Of a stretch of DNA of 64,000 nt, positions 1 through 64,000 are shown piece by piece. This DNA comes from Marvinbryantia formatexigens (GTDB taxonomy: Bacteria > Bacillota > Clostridia > Oscillospirales > Ruminococcaceae). Both the position numbers and the translations under genes were made by a program. Under the pieces are notes generated by a model that saw nothing but the letters and a program-made list of their open reading frames with translations, was not told the DNA's origin and did not search any database. Each line of letters begins with the position of its first letter. Position 1 is the first letter of the stretch. The stretch lies in contig JAETPU010000013.1 of NCBI GenBank assembly GCA_021771035.1, positions 1 through 64,000 on the forward strand, in the 5' to 3' direction.

Positions 1-233
1 AGCCGCAGTTTGTCGGAGATCATAGCGATAAATTCGCTGTTGGTGGGCTCACCCCGGGAAGCATCCGTTCAGCTGATTTTTAGTTTCAGCCGCAGTTTGT
101 CGGAGATCATAGCGATGAATTCGCTGTTGGTGGGCTCCCCGCGGGAAGCATCTGTTCAGCTAATTTTTAGTTTCAGCCGCAGTTTGTCGGAGATCATAGC
201 GATAAATTCGCTGTTGGTGGGCTTCCCGCGGGA
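1..233. repeat. 87-bp tandem repeat of the spo0A 3' end
   Basis: Three head-to-tail units of exactly 87 bp (29 codons) begin at 1, 88 and 175, each opening with agccgcagtttgtcggagat. The third merges into the true end of spo0A and the array may continue off the left edge. Read on the minus strand, each unit encodes the last ~25 residues of Spo0A (PTNSEFIAM, then [10 protein letters not shown]) and a TGA stop. Units 1 and 2 differ at five bases (30, 51, 54, 66, 75 in unit 1), and all five are third codon positions in the spo0A frame, including one in the short stretch after the stop. Units 2 and 3 differ at one third position and at one base that turns Gly-Lys into Gly-Glu. Confidence 0.95.
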
Positions 234-932
234 GTTGTGAATGGTGTAGCCGAAATAGGAATTCAGGGTATCCACATCGCCCCGGTCCCAGGCCACCTCG
301 ATGGCGTGGCGGATGGCGCGCTCCACTCTCGAGGAAGTAGTGCCGTGGTTCTTGGCGACCGTGGGATACAGCTGCTTGGTGACAGAATTGATGATGTCCG
401 CATCCTTGACCGCCAAAATGATGGACTCTCTGAGATAATGGTAACCTTTAATATGTGCCGGAACGCCAATTTGATGGATAATCTCCGTCACCATCAATTC
501 CAAGTCCGGCTCCTGGCGCTCCCGCACCATGGGAACCACATTGGACGGGGCGTTCCCCATCCCTGCCAGCTGAACCACGCGTTCAATGAGGATTTCCGTA
601 TCAAAGGGCTTGAGGAAATAGTAGCTGGCGCCGGCGCCCATCACCTCCCGCTGAAGCCGCGGATTATCGAAGCTAGACATGATCATAAACTGAGGCGCAT
701 TCTGGGCATCGTCCTTAAATACCTGGTTCATCACCGCGATGGCATCCACATGGGAGAGAAAAATATCACACAAAACCACGTCCGGATGCTCCCGGCCAAT
801 CGTCTCAATCAGCTTCTGTCCATCCTTCGGAATCGCCATCGTCTGAATCCCATAACCCCGGAACAGCTCCGCGCACAATTCGCAGAATTGTGCATTATCA
901 TCTGCAATTAAAACTTTCACCATTTTTTCCAC
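156..932 (-). CDS. spo0A: Spo0A, master regulator of sporulation
   Basis: Response regulator that, once phosphorylated, switches cells into sporulation by binding 0A boxes. The receiver domain (about residues 5–125) has the acidic pair Asp11–Asp12, the phospho-acceptor Asp56 (LCDIFLS) and Lys108 (FLKPF). The C-terminal Spo0A DNA-binding domain has the hallmark recognition helix [15 protein letters not shown] and ends in [15 protein letters not shown] chose the GTG at 932 because AGGAGG (940–945) lies 7 bases upstream. An ATG at 921–923 would also work, and the frame stays open to 989. The usual upstream neighbour spoIVB is absent; a long gap follows instead. The 3' end sits in a tandem array of its own last codons. 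Family assignment is very secure. Confidence 0.97.
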
Positions 933-1055
933 TTGGACTCCTCCTGTCATTCCTAATCCGCTATCAAAATTTGTCTTTTCGTAAGTCACTACAGATAGAT
1001 TACCATTTTATTACAATTATTTCAAGTCAAAAATTCCATTTTTTTCAAATTTTTA

Positions 1056-1062
1056 TTCGACA
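1056..1062 (-). promoter_or_regulatory. Candidate 0A box upstream of spo0A
   Basis: The plus strand reads TTCGACA, i.e. TGTCGAA on the spo0A strand, a perfect match to the core 0A box bound by Spo0A~P. It lies about 125 bases upstream of the chosen start, in an AT-rich stretch. Autoregulation of spo0A is known in Bacillus; here it is inferred from one 7-base match. Confidence 0.45.
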
Positions 1063-1354
1063 AAATTCGCGCGAAGGGCCGTCATCCGTTTATTCATGCG
1101 GTTTTCAGCAGTTGCCAGTCCGGAGAAAACTGCTTTCTGTTCCAAATCTCTCCCAAATCACTGGAAATTCATAGCAAAAATTTTCAGCCGTTCGTTTTGT
1201 CAAATACAGATTCCCTTTTTCGGATATCGAACACCGAATCGCTCAAAAAAGGAGGACTTCCAAGCCGCCTTCCGGTTTTCCCGCACCGCCGGTCTCCATG
1301 ATAGTGGGATAAAACCGCAAAAGGGCTTGGGATAGCCGGGGAAACTGTGTTATA

Positions 1355-1610
1355 ATAACCTCACGCCGTAAACTGAAGCAAAGCTTCAGACGGCTGAGAG
1401 AACATTGTAGCAGTTTGGTATGAAAGCTCCGCTTTCCGTTTGATGCTATCATAACCTCACGCCATATCCCGATGCTTAGCTTATTGGTACGCAGTTCAGA
1501 ACAAGCGCCGAACTGCACAGAGAACATTGCAGCCTTCCGGCATGAAGGCTCCGCCTCTCATTGATGACAGAAAAACCTTACGCTGTAAACTTCGCTTGGC
1601 TCCCAAAGGG
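1355..1610. repeat. Imperfect direct repeats ahead of rarA
   Basis: The gap between spo0A and rarA (933–1758) has no convincing gene. From about 1355 it holds roughly 2.4 related units. Each starts with a form of ataacctcacgcc (1355, 1451, and as aaaaccttacgct near 1572). Each full unit contains agaacattgyagc (near 1400 and 1521), a form of tatgaaagctccgc and then TTGATG. The unit length is about 96–120 bases and inner parts are diverged. The rarA frame is open through the last part, but the residues encoded there do not look like RarA, so I treat it as untranslated. Confidence 0.7.
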
Positions 1611-1758
1611 CCTGCACAGCCAGTGGGGTTCCCAATGGCAGCGTATATCCGCGCAGCTTTTCACTACTTACCATGGTAACGCAGAACCGGCGGTTTGTCC
1701 ACCGGGATCGCTTCAAAGGGTGCATAACCCCAATTTTATTGGAAAGGATGCTAAAACT

Positions 1759-3045
1759 ATGATGGCTCCTCTGGCAGACCGGCTCAGGCCCCAGACTTTG
1801 GACGATGTGGTGGGACAGTCCCATCTTCTGGGAAACGGCAAGGTCCTGCGCCGGATCATCGAATCCAACCGGATTCCCAACCTCATCTTCTACGGCCCCT
1901 CCGGCGTGGGAAAAACCACCGTGGCCCGTATCATCGCACGCCAGTGCGGAAAAAAACTGGTTCGCCTGAACGGTACCACCGCGTCCACCGCGGACCTGCG
2001 GGACGCCTTTGAGCAGGTGGATACCATCGACGGCCGTGACGGTGTACTGTTATACCTGGACGAAATCCAGTACCTCAATAAAAAGCAGCAGCAAACCCTG
2101 CTGGAATACATCGAGAGCGGTAAAATCACTCTGATTGCCTCCACCACGGAAAACCCCTATTTCTATATTTATAACGCCATCCTCAGCCGGAGCACCGTCT
2201 TTGAGTTTAAGCCCTGTCAGCCCGAGGAAATTGAAATTGCCGTCAAACGGGCCTTCACCCTTGCCGGTGAGGAGACAGACGCCCAGCTTTTGGTGGAACC
2301 TCAGGTATACCGGCAGATTGCCACTGCCTGCGGCGGCGATGTGCGCAAGGCCATCAACGCAGTGGAAATGTGCCTGATTGCGGCCCGTCCAGGGCCCCAT
2401 GACACCCTGCAGGTGACCGTGCAGGACGCCAAGGAGCTGGCTCAGCGTAGTTCCATGCGGTACGACCGGGACGGCGACGCCCACTATGACATTCTCTCCG
2501 CCTTTCAGAAATCGATCCGCGGTTCGGATGAAAATGCGGCGCTGCACTATCTGGCCAGGCTTTTGGAGGCAGGGGATCTCCCCAGTGCCTGCCGCCGCCT
2601 GCTGGTAACCGCCTCAGAGGATATCGGCATGGCCTATCCCATGGCGGCGGTCATTGTGAAATCCTGCGTGGACAGCGCTCTGCAGCTGGGGCTGCCCGAA
2701 GGGAGCATCCCTCTGGCCCAGGCCGTGGTGACCCTGTGCACCAGCCCCAAATCCAACACCTCGTCCGAGGCGATTTTCCAGGCGCTGCAGGATGTGCGCG
2801 ACGGAAAGTTCTCCGATGTACCCGATTATCTCAAGGACGCCCACTACCAGGGAGCCCAAAAGCTGGGACGCGGTATCGAATACCGCTACCCCCACTCCTA
2901 TCCCAACGGCTATGTCCCCCAGCAGTACCTGCCGGATACCCTGGCGGGAACGGTGTACTACCAATTTGGAGACAATAAGATGGAACAGTCCGCCAAGGCC
3001 TACCGGGAAAAAATTCTCTCCCAAGCGGTAACCCCGAAGGGATGA
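1759..3045 (+). CDS. rarA: Replication-associated recombination protein RarA (MgsA)
   Basis: AAA+ ATPase of the clamp-loader-like RarA/MgsA/WRNIP1 family, thought to act at stalled replication forks. From the ATG at 1759 the product has 428 residues, normal for the family. Near the N-terminus it has the family motif PLADRLRPQTLDDVVGQ, then Walker A GPSGVGKTT and Walker B LYLDEIQYL, an arginine-finger region (NAILSRSTVFEF) and the C-terminal MgsA region (GIEYRYPHSY). The start is supported by ggaaagga ten bases upstream. The frame is open back to 1561, but that extension overlaps intergenic repeats and lacks family character. The next gene begins 42 bases downstream, so a short operon is possible. 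Confidence 0.95.
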   Translation: MMAPLADRLRPQTLDDVVGQSHLLGNGKVLRRIIESNRIPNLIFYGPSGVGKTTVARIIARQCGKKLVRLNGTTASTADLRDAFEQVDTIDGRDGVLLYLDEIQYLNKKQQQTLLEYIESGKITLIASTTENPYFYIYNAILSRSTVFEFKPCQPEEIEIAVKRAFTLAGEETDAQLLVEPQVYRQIATACGGDVRKAINAVEMCLIAARPGPHDTLQVTVQDAKELAQRSSMRYDRDGDAHYDILSAFQKSIRGSDENAALHYLARLLEAGDLPSACRRLLVTASEDIGMAYPMAAVIVKSCVDSALQLGLPEGSIPLAQAVVTLCTSPKSNTSSEAIFQALQDVRDGKFSDVPDYLKDAHYQGAQKLGRGIEYRYPHSYPNGYVPQQYLPDTLAGTVYYQFGDNKMEQSAKAYREKILSQAVTPKG

Positions 3046-3087
3046 GCCATCCAAACCCAGCCATTGAAACGAGGAGGGAACGAGCAT

Positions 3088-3777
3088 ATGGAACAGCGGC
3101 AGTTTCTCATTCTGCTGGCCAGCGGGCCCGGTGAGTGGACACAGAATTTTGCCAGTGCGCTGCGGGGAGAAAACCGAAAAATCCTCACAGCCGAGGATAG
3201 TAAGACCGCCTTTGAGCAGTTCGGCGCTCACACTGTGGATCTGCTCATTCTCTCCTTGGAGCTGTCCGGCGGCCGTGGCGAGGAGCTCTTTCGCCTGATC
3301 TCCGGTATCTCGGACGTCCCCACGGTGATCCTGTCCCAGGATGACTCCGAGGAGCGCCAGCTTCAGATGTTCCGCCTGGGCTGCGATGATTATTTGTCAA
3401 TGCCCGCCAGTATCCCTATTCTGTGCGCCAGGGTAGACGCCCTTTTGCAGCGCTGCTACACCAGGGCCGGGAAAATCAAGGAGAATATCCAGTTCGAGCG
3501 GCTGAGAGTAAACCACTTCAACCGGACAGTGTATGTGGGCGGCCAGGAAGTGGAGCTGACCAAAAAGGAGTTTGATCTGCTGGAATTGTTTGTACGGCAT
3601 CCCGGACAGGTGTTTTCCCGCCAGCAGCTCATCGAGCATCTCTGGGCCGACAGTGAAATCAACGATATCCGCACCGTGGACACCCACATCAAACAGCTGC
3701 GCACCAAGCTGCGGGAATGCAAGGGTTATTTGCGCACCGTTTGGGGTGTCGGCTATAAATTCAGTGCAAAACGATAA
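3088..3777 (+). CDS. OmpR-type response regulator with a degenerate receiver
   Basis: About 229 residues: a receiver-like domain (1–115) and a winged-helix OmpR/PhoB DNA-binding domain (about 130–225, with LTKKEFDLLELFVRHPGQVFSRQQL, interrupted here only for length, and GVGYKF). The receiver lacks the phosphorylation residues. The N-terminal acidic pair is replaced (FLILLAS), the phospho-acceptor Asp by Ser (LLILSLELSGG), and the conserved Lys by Met (DYLSMPAS). It therefore probably works without phosphorylation, as known for atypical regulators. The ATG at 3088 has gaggaggg 8 bases upstream. No histidine kinase is adjacent; rarA lies 42 bases upstream and an acetyltransferase 21 bases downstream. 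Target genes are unknown. Confidence 0.88.
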   Translation: MEQRQFLILLASGPGEWTQNFASALRGENRKILTAEDSKTAFEQFGAHTVDLLILSLELSGGRGEELFRLISGISDVPTVILSQDDSEERQLQMFRLGCDDYLSMPASIPILCARVDALLQRCYTRAGKIKENIQFERLRVNHFNRTVYVGGQEVELTKKEFDLLELFVRHPGQVFSRQQLIEHLWADSEINDIRTVDTHIKQLRTKLRECKGYLRTVWGVGYKFSAKR

Positions 3778-3798
3778 TAAAAAGGTGGGGTTCCTTCT

Positions 3799-4416
3799 AT
3801 GAAACGATTCCGGCTCAACCGGGAATTTTCTCTCCCGCTCCCCAAGCCGCGGGCTTCCCAGCTCCCCGAGCTGCAAACCGGCCGGCTGCTTTTGAGGCCC
3901 TGGCGCCGCAGCGACGACCGGGATCTCTTTGCCTACGCCAGGGATCCCCAGGTTGGGCCCGCGGCAGGATGGCCTCCCCATACCTCGCTGGCCGACAGCC
4001 GTAAGGTCTTGGAGCGTTTTATCACCGGGGATGAACCGGTCTATGCCATCGAACTGTTAAGGACGCGTACTGTCATCGGTTCTGTGGGAATCCACCGGGA
4101 TCCCCGTCGCAGCGGGGAACACGCCCGGATGCTGGGCTATGTACTGAGCTCCGAATACTGGGGACAGGGGCTGATGCCTGAAGCTGTCAACGCGGTGGCA
4201 GCGTCCCTGTTCTCCCAGCCGCAAATCCAGGTGCTGAGCATCTACTGCTACTCTACCAATCCCCGCTCCCGCCGGGTGGCCCTGAAGTGCGGCTTTCAGT
4301 ATGAGGGAACACTCCGGCAGGGCACCAAGCGCTTTGACGGCGCTCTTCTGGACGATGAGTGCTATTCCCTTCTGCGGGAGGATTACCAGCGCGCCAAAGC
4401 CGCCGAAGCGGTATAA
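3799..4416 (+). CDS. GNAT acetyltransferase, RimJ/RimL type
   Basis: Predicted acetyl-CoA-dependent N-acetyltransferase of 205 residues. The RimJ/RimL-like core begins with LQTGRLLLRPWRRSD. The acetyl-CoA-binding region is LGYVLSSEYWGQGLMPEAV, followed by the family segment NPRSRRVALKCGFQYEGTLR. These families acetylate ribosomal protein N-termini or small molecules; the substrate cannot be read from sequence. It starts 21 bases after the degenerate regulator, behind aaaaaggtgggg, so the two are probably cotranscribed. The next gene (4464) has very different base composition and marks a likely boundary. Confidence 0.88.
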   Translation: MKRFRLNREFSLPLPKPRASQLPELQTGRLLLRPWRRSDDRDLFAYARDPQVGPAAGWPPHTSLADSRKVLERFITGDEPVYAIELLRTRTVIGSVGIHRDPRRSGEHARMLGYVLSSEYWGQGLMPEAVNAVAASLFSQPQIQVLSIYCYSTNPRSRRVALKCGFQYEGTLRQGTKRFDGALLDDECYSLLREDYQRAKAAEAV

Positions 4417-4463
4417 AGGCATGAATTCTCTTTAAAACTGAAATAAAAGGACGGCAAAAGTAA

Positions 4464-5654
4464 ATGACTTATAAGCTCGATTTGTCTACCACAACAAATG
4501 ATGCCCCGATTATAAAAATTAAAATTTCTGACACTGAAATTTCGTTTCGTGTATTTTTCAGTACAGATTGCTGGAAAGTCATGTGCGATCGACATCAACA
4601 GGGCGATGATTACCGGACTGCTTTTACAAAAGTGGTTTTCCAAATGTACCGGCTAACAGCGGAAAAAAGCGCCAAAGTACTAAAAGAGGATGACTTCGTT
4701 GGCTTATCTGATAAAATATTGCGCTCTATTCTTAACGAAATCCTGAAACAGGACAAAAAAGTCCAATCAGAATATCACAGTATACAGACCGAGGATGTCT
4801 ATGAGCGTTTCTATCAAGCCAATGAAACTATAATGAAGAATTTGAAAATAGGAGTTTCAGAGATACTTGAAAGGGCATTAAAAAAGTCTCTAGTGCCAAT
4901 AACGGGAATCATCGAACAAACTACTCAAGCATTACGAAGTCCTTTTCAGCAATTGGAAGAATCCATTCGTTCTTCCACGGACTCCTTACATTCCTTTTTA
5001 CTTGATTATCGCTTGCGCTCGGCCCAAAACAGAGAAATATTATTAAAATATGGTTGGTTTCTCTCAGACGAATTTCCCATCCATATCGTCAACCATATAT
5101 ACAATAACCGAGCGTCATTAAATGCCGGAGCGGTAGATGCAATTATTTGCAGCTATTTTCGAAGGAACCGATGCGAAGCTTTAAAAAACATGGTTAGTAG
5201 TTGGAAGGAATTACCACACTTTGCTTGCCGGAAAATAATCTTTCATGAGGCACTTGTCCATCATTCAAGGGGATATTACAACTCGTCTGTAACTCTATTA
5301 ACCTTACATATGGAAGGCATATTTAGCGATTTTGTAAGAACGAATTTAAACTGTTCTCGTTACCGTGTGAAGCAGGCGATAAAAGATATACAGGCGGAAC
5401 TGGAAAAGAATCCTGATGTCTCAATTTCTGAAGAGGACGCATTCAATTTTATTGCAAGAATCTTAACGGAAGGCTTCCACTTCGATAATCCTGATGATGC
5501 TTCAGACCAATCGCGAGATAAAATCGCTCATGGACATGTCTACGAAAAAGAAAGTGAGTCCAATTCATTGAAGCTTTTTTTGTCTCTAAACGAAATGTTC
5601 CATGTTCTCCCTCTGTTGAGCAGTTCAAACTGTACATCGGAAACGGAGTCTTAA
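4464..5654 (+). CDS. HEPN-type protein, possible defence or stress RNase
   Basis: 396 residues, clearly AT-richer than both flanks, which suggests transfer. I do not recognise a named family. The N-terminal ~150 residues are mixed; residues about 115–190 are strongly helical. The C-terminal third is an all-helical domain with GYYNSSVTLLTLHMEGIF, a pattern typical of HEPN proteins. Near residues 351–356 comes RDKIAHG, matching the HEPN R-X4-6-H RNase motif. HEPN RNases with this motif occur in abortive-infection, toxin–antitoxin and CRISPR systems. Here the gene is alone, with no antitoxin or nucleotidyltransferase beside it. A terminator follows at 5785–5826. The HEPN call is fairly secure; the defence role is inference. 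Confidence 0.6.
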   Translation: MTYKLDLSTTTNDAPIIKIKISDTEISFRVFFSTDCWKVMCDRHQQGDDYRTAFTKVVFQMYRLTAEKSAKVLKEDDFVGLSDKILRSILNEILKQDKKVQSEYHSIQTEDVYERFYQANETIMKNLKIGVSEILERALKKSLVPITGIIEQTTQALRSPFQQLEESIRSSTDSLHSFLLDYRLRSAQNREILLKYGWFLSDEFPIHIVNHIYNNRASLNAGAVDAIICSYFRRNRCEALKNMVSSWKELPHFACRKIIFHEALVHHSRGYYNSSVTLLTLHMEGIFSDFVRTNLNCSRYRVKQAIKDIQAELEKNPDVSISEEDAFNFIARILTEGFHFDNPDDASDQSRDKIAHGHVYEKESESNSLKLFLSLNEMFHVLPLLSSSNCTSETES

Positions 5655-5784
5655 TGCACAAACGTCAACAGAAAAAACAAAACTAATTTACTGAAATAAT
5701 ACTTCCAGGAAATGTAACCAATGCCGGCAGCTCAAATTTTCCGAAGCCGAGGAAACACCGAGCCTTCCTTTTCCCTTAAGTATC

Positions 5785-5826
5785 AAAAGCGTGTGGGCGG
5801 CCCGAGTGCTTCCCACACGCTTTTTG
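5785..5826 (+). terminator. Rho-independent terminator after the HEPN gene
   Basis: Perfect stem aaaagcgtgtggg/cccacacgctttt with a 14-base loop and a following T run. It lies 130 bases past the HEPN-type gene and faces the convergent butyrate kinase gene. The A-rich left arm would also let it act on the other strand. Confidence 0.85.
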
Positions 5827-5895
5827 TTGCATCCAGTATGGCAATTTTTTAATAAGAACAGCAGTCTTATGAGCTCTCCGGCGCCGATACCCCCT

Positions 5896-7011
5896 TTAAT
5901 ATTCCAGCGCCTGCTCCTGGCCTCTGAGCACCCGCAGGGCCCCGGCGGCTAGGGCGCGCATCTCATCCTCGCCCGGGTACACCTTCACCGGTGCAATCAG
6001 CGCCACACGCTGCTTGATGGAGCTGACAAACCGGTTGCTGTGGGCCAGGCCCCCGGTGAGGATAATGGTGTCCACACGGCCCTCCAGAGCCGCCACCATC
6101 GCCCCGATTTCCTTGCACACCTGATAGGCCATGGATTCCAGAATCAGCGCCGCGTACTCGTCCCCCTCCCGGATTAGCCGCTCACACCGCCGCAGGTCGT
6201 TGGTGCCCAGATACCCGGTCATCCCGCCGGTTTTGGTCACCTTGTCGATCAGCTCCTCCTTGGTATAGCTGCCGGAAAAGCAAAGCTCAATCAGCGGCAG
6301 GGCCGGTACCGCGCCGGTGCGCTCCGGAGTAAAGGCACCTTCGCCGGAAAGGGCGTCGTTGACGTCGATAATCCTGCCGTAGCGGTGCGCCCCCACCGTG
6401 ATGCCGCCGCCCATATGGGCCACAATAAACCGGCAGTCCTCATACTGCCTGCCCATGTCCTGCGCGCACATCCGGGCGATGGTCTTTTGGTTGAGCGCGT
6501 GGAAAATGCTGCGCCGCTCGATTCCGGGCCAGCCGGTCAGCTTGGCGTAAGGGTCCAGTTCGTCCACTACTATGGGATCCACCACAAAGCTGGGAGCCGA
6601 CGCCTCCTCCCCCAGTTCCCAGGCAATGCGCCCGCCCAGGGACGAGGCATGGACCCCCGCCTCCGAATGTACCAAATCGTCCAGCATTCTCTCATTGATG
6701 GTATAGGTTCCGCTGTCGATGGGATCGATAAGCCCGCCGCGCCCCACAACGGCATCCATCTGCTGCAGCCGCAGGCCGTGCTCCTGTAATACCTTCAGGA
6801 CAATCTGCTTGCGCAGCTCCTTTTGATTGGGTACGCTTCCGCAGTTGTCCAGCTCGGTTTTGCTGTGCCGGACCGATTCCTCCAGCAGCTTTTCCTCATC
6901 CTGGTACACCGCAACCTTCGTGGAGGTGGAACCGGGGTTCACCGCCAAAATCATAAAGGGCCCCTGAGGGGACTCCTGTGCATTCTGTGCCATTTGTGCC
7001 ATCCTTTCCAT
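5896..7011 (-). CDS. buk: Butyrate kinase
   Basis: ASKHA-fold acyl kinase converting butyryl phosphate and ADP to butyrate and ATP, the last step of one butyrate pathway in Clostridia. The body begins ILAVNPGSTSTKVAVY, the phosphate-binding N-terminus of the acetate/butyrate kinase family, and continues with the Buk-type motifs VGRGGLIDPIDSGTY, VAHMGGGITVGAH and ILTGGLAHSN. At 371 residues it is slightly longer than usual because of an N-terminal extension. Inner ATGs, for example the one just before ILAVNPG, could be the true start. Phosphotransbutyrylase, the usual partner gene, is not adjacent; an ACT-domain gene lies 100 bases upstream instead. A branched-chain acyl kinase role cannot be excluded. 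Confidence 0.93.
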   Translation of the reverse strand: MERMAQMAQNAQESPQGPFMILAVNPGSTSTKVAVYQDEEKLLEESVRHSKTELDNCGSVPNQKELRKQIVLKVLQEHGLRLQQMDAVVGRGGLIDPIDSGTYTINERMLDDLVHSEAGVHASSLGGRIAWELGEEASAPSFVVDPIVVDELDPYAKLTGWPGIERRSIFHALNQKTIARMCAQDMGRQYEDCRFIVAHMGGGITVGAHRYGRIIDVNDALSGEGAFTPERTGAVPALPLIELCFSGSYTKEELIDKVTKTGGMTGYLGTNDLRRCERLIREGDEYAALILESMAYQVCKEIGAMVAALEGRVDTIILTGGLAHSNRFVSSIKQRVALIAPVKVYPGEDEMRALAAGALRVLRGQEQALEY

Positions 7012-7110
7012 CCTGTACCATTAAATTCGCCCCTCAGGGCTTCAAATCCCCCAGGCCGGGGAATGCTGTCTCCTTCTTGGATTCCAGGGCGCTGCGGCCT
7101 AAAGCCGGGC

Positions 7111-7590
7111 TCAGTATTCCATGGTCACCAGGCCTGTGCGCGCCACCTCAAGGGGGTTCATGGGGGCTATTGCCGCGGCAAACCCGTTCATCTGCTGGGA
7201 ATCCCCGGAAAACTCCACCAGAATGCTCCGAGAATCCCGGCTCACGAAGCGGTACGGATACTCCCCGGCCAGGGCCTCCAATTCCTTCTGGCACTGTACC
7301 GGCAGCTTTGCCAGTAAAAGGCCGCGGCTCACCTGGGTGTCGGCGGAATACCGCTGCGCCCGCCGCACGCAGTCCATACGGGACAGCCGGTGCAGCAGCT
7401 GGGTTAAATCCCGCTGGCGGCTGTCCAGATGAATGGTAACCCGGGACACCTGGGGATCCGCAGTGGGCGCCACTGTGAGCGTGTGCATATTAAACCCCTC
7501 CCGGCGTATCATTGCGGTAATCCGGGTGAGCACACCGAACTGGTTATCTACAAAAATAATAAGGATTTCTCCATCAGGCTGATGCGTCAT
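7111..7590 (-). CDS. ilvN: Acetolactate synthase small-subunit-like ACT protein
   Basis: 159 residues with the IlvN/IlvH layout. An N-terminal ACT domain (ILIIFVDNQFGVLTRITAMI, then RREGFNMHTLTVAPTADPQ and VSRVTIHL) is followed by the ALS small-subunit C-terminal domain (SRSILVEFSGDSQQMNGF). IlvN is the regulatory, valine-sensing subunit of acetolactate synthase. The ATG at 7590 has ggaaggcag upstream; the frame stays open to 7707 without family similarity. No ilvB or other branched-chain gene is within the window, so the catalytic partner would be elsewhere. It points toward butyrate kinase and may share its transcript. Confidence 0.85.
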   Translation of the reverse strand: MTHQPDGEILIIFVDNQFGVLTRITAMIRREGFNMHTLTVAPTADPQVSRVTIHLDSRQRDLTQLLHRLSRMDCVRRAQRYSADTQVSRGLLLAKLPVQCQKELEALAGEYPYRFVSRDSRSILVEFSGDSQQMNGFAAAIAPMNPLEVARTGLVTMEY

Positions 7591-8269
7591 TCCAATCTGC
7601 CTTCCTTTCCGGAGGTTCCGGGGATATCGGGTAAATCCACTGCTCCGGGAATTTGAGGCCGCCCCGAATCTGAACTGCCGAATCCAGTAAACTCCAGTCT
7701 CTATCATAATTCACCGAGAGGTCAAAATGCAACTATACGGTGAAAAAACACAGAATCCGGCGAAAAAACTGGCCCAGCATGGCATTCAGCCCTAAAACAG
7801 TATCCATCCGGTCGCCTTCTGCCTTTCAGGAAAAACGGTGCGCACCCCCTTAAAGGCGACTGCCCCAGGGAGTGCGGCCTTAGGGTTTCATCCCGCCGCC
7901 GGAAAACCAAAGCCCAAATTTAAGATACTTCGCCGGACGCCGGAACATCCGCATCGAAAATTCCGTCCCCTTTTTTTCGTCAATTTGAAGCAAATCCGGG
8001 TTCTGTTTCGTCTAATAGATAAAACGCCGCCTGACAGCCGCGGAATGGGACGGTATTTTTGTGAATAGGATGTCTCAAAGGACAGCCCGGGCCCCGTTAA
8101 GAAATATTTAAGGAAAATATGAAAGGCGCAGTAAGATTTCCTTTTTATAATGAAGCTGTTATAATGAGGGAATGGGATCCAGCGGCAAATTCCAAAATCG
8201 GGAATCAGCTTTGAAAAGGGAGCTCCGCATCAGCGCCATATGGGGTGTGGAATAGAAGGGGAGAAAACG
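7591..8269. other. Gap between divergent ilvN-like and glycosyltransferase genes
   Basis: About 680 bases without a convincing gene. AT-rich stretches near 8100–8165 contain two TATAAT-like hexamers (tttttataatg and gttataatgag) that could be -10 elements for the rightward glycosyltransferase operon. I saw no clear -35, leader RNA or repeat. Confidence 0.5.
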
Positions 8270-9349
8270 ATGATTGCAATCAATATGATGTCGTCTGCCA
8301 CTAAAATAAAAGGGCAGGGCGTTGGTTCCGCTTATATGGAACAGATGAACCTGATGGAACGCCAGCTCTATAACCGTTTTGTGTTTACCGAGAATTTTTC
8401 CGGCAGACAGGCCCTTATCCAGCACTATCACACCGTGGATGCGGGACACTATTGGAACTGTATGCTCCATAAAAACCGCTGTGTCTCGGTTGGAAGCGTT
8501 CATTTTCTCCCTGAGACTGTGGACACCAGCCTGAACCTGCCCAAGCCCGCCCGCTGGTTTTTTTATAAGTATCTCATCAGTTTTTATAAGATGATGGATT
8601 TTTTGGTGGTGGTCAATCCCACCTTTATCCCCAAGCTGCAGGCCTACGGAATCCCCCGGGAAAAAATCCAATACATTCCAAACTATGTCTCCGAGGAAAA
8701 TTTCTATGCCATGTCCGAGGAGGAAAAGCGCCGGATGCGCCGCAAATACGGCGTCAAGGAAACCGCCTTCACCGTTTTGGGTGTCGGGCAGCTGCAAACC
8801 CGCAAGGGCGTGATGGATTTTGTGGAAATTGCCCGCAGAATGCCTCAGATTCAGTTCGTCTGGGCCGGCGGATTCTCCTTCAAGGGCATGACTGACGGCT
8901 ACCGGGAAATTAAAGCCATCGTAGAACATCCGCCCGCCAATGTGACATTTTTGGGAATTGTGGATCGGGAAAAGATGAACGAGGTCTATAACCTGGCGGA
9001 CGTGATGTTCCTGCCCTCCTTTGAGGAGCTGTTTCCCATGGCCATCCTGGAATCCATGAGCTGCCAAATCCCGATTTTGCTGCGGGATTTGGATATTTAC
9101 CCTGAAATTTTAGGCGGCTACTATACCGCCGGAACCGATGTAGACTCCTTTATCCGGGAAATTGCCCGGCTTCGGGAGGATCGGGAGTATTACCGCACCT
9201 GTTCTCAGGCCGCCGCCTGCGGCCATGAGTTTTACAGTGCGCGCCATGTGGCAGAAATCTGGGAGGAATTTTATCAGCGGGCCTATCATGCCCTTGCTGA
9301 GAAAAAAGCCCGTCAAGTGAGGATGAAACAAAACATTGGGGAAGTATAA
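8270..9349 (+). CDS. Family 4 glycosyltransferase
   Basis: 359-residue GT-B glycosyltransferase. It has the GT4 nucleotide-sugar region VLGVGQLQTRKGVMDFVEIA and the acceptor/retaining signature ADVMFLPSFEELFPMAILES, where the E-X7-E pair lies. It probably transfers a sugar to a lipid or surface glycan at the inner membrane face. The ATG at 8270 has aggggagaa upstream. Its end overlaps the next gene by 14 bases, so the two are translationally coupled. The partner is a multi-span protein of the LPG-synthase membrane type, a pairing that suggests a membrane glycolipid. The exact sugar and acceptor cannot be told. Confidence 0.9.
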   Translation: MIAINMMSSATKIKGQGVGSAYMEQMNLMERQLYNRFVFTENFSGRQALIQHYHTVDAGHYWNCMLHKNRCVSVGSVHFLPETVDTSLNLPKPARWFFYKYLISFYKMMDFLVVVNPTFIPKLQAYGIPREKIQYIPNYVSEENFYAMSEEEKRRMRRKYGVKETAFTVLGVGQLQTRKGVMDFVEIARRMPQIQFVWAGGFSFKGMTDGYREIKAIVEHPPANVTFLGIVDREKMNEVYNLADVMFLPSFEELFPMAILESMSCQIPILLRDLDIYPEILGGYYTAGTDVDSFIREIARLREDREYYRTCSQAAACGHEFYSARHVAEIWEEFYQRAYHALAEKKARQVRMKQNIGEV

Positions 9350-10361
9350 AAAGAACTTGATTTTTGTCGCCGTGTCCATCGCGGCACTTGCGTTTTACAT
9401 TATCTTTTTTGAAGGGGTCGGTGAATTTATCGCCCTGTTCCACACCATGCGCTGGAACTGGCTCTTTGCAGGCCTGGGCTGCCTGGCGGCCTATCTGCTG
9501 CTGGAGGGCAGTATCTTGCACCTGATGACCCGCCAGCTGGATGCCCGGCAGAGCTTTGGGCAGTCCATGCGGGTGGCCCTCATCGGGCAGTTCTTCAACT
9601 GCATCACCCCCTGCGCCAGCGGCGGACAGCCCATGCAGGCCTACGAGATGCATAAAAACGGCGTGAATCTTGGAACCGCCACCACGGCTCTGGTGGGTAA
9701 ATTTATCGTCTATCAGCTGGTGCTCACCGGGTATACCCTGGCCATTCTCATCTCTAAAATCGGCTTTTTCCAGGCCAATGTGGCGGCCTTTTCCTATCTG
9801 GCCATCCTGGGCTTTCTCATCAATCTGGGCGTAGCACTGGGACTTTTGGGAATCGCCTTTTTCCCCCGCAAGGTGGAAAAATTCTGCCTGTGGCTGGGGC
9901 GCCTGCTCACCCGTATGAAGCTCATGAAGCACTACGACGCCTATGAGGCCAAGGTGGCCGATACTGTGGACACCTTTTATCATGATTTTCAGCGCCTGCA
10001 CCGCAATATCCCGCTTCTGTTCCAGTCCGCGGTTCTCACTGTGGTTCAGCTCACCTTTTTCCTGCTGATTCCCTTCACCATCTGCCGCAGCCTGGGCGTA
10101 GAGGGCTTTGACGTGATTACTGTGATGTCCGCAGCCGCCTTTGTCATGATGATTTCCGCCTTTGTCCCCATCCCCGGGACAATCGGCGCGGCGGAGGGCA
10201 CCTTTTATATCTTTTTCAGCCTGTTTTTCCCGTCCAATATCATCTATATGGCAATCCTGTTCTGGCGGCTGTACACCTTCTATTTTCCGATTTTAATCGG
10301 CGGGGTCAGCACCCTGCTTCCCCGCGCCAAACAGCGCCTGACGGCAGTCACTCACAGTTAG
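9336..10361 (+). CDS. LPG synthase TM-region (UPF0104) membrane protein
   Basis: 341 residues with about eight hydrophobic spans, starting KKNLIFVAVSIAALAFYIIF. The segments GQFFNCITPCASGGQPMQAY and VPIPGTIGAAEGTFYIFF are typical of the membrane domain shared by lysylphosphatidylglycerol synthases and predicted flippases. The soluble aminoacyl-transferase domain of MprF is absent, so lysine transfer is unlikely and a transport or flippase role is more plausible. The proposed start is TTG at 9336, inside the end of the glycosyltransferase gene. A terminator follows at 10404–10440. Confidence 0.87.
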   Translation: MGKYKKNLIFVAVSIAALAFYIIFFEGVGEFIALFHTMRWNWLFAGLGCLAAYLLLEGSILHLMTRQLDARQSFGQSMRVALIGQFFNCITPCASGGQPMQAYEMHKNGVNLGTATTALVGKFIVYQLVLTGYTLAILISKIGFFQANVAAFSYLAILGFLINLGVALGLLGIAFFPRKVEKFCLWLGRLLTRMKLMKHYDAYEAKVADTVDTFYHDFQRLHRNIPLLFQSAVLTVVQLTFFLLIPFTICRSLGVEGFDVITVMSAAAFVMMISAFVPIPGTIGAAEGTFYIFFSLFFPSNIIYMAILFWRLYTFYFPILIGGVSTLLPRAKQRLTAVTHS

Positions 10362-10403
10362 CGATAGCGCTGGTTTCTTTTGAACAATAATCTTAAAACA
10401 GTT

Positions 10404-10440
10404 AAGCATCCGTATGGCTTCGTTCATACGGATGCTTTTT
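10404..10440 (+). terminator. Terminator of the glycosyltransferase operon
   Basis: Stem aagcatccgtatg/catacggatgctt with an 8-base loop followed by a T run, 43 bases past the stop of the membrane protein gene. Confidence 0.92.
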
Positions 10441-10527
10441 ATGTTTGCTGTGTCAACACACCGGGAGAAAATGGAACAAGACGAAGGGTACAGCACTCCT
10501 GTCAGGAGCGTACAAGCACGCTCCTTC

Positions 10528-10953
10528 CTAAGTGGTTTCCATCAGCCGCTTGATATAATAATACCTTGAACTCGTATACGGATAATCAAATAGTTTAAAT
10601 ACTTGGACATATCCATGCTTCGTATAAAATTCCGGAGCTTGAAAACTATACGTATCGACAAAGGCATAGCTTGCGCCCCGGAATACCACTTCATTTTCTG
10701 CCGATTTTAGAAGACGGCTTCCAATACCCTGCCGCCTAAGTTCTTCAGACACCCACAAGTACTGAATACAAAGCCAATTCCCAAATATTTCACCGGTCAA
10801 GCCAGCCGCCTTTTGGCCGTTTATTTCTTCATAAAACACACCGATAGGAATTGCCTTGGAGTATTCCCGCTTTGAACGATTATATTGCTTTAATTTACTG
10901 TGAACTTCTTCTATATCCTGCTCAGTAGGATTATCTGTTATTCTGAATCGCAT
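10528..10953 (-). CDS. GNAT-family acetyltransferase
   Basis: 141 residues with the GNAT fold. The acetyl-CoA-binding motif is LWVSEELRRQGIGSRLLKSA (R-x-x-G-I/G-S), followed by the family segment AFVDTYSFQAPEFYTKHGY, in which a tyrosine usually serves as general acid. It is AT-richer than its neighbours and stands alone between two terminator-bounded units, consistent with recent acquisition. The start has aattaggagg upstream. The substrate is unknown; similar small proteins are often annotated only as N-acetyltransferases. Confidence 0.88.
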   Translation of the reverse strand: MRFRITDNPTEQDIEEVHSKLKQYNRSKREYSKAIPIGVFYEEINGQKAAGLTGEIFGNWLCIQYLWVSEELRRQGIGSRLLKSAENEVVFRGASYAFVDTYSFQAPEFYTKHGYVQVFKLFDYPYTSSRYYYIKRLMETT

Positions 10954-11650
10954 TCCTGCTTGCCTCCTAATTCCACTGATTCACTTTTGCGGTAATAGAG
11001 TATAGCAAAAAGACGTGAAAAAATCCACTATATGCCCCAAGGAATCCCCAAACGGGTTTTAAACCTGTTCGAGCGCTTCTTGCAGTATCTGAAGAACGGG
11101 TTCTTTTAATCATATGGATTTGTGATTTCTTTTTTCCCCTTACAACAGTGCTATAAGCCCGGACTGAAGATGGCCCCTCCCCTCCCGGTGCGCTTTCCTG
11201 AAAACGCACCGGCTGGTGCGGGGAAAAATTTTTCCCCGCCGTCTTGTACTTCCCGGCAATTTTTGCTATGATGAGGGTGCCTGGAACTGATTTTTTTCCG
11301 ATTCTCAGAAAAAGGAAATCTTTTTTCTTTCCGGTCGCCTTTTGGAGCGCTCCGGAGCCTCAACGCTGCCTTAGGGCGCGGTCAAAAGCTGTTCCCATAC
11401 TGTCTCATATCAGTGCAGGCTGAACAACCTGGCGCATGGGAAAAGCCTGTGCGTAATACGGTTCTAAATTAGGCACAGCAAAGCCAATATGGGCCAGGGG
11501 CCCACAAGATGGCTGCCAGCAGCAGACGGGCGCTGAGTCCATCGTCCCCCGCCCGGCGATCCCCGAAAAATATACGGTTACTCAACTATCCCCGCTTTCA
11601 AAATACGTTCCCATACAACGGATCATCATTCCAATACAGGAGGTTTTGTT
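10954..11650. other. Gap between acetyltransferase and DUF4838 genes
   Basis: About 690 bases. Open frames here are short and without family character. A ribosome site (aggaggttttg) for the next gene lies at its right end. The stretch about 11380–11480 has several short complementary segments that could fold, but I cannot assign it to a known RNA. Confidence 0.4.
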
Positions 11651-13573
11651 ATGAATCACATTTTCCGGACATCAAACAGCGAGACCGCCAAGTACTCTGC
11701 GCGGGAATTGGCCAAGTATCTGACTGCCATCACCGGTTCCAACACCTTCGCCATTGAGTGTGTCACTCAGCTTCCCAAACGGGATGCGGGTATCACCCTG
11801 TGCCTGATGCAGGATGCCGGAATCCCCACGGATGTGGAAAACACAGAATTGGACGATGCCATCTTTGTGGACATCAAGGCCGGCTGCGGCATCATCGCCG
11901 GAAGCAATGAGCGCGCCGTGCTCATCGGCGTGTATCAGTTCCTCACCGCACTGGGCTGCCGGTTTCTGCGCCCGGGGGACGACGGGGAAATCCTGGTGCG
12001 TATGCCCCTCAATGAGATGAATGTCCATCTGGAGCATACCGCCTCTTACCGGCACCGCGGCGTGTGCATCGAAGGCGCGGACAGCTATGAAAACGTGGTA
12101 GATATGCTCCACTGGCTTCCCAAGGTGGGCGGAAACTCCTATTTCGCCCAGTTCCCCACCTCCTATACCTTCTTCAACCAATGGTATTCCCATAAAAAGA
12201 ACGCCTTCAAGCAGCCGGAATACTTTGACCGGGAAATCGGCGCCGAAATGACCCAGAACGCGGCCCAGGAGGCAAAACGCGCCGGGCTGCTCTACCACGC
12301 TGTGGGCCATGGCTGGACCTGCGGCTGCCTGGGAATCGAAGGGCTCAACTGGGAACCCCAAAAAATCGAGCTCAACGAGGATCAGAAGGAATGCGTCGCC
12401 CTGGTGAACGGCCAGCGGGTTCTGTTCGGCGATATCGCGGTGGATACCAACCTGTGCTATTCCTCCGAGAAAGTACGCCAGCGCCTGACCGATTTTGTCG
12501 TGGAGTATGCCAAGGAGCATCCCGAGGCGGACTACATCCACCTGTGGATTGCCGATAACTTTAACAACCACTGCGAGTGTGAGCGCTGCCAGACCATGAC
12601 GCCTACCGACTGGTATGTGAGCTTAATCCAGCTTCTGGACGAAAAGCTCACCGCCAACAAGCTCCCCACCCGGATTGTATTCCTGCTCTATTTCGAGCTG
12701 CTGTGGCCGCCCACGTCCCCGGTGAAATTAAACACCGACCGCTTCACTTTGATGTTCGCCCCCTTCACCCGTACCTTCGGGCAGTCCTATGCCGAATGCA
12801 CCCAAATCCCGCAAACGCTCCCCGAGTTCCACCGCAACCAGGTGAAGCTCCCGGAAAAGGTGGACGACTATATCGGCCATCTGCACGCCTGGCAGGCTGT
12901 ATTTGACGGGGACAGTTTCGACTATGACTACTACCTGGGCTGCGCCCACTTCGGCGACCCCAGCTACTACAAAATCTCCCAGCTCATCAGCAGGGATGTG
13001 AAATATCTCAAGGAAATGGGCATCAACGGCATTATCAGCTGTCAGGTGATGCGTGCCTTCTTCCCCAACGGCCTGCCCAACTATACCATGATGCAGACCC
13101 TTTGGGATGATTCCATCGAATTCGACGCCCTGTCGGACGACTATTATTCCCACCTCTACGGCGAGGATTGGAAAGCCTGCAAAACCTATTTTAAGAGCCT
13201 GGCGGACTGCGTGGACGTCGCCTTCTGGCAGGTGCCTCCCAAGGGTTTCCGCAGTGAGGACGTGGCGGTCAAGGCACTGGGAATGCTGGAGGCCGCGGAT
13301 GCTTTTGAACCAGTGGTGATGGAGAATCTGGGCAAGTATGACAATCCCACCCTGAACCTCTCCTGGGATTATCTTTCCTACCACCTGACCTACTGCCGCC
13401 TGTATGGCAGATTCGTATCCGCCAAGGCCAGCGGCGATGAGATGACGGCGAACCTGTACTGGAGCCAGTTTAAGGACTTTGTCTGTGAAAACGAGGACGC
13501 CCTGCAGCGGGTTCTGGATGTCTATTATTTGACCCACAACGCGGAATATGCCAAAAAATACCGCAAGATTTAA
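11651..13573 (+). CDS. DUF4838 protein, glycoside-hydrolase-like
   Basis: 640-residue cytoplasmic protein without a signal peptide. The N-terminal ~110 residues resemble the non-catalytic domain preceding GH20/GH67 barrels (SARELAKYLTAITG, then GSNERAVLIGVYQFLTALGC). The central part is a DUF4838-type barrel with IADNFNNHCECERCQTMTPT and its cluster of cysteines. DUF4838 proteins are thought to act on carbohydrates, but activity is not established to my knowledge. A strong ribosome site (caggaggttttgtt) supports the start, and a terminator follows 24 bases after the stop. No transporter or sugar regulator is adjacent. Confidence 0.82.
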   Translation: MNHIFRTSNSETAKYSARELAKYLTAITGSNTFAIECVTQLPKRDAGITLCLMQDAGIPTDVENTELDDAIFVDIKAGCGIIAGSNERAVLIGVYQFLTALGCRFLRPGDDGEILVRMPLNEMNVHLEHTASYRHRGVCIEGADSYENVVDMLHWLPKVGGNSYFAQFPTSYTFFNQWYSHKKNAFKQPEYFDREIGAEMTQNAAQEAKRAGLLYHAVGHGWTCGCLGIEGLNWEPQKIELNEDQKECVALVNGQRVLFGDIAVDTNLCYSSEKVRQRLTDFVVEYAKEHPEADYIHLWIADNFNNHCECERCQTMTPTDWYVSLIQLLDEKLTANKLPTRIVFLLYFELLWPPTSPVKLNTDRFTLMFAPFTRTFGQSYAECTQIPQTLPEFHRNQVKLPEKVDDYIGHLHAWQAVFDGDSFDYDYYLGCAHFGDPSYYKISQLISRDVKYLKEMGINGIISCQVMRAFFPNGLPNYTMMQTLWDDSIEFDALSDDYYSHLYGEDWKACKTYFKSLADCVDVAFWQVPPKGFRSEDVAVKALGMLEAADAFEPVVMENLGKYDNPTLNLSWDYLSYHLTYCRLYGRFVSAKASGDEMTANLYWSQFKDFVCENEDALQRVLDVYYLTHNAEYAKKYRKI

Positions 13574-13596
13574 CGCCGCGCCCCATAAGCCGCGGC

Positions 13597-13633
13597 AAAA
13601 ACGGACCGGCGCCGAAGCGCCGGTCCGTTTTCT
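13597..13633 (+). terminator. Terminator after the DUF4838 gene
   Basis: Perfect 12-bp stem acggaccggcgc/gcgccggtccgt with a CGAA tetraloop and T-rich tail. A-rich bases on the left could let it work on both strands. Confidence 0.93.
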
Positions 13634-14145
13634 TATTTGGCTTTTCAGGCTCCCGACTGCCGAACTCACAGCCGCCAAAAGCCCGGTGATATCTGCGGGC
13701 TCTCGGCAGGCGAGTCCCATTAAAAGGGGGAACGTCGTACCAGCCGCCAGTCATCACTGCAGGCTTATCAGAAGGGTTTGTCCATCCCTATCAGAGCCAT
13801 CCCGACAGGCGTCTCAAGACGCTCCCAAATTTTTATCCTTCTCCTTCCCCACCACCTGTAAACGGGCTAATTCCCATCCTTATGAACGGGCTTCTTTCCC
13901 GTAAGGCCGGCTGTCCGCAGCTCGCTCGGCTCAAGGCCGGCAGTTTAAACCCTTAGCGGGGCATTTCTACCGGCAGAGCCGGTTACTTGTATCAGCAAAC
14001 AGCAGTGCCAGAAGAATATTGGACTTTTCCGCCGTGCAGGCAACGGGGAAACCGGCTTCCGAAAGGTTTCTACTCCCTTGTCCATTTGGCAGCTGGCAGA
14101 ATGGCAGAGGGAGATTCCCCCCCTGCTGTTCCAATCTGAAGTATG
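13634..14145. other. Gap downstream of glycerol kinase
   Basis: About 510 bases between convergent genes. Only short frames are present and none resembles a known protein. No repeat or clear hairpin beyond the terminator at its left edge was seen. Confidence 0.4.
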
Positions 14146-15639
14146 CTATTCCCTGGCCCAACCCATGGAGCGCTGTACCGCCCGTTTCCAGCCATCCACC
14201 AGTTCCCGGCGGCGGTCTGCATCCATATCCGGGATAAATTTTCGCTCAACCTGCCCAATCCCGCGAATCTGGGAGAGATCCTCAAACACCCCCACTGCAA
14301 GTCCGGCCAGGCAGGCCGCGCCCAACGCGGTGGTTTCGATGCATCGGGGCCTGTAGACCTGGGACTCGATAATATCAGCCTGGAACTGCATCAGCAGATT
14401 ATTGGCGCTGGCGCCTCCGTCCACCTTCAGGGAGTGCAGGCCAACCCCGGAGTCCTCCTGCATGGCCAATAGGATATCCCGCGTCTGGTAGGCCACAGAT
14501 TCCAAGGTGGCGCGGATAATATGATATTTGTTGGAACCCCTGGTAAGCCCCACAATCGTTCCCCGGGCATAAGGATCCCAATAGGGCGCGCCCAATCCAA
14601 CGAAGGCGGGAACCAGGTACACGCCGCCCGTATCCGGCACCTTAGAGGCCATATACTCAGAATCCCCGGAGCTGTCCAACACATCCAGTTCGTCCCGCAG
14701 CCACTGTACCGCGGCTCCGGCTACAAAGATAGATCCCTCCAGGGCATAGGTCACCTTGTCCCCAAGCCCCCAGGCGATGGTCGTGAGCAGCCCGTTGTGG
14801 GATTCCACAGGCGTATCCCCGGTATTCATCAGGAGAAAGCAGCCGGTTCCATAGGTGTTCTTGGCGTCCCCACGCTCAAAGCAGGCCTGCCCAAACAGCG
14901 CGGACTGCTGATCCCCCGCCGCGCCCCCGATGGGCACCGGGACTCCGAAGACAGAGGCATCGCACTCTCCGAAAATTCCGCTGGAGGGCTTGATTTGAGG
15001 CAGCATCTGCCGGGGAATCTCCAGCAGCCGCAGGATATCCTCATCCCAGTCCAGCGTGTGGATATTGAACAGCATGGTCCGCGCGGCGTTGGAGTAGTCC
15101 GTGGCGTGCACCTTGCCGCCGGTGAGCTTATAGATAAGCCAGCTGTCCACGGTTCCGAACAGCAATTCTCCCCGCTGGGCCCGCTCCCGGCTTCCGGGGA
15201 TATTGTCTAAAATCCACTTGAGCTTGGTGGCGGAAAAATAGGCGTCCAGAATCAGCCCCGTTTTCTCATGGAACATGGGCTCGTAGCCCTGCGCCTTGAG
15301 CTGTTTGCACATCCCCGCCGTACGGCGGCACTGCCATACAATGGCGTTGCAGATGGGGGTTGCGGTCTCCCTTTCCCAGACAACCACCGTCTCCCGCTGG
15401 TTGGTAATGCCGATGGCGGCAATGTCTCTGGCGCTCCGGTTTACCTTGAGCATCGCCTCCAGCGCCACGCCGATCTGTGTGGACCAAATTTCCATCGCAT
15501 CCTGCTCCACCCATCCGGGCTTGGGATAAAACTGCCGGTATTCCTTCTGCGCGCAACTGCAAACCTGCCCCCGGCTGTCGAACAGGATACACCGGGAACT
15601 GGTGGTTCCTTGATCCAGCGCCATTAAAAGCTGCTCCAT
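14146..15639 (-). CDS. glpK: Glycerol kinase
   Basis: Phosphorylates glycerol to glycerol 3-phosphate with ATP, feeding glycolysis and phospholipid synthesis. From the ATG at 15639 (agaggggg upstream) the product has 497 residues, exactly usual for GlpK. FGGY-kinase motifs are in order: [19 protein letters not shown]-type ECRR replaced here by WQCRRTAG, the substrate region [14 protein letters not shown], the signature [23 protein letters not shown]-site [15 protein letters not shown] and [18 protein letters not shown]. No glpF, glpD or glpP lies beside it. Cotranscription with anything is unlikely, because about 800 bases separate it from mutY. Confidence 0.97.
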
Positions 15640-16448
15640 CTGAAAAGCCCCCTCTGTTTTCAGCAAATTTTCCGATACACTCCAGCCTGCCCGCAGGAAC
15701 CCTTCGCACATCCCCCGCAGACGATGCCCATTCCCATCCATTTGCAGCGTATTCCCCGGCTATGGGGCAGGCTTTTCCCTACGGCGCGCCGCAGCACCCA
15801 CTGCCGCCCCCAAATTGGGCCTTGCCGCAACGGAACGGTATTCCACACCCTTTTATCCCGGCTGCTCAAAAGGGGCGTTTTCTCCCCCAACTGCTCCGGA
15901 GCACTGCTTTAGGCATGGTAACGGGCCCGCCCGGCTTTTATCCCCGAGCCCGCCCCTGGGTCATTCTGCGGATTGCTTCCATGGATGCCGGCGGCTGTTT
16001 CTAAGCCAGGCGCCGCTTCCCCGTACTGGTGTTTCATGATTATTATACCGCCCCCGCCCCGGATTGTCACCCCCAAACACCGTCTGTGCAGGCTGTACCG
16101 GACTAAAAGCACCCGTCTGCGGCCTGCAGCCATTTGCCAGCGCGGGGGAGATGATGTAAAATATGAGGGACCCAGTAAAATTCAAGGCGCTTTCCGCCTG
16201 GATCAAAAAGCGGTGCCAATTGGGAATCCTTTTTTCCGATACCGCCCGCACCGCTTTCCAGCTTATCCTCCTGGGCGACAGCCGCAGCCGGCAGAAACCA
16301 TCTTCGATGGGATCAGCTTTTCAGGCTCGCTCCCCTGGCCGCAGCGCCCTCAGAAGGAATGCCTTTCGTACCCCTCCCCGGCGGCGATAAAAGCCAGCGT
16401 ATAACCGGGCTGTTCCCAGCCCTCTTCCAGAAAGGACGGAACCACTCA
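15640..16448. other. Divergent gap between glpK and mutY
   Basis: About 800 GC-rich bases. Several overlapping open frames exist on both strands, but none has a family-like sequence. Promoters for glpK and mutY should lie here; I could not pick out convincing -35/-10 pairs. No riboswitch-like or repeat structure was recognised. Confidence 0.4.
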
Positions 16449-17522
16449 ATGCCATCCTCCAATCATGATCAGGCACAGCGCCTGGCCCAATTTCCAGACG
16501 CCATGCTGGCCTGGTACGATAACGAAAAACGCAGCCTCCCCTGGCGGGAAAATCCCACGCCATACCGGGTTTGGATTTCAGAAATCATGCTGCAGCAAAC
16601 CAGGGTTGAGGCTGTCATCGGCTATTATGAGCGCTTTCTCAGCGCCCTGCCGGATATTCACGCACTGGCGCAGGCCCCCCAGGAACAGCTGATGAAGCTG
16701 TGGGAGGGGCTGGGTTACTACACCCGCGCCCGGAACCTGCAGAAGGCCGCCCAGGTAATGGATCAGCAATATGCAGGGCAGTTTCCCAGTACCTATGACG
16801 AAATCCGGGCCCTCCCGGGAATTGGGGACTACACCGCCGGCGCCATCGCCTCCATTGCCTTCAGCTTAAAACACCCGGCGGTGGACGGCAACGTCCTGCG
16901 GGTGATGACCCGCCTGACGGCTGACGGCGGCGATATTTCCAAGCCTGCCACCAAACAGCGCATTTCCTCGCTTTTAACCGGGCTGCTGCCCGATCGGGTG
17001 GGGGACTTTAACCAGTCCCTCATGGAGCTGGGGGCCACCGTGTGTATCCCCAACGGAGCTCCCGCCTGCCTGATATGCCCTGTACGGGAATACTGCCTGG
17101 GCTTTTCCCAGGGTTCCCCGGAGGATTACCCGGTAAAGCCCAAGAAAAAGGCCCGCACTGTCGAGGAGCATACGGTGTTCCTCCTGGATGCCGGGGGCCG
17201 TCTGGCTCTTTCCAAGCGGCCCGAACGCGGGCTTTTGGCCGGGATGTGGGAACTGCCCAATGTACCCGGATGCCTTTCTCAGGAGGCGGCGGAGCAGTGG
17301 GTTGTAACGCAGGGATTTTCCCATGCGCAGGTGTGCAGACTTCGCAGCTGCCGCCATATCTTCACCCATGTGGAATGGCACATGAGCGTCTATGCGGCGC
17401 AGGTTTCCCAAGAAGCTGGAAGCTTTTTCTGGGCCGGCCGCCAGGCGCTGCATGACAGCGTCAGCCTGCCCAGCGCCTTTCGCCCGGCGCTGGCACAATG
17501 GGAACCCAGGAATCAATCCTGA
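16449..17522 (+). CDS. mutY: A/G-specific adenine glycosylase MutY
   Basis: Base-excision glycosylase removing adenine opposite 8-oxoguanine. 357 residues from the ATG at 16449, which has aaaggacgg upstream; the frame is open to 16359. The N-terminal HhH-GPD domain shows SLPWRENPTPYRVWISEIML, the catalytic-Glu helix LQQTRVEAVIGYYERF, the helix-hairpin-helix LPGIGDYTAGAI and the catalytic Asp in VDGNVLRVMTR. The 4Fe-4S cluster loop has four cysteines spaced C-X6-C-X2-C-X5-C (CIPNGAPACLICPVREYC). The C-terminal NUDIX-like 8-oxoG recognition domain includes LSKRPERGLLAGMWELP. It is followed after 160 bases by a repair-type helicase fusion on the same strand. Confidence 0.96.
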   Translation: MPSSNHDQAQRLAQFPDAMLAWYDNEKRSLPWRENPTPYRVWISEIMLQQTRVEAVIGYYERFLSALPDIHALAQAPQEQLMKLWEGLGYYTRARNLQKAAQVMDQQYAGQFPSTYDEIRALPGIGDYTAGAIASIAFSLKHPAVDGNVLRVMTRLTADGGDISKPATKQRISSLLTGLLPDRVGDFNQSLMELGATVCIPNGAPACLICPVREYCLGFSQGSPEDYPVKPKKKARTVEEHTVFLLDAGGRLALSKRPERGLLAGMWELPNVPGCLSQEAAEQWVVTQGFSHAQVCRLRSCRHIFTHVEWHMSVYAAQVSQEAGSFFWAGRQALHDSVSLPSAFRPALAQWEPRNQS

Positions 17523-17682
17523 ACTCCCCTGAACGCGACACATCGCCTCTCAGTTCACTATCCCCCGGCGAGGAATCGAATCCACGGTTTTCCTGGAACG
17601 CAAAAGGCTTCTCGCCTGTGGGTCACAGTCAAAGTTCGCCCAGGAGAAATGGGCACAGCTCCACAAAGGAAGGACTAGCTAC

Positions 17683-20600
17683 ATGGAAATTGCCGATTTT
17701 CACATTCACTCCCTGTATTCCCGCGCCACCAGCAAGGAATGCACTCCCGAATATCTGGATCTCTGGGCCCGCAAAAAGGGGATTACCCTGGTTGGCACCG
17801 GGGATTTCACCCATCCCGCCTGGCGGGATACGCTCGATGAAACGCTTGTCCCCGCACCCGAGGAGGGGCTTTATCTGCTGCGGGATGCTTCCCGCCTTCC
17901 CGCGGCTGTCGCCGGAGCCGCACAGGCCCCGCGTTTTGTCATTACCGGGGAAATCAGCTCCATCTATAAGAAAAACGGGAAAGTCCGCAAGGTTCACAAC
18001 CTGATTCTGCTGCCCAGCCTGCAGGCGGCCCAGGCGCTCTCCAAACGCCTGGAACTCATCGGGAATCTCCATTCGGACGGCCGTCCCATCCTGGGGCTGG
18101 ACAGCCGGGATCTATTGGAGATTACGCTGGAATCCTGCGCGGAGGCCATTTTCATCCCCGCCCATATCTGGACGCCCCACTTCTCCCTGTTCGGTGCCTT
18201 CTCCGGCTTTGATACCATAGAGGACTGCTTCGGGGATCTCACCCCATATATCCATGCGGTAGAAACCGGCCTTTCCTCCGATCCATCCATGAACTGGCGG
18301 CTCAGCGCCCTGGACCGTTTTGCCCTTGTCTCTAATTCCGACGCCCACTCCCCCTCCAAATTGGGCCGGGAAGCCAATCTGCTCAGCTGCGCCCTGTCCT
18401 ATCCCAACCTAAAAAAGGCCCTGCACGGCCGTGGTGCGCCGGGCCTTCAGGGGACCATTGAGTTCTTCCCCGAGGAGGGCAAATACCACTATGACGGGCA
18501 CCGCAAATGTTCCCAGTGCCTCACCCCGGCACAGACTGCCGAACACGGCGGGCGCTGCCCGGTCTGCGGGGGAAAAATCACCGTAGGCGTGCTCAACCGG
18601 GTGGAACAGCTGGCGGATCGTCCCGATGGCTTCCGGCCCGAGAACGCCCCCTGCTTCGAGAGTTTGATTCCCTTGGCGGAAATTATTGCCGCCTCCACCG
18701 GCTACACCCCCGCCAGCGCCAAGGTGCAGTCCCAGTACGAATCCATGCTGGCAGCCTTGGGGCCGGAATTCTATATCCTGCGGGAATGCCCGTCCCGGGA
18801 TATTGAGCGCCTGGCGGGCCCCAGTATCGCCAGGGGAATCGAGCGTATGCGCGCCGGGGAAGTCTCCTTGTCCCCGGGCTATGACGGAGAATACGGCAAG
18901 GTGACGCTGTTCACCCAATCGGAACTGGACGCTTTCTCCGGGCAAACCAGCCTGTTTGGCCCGGATGCGTTGGTTCCCAAGCGCTCCTCCCGCGGCGCAA
19001 AAGCTCCGAGCACCGCTCAAAAGCCGGCTCACCCTCAAGAGCCCAGGCAGGCCGCGTCTCTTAACGGGCAGCAGCTGAAAGCGGTATCCAGCCAGGCACC
19101 CGCCGTAGCGGTTATCGCCGGGCCGGGAACCGGAAAAACAAAAACGCTCGTTGCAAAAATCCAGGCCCTGCTGCAGGAAAAAAAGGCGGCATCCTCCCAG
19201 ATTACCGCCATTACCTTCACAAATAAGGCCGCCCGTGAGATGCGCACCCGCCTCGAGGATTCGCTGGGTAAGGCAAAGCTGCGCAATTTGACAGTCTGCA
19301 CCTTTCACGCTATCTGCCTGAAGCTGTTGGAGCAGGCGCGGGGTGAGCCGGTCCGCCTTCTGGACGAATCAGAAGCGCAGCTGATGGCCAGGGAGGTTCT
19401 CGGACGTTTCTCCCTGTCCTGCACTGCCCGCAGTTTCCTGCAGGAGGTTTCCCGCAGGAAAAACGGGCTGGCTCCTCAAAATCCCCAATGGGAGGCCGCC
19501 GCTGGGGCCTTTGAGCAGGAAAAAGCCGCCGCCGGGGTTTTGGACTTTGACGATCTGCTGTGCGAAGCCCTCAGGCTGTTCAATTCCCCTGAAGCAGCGC
19601 CGCTCCCCTGTTTCCGGTACCTGTTGGTGGACGAGTTCCAGGACGTCAACCGCATCCAGTACCAGTTAATCCGCGCCTTCAGCCGCGGGGGAAAGGGCCT
19701 CTTCGTCATCGGGGACCCGGATCAATCCATCTATGGGTTCCGGGGCTCCTGGTCCGGGTGCTTCGACGCCTTTTTGCAGGATTATCCCGACTGTGAAGTC
19801 ATTCATTTGAAGGAAAATTACCGCAGTACCCCGCAAATTCTGGGCTGTGCTCTGCCCGTCATCGAGGAAAATCCCGGTGGGCCCCGGCTTCTCAGCGCCG
19901 TACGGCCCGATCACAAAAAGGTACGGCTCGTCCATACTGACAGTGAATTTTCCGAGGCGCTGTTTATAGCCAAGGAGATAAACCGCCTGGTGGGCGGCAT
20001 CGATATGCTGGACGCCCAATCCGTCACCGCGGACAGGGGCGCTCCCCGGGGCTTTTCCGATATCGCCGTTTTGGTGCGGACCCACCGGCAAATCCAGCTG
20101 CTGGAAAAATGCCTGGGCATTGAGGGGATCCCCTATCTGGTCGCCGGACGGGAGGACTTTTTAAGCGACGTCCAGGTGAGAGGGGTTCTGGCCCTGTTCC
20201 AATTCCTACTCAACGCTCAGGATAACTTTTCCCTGCAGCTGGGCCTTGCCGGGTGCTTTCATCTAAACCAGAGACAGGCACAGGCAGCGGCCGGGCTCAT
20301 GCTTTCGCCGCATCCCCAATCTCGGGAAATCCTCGGGGAACTGCGGGAATTTTCCGCAGTATGTGAAGAATTAAAAGAACTTCTCCCCCGTCAAAAGCCC
20401 GTTAAGCTCCTTCAAACTGCCATGGAACGGTGCTCCCTGTCCATGACGCCGGCTTTGGAACATCTTCTGAACACTGCCGTGTGCTTTACCAGTATGCAGG
20501 AGCTTCTCAACTGCCTTTCCCTGGGCCAGGAGAGCGATATCCCCCGCAGCGACTCCCGGCACTATCAGGCAGACGCCGTCACCCTGACAACCCTGCATGG

Positions 20601-20871
20601 GGCAAAGGGCCTTCAGTATCCTGTGGTATTTTTGTGCGGTGTAAGCCAGGGGGTTCTTCCCCTGTCCCGCCCCGGGCTTCTCAGCGATGTCTCCGAGGAG
20701 CGCCGGCTGTTCTATGTGGGAATGACGCGGGCCATGGAGGAGCTGATTCTGATCTCTCCCGGGACGCCCTCGCCCTTCCTGGAGCCCATCCCCGCCGTAC
20801 TGCTCCAGGTGCTGCGCGCACAGGAAAACCGGCCCCTCTCATCGGGCAGGCAGCTCAGCCTCTTCGATTGA
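17683..20871 (+). CDS. PHP-domain and UvrD-type helicase fusion
   Basis: 1062 residues. The N-terminal ~250 form a PHP phosphoesterase domain with metal-ligand motifs (ADFHIHSLYSRA, GTGDFTHP, FIPAHIWTPHFS, SNSDAHSP). A zinc ribbon follows with two CxxC pairs (KCSQC and RCPVC). From about residue 460 comes a superfamily 1A helicase: Walker A AGPGTGKTKT, TFTNKAAREM, DEAD-box-like VDEFQDVN, GDPDQSIYGFRGS, TLHGAKGLQYPVVFL and VGMTRAMEEL. The N-terminal part alone exists as a free-standing family of endonuclease-like proteins, and the fusion occurs in Firmicutes. A role in DNA repair is likely but untested. The start has ggaagga upstream. Position after mutY fits a repair unit. Confidence 0.92.
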   Translation: MEIADFHIHSLYSRATSKECTPEYLDLWARKKGITLVGTGDFTHPAWRDTLDETLVPAPEEGLYLLRDASRLPAAVAGAAQAPRFVITGEISSIYKKNGKVRKVHNLILLPSLQAAQALSKRLELIGNLHSDGRPILGLDSRDLLEITLESCAEAIFIPAHIWTPHFSLFGAFSGFDTIEDCFGDLTPYIHAVETGLSSDPSMNWRLSALDRFALVSNSDAHSPSKLGREANLLSCALSYPNLKKALHGRGAPGLQGTIEFFPEEGKYHYDGHRKCSQCLTPAQTAEHGGRCPVCGGKITVGVLNRVEQLADRPDGFRPENAPCFESLIPLAEIIAASTGYTPASAKVQSQYESMLAALGPEFYILRECPSRDIERLAGPSIARGIERMRAGEVSLSPGYDGEYGKVTLFTQSELDAFSGQTSLFGPDALVPKRSSRGAKAPSTAQKPAHPQEPRQAASLNGQQLKAVSSQAPAVAVIAGPGTGKTKTLVAKIQALLQEKKAASSQITAITFTNKAAREMRTRLEDSLGKAKLRNLTVCTFHAICLKLLEQARGEPVRLLDESEAQLMAREVLGRFSLSCTARSFLQEVSRRKNGLAPQNPQWEAAAGAFEQEKAAAGVLDFDDLLCEALRLFNSPEAAPLPCFRYLLVDEFQDVNRIQYQLIRAFSRGGKGLFVIGDPDQSIYGFRGSWSGCFDAFLQDYPDCEVIHLKENYRSTPQILGCALPVIEENPGGPRLLSAVRPDHKKVRLVHTDSEFSEALFIAKEINRLVGGIDMLDAQSVTADRGAPRGFSDIAVLVRTHRQIQLLEKCLGIEGIPYLVAGREDFLSDVQVRGVLALFQFLLNAQDNFSLQLGLAGCFHLNQRQAQAAAGLMLSPHPQSREILGELREFSAVCEELKELLPRQKPVKLLQTAMERCSLSMTPALEHLLNTAVCFTSMQELLNCLSLGQESDIPRSDSRHYQADAVTLTTLHGAKGLQYPVVFLCGVSQGVLPLSRPGLLSDVSEERRLFYVGMTRAMEELILISPGTPSPFLEPIPAVLLQVLRAQENRPLSSGRQLSLFD

Positions 20872-21428
20872 CAAGCGCCGCGGCCACGGCTCTATCCCGG
20901 ATTTCGGCACTGTACCGCACCTCTGCGGTTTCACAGGCCGGCTGCCACGGTACACGCCGGGTTCCCCAGGGTACAGTTCAGTTCCTTTCGCACCGCCTGG
21001 TTCCGGCGTCCGTGCGCAAAACTGTAATTCTGCATACTGATGAAGCCAAAATTTCAGGGCGTCGTCGCTTTCCAGCGATGACGCCCTGATTTTGCAGCAG
21101 CCTATTTGATTGATTTAAGCTTTTGCTCGGCAATGAAAAAACAATCCCGCACAATTGGATACGTTAATCGGTCCGGCAAGGAGTCAAACAAACCTATTTT
21201 CCCCATCTCACTATACTCCGGCAGAGCGCCCAGCGAGTGAACCTCCGTAATTCCTGCGGCTGGAGTATACCGCAACCAACCCTCTCTAAAAATGGCAAAG
21301 CGGCACCGCGCTTTTGCGGATGCCGCTTTTAAACTATCTATCGGAGGAAGGCTCCTGCGCATCCTGGATGCTGAATCCCTGCCTGTCTCACCGCGCCGCC
21401 GCGTTCCCCTCTGGGGCAAGGCTTCCCT
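20872..21428. other. Gap with a hairpin and an unassigned frame
   Basis: Between two convergent genes. At 21046–21097 there is a long inverted repeat, cagggcgtc…gacgccctg, flanked by A-rich and T-rich bases, so it could terminate both strands. On the minus strand, 21102–21419 is open for 105 codons. Its last ~65 codons look protein-like (GALPEYSEMGKIGLFDSLPD), but I recognise no family and the first part is Arg-rich and implausible. It may be the remnant of a gene. Confidence 0.4.
21046..21097. terminator. Bidirectional terminator-like hairpin
   Basis: Inverted repeat with arms cagggcgtc and gacgccctg around a further tcgc/gcga pairing; A-rich on the left and T-rich on the right. It lies 175 bases after the helicase fusion gene. 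Confidence 0.7.
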
Positions 21429-22088
21429 CTATTTTTCATTCTTCTTGCTGCCAAGGCGGCTCTCCGTACCGTCCAGCAGGCGGCGGATGTTCCCCCGGTG
21501 CATATAGAACACAATAATGGACATCAAAAGCGCGAAAATCGTCCCGCCCAGCGCCGGACGCCCCTGAAAGAGCAGTACAGCCATGGTCACCAGCGGGTAT
21601 AATACCGCGCAGGCAATGGAACCCAGGGATACAAACCGGGAAACCGCCACCACCAGCACAAACACCACAAACAGGACCAACAGCACCCAGGGGTTGATGA
21701 CTAAAATGACGGCAGCGGACACCAAAACACCCTTGCCGCCCTTAAACCCAAAATACACCGGGAACAGATGGCCCAGCAGGGCAAACATTCCCGCAATGTA
21801 GGCGCCGTCCATATAGGTGATGGAAAACCAGGAGAAGATCAGCCGCGCCAGCAGCACCGCAATAATCCCCTTGGACAAATCCCCCACAATGGTCAGCACA
21901 GCCGGAATTTTCCCCTGGGTGCGCAGAACGTTGGTCATGCCTGCGTTTCCGCTGCCCAGCGCACGGATATCCTGGGAGCTCCAGAGTTTTGTGATGATAA
22001 TGGCTGAGTTAATGCTTCCCAGCAGGTATCCTATCAGTCCCACCAGGATTGACCCCAGCACCGCGGTTAAAATTGGAACGATTTCCAT
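21429..22088 (-). CDS. plsY: Glycerol-3-phosphate acyltransferase PlsY
   Basis: Integral membrane enzyme transferring an acyl group from acyl phosphate to glycerol 3-phosphate, the first step of phosphatidic acid synthesis. 219 residues with about five to six hydrophobic spans. The conserved loops are present: GSINSAIIITKL near the N-terminus, RALGSGNAGMTNVLRTQG, GHLFPVYFGFKGGKGV and HRGNIRRLLDGTE. The C-terminus is charged (GSKKNEK). The start has ggaggg upstream. In many Clostridia plsY lies beside der; here der is 6 kb away on the same strand. Confidence 0.96.
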   Translation of the reverse strand: MEIVPILTAVLGSILVGLIGYLLGSINSAIIITKLWSSQDIRALGSGNAGMTNVLRTQGKIPAVLTIVGDLSKGIIAVLLARLIFSWFSITYMDGAYIAGMFALLGHLFPVYFGFKGGKGVLVSAAVILVINPWVLLVLFVVFVLVVAVSRFVSLGSIACAVLYPLVTMAVLLFQGRPALGGTIFALLMSIIVFYMHRGNIRRLLDGTESRLGSKKNEK

Positions 22089-22359
22089 TGGCAGTTTCCC
22101 TCCAAAATTTATTGATTCTTCCCTCTTTGGGCAAAGCTAATGCACAAGACAAAAACTTTCCGGCCTTAAACGGCAGGCCCAGCCAGGCACACACTTTATA
22201 TCTGGCGGCAGGGCTGTAGGCAGGCAGCCGATTCCAGCTGCCACCCCGCCTTGGCTGCCTTCAAAACAACCCTGCTCTCACCATTTTATCCCCGGGCACA
22301 CTCTCTTTCTCTCGGGTGCCGGGCGATAAGGCCCCATGCTTCTGCCGCCATACCGACGC

Positions 22360-23676
22360 TCAGTCGCAGCCATCTCCCCGGTGCGCCCTGTCCAGCTCCC
22401 AAAGATGGGGATCCCGCCGGAAAACGAGGCATACCGCCACTCCCAGCACAGCTAAGACAAAAAACAGCGCAGCCGCCCCGGAGCCTTTCCCGGCGCCAAA
22501 GAGCATCACCAAAGGGCCAGTATCCCCCTGCCGCGCCATCAGCGGCTCAAAGACTGAGTCCACCAGCACGCCTCCCAGAAGATATCCCAGGGGAATGGTG
22601 AAAAACTGCAGCGTATTGCGCGCGGCATACACGCGCCCCTGCATCTCAACCGGGATATGGCTGCGCATCAGCACATCCATATTGGCCCCCATAGCCGGGA
22701 TAAACAGCCAGCCCAGCACGGCGCCGACGCACCACACCGGCACGCTCCTGCCCAAAGCCAATAGCAAATTTTCCGTGGACATGGAGATCAGCAGCGAATT
22801 GCAGATAACCCTCATCCGGCTTTTCGGCGCCGGCAGCATAGTCACCAATAGGCTCCCCGCCAAATTCGCCAGCCCTGTCACTGTGTTTACCCATCCCAGA
22901 GCCTCCTGGGAACCGTTGGCACGGGACAACAGCATGGCGGGGAGCGCGGCGTTATACATAGATGCAATCAGATTGATTGCCGCTAAAAACAGGATAAGAT
23001 CCAAGATCCCCCGGTTTTGGTACAGATACCGCAGCCCCTGTCCAGCAGAGCGTAAGACAGATTCCTGAGCACCCTCCCGGGAAGCCGGCGCGGGGATGCG
23101 AATGAAAAACGCCAACGCTGTAAAGGCCACGGCAAACGTAGCCAAATCAAACAGGATGACCGCATCCATACCGGCAAAGGAATAGATTGCCGTGGCAATC
23201 ACCGGGGTTAAAACTGTCACCAGGGAATTGGACAGGTTGCGCAGCCCGCTGACCCGGTGGTACTGTTCCTTTGGCGTTAGAAGGCTGATGGTCACGTCGG
23301 AGGCGGGCTGCTGTACCGTATTCATCAGCCCATTCAGGGCATTGAGCAGATATAAATGCCAAAGCTCCAGGCTCCCAAGCTTCAGCAGCAGCAATACCAC
23401 CAGCGTGGTAACTGCCGCCGCACTGTCGCATACCAGCATGGTGGCCTTCTTATTCCACCTGTCGCTGAGCGCTCCCGCAAAAATACTCATCACCACATAG
23501 GGCGCGTAGGAACAGATGGACAGCAGCGCTGTGCGAAGAGCGGAACCCTGCTGCTGGTAGGACCAAATTACCAGCGCAAAGCTGGTCATCGCGCTGCCGA
23601 GAGCAGAAAATGACTGCGTGGACCACAAAAGCAAAAAGTCCCTCAGTCCACGAAACGAATTTTTATGGTGGTTCAT
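22360..23676 (-). CDS. MFS exporter, macrolide-efflux-like
   Basis: About 438 residues with twelve predicted hydrophobic spans. It begins with FRGLRDFLLLWSTQSFSALG, the N-terminal pattern of MefA/MdtB-like major facilitator exporters, followed by the A-like motif AGALSDRWNKKATML and a central charged loop near PAPASREGAQESV. The related subgroup exports drugs or metabolites by proton antiport; the substrate here is unknown. I chose the ATG at 23676 because ctcct (AGGAG on the coding strand) lies 9 bases upstream. An upstream ATG at 23718 would add 14 polar residues. No regulator is adjacent. Confidence 0.87.
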   Translation of the reverse strand: MNHHKNSFRGLRDFLLLWSTQSFSALGSAMTSFALVIWSYQQQGSALRTALLSICSYAPYVVMSIFAGALSDRWNKKATMLVCDSAAAVTTLVVLLLLKLGSLELWHLYLLNALNGLMNTVQQPASDVTISLLTPKEQYHRVSGLRNLSNSLVTVLTPVIATAIYSFAGMDAVILFDLATFAVAFTALAFFIRIPAPASREGAQESVLRSAGQGLRYLYQNRGILDLILFLAAINLIASMYNAALPAMLLSRANGSQEALGWVNTVTGLANLAGSLLVTMLPAPKSRMRVICNSLLISMSTENLLLALGRSVPVWCVGAVLGWLFIPAMGANMDVLMRSHIPVEMQGRVYAARNTLQFFTIPLGYLLGGVLVDSVFEPLMARQGDTGPLVMLFGAGKGSGAAALFFVLAVLGVAVCLVFRRDPHLWELDRAHRGDGCD

Positions 23677-24192
23677 TTGACTTTGCTCCTTTTTCATGTT
23701 TGGGTTTTTTTCAAACAATCAAACTGCAAAGTCAGATTCCCGGACGAACTAAAAAACGAAATTATCCTCCATACCGCCTCGCCCGAGCCTCAGGCTTTGC
23801 ATGGAGCATCCTCAATACAAAGGTGCATTGTTCCGACCGACCTTTCCTTCCCGCCGCATAGCCATAATACTGCGGGCAAATTTCCAGCCTGTTGACGCTG
23901 GCGCGGATGGACTCCCCCGGAGCCGCCCAAGGCATCCTGCCTGTGCAGACACCGGTTAGATCCGCACACCCCCGCGCCCGGGAACCCGTCCCCTTCGGAG
24001 CGCGGCACACAGCTATTTTTTAGTTTAGTGCATCTTGCGCCGGATGTCAAATTCCCGATGCAAATCGGTGCGTTCCAGAGGGCCCCGACGTATCTATCCG
24101 CCTTAAAATCTGTATTTCCAGGCCCGGGTACACTACATTTTGACGTTCTTTTCCCCGCTTCCAGCCTGGCGGGCCCTCGTTTCCCCACATTT

Positions 24193-25272
24193 TCAGCCAA
24201 GCGGTTCCGGTTCGTCCTCCAAAAGGCTGGTGGAACACGCTGCAAACAAAAGATCCAGCTCATATTCCTCGTCCCGGCGCAGTCTCTCAAACAGGCAATA
24301 CACCCATTTTCCATCCTGGGAAAGCGCCAAATCGGAATATCCCCCCAGCTGCGCCAGCATCAGGCCATCAGACCAGGTTGCGCCTGAATCCCCGGAGCGT
24401 TTGAGCCGCAGATGAATCCGGTTCGGTTTCAAGGTTACGTCCCCGTTATCGCAGTTGCAGCTGTAAATCCGGAATCCAAACGGGGTCTCGCCGCTTGTCA
24501 GAGACCCGAAACACACCGGATCCCGCAGCTGGCCGCACAATTTCACGCCTTCAAAGTCAACGCCGTCGCTGCTGCGGCACAGCGCGCGCAGATGCTGGGA
24601 ACCCTCATGGCGGATACTGTACAGCACTCCCTCCCCATTGGGCAGCAGCGCCGCCGAGGTCTCATTGGGATCCCGCAGCTTTGCCCCAGTGGGAAACGGC
24701 GGGCTCACCTTCCAGGAGGTACCTGCATCGTCGCTGTAAAAAACCGCGCATACAGAGGGATGGTGCTCCCGTGTTCTCCCATCTTGCCGAACCCTGCCGT
24801 TGGCAAACCACACCGGTACCGCCAGGCGCCCGGACACACAAACCCCGTGCCCCGGCCCAAAAGCCGCCACATTCCAGGGAAATTCCCTGCGAAACTCCGC
24901 CATATCACAGGTGATTTCCCTGGGTTCGCTGAAGGTTACGCCGTCATCCAGGCTCACTTGGTGAAATCCCCGCTCATAGTCCAGGTTCCATAAAAAATGC
25001 AGCACGGTTCCCTGCACAATGAATACAGGGTTATGGGCGGTATGCCCCCGGCCCGAGGAAGCTAAAATCCTACGCCCCGAAAAGGTCTTTCCACCGTCCG
25101 TGCTGCGCCGCAGTAAAATATCAATCTGGGCCCAGTCATCCTTAGAGCGCCGGGCTTCATAATAACACAGAATTGTCCCCGCGGCAGTCACCGCCATACC
25201 GGGAATCCGGCACATGGCATATCCCCCCGCGCCCGATTCCTCCAAAAGAAGTTCCCGCAATGTATCGTCCAT
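24193..25272 (-). CDS. Sialidase-like BNR-repeat protein
   Basis: 359 residues with a six-bladed propeller pattern. The N-terminal Arg-Ile-Pro motif of sialidases is present (YAMCRIPGMAV). Asp-box repeats are RSTDGGKTF, YSDDAGTSW and RSGDSGATW, followed by a C-terminal GGYSDLALSQDGKWVYCLFE with the usual catalytic-Tyr region. There is no signal peptide or anchor, so it should act inside the cell on imported glycans, or be a lyase/hydrolase of similar fold. No sialic-acid transport or nan genes are adjacent. Ribosome site aggggagg supports the start. Specificity for sialic acid is plausible but unproven. Confidence 0.8.
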   Translation of the reverse strand: MDDTLRELLLEESGAGGYAMCRIPGMAVTAAGTILCYYEARRSKDDWAQIDILLRRSTDGGKTFSGRRILASSGRGHTAHNPVFIVQGTVLHFLWNLDYERGFHQVSLDDGVTFSEPREITCDMAEFRREFPWNVAAFGPGHGVCVSGRLAVPVWFANGRVRQDGRTREHHPSVCAVFYSDDAGTSWKVSPPFPTGAKLRDPNETSAALLPNGEGVLYSIRHEGSQHLRALCRSSDGVDFEGVKLCGQLRDPVCFGSLTSGETPFGFRIYSCNCDNGDVTLKPNRIHLRLKRSGDSGATWSDGLMLAQLGGYSDLALSQDGKWVYCLFERLRRDEEYELDLLFAACSTSLLEDEPEPLG

Positions 25273-25306
25273 CCTCAGTTTCCTCCCCTAATTTGCCCGT
25301 ACGCCC

Positions 25307-25344
25307 AAAGGGGCGGAGCAGCCGCGGCTGCTCCGCCCCTTACA
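25307..25344 (-). terminator. Hairpin between hpf and the sialidase gene
   Basis: Strong GC stem aaggggcggagcagc/gctgctccgcccctt. On the minus strand it follows hpf and ends in a short T-rich run, so it probably terminates hpf. Confidence 0.75.
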
Positions 25345-25360
25345 GGCATTCTATGCCAAG

Positions 25361-25891
25361 TTATTCCTCTTCATCCGGTTCAATCACCGCATAGGTTCCG
25401 TTTTTACGGCGGTAAACCAGGTTGATTTCATTGTTCAGCGCATTGCGGAACATAAAGAAGGTATGGCCCAGCAGGTTCATCTGCAGGATAGCCTCCTCCA
25501 CGCTCATGGGCTTAACAGGAAAATGCTTGGTTTTGACAACGTCGTATTCTTCCTCCGGTTCTCCTTGGTAGTCCACCGCAGAGAAATCCACAGGGGCGGC
25601 CTTGAACTTTTTTTCCAGCTTCTTTTTATTTTTAACAATCTGACGGGAGAGCGCGTCCGTCACCGCTTCCAGGGAATCCACCCGGTCTGAGGTGGTGGCC
25701 TCGGAACGGAACAGCATCCCACGGGACCGGATGGTAACCTCCACAGTCTCCCGCTCCCGCTCATTGGTCACGGTTACATCGGCAGAGGCATTCTCATCAA
25801 AGAACTTATCAAACTTAGACAGCTTTTTTTCCACCCTCTCGCGGAAAGAATCCTTGACAGATGTTTTTCTTGCCACAATTTTGATAATCAT
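25361..25891 (-). CDS. hpf: Ribosome hibernation promoting factor, long form
   Basis: Binds ribosomes in stationary phase and pairs them into inactive 100S dimers. 176 residues: an N-terminal S30AE domain (IIKIVARKTSVKDSFRERVE and VEVTIRSRGMLFRSEATT) and a C-terminal dimerisation domain (KTKHFPVKPMSVEEAILQMN, FMFRNALNNEINLVYRRKNG). This is the long Firmicutes form. It has a ribosome site (agaaggggttgg) and a near-consensus sigma-A promoter at 25973–26001. It stands alone between a hairpin terminator and the amidohydrolase gene. Confidence 0.97.
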   Translation of the reverse strand: MIIKIVARKTSVKDSFRERVEKKLSKFDKFFDENASADVTVTNERERETVEVTIRSRGMLFRSEATTSDRVDSLEAVTDALSRQIVKNKKKLEKKFKAAPVDFSAVDYQGEPEEEYDVVKTKHFPVKPMSVEEAILQMNLLGHTFFMFRNALNNEINLVYRRKNGTYAVIEPDEEE

Positions 25892-25972
25892 AAATCCAAC
25901 CCCTTCTGCTAGAACTCCTCATCATGAGGGACAAACCGGAGATTATTAAAACCTCCCATAATTTGTACTTTA

Positions 25973-26001
25973 ATTATATCAGATTTATGAAAAAAGTACA
26001 A
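25973..26001 (-). promoter_or_regulatory. Sigma-A-type promoter of hpf
   Basis: On the minus strand, TTGTAC (25996–26001), a 17-base spacer, then TATAAT (25973–25978), about 82 bases ahead of the hpf start. Confidence 0.75.
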
Positions 26002-26043
26002 GCTGTTGGGAACATCTCCGCAAAATTTATCTAATTGTACTCC

Positions 26044-27693
26044 TTATGCCTTTTGGGCCAGGCCGTTGGTGCCGTCCGATTGGGCGCCAGGTGCGCTTAT
26101 ATCCCGCTCATAGACGCACTCCCCATCCTTGATGGTCCTGAGCACCTGGATTTCCCGCAGGCGCTCCGCGGGCACCCGCAGCGGATTTTCGCTCAGGACT
26201 ATGAGATCCGCCAGCTTTCCCGGAGAAATGCTCCCCTTGCTGTCCTCCTCAAAATACTGATAAGCCGCATAGACGGTGACCGCCTTGAGCGCCTCGGATA
26301 CCGGGATACGTTCCTCCTCGCTCAGCTGGATCCCCTGCCGGGTGGTTCTCTGAACCGCGCACCAGATAGTCTCCATCATATCCGGCTCAATTACCGGGGT
26401 ATCCTGGTGGAAAGTAAAGGGGATGCCATGGCGCATGGCGCTGCCGGCGGGGCTGATGCTCCGGGCCCTGTCTCCCAGGTTCTGCAGATGCACATCGCCC
26501 CAGTGATAGGTGTGGGCCACAAAGAACGAGGGGATAATCCCCAGCTCCTTCACCCGCTGCATTTGATCCTTCCGCAGCAGCTGCGCATGGATCATCACCG
26601 GGCGCAGGGGCTTCCAGTCACAGCCGGTTTGCAGACGCAGCGTCTCCATACAGCGCAGCATCTGCTCGCAGGCGGCGTCCCCGTTGCAGTGTACCAGCAT
26701 TTGCTGGCGCTGTTCCAGTACCTGGCGGAAAAACCCCTGTACCTGTTCGTCCGTATAGACAGGATAACCGCAGTAGCCGTCCTCACTGCCCTGGTAAGGC
26801 TGTGTGAGCCAGGCGGTTTTTCCCTGGGGCGAGCCGTCTAAAAACAGCTTGTATCCCCCCAGTCGGAATTGGTCCTGGTATTCCTCCAGTTCCTCGTGCT
26901 GCCGCAGCAACTCCCCGCTCCCCTTGAGATCGATATAGCCCACCACATCGGCCTTTAAAAGCCCCTGGCGCGCCAGCTTTTGCAGCAGCTCAAAATCCGC
27001 GGCGCCCAGCTTGCCGTCCTGAATGGTGGTGATGCCGTGCTCCAGGTAGCTCTGCTGAGCCCGCATAAAACCGTTGGCAATCTGCCCAAAGGAGGGCGGT
27101 GCCACCTTTCGGGAATACTCCATAAAGGCGTTTTCCTCCAGGTAGCCGCTGGGCTGGGAATCCGCCTGCCTGCCGATGACGCCGCCCTCGGGATCCGGCG
27201 TTTGGGCGGTAATACCCCATAGGCGCAGCCCGGCGGAATTCACCACCCCCATATGGCCGGAGGCATGGGTGATTAAGATGGGAACCTCCTGTGACACCTC
27301 ATCCAGCAGTTCTCTTGTGGGATGCCGCTGTTCCTTCAGGGAATTGTGATCATACCCAAAGCCCATGAGCCACTCCCCGGGCGCAGCCGGGTGCTCCCAC
27401 AGTGCCTTTGCCAGACGGGCGGCAATCTCCTCAAAATCCTGTGTACCCTGCAGATTGGTCAGGCGCATAGTGGAGGCAAGAGCCGTCACATGGCTGTGGG
27501 GATCCAGGAACGCAGGCATCAGGGTGCGATGCTGTAAATCAATCTTGACGGCCGTCTCGTCCGCCAGCCGGAGCACCTCATCCATCGTCCCCACATGGCG
27601 GATAATTCCGTCCTCGGTCAATACCGCCTGGGCATTTGGGCTCAGGTCGTCCATCGTGAGAATATCTCCGTTAAAGTAGAGGGTCTGTCTCAT
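26044..27693 (-). CDS. YtcJ-like metal-dependent amidohydrolase
   Basis: 549 residues of the amidohydrolase superfamily, YtcJ/exoenzyme-regulator-like group. The N-terminal beta-sandwich (TLYFNGDILTMDDL) leads into the barrel with metal ligands HSHVTAL (HxH), then THASGHMGVVNSAGL, HCNGDAACEQMLRC and the Asp region FHQDTPVIEPD. It ends with the family segment ISPGKLADLIVLSENPL. Such enzymes hydrolyse N-acyl or amide bonds; the substrate is unknown. The ATG at 27693 has aaagggg upstream. The frame is open to 27750 without family similarity. Confidence 0.88.
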   Translation of the reverse strand: MRQTLYFNGDILTMDDLSPNAQAVLTEDGIIRHVGTMDEVLRLADETAVKIDLQHRTLMPAFLDPHSHVTALASTMRLTNLQGTQDFEEIAARLAKALWEHPAAPGEWLMGFGYDHNSLKEQRHPTRELLDEVSQEVPILITHASGHMGVVNSAGLRLWGITAQTPDPEGGVIGRQADSQPSGYLEENAFMEYSRKVAPPSFGQIANGFMRAQQSYLEHGITTIQDGKLGAADFELLQKLARQGLLKADVVGYIDLKGSGELLRQHEELEEYQDQFRLGGYKLFLDGSPQGKTAWLTQPYQGSEDGYCGYPVYTDEQVQGFFRQVLEQRQQMLVHCNGDAACEQMLRCMETLRLQTGCDWKPLRPVMIHAQLLRKDQMQRVKELGIIPSFFVAHTYHWGDVHLQNLGDRARSISPAGSAMRHGIPFTFHQDTPVIEPDMMETIWCAVQRTTRQGIQLSEEERIPVSEALKAVTVYAAYQYFEEDSKGSISPGKLADLIVLSENPLRVPAERLREIQVLRTIKDGECVYERDISAPGAQSDGTNGLAQKA

Positions 27694-28180
27694 GGCAGAT
27701 GATGCCCCTTTCTGAGTTTTGATTATCCCGGTAAAAAACTGAATTTCCACACTTCATATGTTGCTCAGTATACCCGCTGATTATGGAGAAAATGCGAATC
27801 AATTATCACAAAACTTTTAAAGCGGTTTTCCCAATCCGGATTTAATTTCCCTGTTCCCCCATCCGTCTGCCGGATCCGACCTGTTCCAGCGGAGTATCCC
27901 AACTGAAAAAGCAGACAAATTCAGCCCCCGGCCAACTTGCCGGAGGCTGTCTGAATGGGTATTTTGATTTGGTCTTTGGGCCCTTGGGCTCTGTATCCTA
28001 AAACAAAACGGCTTAAATCACATTCAAAAATAATCGGAATTCATGTTGCTTTATGAAACCAAAATCGCTGTTCCCCGCTTCGCGGAAGTGCGAATGCCCT
28101 ATCGCTCTGTATCAGGGCGCTTCGTGATACCCGTGCCGTACGGTATGGCGGCAGAACCCCCGTACCGCCCAAACACAAGC
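27694..28180. other. Gap between amidohydrolase and der
   Basis: No convincing gene. An imperfect inverted repeat, cagcccccggc…gccggaggctg (27925–27953), could form a GC-rich hairpin on either strand; on the minus strand it would follow der by about 230 bases. Another pair of complementary segments surrounds 28090–28130. Confidence 0.45.
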
Positions 28181-29506
28181 CTATTTTTCATCTCCCCGCT
28201 GGCGCACAATAAAGCGCACCGGCGTCCCCTCCAAGCCAAAGGTCTCCCGGATTTGGTTTTCCAGGTAGCGCTGATAGGAGAAATGGAACAGCTCCGCCCG
28301 GTTGACAAACGTGACAAACGTGGGCGGACGGGTGGAGGCCTGGGTCATATAGTAGATCTTCAGGCGCTTGCCCTTGTCCGACGGGGGCTGCACCTTTGCC
28401 GTGGCATAGGCCAGAACATCGTTGAGCATTCCCGTAGTAATACGCATGGCGTTCTGATCGTTGACAAACTGGATGAGCTGATACAGCTTGTCCACCCGCT
28501 GTCCGGTTTTGGCGGAGATAAACAGGAAGGGGGCATAGGGCATAAAGCTGAAATCAATTTCCAGCTTCTTGCGGAACTCCTGCATGGTCTTGCCGTCTTT
28601 TTCCACAGCGTCCCACTTATTCACCGCGATAATGCAGCCCTTGCCCTGCTCGTGGGCATAGCCCGCCACCTTGGAATCCTGTTCGGTGAAGCCCACTGTG
28701 GCGTCGATGAGGATGACGCACACATCGGCCCTGTCCACCGCCATATAGGAGCGCAGGACGCTGTAGCGCTCAATGGCCTCCTCCACACGGGCCTTGCGGC
28801 GGATTCCGGCGGTATCGATAAAGAGAAACCTGCCGTACTTATTTTCCACCGTGGTGTCCGTGGCATCCCGGGTGGTTCCGGCGATATCGGAGACGATCAC
28901 CCGTTCCTCTCCGGCCATTTTATTAATTAACGAGGATTTTCCCACATTGGGCCGTCCAATCACCGCCACCTTGATGGTCCCCTCGTCTACCTCTTCTGCC
29001 TTATCAAAATCCAGATACGCAAAGCAGGCGTCCAGCAGGTCCCCGGAGCCGTGCCCATGGGCAGCTGAAACCGCAATGGGATCCCCTAATCCCAAATTGT
29101 AAAACTCATAGAATTCCGCAGGCGGATCCCCCAGGGAATCACACTTGTTGACACACAGCACAATGGGTTTGCCGCTCTTTTGCAGCATGGAGGCCACATC
29201 TGCGTCCGTTGCCGTGACACCGGAACGCAAATCCGTCACCAAAATAATCACATCCGCGCTTTCGATGGCCAGCTGTGCCTGGCGGCGCATCTGCGAGAGG
29301 ATCACATCGTCGCTGTGAGGCTCAATTCCGCCGGTATCCACCAGCATCACTTCCTTGGACCGCCATTCACATTCGCTGTAAATCCGGTCCCGGGTAACGC
29401 CGGGGGTATCCTCCACGATGGAGACGCGTTTGCCCACCAGCTTGTTAAACAGGGTGGATTTTCCCACGTTGGGCCGTCCCACCACCGCAATGACAGGTTT
29501 CGCCAT
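28181..29506 (-). CDS. der: Ribosome-assembly GTPase Der (EngA)
   Basis: Essential double GTPase for 50S subunit maturation. 441 residues from the ATG at 29506, with aaaggagtg upstream. Two complete G domains: the first with VVGRPNVGKSTLFNKL, DTPGVTRDR and NKCD; the second with VIGRPNVGKSSLINKM, DIAGTTRDATDT and NKWD. The C-terminal KH-like domain ends with QIRETFGLEGTPVRFIVRQR. It lies directly downstream of the DUF512 radical-SAM gene (132 bases), the arrangement usual in Clostridia. Confidence 0.98.
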   Translation of the reverse strand: MAKPVIAVVGRPNVGKSTLFNKLVGKRVSIVEDTPGVTRDRIYSECEWRSKEVMLVDTGGIEPHSDDVILSQMRRQAQLAIESADVIILVTDLRSGVTATDADVASMLQKSGKPIVLCVNKCDSLGDPPAEFYEFYNLGLGDPIAVSAAHGHGSGDLLDACFAYLDFDKAEEVDEGTIKVAVIGRPNVGKSSLINKMAGEERVIVSDIAGTTRDATDTTVENKYGRFLFIDTAGIRRKARVEEAIERYSVLRSYMAVDRADVCVILIDATVGFTEQDSKVAGYAHEQGKGCIIAVNKWDAVEKDGKTMQEFRKKLEIDFSFMPYAPFLFISAKTGQRVDKLYQLIQFVNDQNAMRITTGMLNDVLAYATAKVQPPSDKGKRLKIYYMTQASTRPPTFVTFVNRAELFHFSYQRYLENQIRETFGLEGTPVRFIVRQRGDEK

Positions 29507-29638
29507 AGCTGTCACACTCCTTTCCGTTTTCCTGGGCCGCCGGTTCCCCGGGAGCAATTTTGATCCAATAAACCCCTGACTCTATGTTGAAAAGGCTCTC
29601 AATTCCGGCCGTTTCAACCTTATTTCAGAATTTACGGA

Positions 29639-30949
29639 TCAAGAATGCCCTAACAGGGCCGACAGCAATTCAAATCCATCATTTCCAACAGGCCGCACCC
29701 CAACTCCCAGCTGCCGCCTAAACTCTTCCAGGGACATATCGTCCAAAAACACATCCTCGTCCTGACGCAGCATCACGCCGGGGAGCAGCAGCTCCTGCCC
29801 CAAAGGCTTACCGCGCAGCTGCCCCAGCAGATCCTGCGCGGTCAAAAGCCCCGCCACGGTGATCCGCTCTCCAAAAAAATGGTTTTCAATGCTGTAGACA
29901 TGGCACACAAGCCCTGGAAAGCGCTCCCGCACCAGCCCCACCAGCATCCTCATCCAATCCCCGGCCGCCTTGCCCGTTGCCAGGGAGATTTCCCGGTGCA
30001 GCCCCTGCGGCGCGTCTGAGAGCCTCAGGGCGCTGATGAGCTCCTCCCGCAGCAGCGCCAGCAGCCCTACGCCGTTTTCCAGCTGATCGTAATCCCCATA
30101 GTATTCCCCATCCGGGATGGGAAGCGACGCCAGCAGGAAAAACTCGTCGGAGGGATAGACCATTCGCCTGCCGTGCTCCTCAAAGAACGCCCCGGAGAAC
30201 CGGTGAATGTCCTCAATTACCTGGCAGGCGGTCTTCTCATCATAGGGCGCAAGGGGCTCCAGCCCCTCCCGGAACTTGGTGAGCCCTACCGGAACGCAGG
30301 CCACGCTCTCTAAATTGGGCCCCAGCGCCGCCAAATCCCGCAGGGAGCGTTCAAGCTCAGGCCCGTCATTGATGCCCGGGCACAGCACCAGCTGGGCGTT
30401 CACCTTGATCCCCGCCTGGGTGAGCTGCCGCAGATAGTCCAGCGAAGCAGCAGCCTGCGGATTTTTCATCATACGCACCCGCAGCTGAGGGTTGGTGGTG
30501 TGTACCGAAACATTGATGGGAGAGATATGCATCTGGATAATCCGGCGGATATCCTCGTCGGTCAGATTGGTCATGGTGATATAATTGCCGAACAGGAAGG
30601 ACATCCTGGAATCGTCGTCCTTAAAATACAAGCTTTCCCGCATCCCCTTGGGCATCTGATCCACAAAACAGAAAATACACTTATTTTTGCAGGTCTGCTG
30701 CCGATCCATCAGATAGGTGGAAAATTCCAGTCCCAAATCCTCGTATTCATCCTTACGGATCCGCAGCACCCGCTGATGGCCCGCCTCATCCTGAAGCACC
30801 AGGCGAAGGCGGGAATTGGTCATATAAAAGCGGTAATCGAGCACGTCCCGGATAGGCGCCCGATTGATGGAAACAAGCGTCATCCCCGCGCAGATTCCTG
30901 CCCTTTGGGCCGGTGTTCCCGGTGTCACCGCTGCAATTTTTACTGCCAC
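29639..30949 (-). CDS. DUF512 radical-SAM-like protein with PDZ-like N-terminus
   Basis: 436 residues. The N-terminus is a PDZ-like segment (VTPGTPAQRAGICAGMTLVS). Then comes a radical-SAM-type Fe-S cluster motif, CKNKCIFCFVDQMPKGMR (C-X3-C-X2-C), with FGNYITMTNL and SPINVSVHTTNP as barrel elements, and a DUF512 C-terminal domain. The reaction is unknown; the family is often described as an Fe-S oxidoreductase. The start is GTG and the ribosome site is weak (ataggaca). Proximity to der suggests a role connected with ribosomes or translation, but that is only association. Confidence 0.9.
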   Translation of the reverse strand: MAVKIAAVTPGTPAQRAGICAGMTLVSINRAPIRDVLDYRFYMTNSRLRLVLQDEAGHQRVLRIRKDEYEDLGLEFSTYLMDRQQTCKNKCIFCFVDQMPKGMRESLYFKDDDSRMSFLFGNYITMTNLTDEDIRRIIQMHISPINVSVHTTNPQLRVRMMKNPQAAASLDYLRQLTQAGIKVNAQLVLCPGINDGPELERSLRDLAALGPNLESVACVPVGLTKFREGLEPLAPYDEKTACQVIEDIHRFSGAFFEEHGRRMVYPSDEFFLLASLPIPDGEYYGDYDQLENGVGLLALLREELISALRLSDAPQGLHREISLATGKAAGDWMRMLVGLVRERFPGLVCHVYSIENHFFGERITVAGLLTAQDLLGQLRGKPLGQELLLPGVMLRQDEDVFLDDMSLEEFRRQLGVGVRPVGNDGFELLSALLGHS

Positions 30950-31601
30950 TGTCCTATGGCCGCCCCCTTGTCCGCATCCAGTTTAAGTCCTTTTAACTGA
31001 CGCATCCGCCGCTCCCTGTACGGCCTAAACGCCGTCCTGCCTATAGTTTGCCGCGGGTAAAACTAAAAATCCCCGCTTGTACGTCCATTCCAAAAAAATC
31101 GGCTCACGGCAAAGCCTTGCAAGGCGTAATACCGCGCCCGGCACCGGTACACTGTCAGATTCCCCGCAGGTTACCTGCGCTAAACCCCGGCAATCGCGCG
31201 GGGACAGGCCCATGCGTGACGGTAATTCCAGCTCGGTGGGAACCCTGCCGTTTCGCATCTTGGCTCGGCCAAATTCCTAACGCCTTCGCACAGGCAAACG
31301 AACCCTTTCTCAACATCGTTAGGACCATAACGGAGAGGAAAGCCTGAACCGGCCGGGACGTTTGGCGCATCGGCTTAGCTAAATGCCGGCCGCGCTTTCA
31401 CCGGCAAGCATTGAAAGACGCACTGAAAAAGTGTCGTTTGCATTACTGGTCCTACCGCCCGTAAATGGGCATTTCCCCGCCCAGCGGAGCGCCTTCTAAT
31501 TCACCGGCTTGCTTTTTGGGATTTCGCTGCGCTCGCCGCTGGAAGCTAAAGCTTTCTAGAAGACATCTCCTTCGGCAGAACCGGATGTTTCAGTCACAAC
31601 G
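30950..31601. other. GC-rich gap with a diverged palindromic repeat
   Basis: About 650 bases without a credible gene. Between 31345 and 31440 the order of elements (gggacgttt, then a ggc…gccgg hairpin, then acgcact/agtgtcg) resembles the palindromic units at 33.2 and 45.2 kb, but it is much diverged. Confidence 0.4.
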
Positions 31602-31638
31602 AAAAAGCAGAGGAGGAATCCAAGCTCCCTCCTCTGCC
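31602..31638 (-). terminator. Terminator of the yceD–rpmF operon
   Basis: On the minus strand, stem gcagaggaggg/cctcctctgc followed by TTTTTC, 17 bases after the rpmF stop. Confidence 0.92.
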
Positions 31639-31654
31639 TGTTTGAGAAGCCTTC

Positions 31655-31840
31655 TTATTCAGCTTCCACTTTCACAACTTCTTTGCCCTTGTAGTATCCG
31701 CAGTTTCCGCACACACGGTGAGGAAGCTTCAGTTCTCCGCACTGAGTGCATTTGGAAAAACCTGGCACGCTCAACTTCCAGACACTGGAACGTCTTTTAT
31801 CACGTCTAGCTTTAGAAACCTTTCTCTTCGGTACAGCCAT
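31655..31840 (-). CDS. rpmF: 50S ribosomal protein L32
   Basis: 61 residues, the normal length. Starts [18 protein letters not shown] and carries the zinc-binding form of L32 with two CxxC pairs (CTQC and CGNC). Ribosome site aaggaggtg lies upstream. It is the second gene of a two-gene unit with yceD, 27 bases after it, as in most bacteria. Confidence 0.98.
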
Positions 31841-31867
31841 GTCAGCACCTCCTTCAGGTTTATATCG

Positions 31868-32365
31868 TTAATTTTCTAGCAGCTTTCTTAAAGCCTCAAG
31901 GCGAGGATCAAACTGCCGGGTATCGCACCCGCAGTCGGTTTCATTGAGATTAGCCCCACACTTTGGGCACAGCCCTTTGCAGTCCTCTCGGCACAAAGTC
32001 TTGATTGGTAGCTCAAGCAAAATATCAGAAGCCGCCAGTTCGTCCAAATCCAGCTTGAAATTTTCCACCAGCACATACTCATCGTTGTCCTGGTCATTCA
32101 GCTCTCCTGCCAGCTTATGAGTAAAGAGCTGTTCGCACTGTTTTTGGCCTTCCTGAAGACATCTGGAACAGATCATATGCAACAAATAGCTGGCCTGGAA
32201 GGATAATTCCACCATGCCGGCGCGGTTGCGTACACTGCCCTTTAATTGTACCGGGGCCTCAAACGGGTGAATCCCCCACAATTCGACAGGACTGAGATCC
32301 AACTCCTCCTGAAAGGAAAGTTCTTCGCCGTCCAATTCGAATAGTTGTTTGAGATCTAAAATCAT
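31868..32365 (-). CDS. yceD: YceD/DUF177 family protein
   Basis: 165 residues, conserved partner of rpmF, implicated in 23S rRNA accumulation in plants and E. coli. The core shows MICSRCLQEGQKQCEQLF with its CxxC and the C-terminal CREDCKGLCPKCGANLNE with a second set of cysteines, a probable zinc site. The start has gaggtg upstream and a strong promoter lies at 32394–32423. Gene order yceD–rpmF matches the family. Confidence 0.95.
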   Translation of the reverse strand: MILDLKQLFELDGEELSFQEELDLSPVELWGIHPFEAPVQLKGSVRNRAGMVELSFQASYLLHMICSRCLQEGQKQCEQLFTHKLAGELNDQDNDEYVLVENFKLDLDELAASDILLELPIKTLCREDCKGLCPKCGANLNETDCGCDTRQFDPRLEALRKLLEN

Positions 32366-32393
32366 AATGACACCTCATAACGCCACAAAAAAT

Positions 32394-32423
32394 ATTATAA
32401 TATACCAGAAAGCCCATTGTCAA
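32394..32423 (-). promoter_or_regulatory. Sigma-A-type promoter of yceD–rpmF
   Basis: On the minus strand, TTGACA (32418–32423), an 18-base spacer, then TATAAT (32394–32399): both hexamers are perfect. Confidence 0.88.
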
Positions 32424-32559
32424 GGCTGGCATGGACAATCTTTTCCAAATTTTCAAATTCAGCAGAACCTCTAAATTTTTCTCCGCATCCCCTGGGACAA
32501 ACCATCATATTTCCGCCCGGTAAGCGGACCTTGGCAAAAGTCCCCCTTGTTCCCCGGGC

Positions 32560-32973
32560 CTAACCCAGCAACTTGAGGCTCAGAAGTTTTTTGGCATCCT
32601 CAAACTGAGTCTGCCCCAAAACCCGCAGATGAATCCATCCGCCGTCCGAGCATGGGTACCTTGCGTCCACGACCTGCTGGGCCCCGGCGGAAAGTTTGTC
32701 ATACACCGCCGCATACTGCGCATTGGAAAGCCTGAGCATCATCGTGAAAGCCCCCGCTTCACAAAACAGCGTACAGATGAGCTTTTTGCCCCTTCGGTAG
32801 CTGACGCCCCAGCCATAGTGGTTTCCATAGGGGAACCGAATTTCGCCTTCAATTTCCGCCTGCCCCTCCAGGAAGCTGCAAAGCCGCTGATACCAGGGCC
32901 CCGCTTCACCGCAGTAGGCAATCATTTGCTCCAGTGTAGGCCTGGCGCTCTTGTCCAGCATCCGCTCATACAT
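32560..32973 (-). CDS. DUF3788 family protein
   Basis: 137 residues resembling the DUF3788 family of small proteins of unknown function. Recognisable segments are ERMLDKSARPTLEQMIAYC, GWGVSYRRGKKLICTLFCEA and the C-terminal SDGGWIHLRVLGQTQFEDA. The fold may relate to DNA-binding or sensing YdhG-like proteins, but I would not assign a role. Ribosome site aaggggg is upstream. It stands alone, with palindromic repeats 180 bases upstream of its start. Confidence 0.8.
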   Translation of the reverse strand: MYERMLDKSARPTLEQMIAYCGEAGPWYQRLCSFLEGQAEIEGEIRFPYGNHYGWGVSYRRGKKLICTLFCEAGAFTMMLRLSNAQYAAVYDKLSAGAQQVVDARYPCSDGGWIHLRVLGQTQFEDAKKLLSLKLLG

Positions 32974-33152
32974 ATGCCGTCCCCCTTCGTGAAAGCCAAA
33001 TCAGCCTGTCAGCGCCTGAGAAAAGCCCTGCTTCAGGCTTTCTGTGCTTGGGTTCCTGTAGAGAAAATTCAGCTGCACAGGAGCACCTTGAGCGCCTCTT
33101 TATGTCTTTGTGTTTCCCTGGCATCCGCTGAAGGCCGAATCCCGGCATACTG

Positions 33153-33430
33153 CTCCCAGATATTCGTGCCTGCACGAATATTGTATCACAATAAGACCTG
33201 AACTAAACCGGGACGTTTTGCGGTTTGGCTTTGCCAAACACCGGCCGTGCCTTCGGGCCGGTGAGTAAAACTCCCAGATGTTCACGCCCCGCATGAACAT
33301 TGTATCACAATAAGGCCTGAACTAAACCGGGACGTTTTGCGGTTTGGCTTTGCCAAACACCGGCCGTGCCTTCGAGCCGGTGAGCGAAACTCCCAGATGT
33401 TCACGCCCCGCGTGAACATTGTATCACACA
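33153..33430. repeat. Palindromic repeat array, about 2.4 units of 118–119 bp
   Basis: Units begin with ctcccaga at 33153, 33271 and 33390. Each unit contains a hairpin (ttcacgccccgcatgaac or a variant), attgtatcacaata, ctgaactaaaccgggacg, tttggctttgccaaa and a second hairpin ccggccgtgccttcgggccgg. Hairpin arms change together: ttcgtgc/gcacgaa in unit 1 and ttcacgc/gcatgaac or gcgtgaac in later ones. This indicates selection on, or recent origin from, folded structure. A single related copy lies at 45130–45245. Short frames across it are not genes. Confidence 0.88.
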
Positions 33431-33725
33431 ATCCAATATAAAAGCAAATCGCCGCCATGCTTTTCTGCCCGCCAGCGCCCGGCTCTTTTCTGGCTGGCAG
33501 TTCCCAGGGAAAAAGCAGAGCTTCCAAAAATCCTGAACGTCTATCCTGTAAAACACCCTGAAAACCCCGGCTCACTTCCCCGATCACCCGTCCCGGTTCC
33601 CGTCCTTATATAGAAGGACCCCCTGTGCTTTACCCTTTTCGTTCTCAAAACATCTGGCCGGGATAAGCCGGTTTTTCCCCGGGTTCAACCGGAAGCTTTT
33701 TTCTTGCCGAATCGGCGGCAAAACA

Positions 33726-33757
33726 AAAACCGGGGCGGAATTTTCCAGCCCCGGCCA
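33726..33757 (-). terminator. Terminator after the small P-loop gene
   Basis: On the minus strand, stem ccggggc/gccccgg with an 11-base loop followed by TTTTTG, about 25 bases past the stop at 33780. Confidence 0.9.
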
Positions 33758-33779
33758 ATTGCCTGCGTTTTCAAATGTG

Positions 33780-34187
33780 TTAGATGCTGTAGCTCTTCAT
33801 ATCCTCCGGCAGATCGGAAATATCGCAGGAGACGGTAAAGGTAACCACAGTTTCCTTGTCCACTACGGAATCCAGCTTGCGGATCATTTCGGCGAAAGCC
33901 ACATAATCTCTGCCGCCGATTTTGAAAGTGGCGTCGATGAACATCTCACTGATGTCATAATTGCCGGCCAATACGCCGCAGATAAAGCCATAGAAGGCCT
34001 CAAACCCGGACACCTGGTAGGTATCGATGTCAATAAGTCTTACGGAATGCACGATATCATAAGTCAGCTGGGTTCCTTTTTCGATGCAGACAACATTGCC
34101 CTTGGTTGTTTTCGAGGCGGTGTTGACCAGATCGATGAGCTTCTTGGTCTTGCCGGAGCCTTTGTTGCCGATGATGAGTTTAATCAT
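33780..34187 (-). CDS. Small P-loop ATP-binding protein
   Basis: 135 residues with a clear Walker A (IIGNKGSGKTKKLIDLV) right at the N-terminus and a hydrophobic, Asp-containing strand (SEMFIDATF) that could be Walker B. I know similar short proteins from Clostridia but no assigned function. It starts 59 bases downstream of pgi on the same strand, with gggagg upstream, and ends at a terminator, so it is probably cotranscribed with pgi. Thymidine-kinase-like or ATPase roles are possible but not supported. Confidence 0.82.
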   Translation of the reverse strand: MIKLIIGNKGSGKTKKLIDLVNTASKTTKGNVVCIEKGTQLTYDIVHSVRLIDIDTYQVSGFEAFYGFICGVLAGNYDISEMFIDATFKIGGRDYVAFAEMIRKLDSVVDKETVVTFTVSCDISDLPEDMKSYSI

Positions 34188-34245
34188 AGTTTTTTCCTCC
34201 CAAAGTGGTGATTTTATAATTCTTTTCGCCGTATGGCGGGGGAAA

Positions 34246-35583
34246 CTAAGAGAGTTTTGCCTCCAGAGCGGCCTTCATGTCCTCATAGCCCGGTTTTCCC
34301 AGAAGAGCAAACATATTTTTCTTGTAGCTCTCCACTCCCGGCTGGTCAAAGGGGTTGACTCCCAGAAGGTATCCGGAGATGGCGCAGGCCTTTTCCAGGA
34401 AATAGATGAGATAGCCCGCCTCGCTCTCACACAGCTGCGGGACTTGAAGAATCATATTGGGGACACCGCCCTCGGTGTGGGCAATGACAGTCCCCTGAAG
34501 CGCCTTGCGGTTGACAATGGACATCTCCTGTTCGGAGAGGAAATTCAGCCCGTCAAAGTTGTTGGGATCCGCCTTGATAAAGAGATCCTGCTGCGGCTTC
34601 TGGATATCCACCACGGTTTCGAACAAAATTCTGGAGCCGTCCTGGATATACTGGCCCATGGAATGCAGATCCGTGGAGAACACCGCGCTGGCCGGGAAAA
34701 TCCCCTTGTTATCCTTGCCCTCGCTCTCGCCGAAGAGCTGCTTGAACCATTCGTTCATCATGGCAAAGGAGGGATCATAGCTCACCAGCATCTCCACCGT
34801 CTTGCCCTTGCGATACAGGCAGTTGCGGATGGCGGCATAGCGGTAACAGTCGTTTTTCATCAAATCGGGCTCGCAGAGATCCTGCTGGGCCTGCCGGGCG
34901 CCTTCCATCAAAGCCCCGATATCGCAGCCTGCCACCGCGATTGGCAGAAGCCCCACCGGGGTGAGCACGGAGTACCGTCCGCCCACGTCGTCCGGGATGA
35001 CAAAGGTTTCATAGCCCTCTTTATCCGCCAGTTCCTTGAGGGTGCCCCGGGCCTTGTCCGTAGTGCAGTAAATCCTGGAACGTGCCTCCTCGGGAGTATA
35101 CTTTTTCTCCAAAAGCTCCCGGAAAATCCGAAACGCCAGGGCGGGCTCTGTTGTGGTGCCGGACTTGGAGATGACGTTTACAGAGACATCCTTGCCCTCA
35201 CACAGGGAGAGAATCTGGTTGAGATAGGTGGGGCTGATGTTGTTTCCGGCAAAATAAATTTCCGGGGTGTCTTTTTTCAGATTATTGTACAACGGCGAGC
35301 GCAGCAGCTCGATGACAGCCCGAGCGCCCAGATAGGATCCGCCGATGCCGATGACGATCAGAACCTGGGAGTCCTGCTGAATTTTTTTAGCGGCCGCCTG
35401 AATGCGGGAAAATTCCTCTTTATCATAATCAGTCGGAAGGGTCAGCCATCCCAAATAGTCGTTGCCCAAGCCGCTGCCGGCATGGAGCATCTCATGCGCA
35501 GCCTTGACCTGAGGGGCAATCCCGGCCAGTTCATTGGGGGCCAAAAACTTGGAAACGTGCTTTGTGTTTAACGTTACAGCCAT
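34246..35583 (-). CDS. pgi: Glucose-6-phosphate isomerase
   Basis: Interconverts glucose 6-phosphate and fructose 6-phosphate in glycolysis. 445 residues, the short Firmicutes form. Shows the SIS-domain segments [38 protein letters not shown], the motif [20 protein letters not shown] and the C-terminal [21 protein letters not shown] chose the ATG at 35583 because cggagg lies 9 bases upstream; the frame is open three codons further. Confidence 0.97.
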
Positions 35584-36023
35584 TTCAATCATCCTCCGTT
35601 TCAGGTAGTTATATTGTACATCAGTATGACAATATTTGCAAGTATCCCGATGTGAGTTGTTTGTTTTTTGGTGAACTTCACATTATCTCCAGCCGGAATG
35701 CGCAAAAAGGCTCGGTTCCATCGATGCAGACGCTCAGCAAACCGCGTTTGACAGCCGGATAGCAGGAAACCCTCAGGCGCAGCGCATCCGCCCTTTTTAA
35801 GCGGGAAACCGCGATTCGCCTGATAAAAACAGCGCCCTGCCTGTCTGGCTCAAACGTGGCACAAACGATGGAGCCTGGCCGGGCGAACCCCTCGGGATTT
35901 CTTTTGCGGGATACGCCTTAGCAAAAACGCCGCCCGCTCTGGAAGCGGCAGTCTTCCCCGCATAAGCGCACAGCCCCCGCAAACGGCGGCGGGAACCCAC
36001 CGTCCCGCCGCGCTCATTTTCTT
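35584..36023. other. Gap between pgi and the dacF-type gene
   Basis: About 440 bases. Its left part should hold the pgi promoter. At 35983–36016 there is a GC-rich hairpin, gcggcggga/tcccgccgc on the minus strand, that may terminate the carboxypeptidase gene. No gene recognised. Confidence 0.5.
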
Positions 36024-37190
36024 CTAAAGCTGGATTAACTGCCGGAAAAAGAACCCCATGGCTGTCCAAATCGTCATTTTTTCCACCGAAGTTTCCGCCA
36101 GAATCGGGTACGTGCATACGGTCTCCCCGCTGAGCGTCAGCGTCACCGTGCCCAGCTGCTGACCCTGCTGTACCGGCGCCTGGACTGACTCCATCAGCTC
36201 CACTTCGCTTTCCAGGCTTTTTTCCGTCCCCTTTTCCACCAGAACTCCGGCGGGAGGGTTGGGAACAACGCCTACAGACTGGGACACTCCGTCGAGAACC
36301 TGAATCTCCCCCAGTTCCTGCGAACATTCCGGCGGGGCAGTAAAGGTGAAGTTGGCAAAGCCGTAGTCCAGAAGGCTGCGGGCATCCGCAAAGCGGTCGT
36401 CATCGGTTTTACAGCCCAGCACCACCGCCACTAAGGAGAGCTCCCCGCGGGAGGCGGAGGCGCTCAGGCAGCATCCCGCCGTATCCGTCGTGCCGGTTTT
36501 CAGCCCTGTAGCCCCTTCATAAAACCGCACCAGGCGGTTGGTGTTCACCAGCTGGGTTTTCCCTGCGCGCAGTTCATCCATCCAGATGGTGCTGTATTCC
36601 TTGATTTTCTCATGGGAGAGCAGCTGGCAGGACATGATGGCGATATCCCTGGCTGTGGAGACATGGCCCTCCTCATCCAGCCCGCTGGCGTTATGAAAGA
36701 CCGTATTTTCCATCCCCAGCTGTTTGGCCCTCTGGTTCATCAGCTCCACAAAGGCCTCCTCACTGCCGCCAAGATGCTCCGCCAAGGCCACCGCCGCGTC
36801 GTTGGCGCTTCCCACAGCGACCGCCTTAATCAAATCCCGGACCGCCATCTTTTCCCCGGGCTCCAGCCAGATCTGGGAGCCGTTCATGCTGCAGGCGTGT
36901 TCCGTAGCCGTCACCATGTCCTCCTCCTGGATGCGTCCCTCGTCCAGAGCCTCCATGGTCAGCAGCAGCGTCATCACCTTGGTGATGGAGGCGGGGGAAC
37001 GCGCTTCATCCGCGTTGGACTCCAAAAGCACCTTCCCGGTGACCGGCTCCATGAGCAGATAGCTGGGCGCTGATATTGCCGGAGGGCCGTCCTCCTCTGA
37101 GCCGGCATGGACTAAAACGGGGCCGCTTAACACCATACACAGGGCCACCGCCAGGGCGGTAATCCCTTTCACCTGCCGGAATTTTCCCAT
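36024..37190 (-). CDS. dacF: D-alanyl-D-alanine carboxypeptidase, DacF/PBP5 type
   Basis: 388-residue low-molecular-weight penicillin-binding protein trimming stem peptides of peptidoglycan. A signal peptide (about 1–30, FRQVKGITALAVALCMVLSG, ending VHA) is followed by the peptidase S11 domain with SITK (S-x-x-K), SAN (S-x-N) and KTG. A C-terminal PBP5-like beta domain ends in an amphipathic tail (FFFRQLIQL) likely to sit on the membrane. In sporulating relatives dacF lies next to spoIIAA; here no sporulation operon follows, so the specific paralogue is uncertain. Confidence 0.92.
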   Translation of the reverse strand: MGKFRQVKGITALAVALCMVLSGPVLVHAGSEEDGPPAISAPSYLLMEPVTGKVLLESNADEARSPASITKVMTLLLTMEALDEGRIQEEDMVTATEHACSMNGSQIWLEPGEKMAVRDLIKAVAVGSANDAAVALAEHLGGSEEAFVELMNQRAKQLGMENTVFHNASGLDEEGHVSTARDIAIMSCQLLSHEKIKEYSTIWMDELRAGKTQLVNTNRLVRFYEGATGLKTGTTDTAGCCLSASASRGELSLVAVVLGCKTDDDRFADARSLLDYGFANFTFTAPPECSQELGEIQVLDGVSQSVGVVPNPPAGVLVEKGTEKSLESEVELMESVQAPVQQGQQLGTVTLTLSGETVCTYPILAETSVEKMTIWTAMGFFFRQLIQL

Positions 37191-37198
37191 AAAATAAT

Positions 37199-37390
37199 CA
37201 TTCCTTTCTGGGGATTGTATCGGTCCGGCACTGCCGGATGGAAGCCTGCCCTATCGCTTCCAAGATGCAATCCCCCCGGCATTGGAACGCTCAGTTCCAA
37301 TGTGCATTCCTTTCTGGGGATTGTATCGCTCCGGCACCGCCGGATTGGAATCTGCACTGTCGACCCAATCCCCCCCAAAAGTCCGGGGGT
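37199..37390. repeat. Two-copy palindromic repeat upstream of dacF
   Basis: A unit starting cattcctttctggggattgt occurs at 37199 and again at 37305, 106 bases apart, with about 40 nearly identical bases. Each copy has ggggattg paired with a downstream caatcccc (near 37269 and 37366), so each can form a long hairpin. The ribosome site of the dacF-type gene lies in the first copy. Confidence 0.75.
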
Positions 37391-37480
37391 TGCGGGTTTC
37401 AGGCCGTTTTCCCCATCAATATGGGGGATTCCCTTCAGTGTATGTCCCGACAAGGAAGAAAATTCCAGTCAAATTCAGGC

Positions 37481-37516
37481 AAAAAAATAAGATATGCCGC
37501 CAAAGCAGCATACCTT
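37481..37516 (-). terminator. Terminator of the HPr-like gene
   Basis: On the minus strand, stem ggtatgctgc/gcggcatatc with a TTTG loop followed by TTATTTTTTT, 18 bases past the stop. Confidence 0.9.
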
Positions 37517-37532
37517 ACTTTGTCCGTATCGT

Positions 37533-37763
37533 TTACTGCGCAATATACGGGGCAATTTCAGCGAGGAAAGCGTCGCAGTCGTCACTGTGGATGGTTACAT
37601 CGATCGGCTTGGAAAGATCAAGGCTGAAAATACCCATGATAGACTTGCCGTCTACGGAATAACGCCCGGAGATCAAATCCACGTCAAACTCGTACTTGGA
37701 CACGATATTAACGAAGGTTTTCACATCGTTAATGGCCAGGAGCTGAATCTTAACATTTTTCAT
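37533..37763 (-). CDS. HPr-like protein lacking the catalytic histidine
   Basis: 76 residues aligning with HPr, the phosphocarrier of the sugar phosphotransferase system. The region around regulatory Ser46 is kept (VDGKSIMGIFSLDLSKPIDV), as is SKYEFDVDL. The active-site His15 loop (GxHARPA) is replaced by AINDVKTF. It cannot carry phosphate like HPr and might act like Crh, a regulatory paralogue, through the serine. The ATG at 37763 has ggagg 8 bases upstream, and a near-consensus promoter lies at 37847–37875. It is a single-gene unit closed by a terminator. Confidence 0.85.
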   Translation of the reverse strand: MKNVKIQLLAINDVKTFVNIVSKYEFDVDLISGRYSVDGKSIMGIFSLDLSKPIDVTIHSDDCDAFLAEIAPYIAQ

Positions 37764-37846
37764 TTTGCATTCCTCCAATTCATTATTTGGTGCTGCTCAG
37801 CGTGCATCCTGCTGGGAAGCGCGCCCAACAATATCACCATAACTAT

Positions 37847-37875
37847 ACTATAACAGCCGCCAAGTTTTTCGTCAA
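37847..37875 (-). promoter_or_regulatory. Sigma-A-type promoter of the HPr-like gene
   Basis: On the minus strand, TTGACG (37870–37875), a 17-base spacer, then TATAGT (37847–37852), about 85 bases ahead of the start. Confidence 0.8.
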
Positions 37876-38096
37876 CTGCTAATTGTATTCATTAAAAAAA
37901 TTGAGTATAATTGTATTAAAATGAGTGGATTCCAGGCAATAGAATCCGTCATTTTTTCGGCAAAAAATGGATAAATTATGTCCTCACATTTTCCATCGGG
38001 AACCAGTCTCCACTCAGGGGTTCCCGGCCTGTTTCACCGAATGCGGAAAGGAAGGAAGCCTGCGCTTTTTAAAGGAAGCTGCAAGGCCATCAGAGA

Positions 38097-39389
38097 ATGA
38101 GAGCTGCTTTTTATACACTGGGCTGCAAGGTCAACCAATATGAGACGGAAATTCTCATGCAGCGCTTTGGCGCGGCCGGGTTCGATATTGTCTCCCACCG
38201 GGATCCTGCGGATGTCTTTGTCATCAATTCCTGCACGGTGACCGGCACGTCCGATCAAAAAACACGGCAGGTGCTGCGGCGTCTGCGGCGGGAAAATCCC
38301 GGGGCTGTTTTAGCCCTAACGGGATGTTTTCCCCAGGCCTTTCCGAAGGATGCCCAATCCTTAAAGGAAGCGGATGTGATAACCGGCGCCCGCCACCGGG
38401 GAGAACTCTTGGATGCGGTACAGGAATTCTTTGTCACCCGCCGGCAGGTGGTGCGCATCATCCCCCACGATGCCGGGGAACCATTTGAGCCCATGCGGGC
38501 CAACCATTTCCTGGAGAGGACCCGCGCCTTCATCAAAATTGAGGACGGCTGCGATCGGTACTGCTCCTACTGTATTATTCCCACAGCGCGCGGCCCTATA
38601 CGCTCCAAGCCCCTGGAAGATTTACAAGCCGAGCTGGCGGATTTAGTAACCGCCGGATACCAGGAATTTGTTTTATCGGGGATCAACCTCTCCTCCTACG
38701 GCAGGGAATGGGGCCTGCGCCTGGTTCACGCCGTCCAGGCCGCCTGTCAGGTGCCCGGCGTCATGCGGGTGCGCCTGGGTTCCCTGGAGCCGGAGCTCCT
38801 CACCCGGGAGGATATCCGCCGTATGGCGGCTCTGCCCCAGTTCTGCCCCCAATTCCACCTGTCGCTGCAGAGTGGGTGTGACGCCACGCTGCGCCGGATG
38901 AACCGGCACTACAACGGGGAGGAATATCTGCAGATTGTGCAGGATATCCGCGCCGTATTCCCGGACGCCTCCATCACCACCGACGTTATGGTTGGCTTTC
39001 CCGGCGAAACGGATGAGGAATTTGCGGAATCCCTGCGTTTTGTTGAAAAACTGGGGCTTGCCAAGGCCCATGTATTCGCCTACTCCCGCCGGCCCGGCAC
39101 CCGCGCCGACAGGATGGAAAACCAGGTTTCCCGTTCGGTGAAGGAGGCGCGCAGCGCCAAAATGATTGCCCTCACCGATGAGAGCCGCCGCCGCTTCCTG
39201 CTCCAGCAGGTGTCAAGCGTACAGGAAGTGCTCTTTGAGTCGGCGGTCTCTGAGCATATCTATGAAGGATATACCAAAAATTATACCCCTGTGCGCCTGG
39301 CGTCCGCTGAAAATTTGCAGGGTCAGCTTAAAAAAGTCCGGCTGAATGCTGTGGAAGCGGACTTCTGCATCGGGATATTGGAAGAGTAA
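38097..39389 (+). CDS. mtaB: tRNA t6A37 methylthiotransferase MtaB
   Basis: Radical-SAM methylthiotransferase converting t6A to ms2t6A at position 37 of ANN-decoding tRNAs. 430 residues. The N-terminal UPF0004 domain contributes three cysteines (TLGCKVNQYE, NSCTVT, TGCFPQ), and the radical-SAM cluster is GCDRYCSYCIIPTARGP (C-X3-C-X2-C). The C-terminus is a TRAM-like domain (EGYTKNYTPVRLASAENLQG). The pattern LGCKVNQYE distinguishes MtaB from MiaB. No strong ribosome site is apparent (aaaggaagctgcaagg lies rather far upstream). purL follows on the same strand after 146 bases. Confidence 0.95.
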   Translation: MRAAFYTLGCKVNQYETEILMQRFGAAGFDIVSHRDPADVFVINSCTVTGTSDQKTRQVLRRLRRENPGAVLALTGCFPQAFPKDAQSLKEADVITGARHRGELLDAVQEFFVTRRQVVRIIPHDAGEPFEPMRANHFLERTRAFIKIEDGCDRYCSYCIIPTARGPIRSKPLEDLQAELADLVTAGYQEFVLSGINLSSYGREWGLRLVHAVQAACQVPGVMRVRLGSLEPELLTREDIRRMAALPQFCPQFHLSLQSGCDATLRRMNRHYNGEEYLQIVQDIRAVFPDASITTDVMVGFPGETDEEFAESLRFVEKLGLAKAHVFAYSRRPGTRADRMENQVSRSVKEARSAKMIALTDESRRRFLLQQVSSVQEVLFESAVSEHIYEGYTKNYTPVRLASAENLQGQLKKVRLNAVEADFCIGILEE

Positions 39390-39535
39390 CCCCAGGGGAA
39401 CTCCCCTTTCAGGATAAAACCGGAATCCTCCGGAAAATTTTTGATTGGCACACCGCTTACATCAAGTCAAACTTGGTCGCCGCTGGGGCTTTCTTCCATG
39501 CGGGGCTTTCAAAAGGGAAAGGAAAGGTTATCAGA

Positions 39536-42500
39536 ATGGCAGTTTATCGGATTTTTGTGGAAAAGAAGAGGGACTTTGCCGTTGAGGCGGCCTCCGTACT
39601 CTCAGACCTGCACCAGTCGCTGGGTCTCTCCAATTTGCAGCGCGTCCGTATTATCAACCGCTATGATGTGGAGAATATCGACTCCCGGGACTTCCGCGCG
39701 GCGCGCAGCACCGTGTTTTCTGAGCCTCAGGTAGACGATACCTATGACGAAATGCCCGAGGCCGAGGGCGCGCGGGTGTTTGCCGTGGAATTTCTCCCCG
39801 GCCAGTTCGATCAGCGGGCCGACTCCTGCGAGCAGTGCATCCAGTTTTCCACTCAGAAGGATCGCCCTACCGTGCGCACCGCCAAGATCTATGTGCTGGA
39901 GGGTATGATCAGCGATGAGGAATTTGAAAAAATTAAAAATTACCTGATTAACCCTGTGGAGTGCCGCCAGGCCTCCTTGGAAAAGCCCCAGACCCTGGCC
40001 GCAGACTACACCATCCCCACCACCGTGGAGACCCTCACCGGCTTTACACAGAAAACACGGGAGGAACTGGCGGACTTCATCAGTTCTTACGGCCTGGCCA
40101 TGGATCTGGACGATATCCAGTTCTGTCAGGATTACTTTAAAAATGAAGAAAAGCGGGATCCCACCATCACGGAGATCCGCATGATCGACACCTATTGGTC
40201 CGACCACTGCCGGCACACCACCTTCCTCACCAACATCGACAGCGCCGATATCGAGCCGGAGTATGTGGCGCAGACCTATGGGGAATACCTGTCCTGGCGT
40301 AAGGAGCTGGGCCGGGAGCACAAGCCGGTCACCCTCATGGATTTGGCCACCATCGGCGCGAAAATTCTGCGCAAGCAGGGCTGCCTCAACGATTTGGACG
40401 AGTCCGAGGAGATCAACGCCTGCTCCGTACGCATCGATGTGGACGCCGACGGCGAGACCATCCCCTATCTGCTGATGTTCAAAAACGAGACCCATAACCA
40501 CCCCACGGAGATTGAGCCCTTCGGTGGCGCCGCCACCTGCCTGGGCGGGGCTATCCGCGACCCGCTGTCCGGACGCTCCTATGTGTATCAGGCCATGCGC
40601 GTCACCGGCGCCGGCAATCCCCTGACCCCCTTTGAAAAGACGCTCAAGGGCAAACTGCCTCAGAAAAAAATCGTCACCACCGCGGCGGGCGGCTACAGCT
40701 CCTACGGCAACCAGATCGGCCTTGCCACCGGGCACGTGGCCGAGGTCTACCACGACGGCTATGTGGCGAAGCGCATGGAAATCGGCGCCGTGGTGGGCGC
40801 TGCTCCGGCTGAAAATGTGGTGCGCGAGGTTCCCTCCCCGTCCGATATCGTCATCCTGCTGGGCGGGCGCACCGGGCGGGACGGCTGCGGCGGCGCCACC
40901 GGTTCCTCCAAATCCCATACGCTGGAATCCCTGGAAACCTGCGGCGCCGAGGTGCAGAAGGGCAACGCCCCCGAGGAGCGCAAGCTGCAAAGGCTCTTCC
41001 GCAATCCCCAGGTCACCCGGATGATTAAACGCTGCAACGACTTCGGCGCAGGCGGCGTATCCGTTGCCATCGGCGAATTGGCGGATGGGTTGTTCATCAA
41101 CCTGGACAAGGTTCCCAAGAAATATGACGGCCTGGACGGCACCGAGCTGGCCATCAGCGAATCCCAGGAGCGTATGGCGGTAGTGGTGCGCAAAGAGGAT
41201 GTCCAGCGCTTTATTGCACAGGCCCAGAAGGAAAATCTGGAAGCCACTGTGGTGGCCGAGGTACGCCAGGAGCCCCGCCTGGAGATGGATTGGAACGGCA
41301 ACCGGATTGTCAGCCTGTCCCGTGAATTTTTAAATTCCAACGGCGCTCCCAAGCACACCAGCATCCGCGTGTCCGCCCCGCAGCTGCACACCCGCGGCAG
41401 TGAGAAAACGGATATGGCAAGCCGCTTCCGGGAGCTGGCGGGCAATTTGAATGTGTGCTCCCAGAAGGGCCTGGTGGAGCGCTTTGATTCCACCATCGGC
41501 GCCAACACGGTACTGATGCCCTTCGGCGGCAAGTACCAGCTCACGCCTGCCCAGGCCATGGCGGCTAAGGTTCCTGTTTTGGGCGCCAGCACCACCACCT
41601 GTTCCCTGATGGGCTGGGGCTTTAACCCGGATATCTCCAGCGGCAGCCCCTATCACGGCGCCATGCTGGCGGTCATTGAATCCGTGGCGAAAATCGTTGC
41701 GGCAGGCGGCAGCTACCACAAGTGCTGGCTGACTTTCCAGGAATATTTTGAGCGCACCCAGAATAACCCCACCCGCTGGGGTAAGCCCTTTGCGGCTCTG
41801 CTGGGCGCTCTCAAGGCACAGCTGGAACTGAAAATCGCCTCCATCGGCGGTAAGGACTCCATGTCCGGCACCTTTGAGGATATCGACGTCCCCCCCACCC
41901 TGGTCTCCTTTGCGGTATCCGTGGCCAAAACCGGGAACATTGCCACTCCTGAGCTGAAAGCCCCCGGCCATGTGCTGGGGTATCTGGCTCCCCAATACGA
42001 GGAAAACGGCCTTCCCTGCTTTGAAAGCGTACGCCGGGTATTTGATACCATCGAGGCGCTCGTGGCCCAGAAAAAAGCCAAGGCGGTATGGACCATCGGT
42101 TATGGCGGCATTGCCGAGGGCATCATGAAGATGAGTTTCGGCAACCGTATCGGTGTCACTCTGGAAAATTCCTCTGTCGATCTGTTTAGTCCCACCTATG
42201 GCGCTTTTATCGTAGAGCTTGAGGCGCCCTGCCAGGAGCTCCAGGTTCTGGGGCATACCTGTGAGGATTACGCCGTCACGCTTCCCGACGGCACCCGCCT
42301 GGATTTGACTGAGCTTCAAACGGTATGGGAATCCAAATTGGAACCGGTATTCCCCTGCAATATTCCTACCCCGAAGCTGGCGGTGCAGTCCTTCTCCTAT
42401 GTGGCGGATAAGCACGCCGCGCCCGCGGTGAAACTTGCCAAACCCCAGGTGCTCATCCCGGTGTTCCCGGGAACCAACTGCGAATATGACACTGCCCGCC

Positions 42501-43240
42501 GGTTTGAATTGGCGGGGGCTCGCCCGGAAATCTTTGTCATCCGCAACCTGTCCTCCTCCGCCATTGAGGAGAGCGTGCAGGAGATGGTCCGCCTGATCGG
42601 CAGCAGCCAGATTATCGCCCTGCCCGGCGGCTTCTCCGGCGGCGACGAGCCCGAGGGCTCCGGAAAGTTCATCACCGCCTTCTTCCGCAATCCCGCTGTT
42701 AAGGATGCGGTCCATGAGCTCTTAAAGAACCGGGACGGCCTGATGTGCGGCATCTGCAACGGCTTCCAGGCTTTGGTGAAGCTGGGCCTGGTGCCCTTCG
42801 GCGAAATTGTGGAAATGGACGCCACCTGTCCCACTCTCACCTATAACAACATCGGGCGTCACCAGTCCATGCTGGTGCACACCCGGGTGGCCTCCAACAA
42901 ATCTCCCTGGTTCATGCACAGCCAGGTGGGCGAAGTGCACACGGTGGCCATCTCCCACGGCGAAGGAAAATTCGTCGCCAGCGAGGAGTGGATTCAGAGA
43001 ATGGCCTCCAATGGGCAGATTGCCACACAGTATGTGGATTTGGCGGGAACTCCCACCATGGATATCCGCTTTAACCCCAATGGATCGGTCCAGGCCATCG
43101 AGGGCATTACCTCTGAGGACGGGCGCATCCTGGGCAAGATGGGGCACTCCGAGCGAATCGGCGAGGGCCTGTACCAGAATGTTCCCGGCAGCTTCGACCA
43201 GAAGATTTTCCAGGGGGCTGTGGACTATTTCCGTGGCTAA
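39536..43240 (+). CDS. purL: Phosphoribosylformylglycinamidine synthase, single chain
   Basis: Fourth step of purine synthesis: FGAR, glutamine and ATP to FGAM. 1234 residues, the fused form used by many Clostridia in place of PurS/PurL/PurQ. Near residue 200 comes the ATP-grasp-like PurM fold entry (TYWSDHCRHTTFLTNI), then FKNETHNHPTEIEPFGGAAT and the repeat GGKDSMSGTFEDIDVPPT. The glutaminase domain is at the C-terminus with the nucleophile in GICNGFQALVKLG and FPGTNCEYDTARRFELAGA. The ATG at 39536 has ggaaagg upstream; the frame is open to 39473. No other pur genes are nearby. I found no purine riboswitch in the 146-base leader. A terminator follows. Confidence 0.97.
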   Translation: MAVYRIFVEKKRDFAVEAASVLSDLHQSLGLSNLQRVRIINRYDVENIDSRDFRAARSTVFSEPQVDDTYDEMPEAEGARVFAVEFLPGQFDQRADSCEQCIQFSTQKDRPTVRTAKIYVLEGMISDEEFEKIKNYLINPVECRQASLEKPQTLAADYTIPTTVETLTGFTQKTREELADFISSYGLAMDLDDIQFCQDYFKNEEKRDPTITEIRMIDTYWSDHCRHTTFLTNIDSADIEPEYVAQTYGEYLSWRKELGREHKPVTLMDLATIGAKILRKQGCLNDLDESEEINACSVRIDVDADGETIPYLLMFKNETHNHPTEIEPFGGAATCLGGAIRDPLSGRSYVYQAMRVTGAGNPLTPFEKTLKGKLPQKKIVTTAAGGYSSYGNQIGLATGHVAEVYHDGYVAKRMEIGAVVGAAPAENVVREVPSPSDIVILLGGRTGRDGCGGATGSSKSHTLESLETCGAEVQKGNAPEERKLQRLFRNPQVTRMIKRCNDFGAGGVSVAIGELADGLFINLDKVPKKYDGLDGTELAISESQERMAVVVRKEDVQRFIAQAQKENLEATVVAEVRQEPRLEMDWNGNRIVSLSREFLNSNGAPKHTSIRVSAPQLHTRGSEKTDMASRFRELAGNLNVCSQKGLVERFDSTIGANTVLMPFGGKYQLTPAQAMAAKVPVLGASTTTCSLMGWGFNPDISSGSPYHGAMLAVIESVAKIVAAGGSYHKCWLTFQEYFERTQNNPTRWGKPFAALLGALKAQLELKIASIGGKDSMSGTFEDIDVPPTLVSFAVSVAKTGNIATPELKAPGHVLGYLAPQYEENGLPCFESVRRVFDTIEALVAQKKAKAVWTIGYGGIAEGIMKMSFGNRIGVTLENSSVDLFSPTYGAFIVELEAPCQELQVLGHTCEDYAVTLPDGTRLDLTELQTVWESKLEPVFPCNIPTPKLAVQSFSYVADKHAAPAVKLAKPQVLIPVFPGTNCEYDTARRFELAGARPEIFVIRNLSSSAIEESVQEMVRLIGSSQIIALPGGFSGGDEPEGSGKFITAFFRNPAVKDAVHELLKNRDGLMCGICNGFQALVKLGLVPFGEIVEMDATCPTLTYNNIGRHQSMLVHTRVASNKSPWFMHSQVGEVHTVAISHGEGKFVASEEWIQRMASNGQIATQYVDLAGTPTMDIRFNPNGSVQAIEGITSEDGRILGKMGHSERIGEGLYQNVPGSFDQKIFQGAVDYFRG

Positions 43241-43350
43241 TCCTTCTTAAACTTAACAAATCCTTGGAATCCAGGGCGGATACCGGCTGCGAAAGCTGAC
43301 GGCAGCCGGGTATGCAAGCCCTGCGGCCCGTATTGTTTCAAAAAAGGACA

Positions 43351-43382
43351 AAGGACACTGTTAAAAACAGTGTCCTTTTTTG
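43351..43382 (+). terminator. Terminator of purL
   Basis: Stem aaggacactgtt/aacagtgtcctt with an AAAA-type loop and a run of six T, 110 bases after the stop. Confidence 0.93.
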
Positions 43383-43637
43383 GTTTTCGGGTGCACAGCC
43401 TCCAAAAAACGGCAGCATGGCCCAGCCTATCCACCGGCGCGCCCCGAACGCCCCGAACCGGTATAAAACCGCCGACATAAATAGAGGCTATTTTCCGCAG
43501 AACCCGGAGCATCGGCGCCGCCTTACCGGTTCAAAACAAAAGCCGCAAGCGGTCTAAGCCACGCGCTGGCCCCTGTGCCGTGCCGGTATCCGAAGCCCAA
43601 TGTCTTTCATTGAGAGGCCTTTTTTGCCGCCGTCCCG

Positions 43638-45098
43638 CTAGTGTTTTTGCGGAATCCGGATCTTCTCAGCGTCCTGGAACCGGTATACTTTTACTAAATT
43701 GTTCTTTACACGCACCAGGATAGCCCGGTAACAGTCCGCCATTGTGTCCGCAAAGGAATCCGTGTTCCCCTCACGTAACTGCCCAAGCCCTTCAATGACC
43801 TTCTTATTGATCTGAGAAAGTACATTCTGCCTGGACGGATAGTATGCAAAATGATGCCCCCATCCAAGAAGGCGGCTGGTCTGAACCAAGATAACCCGCA
43901 GAGGAGCCAGTGTGGTGTGTTTCACGATGGCCTCAAATATCTCTGCCAAAGGAATCGAACCCGGAGCAGCAAATCTGTCCGCCAACCGGTCCAATTCCTC
44001 TCCGGTGAACCGCTTTGCCGCCGAAACCGCGGGACGAATCACCAGTACCATCAGCTGCAGGGCGTGAAGGTACCGCAATGCCTTTTCCACATATCCGGAG
44101 TTCAGGGCCAGCTGATACAGTTTCGTGCCGTCCGGTTCTATTACAACAGTCCCTTTCCCATTGAAGGTTTTAACAAACCCTCTTTGTTCCAGCTCGGACA
44201 GCGCCTTTCTGACAGTCGATAACGAGACGCCGTACCGGCCGGCCAGCTGTTTTTCATACGGCAGATATGTTCCAACGGCATATTCCCCAAGGCCGATTTT
44301 CATGTTCAGGTCATCGACAATTTTCGAGTAGTAGTAATCCTGTCCACGCATCGGGTTCCAGGAAAACGGCGTCCCCGTTTGTACAGGAATTTCAGGCATA
44401 GTGCCCGCCAGTTCCTGTAACGTACTTTCAATGGAATCCGCGAGACGTTGATACATTCTGGAAAGCTCACTGCACATTATCCGCGGATCACTGCCCTTCA
44501 AGGTGTCGATAACCGCGCGGGTCTGCTCTGCCGGATTCTGCGAAAGGTGTTTTGCAAAACAAGGGCACTCCTCTATAAAAAAGGCGAGTTTATTGTAAAG
44601 GCCGAATGTGGAATAGAGTTCGCTGAACAATGAATTACCGCCTATTTTTAAAATATCATATCCCAATTTTGACGGCAGCCGCCATCCGCCCAGGGAATGC
44701 CGCATCCGCAGCACTTTCATTGCCTGTTTATAATGGGGCATAATCTCCACATCACAGCCCTGCAGGGAGAAAACCAGCAAAGGCGGCAGTATCAAAGCAA
44801 AGGTCTGGTATACCTGCAAAATGCCATCCCTGTGTTTTAAAATCTCAAGGGCAGCGTTCGATGGGCCGGGTCCATTCTTCCCTTTGGCAGCTACCGGCGC
44901 AAGGCGGGGCCGAATTTCAATCAGTCCTTCTTCCCGTAATGTGTCAAAAACGCGGTTTATCGTATACCTGCTCACATGAAATTGATCGCACAGCATTCTG
45001 GAGGACGGCAGGGTGCTTCCGGGAAGTAGTATCCCATCCAATATTTCCTTCTTAATTTCATCATAGACAAATTGAAACTTCGTTTCCTGCGGGTTCAT
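43638..45098 (-). CDS. Regulator with two GntR-type winged-helix domains
   Basis: 486 residues. An N-terminal GntR-type winged helix (FVYDEIKKEILDGILLPGST, PSSRMLCDQFHVSRYTINRV) is followed by a helical region. A second complete GntR domain lies at about residues 240–310 (YAVGTYLPYEKQLAGRYGVS, STVRKALSELEQRGFVKTF). The helical C-terminal ~150 residues may bind a ligand but fit no family I know securely. Usual GntR regulators have one DNA-binding domain. It is divergent from the hybrid histidine kinase at 45390; the shared 290-base gap holds a palindromic repeat. Ribosome site gagaggagg supports the start. Confidence 0.87.
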   Translation of the reverse strand: MNPQETKFQFVYDEIKKEILDGILLPGSTLPSSRMLCDQFHVSRYTINRVFDTLREEGLIEIRPRLAPVAAKGKNGPGPSNAALEILKHRDGILQVYQTFALILPPLLVFSLQGCDVEIMPHYKQAMKVLRMRHSLGGWRLPSKLGYDILKIGGNSLFSELYSTFGLYNKLAFFIEECPCFAKHLSQNPAEQTRAVIDTLKGSDPRIMCSELSRMYQRLADSIESTLQELAGTMPEIPVQTGTPFSWNPMRGQDYYYSKIVDDLNMKIGLGEYAVGTYLPYEKQLAGRYGVSLSTVRKALSELEQRGFVKTFNGKGTVVIEPDGTKLYQLALNSGYVEKALRYLHALQLMVLVIRPAVSAAKRFTGEELDRLADRFAAPGSIPLAEIFEAIVKHTTLAPLRVILVQTSRLLGWGHHFAYYPSRQNVLSQINKKVIEGLGQLREGNTDSFADTMADCYRAILVRVKNNLVKVYRFQDAEKIRIPQKH

Positions 45099-45129
45099 AC
45101 TGCCTCCTCTCCCCCACTGCCAATGATGT

Positions 45130-45245
45130 CAAAAGCTCCTGACAGAACCGGGGGTTTTTTGCGCTTTGCCAAACACCGGCCATCCCTTCGGGCCGGTGAG
45201 CAAAACTCCACAATGTTCGCGGCTTCTGCGAACATTGTACCATGA
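45130..45245. repeat. Single copy of the palindromic repeat family
   Basis: Same elements as the 33.2 kb array: gccaaacaccggcc, a ccggccatcccttcgggccgg hairpin, caaaactcc, then atgttcgcggcttctgcgaacat and tgtacca. It lies in the divergent gap between the GntR-type regulator and the kinase. Hairpin arms differ in sequence from the 33 kb copies but keep pairing. Confidence 0.8.
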
Positions 45246-45307
45246 TTTACCACCATTGTCAGCACAAAAATGCCCCAACCTATTTGCACCCCTTACCAAT
45301 ATTGTTG

Positions 45308-45337
45308 TTGCCATCCGGCAAGAACAGCCTTTATAAT
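45308..45337 (+). promoter_or_regulatory. Candidate promoter of the hybrid kinase gene
   Basis: TTGCCA (45308–45313), an 18-base spacer, then TATAAT (45332–45337), 52 bases ahead of the kinase start. Confidence 0.65.
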
Positions 45338-45389
45338 AAAAAGTAAGTATGAATGAGAATTTTAAGGGCTTCCGGGGGGAATAACGTCA

Positions 45390-47954
45390 ATGGAAACCAG
45401 TAAACAAAAGAATTCTACCACGCGTTTTCTGATATACAGCTTCATTGGGCTTTTGATCTTTAGTATTATTATTTTCAGCCTGCTTGGAATTTATATCGGC
45501 CAAAAAAGCAAAACCGCCGTTTATGAAATCGGAGAAATCTATATGTCTGGAATGAATGATCAGATGTCCAGGCACTTCGAAACTGTCATTAAACTGCGTT
45601 TTAGCCAGGCCAGAGGCATTGTCTCCGTTGTTCCGGCCGATGATGCCGATGATTATGATCCACACAAGCTGTATGAGGAACTTGCTTACCGGGCACAGGT
45701 CAGGGATTTTAGCTATCTGGCGCTCTGCTCCGCCCAGGGGGACTTTGAAATGCTGTATGGGCAGTCAATCCAGCCGCTGAATCCGCAGCCCTTTGTGGAG
45801 GCCCTGCTGCAGGGGGAGCAGCGAGTTGCGGTAGGCGTTGATTCTCAGGGAAACGAAGTAGTTTTGTTTGGCGTCGGCGCCGCCTATCCCATGCGCAATG
45901 GCGGCAGGAGCACCGGGCTCATAGCAGCCGTTCCGCTGAAATATATTACGGATTTTCTGTCCTTAGAGGATGAAAAACAGCTGATGAGCTATTTTATAAT
46001 CAGGCCGGACGGCAGTTTTGTCATCCAAAGCCCCAACACGGAATACGCCCCCTTCTTTGAACAGCTGCGCATACATCTCAATTCCCAAAGCACCCAAGCA
46101 CCTGCTGACAGCTCCCTTATAAAATTCGGTGACGCGATAAAAAGCCATGGGGAATCCGCCGCCGCATTTCAAACAAGCGGTGAAGAGTGTCAGATTTACG
46201 GTATCCCCTTGCCCTATTCTGAGTGGTATTTGGTATCGGTCATGCCCTACAGCGCCCTGGACAATTCCATCAGCACCCTGAGCGGCCAGCGTGCGCTTAT
46301 CACCCTGCTGTCCTGTGCCTCTGTTTTACTTCTTCTGACGCTGATTTTTCTTCGGTACTTCTCCATGACCCGTTTACAGCTCAATGAATTGGCAAGGGCA
46401 CGCCAGTCGGCCCTGGAAGCGAACCGAGCCAAAAGCGAATTCTTAGCCAATATGAGCCATGATATCCGTACGCCCATGAACGCAATTGTAGGCATGACCG
46501 CCATTGCCGCAGCCCATATCGATGATTCCAAGCAGGTCCAGAACTGCCTGAAAAAGATTACGCTGTCCAGTAAACACCTGTTGGGTTTAATTAATGACGT
46601 TTTGGATATGTCTAAAATTGAAAGCGGCAAATTCACAATTACGGATGAGCAGATTTCGTTGAAGGAAGTTGTCGAAGGAATCGTGAATATTATGCAGCCC
46701 CAGATCCGGACAAAAAGACAGGCCTTCGATATCCATGTGGAAAATATCTTCACAGAAAATGTCTGGTGCGATGGCGTACGCCTCAACCAGGTTTTGCTCA
46801 ACCTCCTGTCCAACGCGGTCAAATATACGCCGGAGGGCGGTTTCATACAGTTATCCCTCTGTGAAGAAGCCTCCCCCAAAGGGGAAAATTATGTCCGAAT
46901 CCATATCAGCGTCAAGGACAATGGAATCGGGATGTCCCCGGAATTCCTGAAACGGATCTACGAGTCCTACAGCCGTGCCGATGGAGCCAGAGTACATAAA
47001 ACCGAGGGCGCCGGTTTGGGAATGGCGATTACAAAATATATTGTGGACGCCATGCAGGGAACCATCGACATCCAAAGCGAACTCGAAAAAGGTACCGAAT
47101 TCCGCCTGACCTTTGATTTTGAAAAAGCGTCTGAAATGGAAGTGGATATGGTCCTGCCCTCTTGGAATATGCTGATAGTTGACGATGACGAACTCCTGTG
47201 CAGGACGGCGGCACAAACCCTCAAATCCATCGGAATCAGCGCAGAATACACGTTAAGCGGAGAAAAGGCGATGGATCTGGTAATCCAGCATCACAAAAAC
47301 AGAGAGGATTATCAAATTATCCTGCTGGATTGGAAGCTCCCCGGTATGAATGGAATTCAGCTTGCAAAAGAGATCCGGCGCAGCCTGGAAGATGACGTGC
47401 CGATCCTGCTGATTTCTGCGTATGACTGGAGCGAATTCGAAGCGGAGGCCCGGGAAGCGGGGATCAGCGGTTTTATATCCAAGCCCCTTTTCCGCTCCAC
47501 GCTGTACCACTCGCTGCGCCAGTACATGGATCCCCAAACTCAACACAGCCAAACCATCAGTCATAATGCCGATCTGCGGGGGCGCCGCATCCTGCTTGCC
47601 GAGGATAATGAGCTCAACTGGGAGGTGGCAAGGGAATTGCTGTCTGACCTGGGCGCGCAGCTGGATTGGGCGGAAGACGGCCGGCTTTGCCTGGAAAAAT
47701 TCCAACAGTCACCGCAGGGGTATTATGACGCCGTTCTCATGGATATCCGTATGCCCCACATGACAGGCTATGATGCCGCCAAGGCCATTCGGAAGCTGAA
47801 TCACCCCGATGCCCGGTGCGTCCCGATTATCGCCATGAGTGCGGACGCTTTTTCGGATGATATCCAGCGTTGCCTGGATTGCGGCATGAACGCCCACATC
47901 GCAAAGCCTATCGATATCGTGGAATTGACCCGCACGTTAAAAAAATATTTGTGA
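45390..47954 (+). CDS. Membrane hybrid histidine kinase with two receivers
   Basis: 854 residues. Membrane segment 1 ([20 protein letters not shown]), an extracytoplasmic sensor of ~280 residues, and membrane segment 2 ([19 protein letters not shown]). Then a HisKA domain with [20 protein letters not shown] and a HATPase domain ([33 protein letters not shown]). Two receivers follow, with [11 protein letters not shown] and [15 protein letters not shown] as phospho-Asp sites and SKP/AKP lysines. There is no separate output domain, so signalling must go through a phosphotransfer protein, a partner regulator, or the receivers themselves. It is divergent from the double-GntR regulator and 230 bases upstream of a second hybrid kinase. 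Confidence 0.93.
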
Positions 47955-48182
47955 ACCTGACCCCAGCTTTCAGGCGCGTGCCATCCGGCACGCGCTTTTC
48001 GTTTTACTTGCATATCCCGCCGGCGCCGCCTTGGGAAATCTTTTGCCGAAATTTGTTTCAAATTATGATTTTTCCTGTATAATAAAAGGGAAAAGTCATC
48101 CCCCGGGAAAAACACATGGTCCGCCGCCAAAACGCCGCTGCGGCTCAGCCGTGTTATGTAACGGGAAACGATAAAAAAGGCG

Positions 48183-51100
48183 GTGAAGGCATTGGAGCAT
48201 ACCCAGAGCAGCTGCGCAAGCATCGAGCAAGTCAAGGCTGCCGCCAGCCAGGTGATGCACCTGCACTACTGTGAGAATAATATCGAAGGCGTCATCTCCT
48301 TTTTTGCGCCGCAATTCAGTTGGATTGGCGCCGGAGAGGAACAATATGTGGTGGGCCATGAAGAAGCGGCGGCTTTTTTCCGCCGGTTCTCCGGGGCAAT
48401 CCCCAAATGCAATATAACAGAAGAACACTATGACGTCCTGGCGCTCAGTGAGGATTCCTATCTCTGCAGCGGCAGGATGTGGATTACCACCGATCCCAGC
48501 ACCCAGATGTACCTGAAGGTGCACCAGCGTGTCAGCTTCGTATTTCAAACGATTCAGGGCCGGCTGAAATGCTCCCATATCCACTGCTCCAACCCCTATA
48601 TGGAGATGGTGGAGGGAGAGCTTTTCCCGGATAAAATCGGAAAACAGTCCTATGAATACATTCAGGAGCGCCTGGAGCTTCTGGAGGAAGAAACCAAACA
48701 GAAAAACCGTCAGCTGGAGGTTATCATGTCCTCCATTCCGGGCGGGCTGAAAATCAGCCGGGATGACAGCAGCTATTCTTTTGCCTATGTGAGCAGGGAT
48801 GCTGCCGCCCTGTTTGGGTATACGGTAGAGGAATTCCTGGAGGCCACCGGCGCAACCGCAGTGGGGACCGTGTATCCCCCCGATCTCCCCCAGGCCCTGG
48901 CCGCCTGTGACGCAGCCTTTCGGGACGGCGGCACCCAGTATTCCACAAAATACCGGGTGCGCTGTAAGGACGGTTCCCTGAAATGGATTCTGGACAGCGG
49001 CAAAAAAGCCCCTGGGGAAAATGGGGAAACCGTAATCAACTCCCTGTACCTGGATATCACCAAATCGGAATTGGATGCCCAGGAACTCAAGCGCCAGAGG
49101 GAGCTTCTCCAGAGCATCTACGACACGGTTCCCTGCGGCATCCTGCGCTTCACCCGGGAAAACGGACGCTTCACCCTGGTTTCCATGAACCGGGCGGCAC
49201 TGCAGCTGCTCAGTTATCGGGACGAGGAAAGCCTGCGTGCCGATTGGCGCAACGGTACGGCCGGAACCGTACTGGAGGAGGACAGGCCCGGGCTTCAGAA
49301 CTCCTATGCTCAGCTTCGCCGCGTTGGAGACAGCGCGGATATCCTCTACCGGGTGCGCACGCCAAACGGTCAAATCCGCTGGCTCAGCGGCACAAATATG
49401 ATAGTCTCCAGCATAAACGGCCTGGATGTCATCCAGCGCATGATGTTTGATGTAACCGACAGCCGGAAGCTCCAGGAACAGCTGGCCTGGGAGCAGGAGC
49501 TCTACCGGGTCGCTATGGAGAGCAGCTCTGATGTACTGTACGAATACCGGATGGATACGGATACCCTGATTACCTATCGGCCCCAGACCTCCGCACAGGA
49601 GCAGCAAACGGTTCTCAGAGAGGAATTCCCCCAGTTCAGCCGGACAATCCGCCGGCAGCATACCGTTCATCCGGATGATATCCCCGCCGTTATCCAGAAC
49701 CTCTGCCAGGGACGCGCCGAAATTTTTGAGGCCCGTTTTGCCACACCGGAAGTTCCCCGCGGGGAACAGTATTGGTGGTACCGGGTAACTGGAAAGCTCA
49801 TTTCCCCGCCAAGCGGCCCCAGCCGGGTTGTGGGAACCTTCCGCAATATCCATCATGAAAAGATGGCGTTCTCTGAAAACGCGGAAAAGCTCTATATGAA
49901 CCAGTCCGCCCTGCAGGCCATCAGCGAAGTGTATGTGTGCATCTATTATGGTGATTTGAGCAGCGATACCTACTATGGCGTCCGTCTTCCCCAGCAGGAT
50001 GCGGCGCCGTCAATCCCCCGCAGAGGCAGCATCCAGGCCGAGCTTCAGCGGTATATCAACGCCTTTGTAGGCGCCGAGGACCGCCAGAGGATGCTGCGCT
50101 TCTGCAGCCCCGGCAATCTCGAAAGCCTGCTCACCCGGGTGGGGGCCCGGGCTGAAATCGAATACCGGCACCAGTCCTCCCCTGAAACTTCCATCTGGCT
50201 CAGGCTGGAAATCCAGCTCATCACCATGAAGGGAGCCCAGCCTCAAAATGCGGTTTTTACCTTCCGCAACGTGACCCAGGAACGCCAGCAGGAGCTGGAG
50301 CACCGCCTGGAGGAGCAGAAGGCCAAGCAAGCGCTGGAGGAGGCCTATGAGGCCGCCAACAGGGCCAATCTGGCCAAGAGCGATTTTCTCTCCAAGATGT
50401 CCCATGACATCCGCACCCCTATGAACGCCATCATGGGCATGACCGCCATTGCCCAAAAAAACGCCTCAAATCAAAAGCGGCTGACAGACTGCCTGCAAAA
50501 AATAGAGCTCTCCAGCCGTCACCTGCTCAATTTAATCAATGAGGTCCTGGATATGTCAAAAATCGAAAGCGGAACCATCCATCTCCATGAGGAAATCGTG
50601 GATCTCAACCGCCTGATGCAGACAATTGCGGATATGGTGCACTCTGACGTGCAGGAACGGCGCCAGGAGCTGGAACTCAGCTGCCGGCTGTCCGGGCCTC
50701 ACCAGGTGTACGGCGACACCGTGCGCCTGCAGCAGCTTCTCCTGAATTTGCTGTCCAATGCGGTAAAATACACCCCGGAGCAGGGGCATATCCGCCTGGA
50801 ATTATTGGAAAAGCCCTCCAATTCCCACGGAATCGGCTGTTATGAATTCACCGTGCAGGACGATGGAATTGGGATGTCGGAGGAATTCCAGCAAAAGCTG
50901 TTCAGGCCCTTTGAGCGGGCGGAGGATTCCCGGGTGAGCCAAATTCAGGGGACCGGGCTTGGGATGGCTATCACTCAAAACCTGGTGCGGATGATGAACG
51001 GCACCATTCAGGTGGAAAGCCAGCTCAACCGGGGCTCCCGGTTTACAGTCTGCCTGTATCTCAAACAAGCCCATAGGCCCGAACCGGAGCGGCCGTATTT

Positions 51101-51515
51101 CGCGGCGCCCTGTCCAGGCAATGTGAAATTTTCCAAACACCAGCGGGTGCTTTTGGTGGAGGATAACAGCCTGAACCGGGAGATCACTGTGGATCTGCTG
51201 GAGTCCGCCGGGCTTCTGGTGGAGGAAGCGCAAAACGGCAGACAGGCGCTGGAGCTATTCCAGGCCTGTACGCCCGGGGAATACTGCCTGATCCTGATGG
51301 ATATTCAAATGCCGGTAATGGACGGTTACCAGTGCGCCCGGGCCATCCGGGCTCTCGATCGCCCAGACGCCGCAGCCATCCCAATCATCGCGCTGACAGC
51401 CAACGCCTTTGCCGACGATGTCCGCCGGGCCAAAGAGGCCGGCATGAACGAACACCTGGCAAAACCTCTGGAGTTGGATAAGCTCATGCAGACCCTGTCT
51501 CACTACATTCGGTAA
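48183..51515 (+). CDS. Soluble hybrid histidine kinase with SnoaL-like and PAS domains
   Basis: 1110 residues, no membrane segment. The N-terminal ~150 look like a SnoaL/NTF2-like domain (SFFAPQFSWIGAGEEQYVVG, YLKVHQRVSFVFQ), followed by a short coiled stretch. At least three PAS-like regions follow (YAYVSRDAAALFGYTVEEF is the clearest, read FAYVSRDAAALFGYTVEEF here). Then come HisKA ([20 protein letters not shown]), HATPase ([33 protein letters not shown]) and one receiver (LMDIQMPVMDGYQCA, AKPLE). The start is GTG at 48183 or TTG at 48192; neither has a strong ribosome site. A TATAAT at 48078 suggests a promoter. It probably senses a cytoplasmic ligand and cooperates with the preceding kinase. 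Confidence 0.9.
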   Translation: MKALEHTQSSCASIEQVKAAASQVMHLHYCENNIEGVISFFAPQFSWIGAGEEQYVVGHEEAAAFFRRFSGAIPKCNITEEHYDVLALSEDSYLCSGRMWITTDPSTQMYLKVHQRVSFVFQTIQGRLKCSHIHCSNPYMEMVEGELFPDKIGKQSYEYIQERLELLEEETKQKNRQLEVIMSSIPGGLKISRDDSSYSFAYVSRDAAALFGYTVEEFLEATGATAVGTVYPPDLPQALAACDAAFRDGGTQYSTKYRVRCKDGSLKWILDSGKKAPGENGETVINSLYLDITKSELDAQELKRQRELLQSIYDTVPCGILRFTRENGRFTLVSMNRAALQLLSYRDEESLRADWRNGTAGTVLEEDRPGLQNSYAQLRRVGDSADILYRVRTPNGQIRWLSGTNMIVSSINGLDVIQRMMFDVTDSRKLQEQLAWEQELYRVAMESSSDVLYEYRMDTDTLITYRPQTSAQEQQTVLREEFPQFSRTIRRQHTVHPDDIPAVIQNLCQGRAEIFEARFATPEVPRGEQYWWYRVTGKLISPPSGPSRVVGTFRNIHHEKMAFSENAEKLYMNQSALQAISEVYVCIYYGDLSSDTYYGVRLPQQDAAPSIPRRGSIQAELQRYINAFVGAEDRQRMLRFCSPGNLESLLTRVGARAEIEYRHQSSPETSIWLRLEIQLITMKGAQPQNAVFTFRNVTQERQQELEHRLEEQKAKQALEEAYEAANRANLAKSDFLSKMSHDIRTPMNAIMGMTAIAQKNASNQKRLTDCLQKIELSSRHLLNLINEVLDMSKIESGTIHLHEEIVDLNRLMQTIADMVHSDVQERRQELELSCRLSGPHQVYGDTVRLQQLLLNLLSNAVKYTPEQGHIRLELLEKPSNSHGIGCYEFTVQDDGIGMSEEFQQKLFRPFERAEDSRVSQIQGTGLGMAITQNLVRMMNGTIQVESQLNRGSRFTVCLYLKQAHRPEPERPYFAAPCPGNVKFSKHQRVLLVEDNSLNREITVDLLESAGLLVEEAQNGRQALELFQACTPGEYCLILMDIQMPVMDGYQCARAIRALDRPDAAAIPIIALTANAFADDVRRAKEAGMNEHLAKPLELDKLMQTLSHYIR

Positions 51516-51932
51516 GCGTCCCCGGGTTTCATACGCCCTGTAGAAACTTCGGGAGCCGCCTGCATGATTAGGAAGGCGCAGAGCAGCGGAACAAAGATTG
51601 GTGCCCCCAGGGAGCGTCCAACCGGATTGCCAACGGCTGCGCTGGAAACGGGAAGGCCTCTGCCTCGGCTTTCTGCTTCCCTCCTTCCCGCCTGGCACAG
51701 CACAGAGCCGCTGCGCTCAAGGCTCTCCCTGCCCAAATTCATTCCACGTCCGGCGAACGTTACCAGATTACACTCCCTTATGAGTACCATACGCCTGATG
51801 CAGGATGACGCGGCGGTAGTGTTTTTTTCATAGAGAGTCTGTACCTCCGGCTGTGCCTAAAACCGCTTGTCCTACATTTCTTATGGTCCTGAATGCATTC
51901 CTCCCTTGTGTCTATAGATATTTAAAGACATC
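51516..51932. other. Gap between the kinases and the toxin–immunity region
   Basis: About 420 bases, no convincing gene. Base composition shifts to AT-rich from about 51830 onward. This is the left boundary of the minus-strand immunity array. Confidence 0.5.
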
Positions 51933-51967
51933 GCGGCATTCCGAACACTTCGGAATGCCGCTTTTTA
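51933..51967 (+). terminator. Terminator facing the immunity array
   Basis: Perfect stem gcggcattccga/tcggaatgccgc with a short loop and TTTTT. It lies 420 bases after the second kinase and may be its terminator; it also separates the kinases from the convergent immunity genes. Confidence 0.85.
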
Positions 51968-52018
51968 AGGTACCCCTGCAACAGAGCTTCCGATTTCAGA
52001 GAAGGCCGGTGCGTTGAA

Positions 52019-52450
52019 CTAGTTTTCTATATCATTGAGCACACATAGTGTTCCAAGCTGGGCGTCCCCCAGTTTACTCAGCTTTTTCCCGAATTTCTCA
52101 ATTAGCCCAAGTTCACTGTAAACATAAAAACAGCATCGGTGTGCCCGCTTATCATTATCGGCTATCTCCAGATCCACTTCAATTTTTATATGCCCGGCAC
52201 GATCTATGGGTAAAAACTCCAAAGAAAAAGCCGGGGTATAATTGCCATCCTTTTTTCCAAACTCAATATAACATCCATTTTTGTAGTCACGGATGAATTC
52301 AGAAAATGTTTCAGAAAGACCCTTTAAAAAATGGGGATCCACATAGCAGTACTGATATGCTGTTACAAACTCAGATTCGGCTGTTACCTTCAGCTCGATT
52401 ACAGTCTCGTCACTCCAAGTTTTTTCTATCAGGATATTACTATCTGCCAT
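52019..52450 (-). CDS. Immunity protein, duplicate of the active cassette's
   Basis: 143 residues, almost identical over the first ~120 to the immunity protein at 59689–60120. They differ at two residues in the middle (SEFIRDY against SGFINDY) and then through the last ~15 (QLGTLCVLNDIEN against EIGKICILNDCVF). The sequence resembles WapI-family immunity proteins (WSDETVIELKVTAESEF, GKKDGNYTPAFSLEFLPIDR), but that family call is tentative. Ribosome site ttggaggag is identical to that of the other copy. It is the last gene of the array and is preceded by a decayed copy of the matching toxin end. It would protect against the intact toxin or close relatives. Confidence 0.8.
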   Translation of the reverse strand: MADSNILIEKTWSDETVIELKVTAESEFVTAYQYCYVDPHFLKGLSETFSEFIRDYKNGCYIEFGKKDGNYTPAFSLEFLPIDRAGHIKIEVDLEIADNDKRAHRCCFYVYSELGLIEKFGKKLSKLGDAQLGTLCVLNDIEN

Positions 52451-52545
52451 TTTTTCTCCTCCAAACTTTTAAAATCAGCAAAGGATTTGTCCGTTTCTTA
52501 AAATTAGCAGTTCATCCTTTTATCAGCGTTCCAAACTACGGAAAC
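52451..52545 (-). pseudogene. Decayed toxin end homologous to the intact toxin
   Basis: Directly before the immunity gene at 52019, the bases read RTNPFADFKS in one frame, matching RTGAFDDFKY at the end of the intact toxin at the same distance from its immunity gene. Frameshifts and stops prevent a product. It shows that the cassette was duplicated with its toxin and the toxin then decayed. Confidence 0.65.
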
Positions 52546-52592
52546 GATGCTGCCTCAGGAACCGCCCAACATACCTATTTTTATCGGTTCGT

Positions 52593-52883
52593 TTAAACAC
52601 CCGTTTCCCGGGGTGACAGGTTTTCTCTAACTCTCCGAGCTCTGTCAAAAATTTCCTCTTTAGAATAATACAGATTGGGAATTGAGAGTTCCTCCCTATC
52701 TGCCGTAAATCGACCCGCCATATCGCACAAATCGCTGAATTCACGATTTTCCAGTTGAGTTAGTTGTGTATAGTCGGTTTCTAAGTTGTAGATTCTGGTG
52801 AATTCCATACAGAAGGTTTTAATATCGTAGGACTCGTCTAAAAGCCCAACAATTAAATACCATAATTGTTCTTGTACCGTCAT
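52593..52883 (-). CDS. Small colicin-immunity-like protein
   Basis: 96 acidic residues, all helical by appearance (YLIVGLLDESYDIKTFCMEF, then ENREFSDLCDMAGRFTADRE). The pattern resembles the bacterial self-protective colicin-like immunity family, but this is from memory of the pattern only. It sits in the same run of minus-strand immunity genes. Upstream, between 52884 and 53034, a short frame reading PSSKNAKKQYYETKYG before a stop may be the tail of its former toxin. The ribosome site is ggaaagg. Confidence 0.55.
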   Translation of the reverse strand: MTVQEQLWYLIVGLLDESYDIKTFCMEFTRIYNLETDYTQLTQLENREFSDLCDMAGRFTADREELSIPNLYYSKEEIFDRARRVRENLSPRETGV

Positions 52884-53034
52884 AATATTCTATTACCTTT
52901 CCGTATCCGATATTTTAGATAAACCGCCTGTGGATTTCTTCAACACCCGTATTTCGTTTCATAATATTGCTTCTTTGCATTTTTAGACGACGGGGTTCAT
53001 CCATCCGCACTAAGGAATTTTACAATATTCTTTG

Positions 53035-53472
53035 CTACCAATTAGCCTGTTCAAACTCTTCCGTGTCCAATTCTTTGATGTATACCGATATCCATCTGAC
53101 TGTATTTGTCTGTGCATCCATTTCTATAAATACCCCTTTTATGGATTCCCAGGTTTCCTCAAAATCATCATATATAAAACTCGGTTCTGCTTTCAGCATT
53201 TCTTCTTCCGTTGTTCCTATTGTGATAGTTCCAAACAGCGTTCCTCTATAGTCATCCAGGGTTGTGATGCGAAATAACTTTTGATTTTCGCGATGAAAAT
53301 ACAATTCTATGCAATTTTGGATATCATATCTTATCCAATTACCATTGATAATACAACAGGTACTATTACTAAGTGATAAAATATCCCTCAATTCATCAAT
53401 GGTACTATATAGTGTGATTCTGCCTAATCCGACAAACGGAATAATCGGTGCTTCATTTTGTATCAAAGTCAT
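53035..53472 (-). CDS. Probable immunity protein, family not recognised
   Basis: 145 residues, acidic, beta-rich, beginning TLIQNEAPIIPFVGLGRITL and ending VYIKELDTEEFEQANW. The repeated pattern LYSTIDELRDIL and TIGTTEEEMLKAEPSFIYDD is typical of immunity proteins of the SUKH-unrelated, DUF-type, but I cannot name it. It starts 7 bases after a toxin-tip remnant (53480–53705), with ctggagg as ribosome site, so its identity as an immunity gene rests mainly on context. Confidence 0.6.
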   Translation of the reverse strand: MTLIQNEAPIIPFVGLGRITLYSTIDELRDILSLSNSTCCIINGNWIRYDIQNCIELYFHRENQKLFRITTLDDYRGTLFGTITIGTTEEEMLKAEPSFIYDDFEETWESIKGVFIEMDAQTNTVRWISVYIKELDTEEFEQANW

Positions 53473-53479
53473 CCTAATT

Positions 53480-53705
53480 TCCTCCAGAAAAAATAATTGC
53501 CGCAGTTTCTGAGTGCGTCTGCAGTTTCTTCAGCCGTCTTTCCGCAAAGGCTTTTGGATAAGCCTTGATATCATCGATAGAAACATTCCCTTCCCTAATT
53601 ATGGCAGCGAGACTATCCCCACCCGCCCCGCTCTTCGGTACTCCGGCCCTTTGTGGGCTTGCTACACTCCCGTGATGACGTTTGCCAGATAGAAGGAGCC
53701 GGGCC
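53480..53705 (-). pseudogene. Toxin remnant: conserved linker plus truncated tip
   Basis: The upstream half matches the intact toxin at DNA level: FYLANVITGV corresponds to FYLASVITGV of the intact protein, and QRAGVPKSGAG is identical to its linker. One inserted base, a TAG and an ~16-base deletion break it. After the shared linker the sequence is unrelated to the intact tip: GDSLAAIIREGNVSIDDIKA, then YPKAFA, and, after a one-base frameshift, GKTAEETADALRNCG. The latter is a recognisable toxin-domain start cut off by a stop just before the immunity gene. It is a fossil of tip exchange at the linker. Confidence 0.75.
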
Positions 53706-53795
53706 AGATGCTCCGGAATTTTTTAATAATCGAGTTATCACCGAATCAGGGAATGGAGTATCAAAATTACTATGGAGTAAGAGAGTATTGGTACC

Positions 53796-54275
53796 CTATT
53801 GAATCGTTGAAATATATGCCTCTAAATCTTCTGCAAGGGGATAGCCTTTTTTCAAGCCATCGATAACACTGTCCTGTTCACTAATAAAAATCGTTGCGGT
53901 ACTGTCCCAGGCAACAATTTCTATGTGAGCAGACGGATGATAAATGGATACCGGCTTCTTCCATAGGTCAGCATAGACTGCTGATCCTGAAATATCATAT
54001 TGCAGAACCTCCTGTTTGGAAACCTGCCTGTCAAAAGCAAAAAGAATTCCCCATATCCACTGAAAATCTTCATTCTCTATCATTTCCGTCAGGAGTTCAC
54101 CAGAGAGCCAGCAATAATCCCCGGCTAATATTTTTTTGTACTCCTCATTCTGGGGATAACATTCATGTCCCAGAATCAGCCAATTATAGTTTTTTTCAAT
54201 ATGGCTGATCGTGTGGAATATCTTTTTGAGATGGGTAAAGTAGGGCTCCCCTTGATCGATCATAGCGCCTTTCAT
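53796..54275 (-). CDS. Probable immunity protein (159 aa)
   Basis: 159 acidic residues beginning KGAMIDQGEPYFTHLKKIFH and containing NYNWLILGHECYPQNEEYKK and EDFQWIWGILFAFDRQVSK. The layout, a short protein comparing intake around a 'NWLI' strand, reminds me of DUF2691 proteins, which occur beside toxins; the match is tentative. The start codon overlaps the stop of a toxin-tail remnant (ATGA), which is the strongest evidence for its role. Confidence 0.6.
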   Translation of the reverse strand: MKGAMIDQGEPYFTHLKKIFHTISHIEKNYNWLILGHECYPQNEEYKKILAGDYCWLSGELLTEMIENEDFQWIWGILFAFDRQVSKQEVLQYDISGSAVYADLWKKPVSIYHPSAHIEIVAWDSTATIFISEQDSVIDGLKKGYPLAEDLEAYISTIQ

Positions 54276-54415
54276 AGTTTCACTCCTTCAGTTACGTACT
54301 TCTTATCGGAGTGCTGCCTGTCCAATCCCAACCAGGTTTCATAGGGGGCTCTTAATTCCACGTTCAAGTCCGGCTGCCAGCACTCATTGTGTGACACTCC
54401 CAGCAGATGCTGTTT
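54272..54415 (-). pseudogene. Orphan toxin tail coupled to an immunity gene
   Basis: An open stretch of 47 codons after an in-frame TAA reads SHNECWQPDLNVELRAPYET and WLGLDRQH, then KYVTEGVKL and TGA. It is protein-like and ends overlapping the immunity start by ATGA, as a toxin C-terminus would. It has no start codon or ribosome site of its own, and a promoter lies immediately upstream, so it is probably not translated as a toxin. Confidence 0.6.
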
Positions 54416-54417
54416 TT

Positions 54418-54447
54418 AGTATAAGAGGCGGATGGGAACTGCGTCAA
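54418..54447 (-). promoter_or_regulatory. Cassette promoter (copy 1)
   Basis: On the minus strand, TTGACG (54442–54447), an 18-base spacer and TATACT (54418–54423). The same hexamers and spacing, with related flanks, recur at 59567–59596. It would transcribe the tail remnant and the immunity gene at 53796. Confidence 0.7.
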
Positions 54448-54483
54448 TGGTTTTCTTGCTCATCCGCATTATTGTTCTAAAAA

Positions 54484-54512
54484 GAAAAGTGCCCCATAGG
54501 ACGCCCAAAATA
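54484..54512 (-). terminator. Degenerate cassette terminator
   Basis: On the minus strand, gggcgtcctatggggcac followed by TTTTCTTTTT. It is a weakened version of the cassette terminators at 56344, 58744 and 59624, located after the immunity gene at 54594. Confidence 0.6.
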
Positions 54513-54593
54513 TTTGGTACTGGATTTTAGATAACTGGGGGATACTTTTTTATCATGATAGTCCACCTGAATTTTGGAGGATCTAAATTTCTA

Positions 54594-54911
54594 TCATAAT
54601 TCATCAAAGTCAATATCATTTATTACAACGCAATCATCCCCTACTTTGTTTCTTAGCAACCGTTCTAACCGAAAAATATCAGTTTCAAAGGCGGCTTTTT
54701 CCGCAGAGGTCAGAAACCCCCGATACTGAAATGCATGGCTGTCATTCTGAAATAAACTGTCATACTGTTCCTGTATTTTTACACATAAAGGGTCTAATTC
54801 AATATCTCCTATCAGGGTATCTGGCAGTTCATTGAATATCAAGTTCTCATCTTCATCATACTCCCAAACGGGAAAGCACTGATACTCCAATGCTAGCTTT
54901 AACTGATTCAT
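54594..54911 (-). CDS. Probable immunity protein, YxiF-like pattern
   Basis: 105 residues from the ATG at 54911, which has aaggagacg upstream; the frame continues to 55067 over a degenerate terminator and is not used. The sequence LALEYQCFPVWEYDEDENLI and SLFQNDSHAFQYRGFLTSAE matches a pattern I know from small immunity-type proteins of Bacillus toxin loci, but without a firm name. Highly acidic C-terminus (VVINDIDFDEL). It stands between other immunity genes on the same strand. Confidence 0.65.
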   Translation of the reverse strand: MNQLKLALEYQCFPVWEYDEDENLIFNELPDTLIGDIELDPLCVKIQEQYDSLFQNDSHAFQYRGFLTSAEKAAFETDIFRLERLLRNKVGDDCVVINDIDFDEL

Positions 54912-55021
54912 GGTATCGTCTCCTTCCTTGCTGGAAGTTGGGTTTATGTCAACTATAATCCGTTTTCTGAAATAATGATTACTGCCTATAACGATATGAC
55001 AATTATTGTTAATGAAAAACC

Positions 55022-55046
55022 GGCCCCGATAGAGGCGCAAATTTGC
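55022..55046 (-). terminator. Degenerate cassette terminator
   Basis: On the minus strand, gcgcctctatcggggccgg followed by TTTTTC, 25 bases past the immunity gene at 55071. It is followed by tatcgttatagg, the same bases that follow the other cassette terminators. Confidence 0.6.
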
Positions 55047-55070
55047 CGAAGCGATAGGCTCTCTCATCCG

Positions 55071-55436
55071 TCAAGAAATTGGATTATCAGACCGTATCCT
55101 AAACGTTTTACATAGAATATGCAGTTCAATCGGAAATAGATTGATTCTAAATTGCAGAAAATTCATCTCATCGATTCTTATCTCTTCAACCTGAACATCC
55201 TGCATAAAATATGGGAGCTGATTGCGGGTTAGTTCCTTTGAAGAATTGATTTTAGAGTATTCTATCGAGTGTTTAATTTGAATCTGATAGCAATCTTCAA
55301 AGTGGTAAACCACGTCGATATCTCCATCCTCAAAGACTAAATTTACTTCATCACCGAAATTACTACAATCCAGTTTCTTTACCCTTGCATCCCAATAATA
55401 ACTGCTCTCAATTTGTTTGATTAAATCTGTAATCAT
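55071..55436 (-). CDS. Probable immunity protein (121 aa)
   Basis: 121 residues from the ATG at 55436 (aaggagagt upstream). Sequence: MITDLIKQIESSYYWDARVK at the start, then VNLVFEDGDIDVVYHFEDCY and a beta-rich C-terminus. I do not recognise the family. A toxin-tail remnant lies 90 bases upstream and a cassette-type terminator follows, so context supports an immunity role. Confidence 0.6.
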   Translation of the reverse strand: MITDLIKQIESSYYWDARVKKLDCSNFGDEVNLVFEDGDIDVVYHFEDCYQIQIKHSIEYSKINSSKELTRNQLPYFMQDVQVEEIRIDEMNFLQFRINLFPIELHILCKTFRIRSDNPIS

Positions 55437-55528
55437 AATACTCTCCTTGGTTCCGATAGGCATATGTCCGTCAGGACTCCCGCAAACAACAGGATTGTCC
55501 GATATATCCAGAAGATTTCCTTCCTAAA

Positions 55529-55619
55529 CTACAATCTTGGATTTACTGCGATTACTTTTCCAGACGGGTTTATTGCCGCCGTGACCTCTACAGTCTGATG
55601 GAGAAGTGTTCGGAAATTT
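55529..55619 (-). pseudogene. Toxin tail remnant, VITVIPR family, copy 1
   Basis: About 30 codons reading RTLLHQTVEVTAAINPSGKV and IAVNPRL, then TAG. It matches the tail at 59192–59434 (RTGTFVHQTVEVTAVVNSSG, KVITVIPR). It is truncated directly after the stop of the immunity gene at 55620, so only the very end of the toxin remains. Confidence 0.75.
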
Positions 55620-56030
55620 TTATGTGAAGTCTTCATGTATGACATCGTTTACTTGTATTAAATTTTTCCTGGCAACTTTAAATAGGTGTTTTTCCGCATT
55701 ATTTCTTCCTTTCAATTGAGTATTGGAAATATAGTAAATATCATTATTGGAAACCACTTCAGCGAATTGCGTATTTCCGATGATAACATTTTCCCTGTTT
55801 ATTGAGATTTCTATCACTTTATCCTCAGAAATTTCCATAAATTCTCCCAGGAGTCCAATTTTACAATTGTATATTCCTCCCAGCTTCATAAATTCAAAAT
55901 TGTGGCCATCGCTTATTAATGCGGAGTCATCAAAGCATAAATCTTCTGTATTGGTATCGAGACTTTGAATTAAAACATCGCGCGTCATCATCGCTTCCGT
56001 TATTGCTTTTAACTGATACAAGGCAAACAT
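55620..56030 (-). CDS. Probable immunity protein (136 aa)
   Basis: 136 residues, beginning FALYQLKAITEAMMTRDVLI; the middle is beta-rich (GIYNCKIGLLGEFMEISEDK, VIEISINRENVIIGNTQFAE). It has no family I recognise. Ribosome site ataggaaagg lies upstream, and a frame-damaged toxin tail ends 20 bases before the start. The stop is followed at once by another toxin-tail fragment. Confidence 0.6.
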   Translation of the reverse strand: MFALYQLKAITEAMMTRDVLIQSLDTNTEDLCFDDSALISDGHNFEFMKLGGIYNCKIGLLGEFMEISEDKVIEISINRENVIIGNTQFAEVVSNNDIYYISNTQLKGRNNAEKHLFKVARKNLIQVNDVIHEDFT

Positions 56031-56049
56031 CCTTTCCTATTTTTCAATT

Positions 56050-56194
56050 CTAATCTATCGGATAAAGATTCCATGGATCCATTTGTACCGTATGCAGCCC
56101 CATCCCTGTTTTCATTCATAACATAGGCGGCAAATAAGCCATTCGAACTTTTGCCTATTTTACTGGTGTAGTATTCATCGTTTGAGAGAAAAAC
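56050..56194 (-). pseudogene. Frameshifted toxin tail
   Basis: Two frames together give SNDEYYTSKIGKSSNGLFAA, YVMNENRDG, then after a shift GLHTVQMDPWNLYPID and TAG. The last motif is protein-like and typical of a toxin end. It lies directly before the immunity gene at 55620. Upstream (56215–56245) a stretch atcaaaactgctcc matches one at 59436, showing a shared, recombined core segment. Confidence 0.6.
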
Positions 56195-56309
56195 CTATGT
56201 AAAACAATTGATTTACCTATCAAAACTGCTCCCAAGATGGCGTTTCTTCAGAACTGAGGATTTGGGATAAAGTCACACATCCCCAAAGGCGTAGACCTCA
56301 AGGACAGTA

Positions 56310-56370
56310 AACTTACCTATAACGATATTACAACTATTCCAGTAAAAAAGAAAGCACCCCGATGGGGCGC
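56310..56370. repeat. 61-bp perfect cassette-linker repeat, copy 1
   Basis: The 61 bases from aacttacctataacgatatt to accccgatggggcgc are identical to 58708–58768. On the minus strand it is a terminator (stem gcgcccc/ggggtgc, then TTTCTTTTTT) followed by a conserved AT-rich tail. Confidence 0.95.
56344..56370 (-). terminator. Cassette terminator after Imm74-like gene
   Basis: On the minus strand, gcgccccatcggggtgc followed by TTTCTTTTTT, about 110 bases past the gene at 56482. Identical to the terminator at 58744–58768. Confidence 0.9.
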
Positions 56371-56481
56371 AATCAATCAATAAACATTTTTAATTATTAT
56401 CGTACCCTGGATTCGTTGAGTATTCTAAGTTCATCGGGTAAAATCTGTTTTAGAAGTATTCCAATGATTTCATTATTTACC

Positions 56482-56715
56482 CTACTCAAATATGATTGGT
56501 ATTGTATTTTCATCGCTGCTTAATTTTACTTCCTTTATGATATCGGCAATCTGTCCTTCTGTAACGAGTTCATCTTCATGTGGAGGTTCCCAGGATTTCA
56601 TTGAATCTTTATAAACTATAAATTTTTTTCCGATCAGCCTCTCCCCCTCTGCCTTGAGAATATATCCATTTTCAAGATCAAATTTAATATAATAAGAACT
56701 ACCAGTAATTTTCAT
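56482..56715 (-). CDS. Imm74-family immunity protein
   Basis: 77 residues matching the pattern of immunity protein 74: ITGSSYYIKFDLENGYILKA, then IVYKDSMKSWEPPHEDELVT and a hydrophobic end (TIPIIFE). These proteins neutralise nuclease-type polymorphic toxins. It starts 32 bases after the frame at 56747 ends, with cgaaagg upstream, so two immunity genes lie side by side here without a toxin remnant between. A terminator repeat follows. Confidence 0.75.
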   Translation of the reverse strand: MKITGSSYYIKFDLENGYILKAEGERLIGKKFIVYKDSMKSWEPPHEDELVTEGQIADIIKEVKLSSDENTIPIIFE

Positions 56716-56746
56716 TATCGCGTTTTCCTTTCGAATATAATTTTCT

Positions 56747-56897
56747 CTATCCCTGTTTTGGATCTATAACGGTTATTTCTGTGATTTTCGGGTTCGCTTT
56801 CAATCTAGGAAGCTCTGCATTTTCCCATATGTTGCCGGGCTTTAACTCTGTACCAATCATCGACATCATAGAGGGCATATGTTTCTCAAATCTGAAA
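56747..56897 (-). pseudogene. Continuation of an immunity frame after a frameshift
   Basis: After the stop of the gene at 56898 the neighbouring frame continues for 50 codons: FEKHMPSMMSMIGTELKPGN, then IWENAELPRLKANPKITEIT and DPKQG. It is clearly protein-like. Either a one-base shift split a ~120-residue immunity protein, or this is the remnant of a further gene. Confidence 0.5.
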
Positions 56898-57119
56898 TCA
56901 ACAAAATTGTTCATAGATAAATTGACATGCATCTTCTTCAGATTCAAATCTCTCATTTGTTGTCTTGGTTCCTCTCTCGATAACGTAAACATACCACTCA
57001 CCATTTGTAAATTCCAAACAAAAACGCTCATCCATCCGTCCTTCACCATCCAAATTATAGAACATTGGTGATACTCCCATCCGTTTCAGCGTGTGCAGCA
57101 GCTCATTTCGTGTCATCAT
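56898..57119 (-). CDS. Small immunity protein after a TNT-like tail
   Basis: 73 residues: TRNELLHTLKRMGVSPMFYN, LDGEGRMDERFCLEFTNGEW, then a YVYVIERGTKTT strand and an acidic C-terminal helix. This pattern occurs in small immunity proteins of Firmicutes toxin loci (about 75 residues, ending like the EEDACQFIYEQF here). Its start overlaps the stop of a TNT-like toxin remnant by ATGA. Two ATGs stand in tandem at the start. The adjacent frame beyond its stop is also protein-like, so it may be the first part of a broken longer gene. Confidence 0.6.
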   Translation of the reverse strand: MMTRNELLHTLKRMGVSPMFYNLDGEGRMDERFCLEFTNGEWYVYVIERGTKTTNERFESEEDACQFIYEQFC

Positions 57120-57250
57120 TTTATCTCCCTCAAAAACATATTTTTTACGAGTCGATTGACTGTTGCCGGCAACTCGTATTGCAGTCCTCCGCCTGGTTAA
57201 TCAAAAGCCTCCGCGATTTCAGACAGCGATAGTACAACGACTGTATTTGA
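57116..57250 (-). pseudogene. TNT-like (NADase) toxin tail with a nonsense codon
   Basis: Reads LSEIAEAFD, TAA, then PGGGLQYELPATVNRLVKNM and FLREIK. TNT-type NAD+ glycohydrolase domains end with a Gln-Pro-Gly-Gly-(G/A)-x-Gln-Tyr motif, so the TAA stands exactly where that Gln (CAA) is expected: a single C-to-T change. The upstream part of the domain is decayed. It ends overlapping the following immunity gene. Confidence 0.65.
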
Positions 57251-57340
57251 AAAGGAAACACACCGGTAAGGGCGCGACCTGATTTCTGCGATATTCGGCT
57301 CTTTCTTCTATCATTGGAAAATACAATGCTGTACCTGTAA

Positions 57341-57877
57341 TCACATAAAATCCGACCAAAATGGAATGGGGCGAATATCAGAAAACTCTATCTCGGATTG
57401 CTTTTTCTCTCCAAATTCCACCTCAAAATAATCCTTGAGATTTTTACCATAATAGATAATATCGATACCATGGATTGACAGTATTGGCGGGTTTTTATCA
57501 GGTACAATTGGCATATATCTGTGTATATAAATTGGTAATAGTCTGGGGGCGCTTTTTAATCGTGTTTTTATGGCATAATTTTTATCTTCCGGTTCGTTTC
57601 CCCAGATGTCACACCAATCTATCTCCTCTGCCATATCTTCAATAGTAGTTGCGGGGCTTTCCATGACTTGCTTTATAAATTCAATATTCTCCCCTGTAGT
57701 ATTGCGCCAGTTATAAAAACCTTTTGATACGGGCAATGCCAGCATCAAAAATTCTCGTATACTTTGTGGAAAGGTAAATTCATAAATAGCTTCTATCTGG
57801 ACTACTTCGTCAGAGGTAAGTCCTGTATCAAATTTAATTCCTTGTGATTTTAACAAGTTTAGACTACCTATATCCAT
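57341..57877 (-). CDS. SMI1/KNR4 (SUKH-1) family immunity protein
   Basis: 178 residues with the SUKH-1 layout: GLTSDEVVQIEAIYEFTFPQ and SIREFLMLALPVSKGFYNWR at the N-terminus, then LLPIYIHRYMPIVPDKNPPI and SIHGIDIIYYGKNLKDYF. SUKH proteins are the commonest immunity proteins of bacterial polymorphic toxins, mostly nucleases. It starts 16 bases after a barnase-like toxin tail, consistent with protection from an RNase. The ribosome site is ttggag. No toxin with an intact matching tip is present in the window. Confidence 0.88.
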   Translation of the reverse strand: MDIGSLNLLKSQGIKFDTGLTSDEVVQIEAIYEFTFPQSIREFLMLALPVSKGFYNWRNTTGENIEFIKQVMESPATTIEDMAEEIDWCDIWGNEPEDKNYAIKTRLKSAPRLLPIYIHRYMPIVPDKNPPILSIHGIDIIYYGKNLKDYFEVEFGEKKQSEIEFSDIRPIPFWSDFM

Positions 57878-57892
57878 TTGTTTTACTCCAAT

Positions 57893-58009
57893 CTATTTTA
57901 TTCTCCTAAAGGTATTATAATAGTCATTTGTATACCAAACCGAACCATCTTCCCCGAATACAAGTCTTCCGGTACCGCCTCTGCTAGTCTTTAACAAAAC
58001 CGTGGTTAA
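57893..58009 (-). pseudogene. Barnase-like RNase tail, catalytic His replaced
   Basis: 38 codons, starting right after the stop of the preceding immunity gene: LKTSRGGTGRLVFGEDGSVW, then YTNDYYNTFRRIK and TAG. This matches the end of barnase-type RNases (…RILYSSDWLIYKTTDHYQTF). The catalytic His of DHY is Tyr here (NDYY). There is no start codon, so it is a fossil of the toxin whose partner is the SUKH protein at 57341. Confidence 0.72.
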
Positions 58010-58522
58010 TCAGATGCTTTTTACCATATTTATCTCCTGCACAGATAAATCACATACCGCAAACCCGATTATGTTGTTCATCATATCAACATAAACTTCA
58101 ATTCTATCAGTTCGATAAGCTTGTTTGATTTCTGGACTGTCTGCAAAGAAACAAAGTAATTTGTTTTTTTGTAGACATATTCTATAATTTCCTGAAATGT
58201 CAATAAAGTCATTCTTATGTTGAAATCGGGGCGATTCATCAATCACTACATTTCCATTAGCAACATCGACCTTAATTTCCGGCCATTCAACTATCATAGT
58301 TGAATCGAGATAAAAAGTGATGCTCGCCAAACAGTGGCTTTTACAATCGATTCCTATTTCCAACGGAGGTATCCCCGTAACCTTTGTTAATCTCCAGTAA
58401 CTTGGAATGGAATCAAAAGGCAACTCATTTGTAATGGATATCATTATTAGATCATCAACGATTTTTTCAAAACAAATCTCTGTTTTCGTTTCCTCAACAA
58501 TATCTTTTTTCATCAGATACAT
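58010..58522 (-). CDS. Probable immunity protein (about 170 aa)
   Basis: 170 residues from the ATG at 58522 (gaggaggttg upstream); the frame is open to 58591 over a toxin remnant. Begins YLMKKDIVEETKTEICFEKI, then LPFDSIPSYWRLTKVTGIPP and a long beta-rich part with ESPRFQHKNDFIDISGNYRI. I do not recognise the family. Context (toxin tail immediately upstream, same strand, AT-rich) supports immunity. Confidence 0.62.
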   Translation of the reverse strand: MYLMKKDIVEETKTEICFEKIVDDLIMISITNELPFDSIPSYWRLTKVTGIPPLEIGIDCKSHCLASITFYLDSTMIVEWPEIKVDVANGNVVIDESPRFQHKNDFIDISGNYRICLQKNKLLCFFADSPEIKQAYRTDRIEVYVDMMNNIIGFAVCDLSVQEINMVKSI

Positions 58523-58533
58523 TTTCAACCTCC

Positions 58534-58695
58534 TCATTGATGCAACGCGTGGTATACTACACCGGTATCTCCATTTATTCCAATTTCCCAACCATTAATA
58601 TTAAAAAAGTTCCTTCCTGGGTGAACTTTTGTCAATACATAGGAATTCGGCTCTTGAAAACTAATCCTCAATTCATTTTCAATGAGACGCAGATC
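58534..58695 (-). pseudogene. Orphan toxin tail before an immunity gene
   Basis: 53 open codons after an in-frame TGA: LRLIENELRISFQEPNSYVL, TKVHPGRNFFNINGWEIGIN, then GDTGVVYHALHQ and TGA. It is the longest undamaged tail of the array. There is no start codon; it begins 13 bases from the cassette repeat at 58708–58768, and its stop lies 11 bases before the immunity start. The toxin family is not recognised. Confidence 0.62.
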
Positions 58696-58707
58696 TCAAG
58701 TAAAATG

Positions 58708-58768
58708 AACTTACCTATAACGATATTACAACTATTCCAGTAAAAAAGAAAGCACCCCGATGGGGCGC
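58708..58768. repeat. 61-bp perfect cassette-linker repeat, copy 2
   Basis: Identical to 56310–56370 over all 61 bases. Degenerate relatives lie near 54985–55046. Confidence 0.95.
58744..58768 (-). terminator. Cassette terminator
   Basis: On the minus strand, gcgccccatcggggtgc followed by TTTCTTTTTT, about 80 bases past the immunity gene at 58851. Confidence 0.9.
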
Positions 58769-58850
58769 TTTCCGGTTTGAGAGAGTGCGGCGTTGCGTAT
58801 TCAGCATCTCGCCAGTTTCAACGTGTTTTCGGTTCAATCAAATTAAGTCT

Positions 58851-59180
58851 CTAATTCCTCTCATAATTTTCGATGATAACCCCCAAGCAAGGAGACTTCT
58901 TGATGACTATTCTCTTATGTTCTTCTGTTTCCACAAGCAAAGTATCATTTCTTTTTTTAATCTCAAGAATATTTTGAAATTGACTTGAAAAAACGATTTG
59001 ATTCTTATAATTTATCGAAATATGAATGATTCTGCTGTAAGCATCCACTGCCATGGTCATGGAAAGTTCTGTTCTATCTTTGGTAGAGTATATTAGTCGA
59101 TCTTCTTCAATTGCCCCAACTGAAATTGCCTCATTTTCAAAAAAATCCAACAAATCCAAATCATCAAATCTAATAAACAA
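58851..59180 (-). CDS. Probable immunity protein (109 aa)
   Basis: 109 residues from a TTG at 59180 with taggagg upstream. Sequence: FIRFDDLDLLDFFENEAISV, TMAVDAYSRIIHISINYKNQ, and a basic end (KKSPCLGVIIENYERN). I do not recognise the family. It lies 11 bases after the stop of the toxin remnant at 59192, on its own promoter (59567–59596) and terminator (58744–58768), so it is a complete expressed unit. Confidence 0.62.
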   Translation of the reverse strand: MFIRFDDLDLLDFFENEAISVGAIEEDRLIYSTKDRTELSMTMAVDAYSRIIHISINYKNQIVFSSQFQNILEIKKRNDTLLVETEEHKRIVIKKSPCLGVIIENYERN

Positions 59181-59191
59181 TATGTTTCCTC

Positions 59192-59505
59192 CTATCTCGG
59201 GATTACTGTGATTACCTTTCCAGATGAGTTTACTACTGCCGTGACCTCTACAGTCTGATGGACAAATGTTCCCGTTCTGCGTCCTGGAGTTGCAGCGGTA
59301 CTATTGATAGCATCTTCTATCACTGATGGCGGTATATTTCTGAGATCGACATAATCCTGAAAAAATCGATAGTAGTCTAACGTACCAACTTGATACCCTT
59401 TGGACTTTGCACGTTGTTCTGCCCTTCTTACCCATCAAAACTGCTCCGAAGGCAGTGGTAATTTGGGCGTAAGGGACTTTTTGATAAGTCCGGGGCAGAA
59501 AAACC
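59192..59505 (-). pseudogene. Toxin core fragment joined to a VITVIPR-type tip
   Basis: Upstream, GLIKKSLTPKLPLPSEQF matches GLIKRSLMPEEPLSLEHW of the intact toxin core; a TGA follows. Then 80 codons are open: WVRRAEQRAKSKGYQVGTLD, YYRFFQDYVDLRNIPPSVIE, DAINSTAATPGRRTGTFVHQ, TVEVTAVVNSSGKVITVIPR and TAG. This is the most complete alternative tip in the array, probably a nuclease by its ending. The linker AGVPKSGAG is missing, so the junction arose by deletion. Related to the tail at 55529. Confidence 0.75.
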
Positions 59506-59566
59506 AATCGATTTTCAAAGCTGCTTTTAGTAGTCATTACAGGTTTTTTCGATAGTTGATTCTTAT

Positions 59567-59596
59567 AGTATAAAAGACAATTTGGAATCACGTCAA
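59567..59596 (-). promoter_or_regulatory. Cassette promoter (copy 2)
   Basis: On the minus strand, TTGACG (59591–59596), an 18-base spacer and TATACT (59567–59572); same as copy 1 at 54418–54447. It would drive the tip remnant and the immunity gene at 58851. Confidence 0.72.
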
Positions 59597-59623
59597 TGGT
59601 TCCCAGTCCGCCTATTATGGCAC

Positions 59624-59653
59624 TGAAAAAGAAAGGCGCCCCATAGGGGGCGC
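59624..59653 (-). terminator. Terminator of the intact toxin–immunity cassette
   Basis: On the minus strand, gcgccccctatggggcgcc followed by TTTCTTTTTC, 35 bases past the immunity gene at 59689. A cassette promoter follows about 30 bases later. Confidence 0.9.
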
Positions 59654-59688
59654 AAACTCTTTTCGAGAGAGTCGGAAACTGTGGTTGT

Positions 59689-60120
59689 TTAAAATACACA
59701 ATCATTTAATATACATATTTTCCCTATTTCAGCGTCCCCTAATTTACTCAGCTTTTTCCCGAATTTCTCAATTAGCCCCAGTTCACTATAAACATAAAAA
59801 CAGCATCGGTGTGCCCGCTTATCATTATCGGCTATCTCCAGATCCACTTCAATTTTTATATGCCCGGCACGATCTATGGGTAAAAACTCCAAAGAAAAAG
59901 CTGGGGTATAATTGCCATCCTTTTTTCCAAACTCAATATAACATCCATTTTTGTAGTCATTGATGAATCCGGAAAATGTTTCAGAAAGGCCCTTTAAAAA
60001 GTGGGGATCCACATAACAGTACTGATATGCTGTTACAAACTCAGATTCGGCTGTTACCTTCAGCTCGATTACAGTCTCGTCACTCCAAGTTTTTTCTATC
60101 AGAATATTACTATCTGCCAT
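59689..60120 (-). CDS. Immunity protein of the intact toxin, WapI-like
   Basis: 143 residues. It overlaps the end of the toxin gene by 11 bases (start at 60120, toxin stop at 60110), with aggagg as ribosome site, so it is translated together with the toxin. Beta-rich sequence: WSDETVIELKVTAESEFVTA, GKKDGNYTPAFSLEFLPIDR and HIKIEVDLEIADNDKRAHRC. The match to WapI-family immunity proteins is tentative. Binding to the toxin tip is inferred from position. A near-identical duplicate is at 52019–52450. Confidence 0.82.
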   Translation of the reverse strand: MADSNILIEKTWSDETVIELKVTAESEFVTAYQYCYVDPHFLKGLSETFSGFINDYKNGCYIEFGKKDGNYTPAFSLEFLPIDRAGHIKIEVDLEIADNDKRAHRCCFYVYSELGLIEKFGKKLSKLGDAEIGKICILNDCVF

Positions 60121-61543
60121 TTTTTCCTCCTATATATTTAAAATCATCAAAGGCACCTGTTCGTACATTATAATTGAAATGGATTGTTACCTTACTGCCA
60201 TCTAACAATGTACTTGTTTTTTGCATCTTTATCCATCCCTCTGAAATAGGCCATCTTGAATCTTGCAGAGTTAAAGGTACTTTTATTGCTCCCGGAAGTG
60301 GATTTGATTGTACTTCATGCATAATCATTTGTTCGTTCAAATTTTTTGGACTGACTCTCCCTGTACTACCTCTTCCTTCAATTTTTACAGAATTTCCAAC
60401 CCCACTGTTTCTGTTTATCTTACCCGCCCCGCTCTTGGGCACACCGGCCCTTTGCGCCTGCACCGCCTTCGCAGTTTGAGATACTCCCGTGATAACACTC
60501 GCCAGGTAGAAGGAATTGAGCCAATGTTCCAACGACAATGGTTCTTCGGGCATAAGGGACCTCTTGATTAGCCCGGTGAGGCCCAAGGTGAGCCAGTTGA
60601 GAATAGTCTCAAAATTAGGTTCCTTCAACATCTGCTCCGCATTTTGTCTGAGAGAGTTCCAGATACCGCTGAAAAATCCTAAGGTTGCCCAATCTAAATA
60701 ATTGCCAGATTCATTGCCTGCCTCTAAACGCTGTTGCTGTGCTGTCCAAAATTGCTCCATCATCTCCTTAAAATCATCCGGGATTCGCAGAATCGGATCA
60801 TACCAGTTGGTTTTCAGCTGGGGATGGCTGTCCAGCACATTGCCCACAGGCACCAACCGGCAGCCACAGTGGGGATGAATGGCGGGAAGAAGATTTTTGT
60901 CCATGAGCTGCTGATAGGTGTATGTTACGTTTTGGTGCTGCTTACACGCAGGACACGCGCCGTCATCCACGATAAACTGATACTTTACCTGGTAATCCCG
61001 TGTGCTTTCCAGAAGCTGCTGCCAGGCGCTGCGCTCATAATACAGGCATACATACACATTCAGCGCCTTTGCCCTGCGCTCAAAGATCTCCTGAAGCGTT
61101 TTGGCAAGCTGGGAGGGGGAAGTTGCCCGAAGAAGGCCAAACTGCACCTGCTCCCGCATTTCCCTCGAGGTATTTTCCAGAAAACGGTCAATCTGCCTAT
61201 TGAGCTCCTGCCGAATACGCTCAGGGCCCTGGGCCATGCGCAGAGGCTCGGCATATGCCTTAATACTATCATACAGTTGCGCGTTTAGATAGTCCTTTTT
61301 TACCACCGATCCCCGTTCAAGCAAAGCGGCCTCCCTCTCGCCGGACGCAGGCGGAATCAGGCTGCGTTCCTGCTGGTTCAAGATGGTGTTGGCATCGGAT
61401 AACACCTCCTTTGAAGATTGTTTTTTCTCCGCCGTGCCCACAGCCCCTGGCAGACAGTTCAGATAAAACCAGGCGACCTTCTGGGAGATCGCCTGCTTGC
61501 TCTGGCTGATAAGACCCGGCAGAATATGGGTTTCGTCTTTCAA
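60110..61543 (-). CDS. Polymorphic toxin, MuF-like core with RNase-type tip
   Basis: 477 residues from a TTG (61543) behind aaaggagc. Residues 1–190 are helical. Residues about 165–235 have the metal-binding pattern of phage Mu gpF-like minor head domains: DDGACPACKQHQ (Cys197, Cys200) and HPHCGCRLVPVG (His223, His225, Cys226, Cys228). A hydrophobic pretoxin region (WATLGFFSGIWNSL, LTLGLTGLIKRSL) leads to the linker QRAGVPKSGAGK. The tip (about 400–477) reads NLNEQMIMHEVQSNP, DSRWPISEGWIKMQ, IHFNYNVRTGAFDDFKY, like the C-termini of Bacillus LXG toxins YobL and YxiD. There is no signal peptide and no LXG domain, and no secretion genes are in view. A LexA-type operator overlaps its promoter. 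Confidence 0.8.
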   Translation of the reverse strand: MKDETHILPGLISQSKQAISQKVAWFYLNCLPGAVGTAEKKQSSKEVLSDANTILNQQERSLIPPASGEREAALLERGSVVKKDYLNAQLYDSIKAYAEPLRMAQGPERIRQELNRQIDRFLENTSREMREQVQFGLLRATSPSQLAKTLQEIFERRAKALNVYVCLYYERSAWQQLLESTRDYQVKYQFIVDDGACPACKQHQNVTYTYQQLMDKNLLPAIHPHCGCRLVPVGNVLDSHPQLKTNWYDPILRIPDDFKEMMEQFWTAQQQRLEAGNESGNYLDWATLGFFSGIWNSLRQNAEQMLKEPNFETILNWLTLGLTGLIKRSLMPEEPLSLEHWLNSFYLASVITGVSQTAKAVQAQRAGVPKSGAGKINRNSGVGNSVKIEGRGSTGRVSPKNLNEQMIMHEVQSNPLPGAIKVPLTLQDSRWPISEGWIKMQKTSTLLDGSKVTIHFNYNVRTGAFDDFKYIGGKNGR

Positions 61544-62121
61544 TTCACTGCTCCTTTCCGAACATTTTTAAAAAGAACATTTGTTCTTTATGGTATTATA
61601 GAGATCTGCCGGGGCTCTGTCAAGCCTTTTGGGCACTGGATGACGATTATTTTTGGACAAAAGTTTTTTTGCCGGAGCCGTTGCGAGCAGCCTTTCATCG
61701 TTGCATCATGAAGATGGAAACACTGCCGGCGGACAAAAATTGTATCCCGTAAAATATGCATCCTTCCTAAAATTCGAAAGAAATCATTGCATCTTTGGCT
61801 TTTCTTTCGGTTTTTATCACATCTGAGGAGTCCCGTTTTCATCAAAAACCTAACGCAGCGAGTTTGGGTTGATACCCATGTATCAAAATAGTATTCAACT
61901 ATCGTCCGGGTTTGCAAGAAACATAATACTATTTTTCATCGTTCAGTCCTGTCTATGGCGCGCAGCCGGGATTCACAGAAGGTAGCGCTCGCGGTTTTCG
62001 GGGTATGGCCCCATTGGGCTGCAGGCGCGAGCAGGACAACCTGCTGCTCAGAGATGGGGAAGGGGAGAGAAGCCAATCCGGCACGGCAGGATACCGTAGA
62101 GGTTCGAAAAATCTTGTATCG
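61544..62121. other. Gap with the toxin promoter
   Basis: 580 bases between dinB and the toxin gene. The right part has no gene. At the left, on the minus strand, TATAAT (61595–61600) is followed by a LexA-type box (61575–61586) and the ribosome site of the toxin. A frame of 109 codons at 61588–61917 has no family character. Confidence 0.6.
61575..61586 (-). promoter_or_regulatory. lexA box: LexA-type operator of the toxin gene
   Basis: GAACATTTGTTC (GAACAAATGTTC on the gene strand) fits the Gram-positive LexA core GAAC-N4-GTTC. It lies 8 bases downstream of a TATAAT, hence at the expected transcription start, and 31 bases upstream of the toxin start. dinB has the same arrangement. Confidence 0.8.
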
Positions 62122-63369
62122 TTATCCGGCTCCTTGTAAAAATCCCACTGGATGAATGATGTGCTCCGCGGCGGGATCCAGGCGGGAAAGCTGGGGATCC
62201 GTCAGCATCACCGCGCGCTGCAAAGAAAAATGGCCGAACCGGGAACGGATGGCATCCACAGTTCGTTCCAGCTGCTCATCCCGGATCCGCTTTCTGGCCT
62301 GGGCAAACAGGGAGAGCTGGACGGCGTCGGCGGTGAGGAGGTTACAGGCCCGAACCCCCAGGCTGCGGGGAGGATATTCAGGGGGATTTTCCCGATAAAG
62401 CCGCATTGCCGCGGCGCCAATCTCCCCGGCCGTACAGGTGGGCTGAGGCAGGCGCAGCTGCCGGACATAGGACTGCAGCCGGCTGTCCCGGACTGTCAGC
62501 TGTACGGTTCTGCACAGAAAATCGCAGGCGCGCATACGCTGGGCCACGCTCTCAGCCAGTACGGTCAAAGTAATTTGCACCTCCTGGTCCGTGGTGAGAT
62601 CCCGCGGTGTTGTGGTGCTGTTTCCAATGGATTTGATACTCAAGCTGCTGCCGTTTTGGCTCACCGGGGAATCGTCCATACCGTTGGCAAACCGCCAGAG
62701 CATCAGCCCGATTTTGCCAAACCTCTGCTGCAAAAATTTACAGTCGGTTTGAGCCAGCTGCCCGATGGTGCCGATTCCATACCCAGCCAGCTTTTGAGCG
62801 GTGGCACGCCCCACATAGAGCAAATCCTCCGCCGGAAGCCCCCACACCTGGGATTGAAACTCCTCCCGGGAAATGACGGTGGTGGCGTCCGGCTTTTTCA
62901 TATCGCTGCCCAGCTTGGCAAACACCTTGTTGAAGCTCACCCCCACCGAGGCGGTGATCCCCAATTCAAACCTGATTCTGCGGCGCAGCTCATCGGCGAT
63001 CTGCCGCCCGTTCCCAAACAGATGCCGGCTCCCGGTCACATCCAGCCAGCATTCGTCCAGTCCAAAGGGCTCCACCTGGTCGGTATAGCTGGAATAGATC
63101 TCCCGGGCTAAGGCAGAAAATTTCAGGTACTGATCATAGCTGGGCGGGACAAATACAATCTGGGGGCACAGCTGCCGCGCCAGCCAAAGGGGATTGCCTG
63201 TCTGCACACCGAATCCCTTGGCCAAATCATTTTTCGCCAGGACGATCCCATGCCGGGCCAAAACATCCCCCGCAACCGCAATGGGCTTGCCCCGCAGGGA
63301 TGGATTGTGCAGGCACTCCACGCTGGCGTAAAAGTTGTTCATATCACAGTGAAGAACCACTCTGTGCAA
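62122..63369 (-). CDS. dinB: DNA polymerase IV (Y family)
   Basis: Error-prone translesion polymerase. 415 residues from a TTG at 63369 with ctggaggcgg upstream. Motifs: LHCDMNNFYASVE with the metal-binding Asp, the second acidic pair in VEPFGLDECWLDVTGS, GITASVGVSFNKVFAKLGSD, and the helix-hairpin-helix region VGRATAQKLAGYGIGTIGQL. The C-terminal little-finger domain is present but no clear clamp-binding peptide ends it. It is under a LexA-type box (63389–63400), as usual in Firmicutes. The toxin cassette lies downstream on the same strand. Confidence 0.95.
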   Translation of the reverse strand: MHRVVLHCDMNNFYASVECLHNPSLRGKPIAVAGDVLARHGIVLAKNDLAKGFGVQTGNPLWLARQLCPQIVFVPPSYDQYLKFSALAREIYSSYTDQVEPFGLDECWLDVTGSRHLFGNGRQIADELRRRIRFELGITASVGVSFNKVFAKLGSDMKKPDATTVISREEFQSQVWGLPAEDLLYVGRATAQKLAGYGIGTIGQLAQTDCKFLQQRFGKIGLMLWRFANGMDDSPVSQNGSSLSIKSIGNSTTTPRDLTTDQEVQITLTVLAESVAQRMRACDFLCRTVQLTVRDSRLQSYVRQLRLPQPTCTAGEIGAAAMRLYRENPPEYPPRSLGVRACNLLTADAVQLSLFAQARKRIRDEQLERTVDAIRSRFGHFSLQRAVMLTDPQLSRLDPAAEHIIHPVGFLQGAG

Positions 63370-63388
63370 AATTACCGCCTCCAGTAAA

Positions 63389-63400
63389 GAACGTTTGTTC
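63389..63400 (-). promoter_or_regulatory. lexA box: LexA-type operator of dinB
   Basis: GAACGTTTGTTC (GAACAAACGTTC on the gene strand), 7 bases downstream of a TATAAT (63408–63413) and 19 bases upstream of the dinB start. Confidence 0.88.
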
Positions 63401-63565
63401 TATCCCTATTATACAAAATTGAACCGGCAAAAAACACTGGAAATGTTTTCCCATTTGAGTGCCGGGCGCGCAGGATTGTTCCATGGCTCAATGCCGGGGT
63501 CTTCCAGCATACACGGCAGGCAGGCCGCGTCGTTAAAGGGAGGAACTCCTGGAGGGGCAGGCTCC

Positions 63566-63628
63566 TTTTGTGAGTTCCCTTCCGGCGGCGCGGAATATCC
63601 CATTCCGAAGGAAGCAGGACTCACAAAA
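63566..63628. repeat. Inverted repeat ahead of the GH3 gene
   Basis: Ten-base arms ttttgtgagt (63566–63575) and actcacaaaa (63619–63628) with further pairing inside (ccttccg/cgaagg). It lies 100 bases upstream of the hydrolase start, where a promoter or operator would be. Confidence 0.7.
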
Positions 63629-63728
63629 ACGCCGCGAACCTCCTACGTGGGACTTGATGAAAGGCCGGAATCGATCTAAGATAGAAACAAGAATGCAATC
63701 GAAATTTGCAGAAAAGAGGTGCCGCAGT

Positions 63729-64000
63729 ATGGGGAAAAAACTGCTGGGAATCTGTATCACCGCGGGGGTATTGACAGCCGTTGTCGGATTTTGTGCCCTG
63801 ATGCTGCCAAAGCTTGTGGCGGATTCCATCTACACCGCCAATGGTTCCGTGTCCTCTTCCAGTCCCGCGCAGGGCGCCTCAATGGGAAACAAGCTGCCCA
63901 AACCCCGCGCCCAGGCCATCCTGGATGGGATGTCCCTTGAGGAAAAGGTTGGGCAGATGTTCTTTGCGCGCTGCCCGGACAGCGACGCCGCAGCCCACGT
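63729..64000 (+). CDS. GH3-family hydrolase, N-terminal part
   Basis: Ninety codons before the window ends. An uncleaved or lipoprotein-like signal anchor (KKLLGICITAGVLTAVVGFC) is followed by a Ser-rich spacer and then AQAILDGMSLEEKVGQMFFA, the start of glycoside hydrolase family 3 domains. This form is closest to NagZ-type beta-N-acetylhexosaminidases, which recycle peptidoglycan, but beta-glucosidases begin similarly. The ribosome site is agaggtg. The active site is beyond the window. Confidence 0.85.
   Translation, partial: MGKKLLGICITAGVLTAVVGFCALMLPKLVADSIYTANGSVSSSSPAQGASMGNKLPKPRAQAILDGMSLEEKVGQMFFARCPDSDAAAH

Follow-up and report, generated by a model that had tools for sequence, protein, structure and literature searches.

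A solitary AT-rich gene of Marvinbryantia formatexigens encodes a predicted HEPN endoRNase with relatives beside restriction-modification genes

What does a lone AT-rich gene do between GC-rich neighbours in Marvinbryantia formatexigens, and does it act by itself? The window analysed here is a stretch of 64,000 nucleotides (contig JAETPU010000013.1, positions 1 to 64,000). The gene is an intact ORF on the forward strand (4464-5654, ATG start) and its translation is a protein of 396 aa, referred to as P0001. The initial annotation had proposed a stand-alone HEPN-type protein of foreign composition which could be a single-gene phage defence system. Overall, this putative 'single' defence gene of one genome became readable through its relatives. 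The features identified are as follows.

4464..5654, + strand: HEPN-domain gene, predicted endoRNase effector (ORF, composition and full-length relatives)
4464..4913, + strand: N-terminal domain (about residues 1-150; beta hairpin 16-29 and helices), unnamed, predicted sensor or adaptor (profile A8 and AlphaFold)
4842..5009, + strand: short helical linker (residues 127-182; alignment A6), mostly at pLDDT <50
5010..5651, + strand: C-terminal domain as modelled (residues 183-396; AlphaFold on alignment A14)
5208..5630, + strand: HEPN core (about residues 249-389; VIA-align 2)
5514..5531, + strand: predicted catalytic motif R351-D-K-I-A-H356 (R and H conservation)
5785..5825, no strand assigned: terminator-like hairpin with a T run, 3' of the P0001 gene (by eye; 14-base loop)

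The gene in the window and its surroundings

The P0001 gene had a GC content of 0.386 (38.6%) and a GC3 of 0.376 compared to a GC content of 0.560-0.624 and a GC3 of 0.694-0.782 in four neighbouring genes, in agreement with the AT-rich gene amid GC-rich neighbours described in the initial annotation. The upstream flank was a GNAT acetyltransferase gene (GC 0.624) on the same strand, ending 47 bases 5' of the P0001 gene, and the downstream flank was an acetokinase-family gene on the opposite strand. The hairpin at 5785..5825 was absent from the scanner list; its 14-base loop exceeds the loop limit of the scanner. No R-M gene was found beside the P0001 gene in the window, and the three N6_Mtase matches of its own genome were all on contigs other than that of the window.

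A search of the own genome showed no second copy of P0001 at an E value of 1 or better. Among 197 genomes of the same family (own genome included), three others were matched with E values of 0.005-0.009, two of which read as RpoA, the third being L002; no relative was confirmed in the 196 other family genomes searched. The foreign composition together with this distribution point to a gene acquired from outside. No empty site could be identified, since besides the own genome only one of 20 relatives combined GNAT and acetokinase-family matches (at the limits used), and these were on different contigs.

Two other regions were also recorded. An AT-rich block at 52000-61550 of the window (GC about 0.36-0.45 in 1 kb steps) encoded a protein of 477 aa that matched Phage_Mu_F weakly (24.8 bits, under the cut-off of 29.6). 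Numerous small ORFs were present on its strand, two of which (52019-52450 and 59689-60120) are almost identical copies of 143 aa; judged by eye, the block resembles a polymorphic toxin accompanied by an immunity gene array. In addition, a type I-like R-M locus was noted in the own genome, on a contig other than that of P0001 (G000:C3:235150-238637, equal to L083 7151-10638), where the R-M genes were named by eye except for the N6_Mtase match. Two AT-richer ORFs are located there between the hsdM and hsdS-like ORFs, one nucleotidyltransferase-like (CBASS-like) and the next a small membrane (SLATT-like) protein as judged by eye.

The C-terminal domain and its R-x4-H motif

P0001 alone produced weak matches with Pfam, PHROGs and PDB sequences (best values of 0.037, 0.059 and 0.23, respectively) and none with NCBIfam and PADLOC. 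A Pfam search of P0001 and 20 relatives with the C-terminal domain showed nothing above the model cut-offs except the SEC-C motif of the L011 protein, and PADLOC on the relatives gave echoes of that same motif. A PADLOC match of the relative P0002 to Cas12u1 (0.0026) was taken as chance and rejected. Profile A7 of the C-terminal domain found nothing credible among PDB sequences, and literature searches of open-licence PMC papers brought up no description of the family.

AlphaFold on residues 183-396 with 28 rows produced an all-helical model with a mean pLDDT of 90.0 and a pTM of 0.88. In the Foldseek search of the PDB with this model, the top three rows were HEPN proteins, but with E values of 0.25-1.1, and no match of the search reached 0.001. 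VIA-align 2, run on the candidates of Foldseek, gave the HEPN protein 2hsb as the best match (rmsd 2.9 over 118 aligned residues, model residues 68-205) with a Z score of 8.8, which by the caveat of the tool itself is within chance reach of helical bundles. Within rows 1-27 of VIA-align, 10 carried HEPN in the title, 10 were HEPN-MNT pairs, Csm6, AbiV, AbiA or HepS, and seven had titles of neither sort. We take the second group to be HEPN proteins as well. From row 28 onward, rhodopsins and other helical proteins appeared with Z scores of 5.5 and below (about 5). For the whole of P0001 (13 rows), AlphaFold modelled the C-terminal half mostly poorly and residues 11-120 fairly well, and Foldseek on this whole-protein model showed nothing meaningful.

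The motif RDKIAH (residues 351-356), placed by the initial annotation in a helical C-terminal domain, was indeed within the all-helical model. By itself, the motif is not above chance and its weight comes from conservation only; shuffled P0001 sequences contained 0.80 R-x4-H on average, with at least one in 56% of the shuffles. A second R-x4-H is also present in P0001 (RKIIFH at residue 256); by eye, only eight of 13 A6 rows keep it, namely the closest. In alignment A6 (the window and 12 relatives), R of RDKIAH was found in 13/13 rows and H in 12/13, the exception being L053 with Y. Both residues were found in all 19 rows of A7, which left out L053, L057, L058 and L059. In A14 (28 rows, all being the window or search results of related loci), R was kept in 28/28 and H in 27/28, and the residue after R was H, N or D in 28/28. 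The A14 rows are not 28 independent events since some are near-duplicates, with L057-L059 being 95-98% identical to L056. The P0001 family in A14 fits the pattern of the HEPN superfamily, R-x4-6-H in which R is followed by a polar residue. The family member at L053:4639-6042, where the predicted catalytic His is replaced by Tyr (RHEVAYG), is possibly an inactive copy.

Based on the predicted fold and the conserved motif together, the C-terminal domain of P0001 is very probably a HEPN domain. Neither of the two findings that, according to the initial annotation, would speak against its HEPN assignment was obtained, as the model had HEPN topology with solved HEPN domains as best matches and R and H were conserved. 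The family belongs to a known kind of protein and is absent from the model libraries searched.

Relatives, gene neighbourhoods and the N-terminal domain

With P0001 alone as query, no related loci were found in genome contigs or viral contigs. A tblastn search with P0001 gave weak matches to gp127 of SPbetaL1 and to a Cytobacillus plasmid protein, and the search with gp127 matched P0001 in its own genome with an E value of 2e-8. Among 391 genomes of the class (own included), profile A2 matched 11 and P0001 matched 10, some weakly, while among 398 genomes of the phylum (own included) profile A7 matched six. Alignment A5 found 14 loci in genome contigs, mostly from Clostridia and MAGs, and none in viral contigs. 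These 14 loci and L040 (G350) made up the 15 related loci discussed below. The closest full-length relative was L048. The tree of the C-terminal domain joined the window to L047, L048, L049, L051, L052 and L054 as a starred group of seven members without a firm inner order. L054 has no N-terminal domain; in L047, an unread base of the contig breaks up the N-terminal part, and L060, located where its contig ends, is a fragment. The family gene of L050 (7175-8675) and L051 is split alike into two overlapping ORFs; these are from two MAGs of different assigned taxa, and the two stretches were identical over the 6 kb compared.

The C-terminal domain alone was found more widely, in SPbeta-type phages, plasmids and viral contigs. 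Wider-family members without annotation were observed at L007:3950-4663 (phi3T gp86) and L008:3986-4684 (the BUCT082 counterpart), in both cases with the arbitrium genes aimR-aimP a few genes further downstream. A protein of a Hymenobacter monticola plasmid (L011:4794-5675) combined a SEC-C motif with the C-terminal domain and was encoded in a BREX operon, with pglX and pglZ on either side; the protein has the C-terminal domain only in common with P0001 and forms a long branch of unsure place. A short distant member at L075:5304-8027 was located, as judged by eye, beside macro-domain-like and ADP-ribosylglycohydrolase-like ORFs with a sirtuin-like ORF nearby.

An R-M neighbourhood was present in nine of the 15 related loci (L048, L050, L051, L055-L059 and L040), which correspond to about three independent arrangements. 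At L055-L059 and L040, hsdM was directly downstream on the same strand with gaps of 25-188 bases and was followed by hsdS. Further on, L056-L059 had hsdR-like ORFs, and a GmrSD-type ORF was present in L057, L058, L059 and L040. At L048, a 472 aa ORF followed on the same strand; an MTase/S-like gene, HsdM and HsdS came after it, starting at about 2 kb. At L050 and L051, the first family ORF shared a 17-base overlap with an MmeI-type gene, and a PLD-domain gene was located 32 bases downstream. Pfam confirmed HsdM, HsdS and HsdR in L056, HsdM and HsdS in L048, MmeI and PLDc_2 in L050 and GmrSD in L058, and HsdM of L055, L057, L058, L059 and L040 was 87-99% identical to that of L056; all other neighbours were named by eye. 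Inspection by eye revealed no R-M gene in the stretches of L047, L049 (a contig of 4.5 kb), L052, L053 and L054, where Pfam was used for the neighbours of L052, which were HATPase, SAP and DUF6710 genes instead. Since nine of the 15 related loci were in R-M neighbourhoods, the natural unit of P0001 may exceed one gene, with the copy in the window possibly orphaned. The single-gene system of the initial annotation is a candidate reading of a gene that is solitary in the window.

Profile A8 matched 4464-4913 with an E value of 1.3e-57, the window itself being a row of A8, and residues 11-120 were modelled as a beta hairpin and helices with block means of pLDDT 70-92. Most full-length relatives have this same second, N-terminal domain. 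P0001 carries both domains in one protein, with 46% identity to L048 over residues 5-140 and 48% over residues 146-387. The linker of P0001 is shorter than in the other full-length rows (total protein length 396 aa compared to 452-554 aa for the others in A6 and L040). When viral contigs were scanned with a pattern of the N-terminal domain, no relative was confirmed. The N-terminal domain may serve as a sensor or adaptor.

At L044:7095-8075 (G249), a 326 aa protein carries the N-terminal domain (45% identity with its L056 counterpart over 159 aa) and ends in one hydrophobic helix (residues about 289-314), read as a transmembrane helix, instead of the C-terminal HEPN domain. P0001, L048 and L056 had no stretch over the hydropathy limit used for L044. 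The gene for HsdM, confirmed by Pfam, is 198 bases downstream of the L044 protein gene and its product is 91% identical to the HsdM of L056. When L044 is compared with the HEPN-bearing loci, the N-terminal domain apparently keeps its place while the C-terminal part is exchanged, on the strength of one clear case only. A second ORF with the N-terminal domain and without HEPN, in L043 (G259), ends early and may be broken.

Proposed role, alternatives and comparison with known systems

The best explanation, with a probability of about 0.6, is that P0001 is a HEPN endoRNase and abortive-infection effector which was acquired horizontally, is R-M-coupled in relatives and is solitary here. Counted for an R-M-coupled effector were the HEPN model, the kept R and H, R-M genes in nine of 15 loci, the distant relatives in BREX, phages and plasmids, and the foreign composition. 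Counted against it were the lack of an adjoining R-M gene in the window, five of 15 loci with no R-M gene seen, the change of H to Y in L053, the chance of a helical bundle at Z 8.8, the lack of a PDB sequence found by profile and the unmatched full-length model. The role in phage defence put forward in the initial annotation draws its support from context only, namely the R-M and BREX neighbours and the phage-borne distant relatives.

For the mechanism, we infer the RNase activity, dimer, autoinhibition, trigger and defence phenotype of P0001 along the following lines. The HEPN half would dimerise and the dimer would cut RNA via R351 and H356, metal-independently. The N-terminal domain and the helical linker would keep the nuclease silent until a trigger, the most likely one in relatives being that the R-M enzyme encoded next to them fails or is engaged, as for a PrrC-like guard. 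The window copy may act alone on another phage cue or may guard a distant R-M system, and the type I-like system on another contig of its own genome could still be served by such a freed guard. Freed P0001 would then cut RNA and growth would stop. A tentative, on balance doubtful extension is a modular R-M guard, in which the N-terminal domain, encoded just upstream of hsdM, would sense the state of the R-M enzyme and the killers (HEPN in most loci or membrane helix in another) would be exchangeable, the window copy being the freed guard of an unlinked type I system or having a new target. If the best explanation is right, the family offers one case in which near-identical hsdM genes are preceded by apparently swapped effectors (RNase or membrane helix), and sensing of R-M failure by the N-terminal domain would become directly testable.

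P0001 could instead be an anti-phage system of one self-sufficient gene like Tha, where the N-terminal half senses a phage protein and the R-M genes are mere neighbours in defence islands. The solitary gene in the window, L047, L052, L053 and L054 with no R-M gene seen beside the family gene, the distant relatives carried by phages and VIA-align row 26, which is HepS bound to lambda J, are consistent with this, as is the similar layout of Tha-1 with its C-terminal RNSIMH (PMC11087260). However, the tight arrangement with hsd and MmeI genes and the C-terminal part swapped between near-identical hsd loci fit R-M coupling better than co-residence, and Tha-1 and the family shared only chance-level BLASTP pieces, so that this explanation is considered unlikely. 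A decaying orphan, i.e., an acquired R-M accessory gene which lost its operon and is now functionless, would account for the absence of an R-M neighbour and for the shorter linker (protein length 396 aa compared to 452-554 aa), and some related copies do look broken (L050/L051 split in two ORFs and L053 without H). The ORF of P0001 is, however, intact with both domains and with R and H kept, and decay is judged improbable. The least probable by far is the toxin of a toxin-antitoxin pair, with an antitoxin gene elsewhere or the neighbouring GNAT gene as antitoxin. HEPN toxins of HEPN-MNT pairs were close structural matches and the GNAT gene is on the same strand, 47 bases before the P0001 gene, but it is GC-rich (0.624) as the other neighbours are, no GNAT gene was noticed beside the relatives in the ORF lists by eye, and neither a nucleotidyltransferase nor a small partner gene was noticed by eye beside the P0001 gene.

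The preferred reading, an R-M-coupled HEPN effector, was compared with known systems. HEPN-MNT toxin-antitoxin pairs differ in that no adjacent nucleotidyltransferase was seen by eye among ORFs of at least 80 aa near P0001. Tha is described as a HEPN RNase activated by phage tail proteins (PMC11087260). Tha-1 of Staphylococcus phage 80alpha resembles P0001 in its C-terminal HEPN domain with an R-x4-H motif (RNSIMH) and in an N-terminal part for which no known domain is described there, and differs in being prophage-borne and activated by phage tail proteins (PMC11087260). Homology to Tha-1 found no support in BLASTP, which gave only chance-level pieces against P0001, P0002 and L014 with a best E value of 0.11; with P0001 there was only a 19-residue piece, at the motif (E 1.8). 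Stand-alone HEPN modules have been reported in BREX loci (PMC12839542), and the distant relative of Hymenobacter monticola with SEC-C and the C-terminal domain between pglX and pglZ resembles such auxiliary HEPN RNases.

HEPN RNases are described as metal-independent enzymes with an R-x4-6-H motif (PMC3710099). In the same source, at least 16 HEPN clades are tied to R-M systems and are proposed, on the model of PrrC, to be suicide effectors of a second line of defence (Anantharaman et al. 2013; PMC3710099). The P0001 family resembles these clades (AbiJ solos, ApeA, EC042_2821, pEK499_p136 and others) in having the HEPN gene near R-M or Pgl genes, but the Pfam HEPN models were unmatched by P0001 and the 20 scanned relatives. 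P0001 could therefore not be assigned to one of the clades, and the family may be a diverged part of one. PrrC itself is kept inactive by the R-M enzyme PrrI and is freed when phage T4 inhibits PrrI (PMC3710099). P0001 is similar to PrrC, which goes with the type Ic system PrrI, and to RloC in its predicted C-terminal HEPN RNase domain, and prrC is located among hsd genes as are several of the P0001 relatives (PMC3710099). In contrast to PrrC and RloC, P0001 showed no N-terminal ABC-ATPase, as there was no such Pfam match and the N-terminal domain model is a hairpin with helices of about 120 residues, and its gene is outside an hsd operon, with hsd genes near the relatives L040, L048 and L055-L059. 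If this reading is true, the family adds to the known systems an R-M-linked HEPN effector with an unnamed regulatory domain in place of the ATPase.
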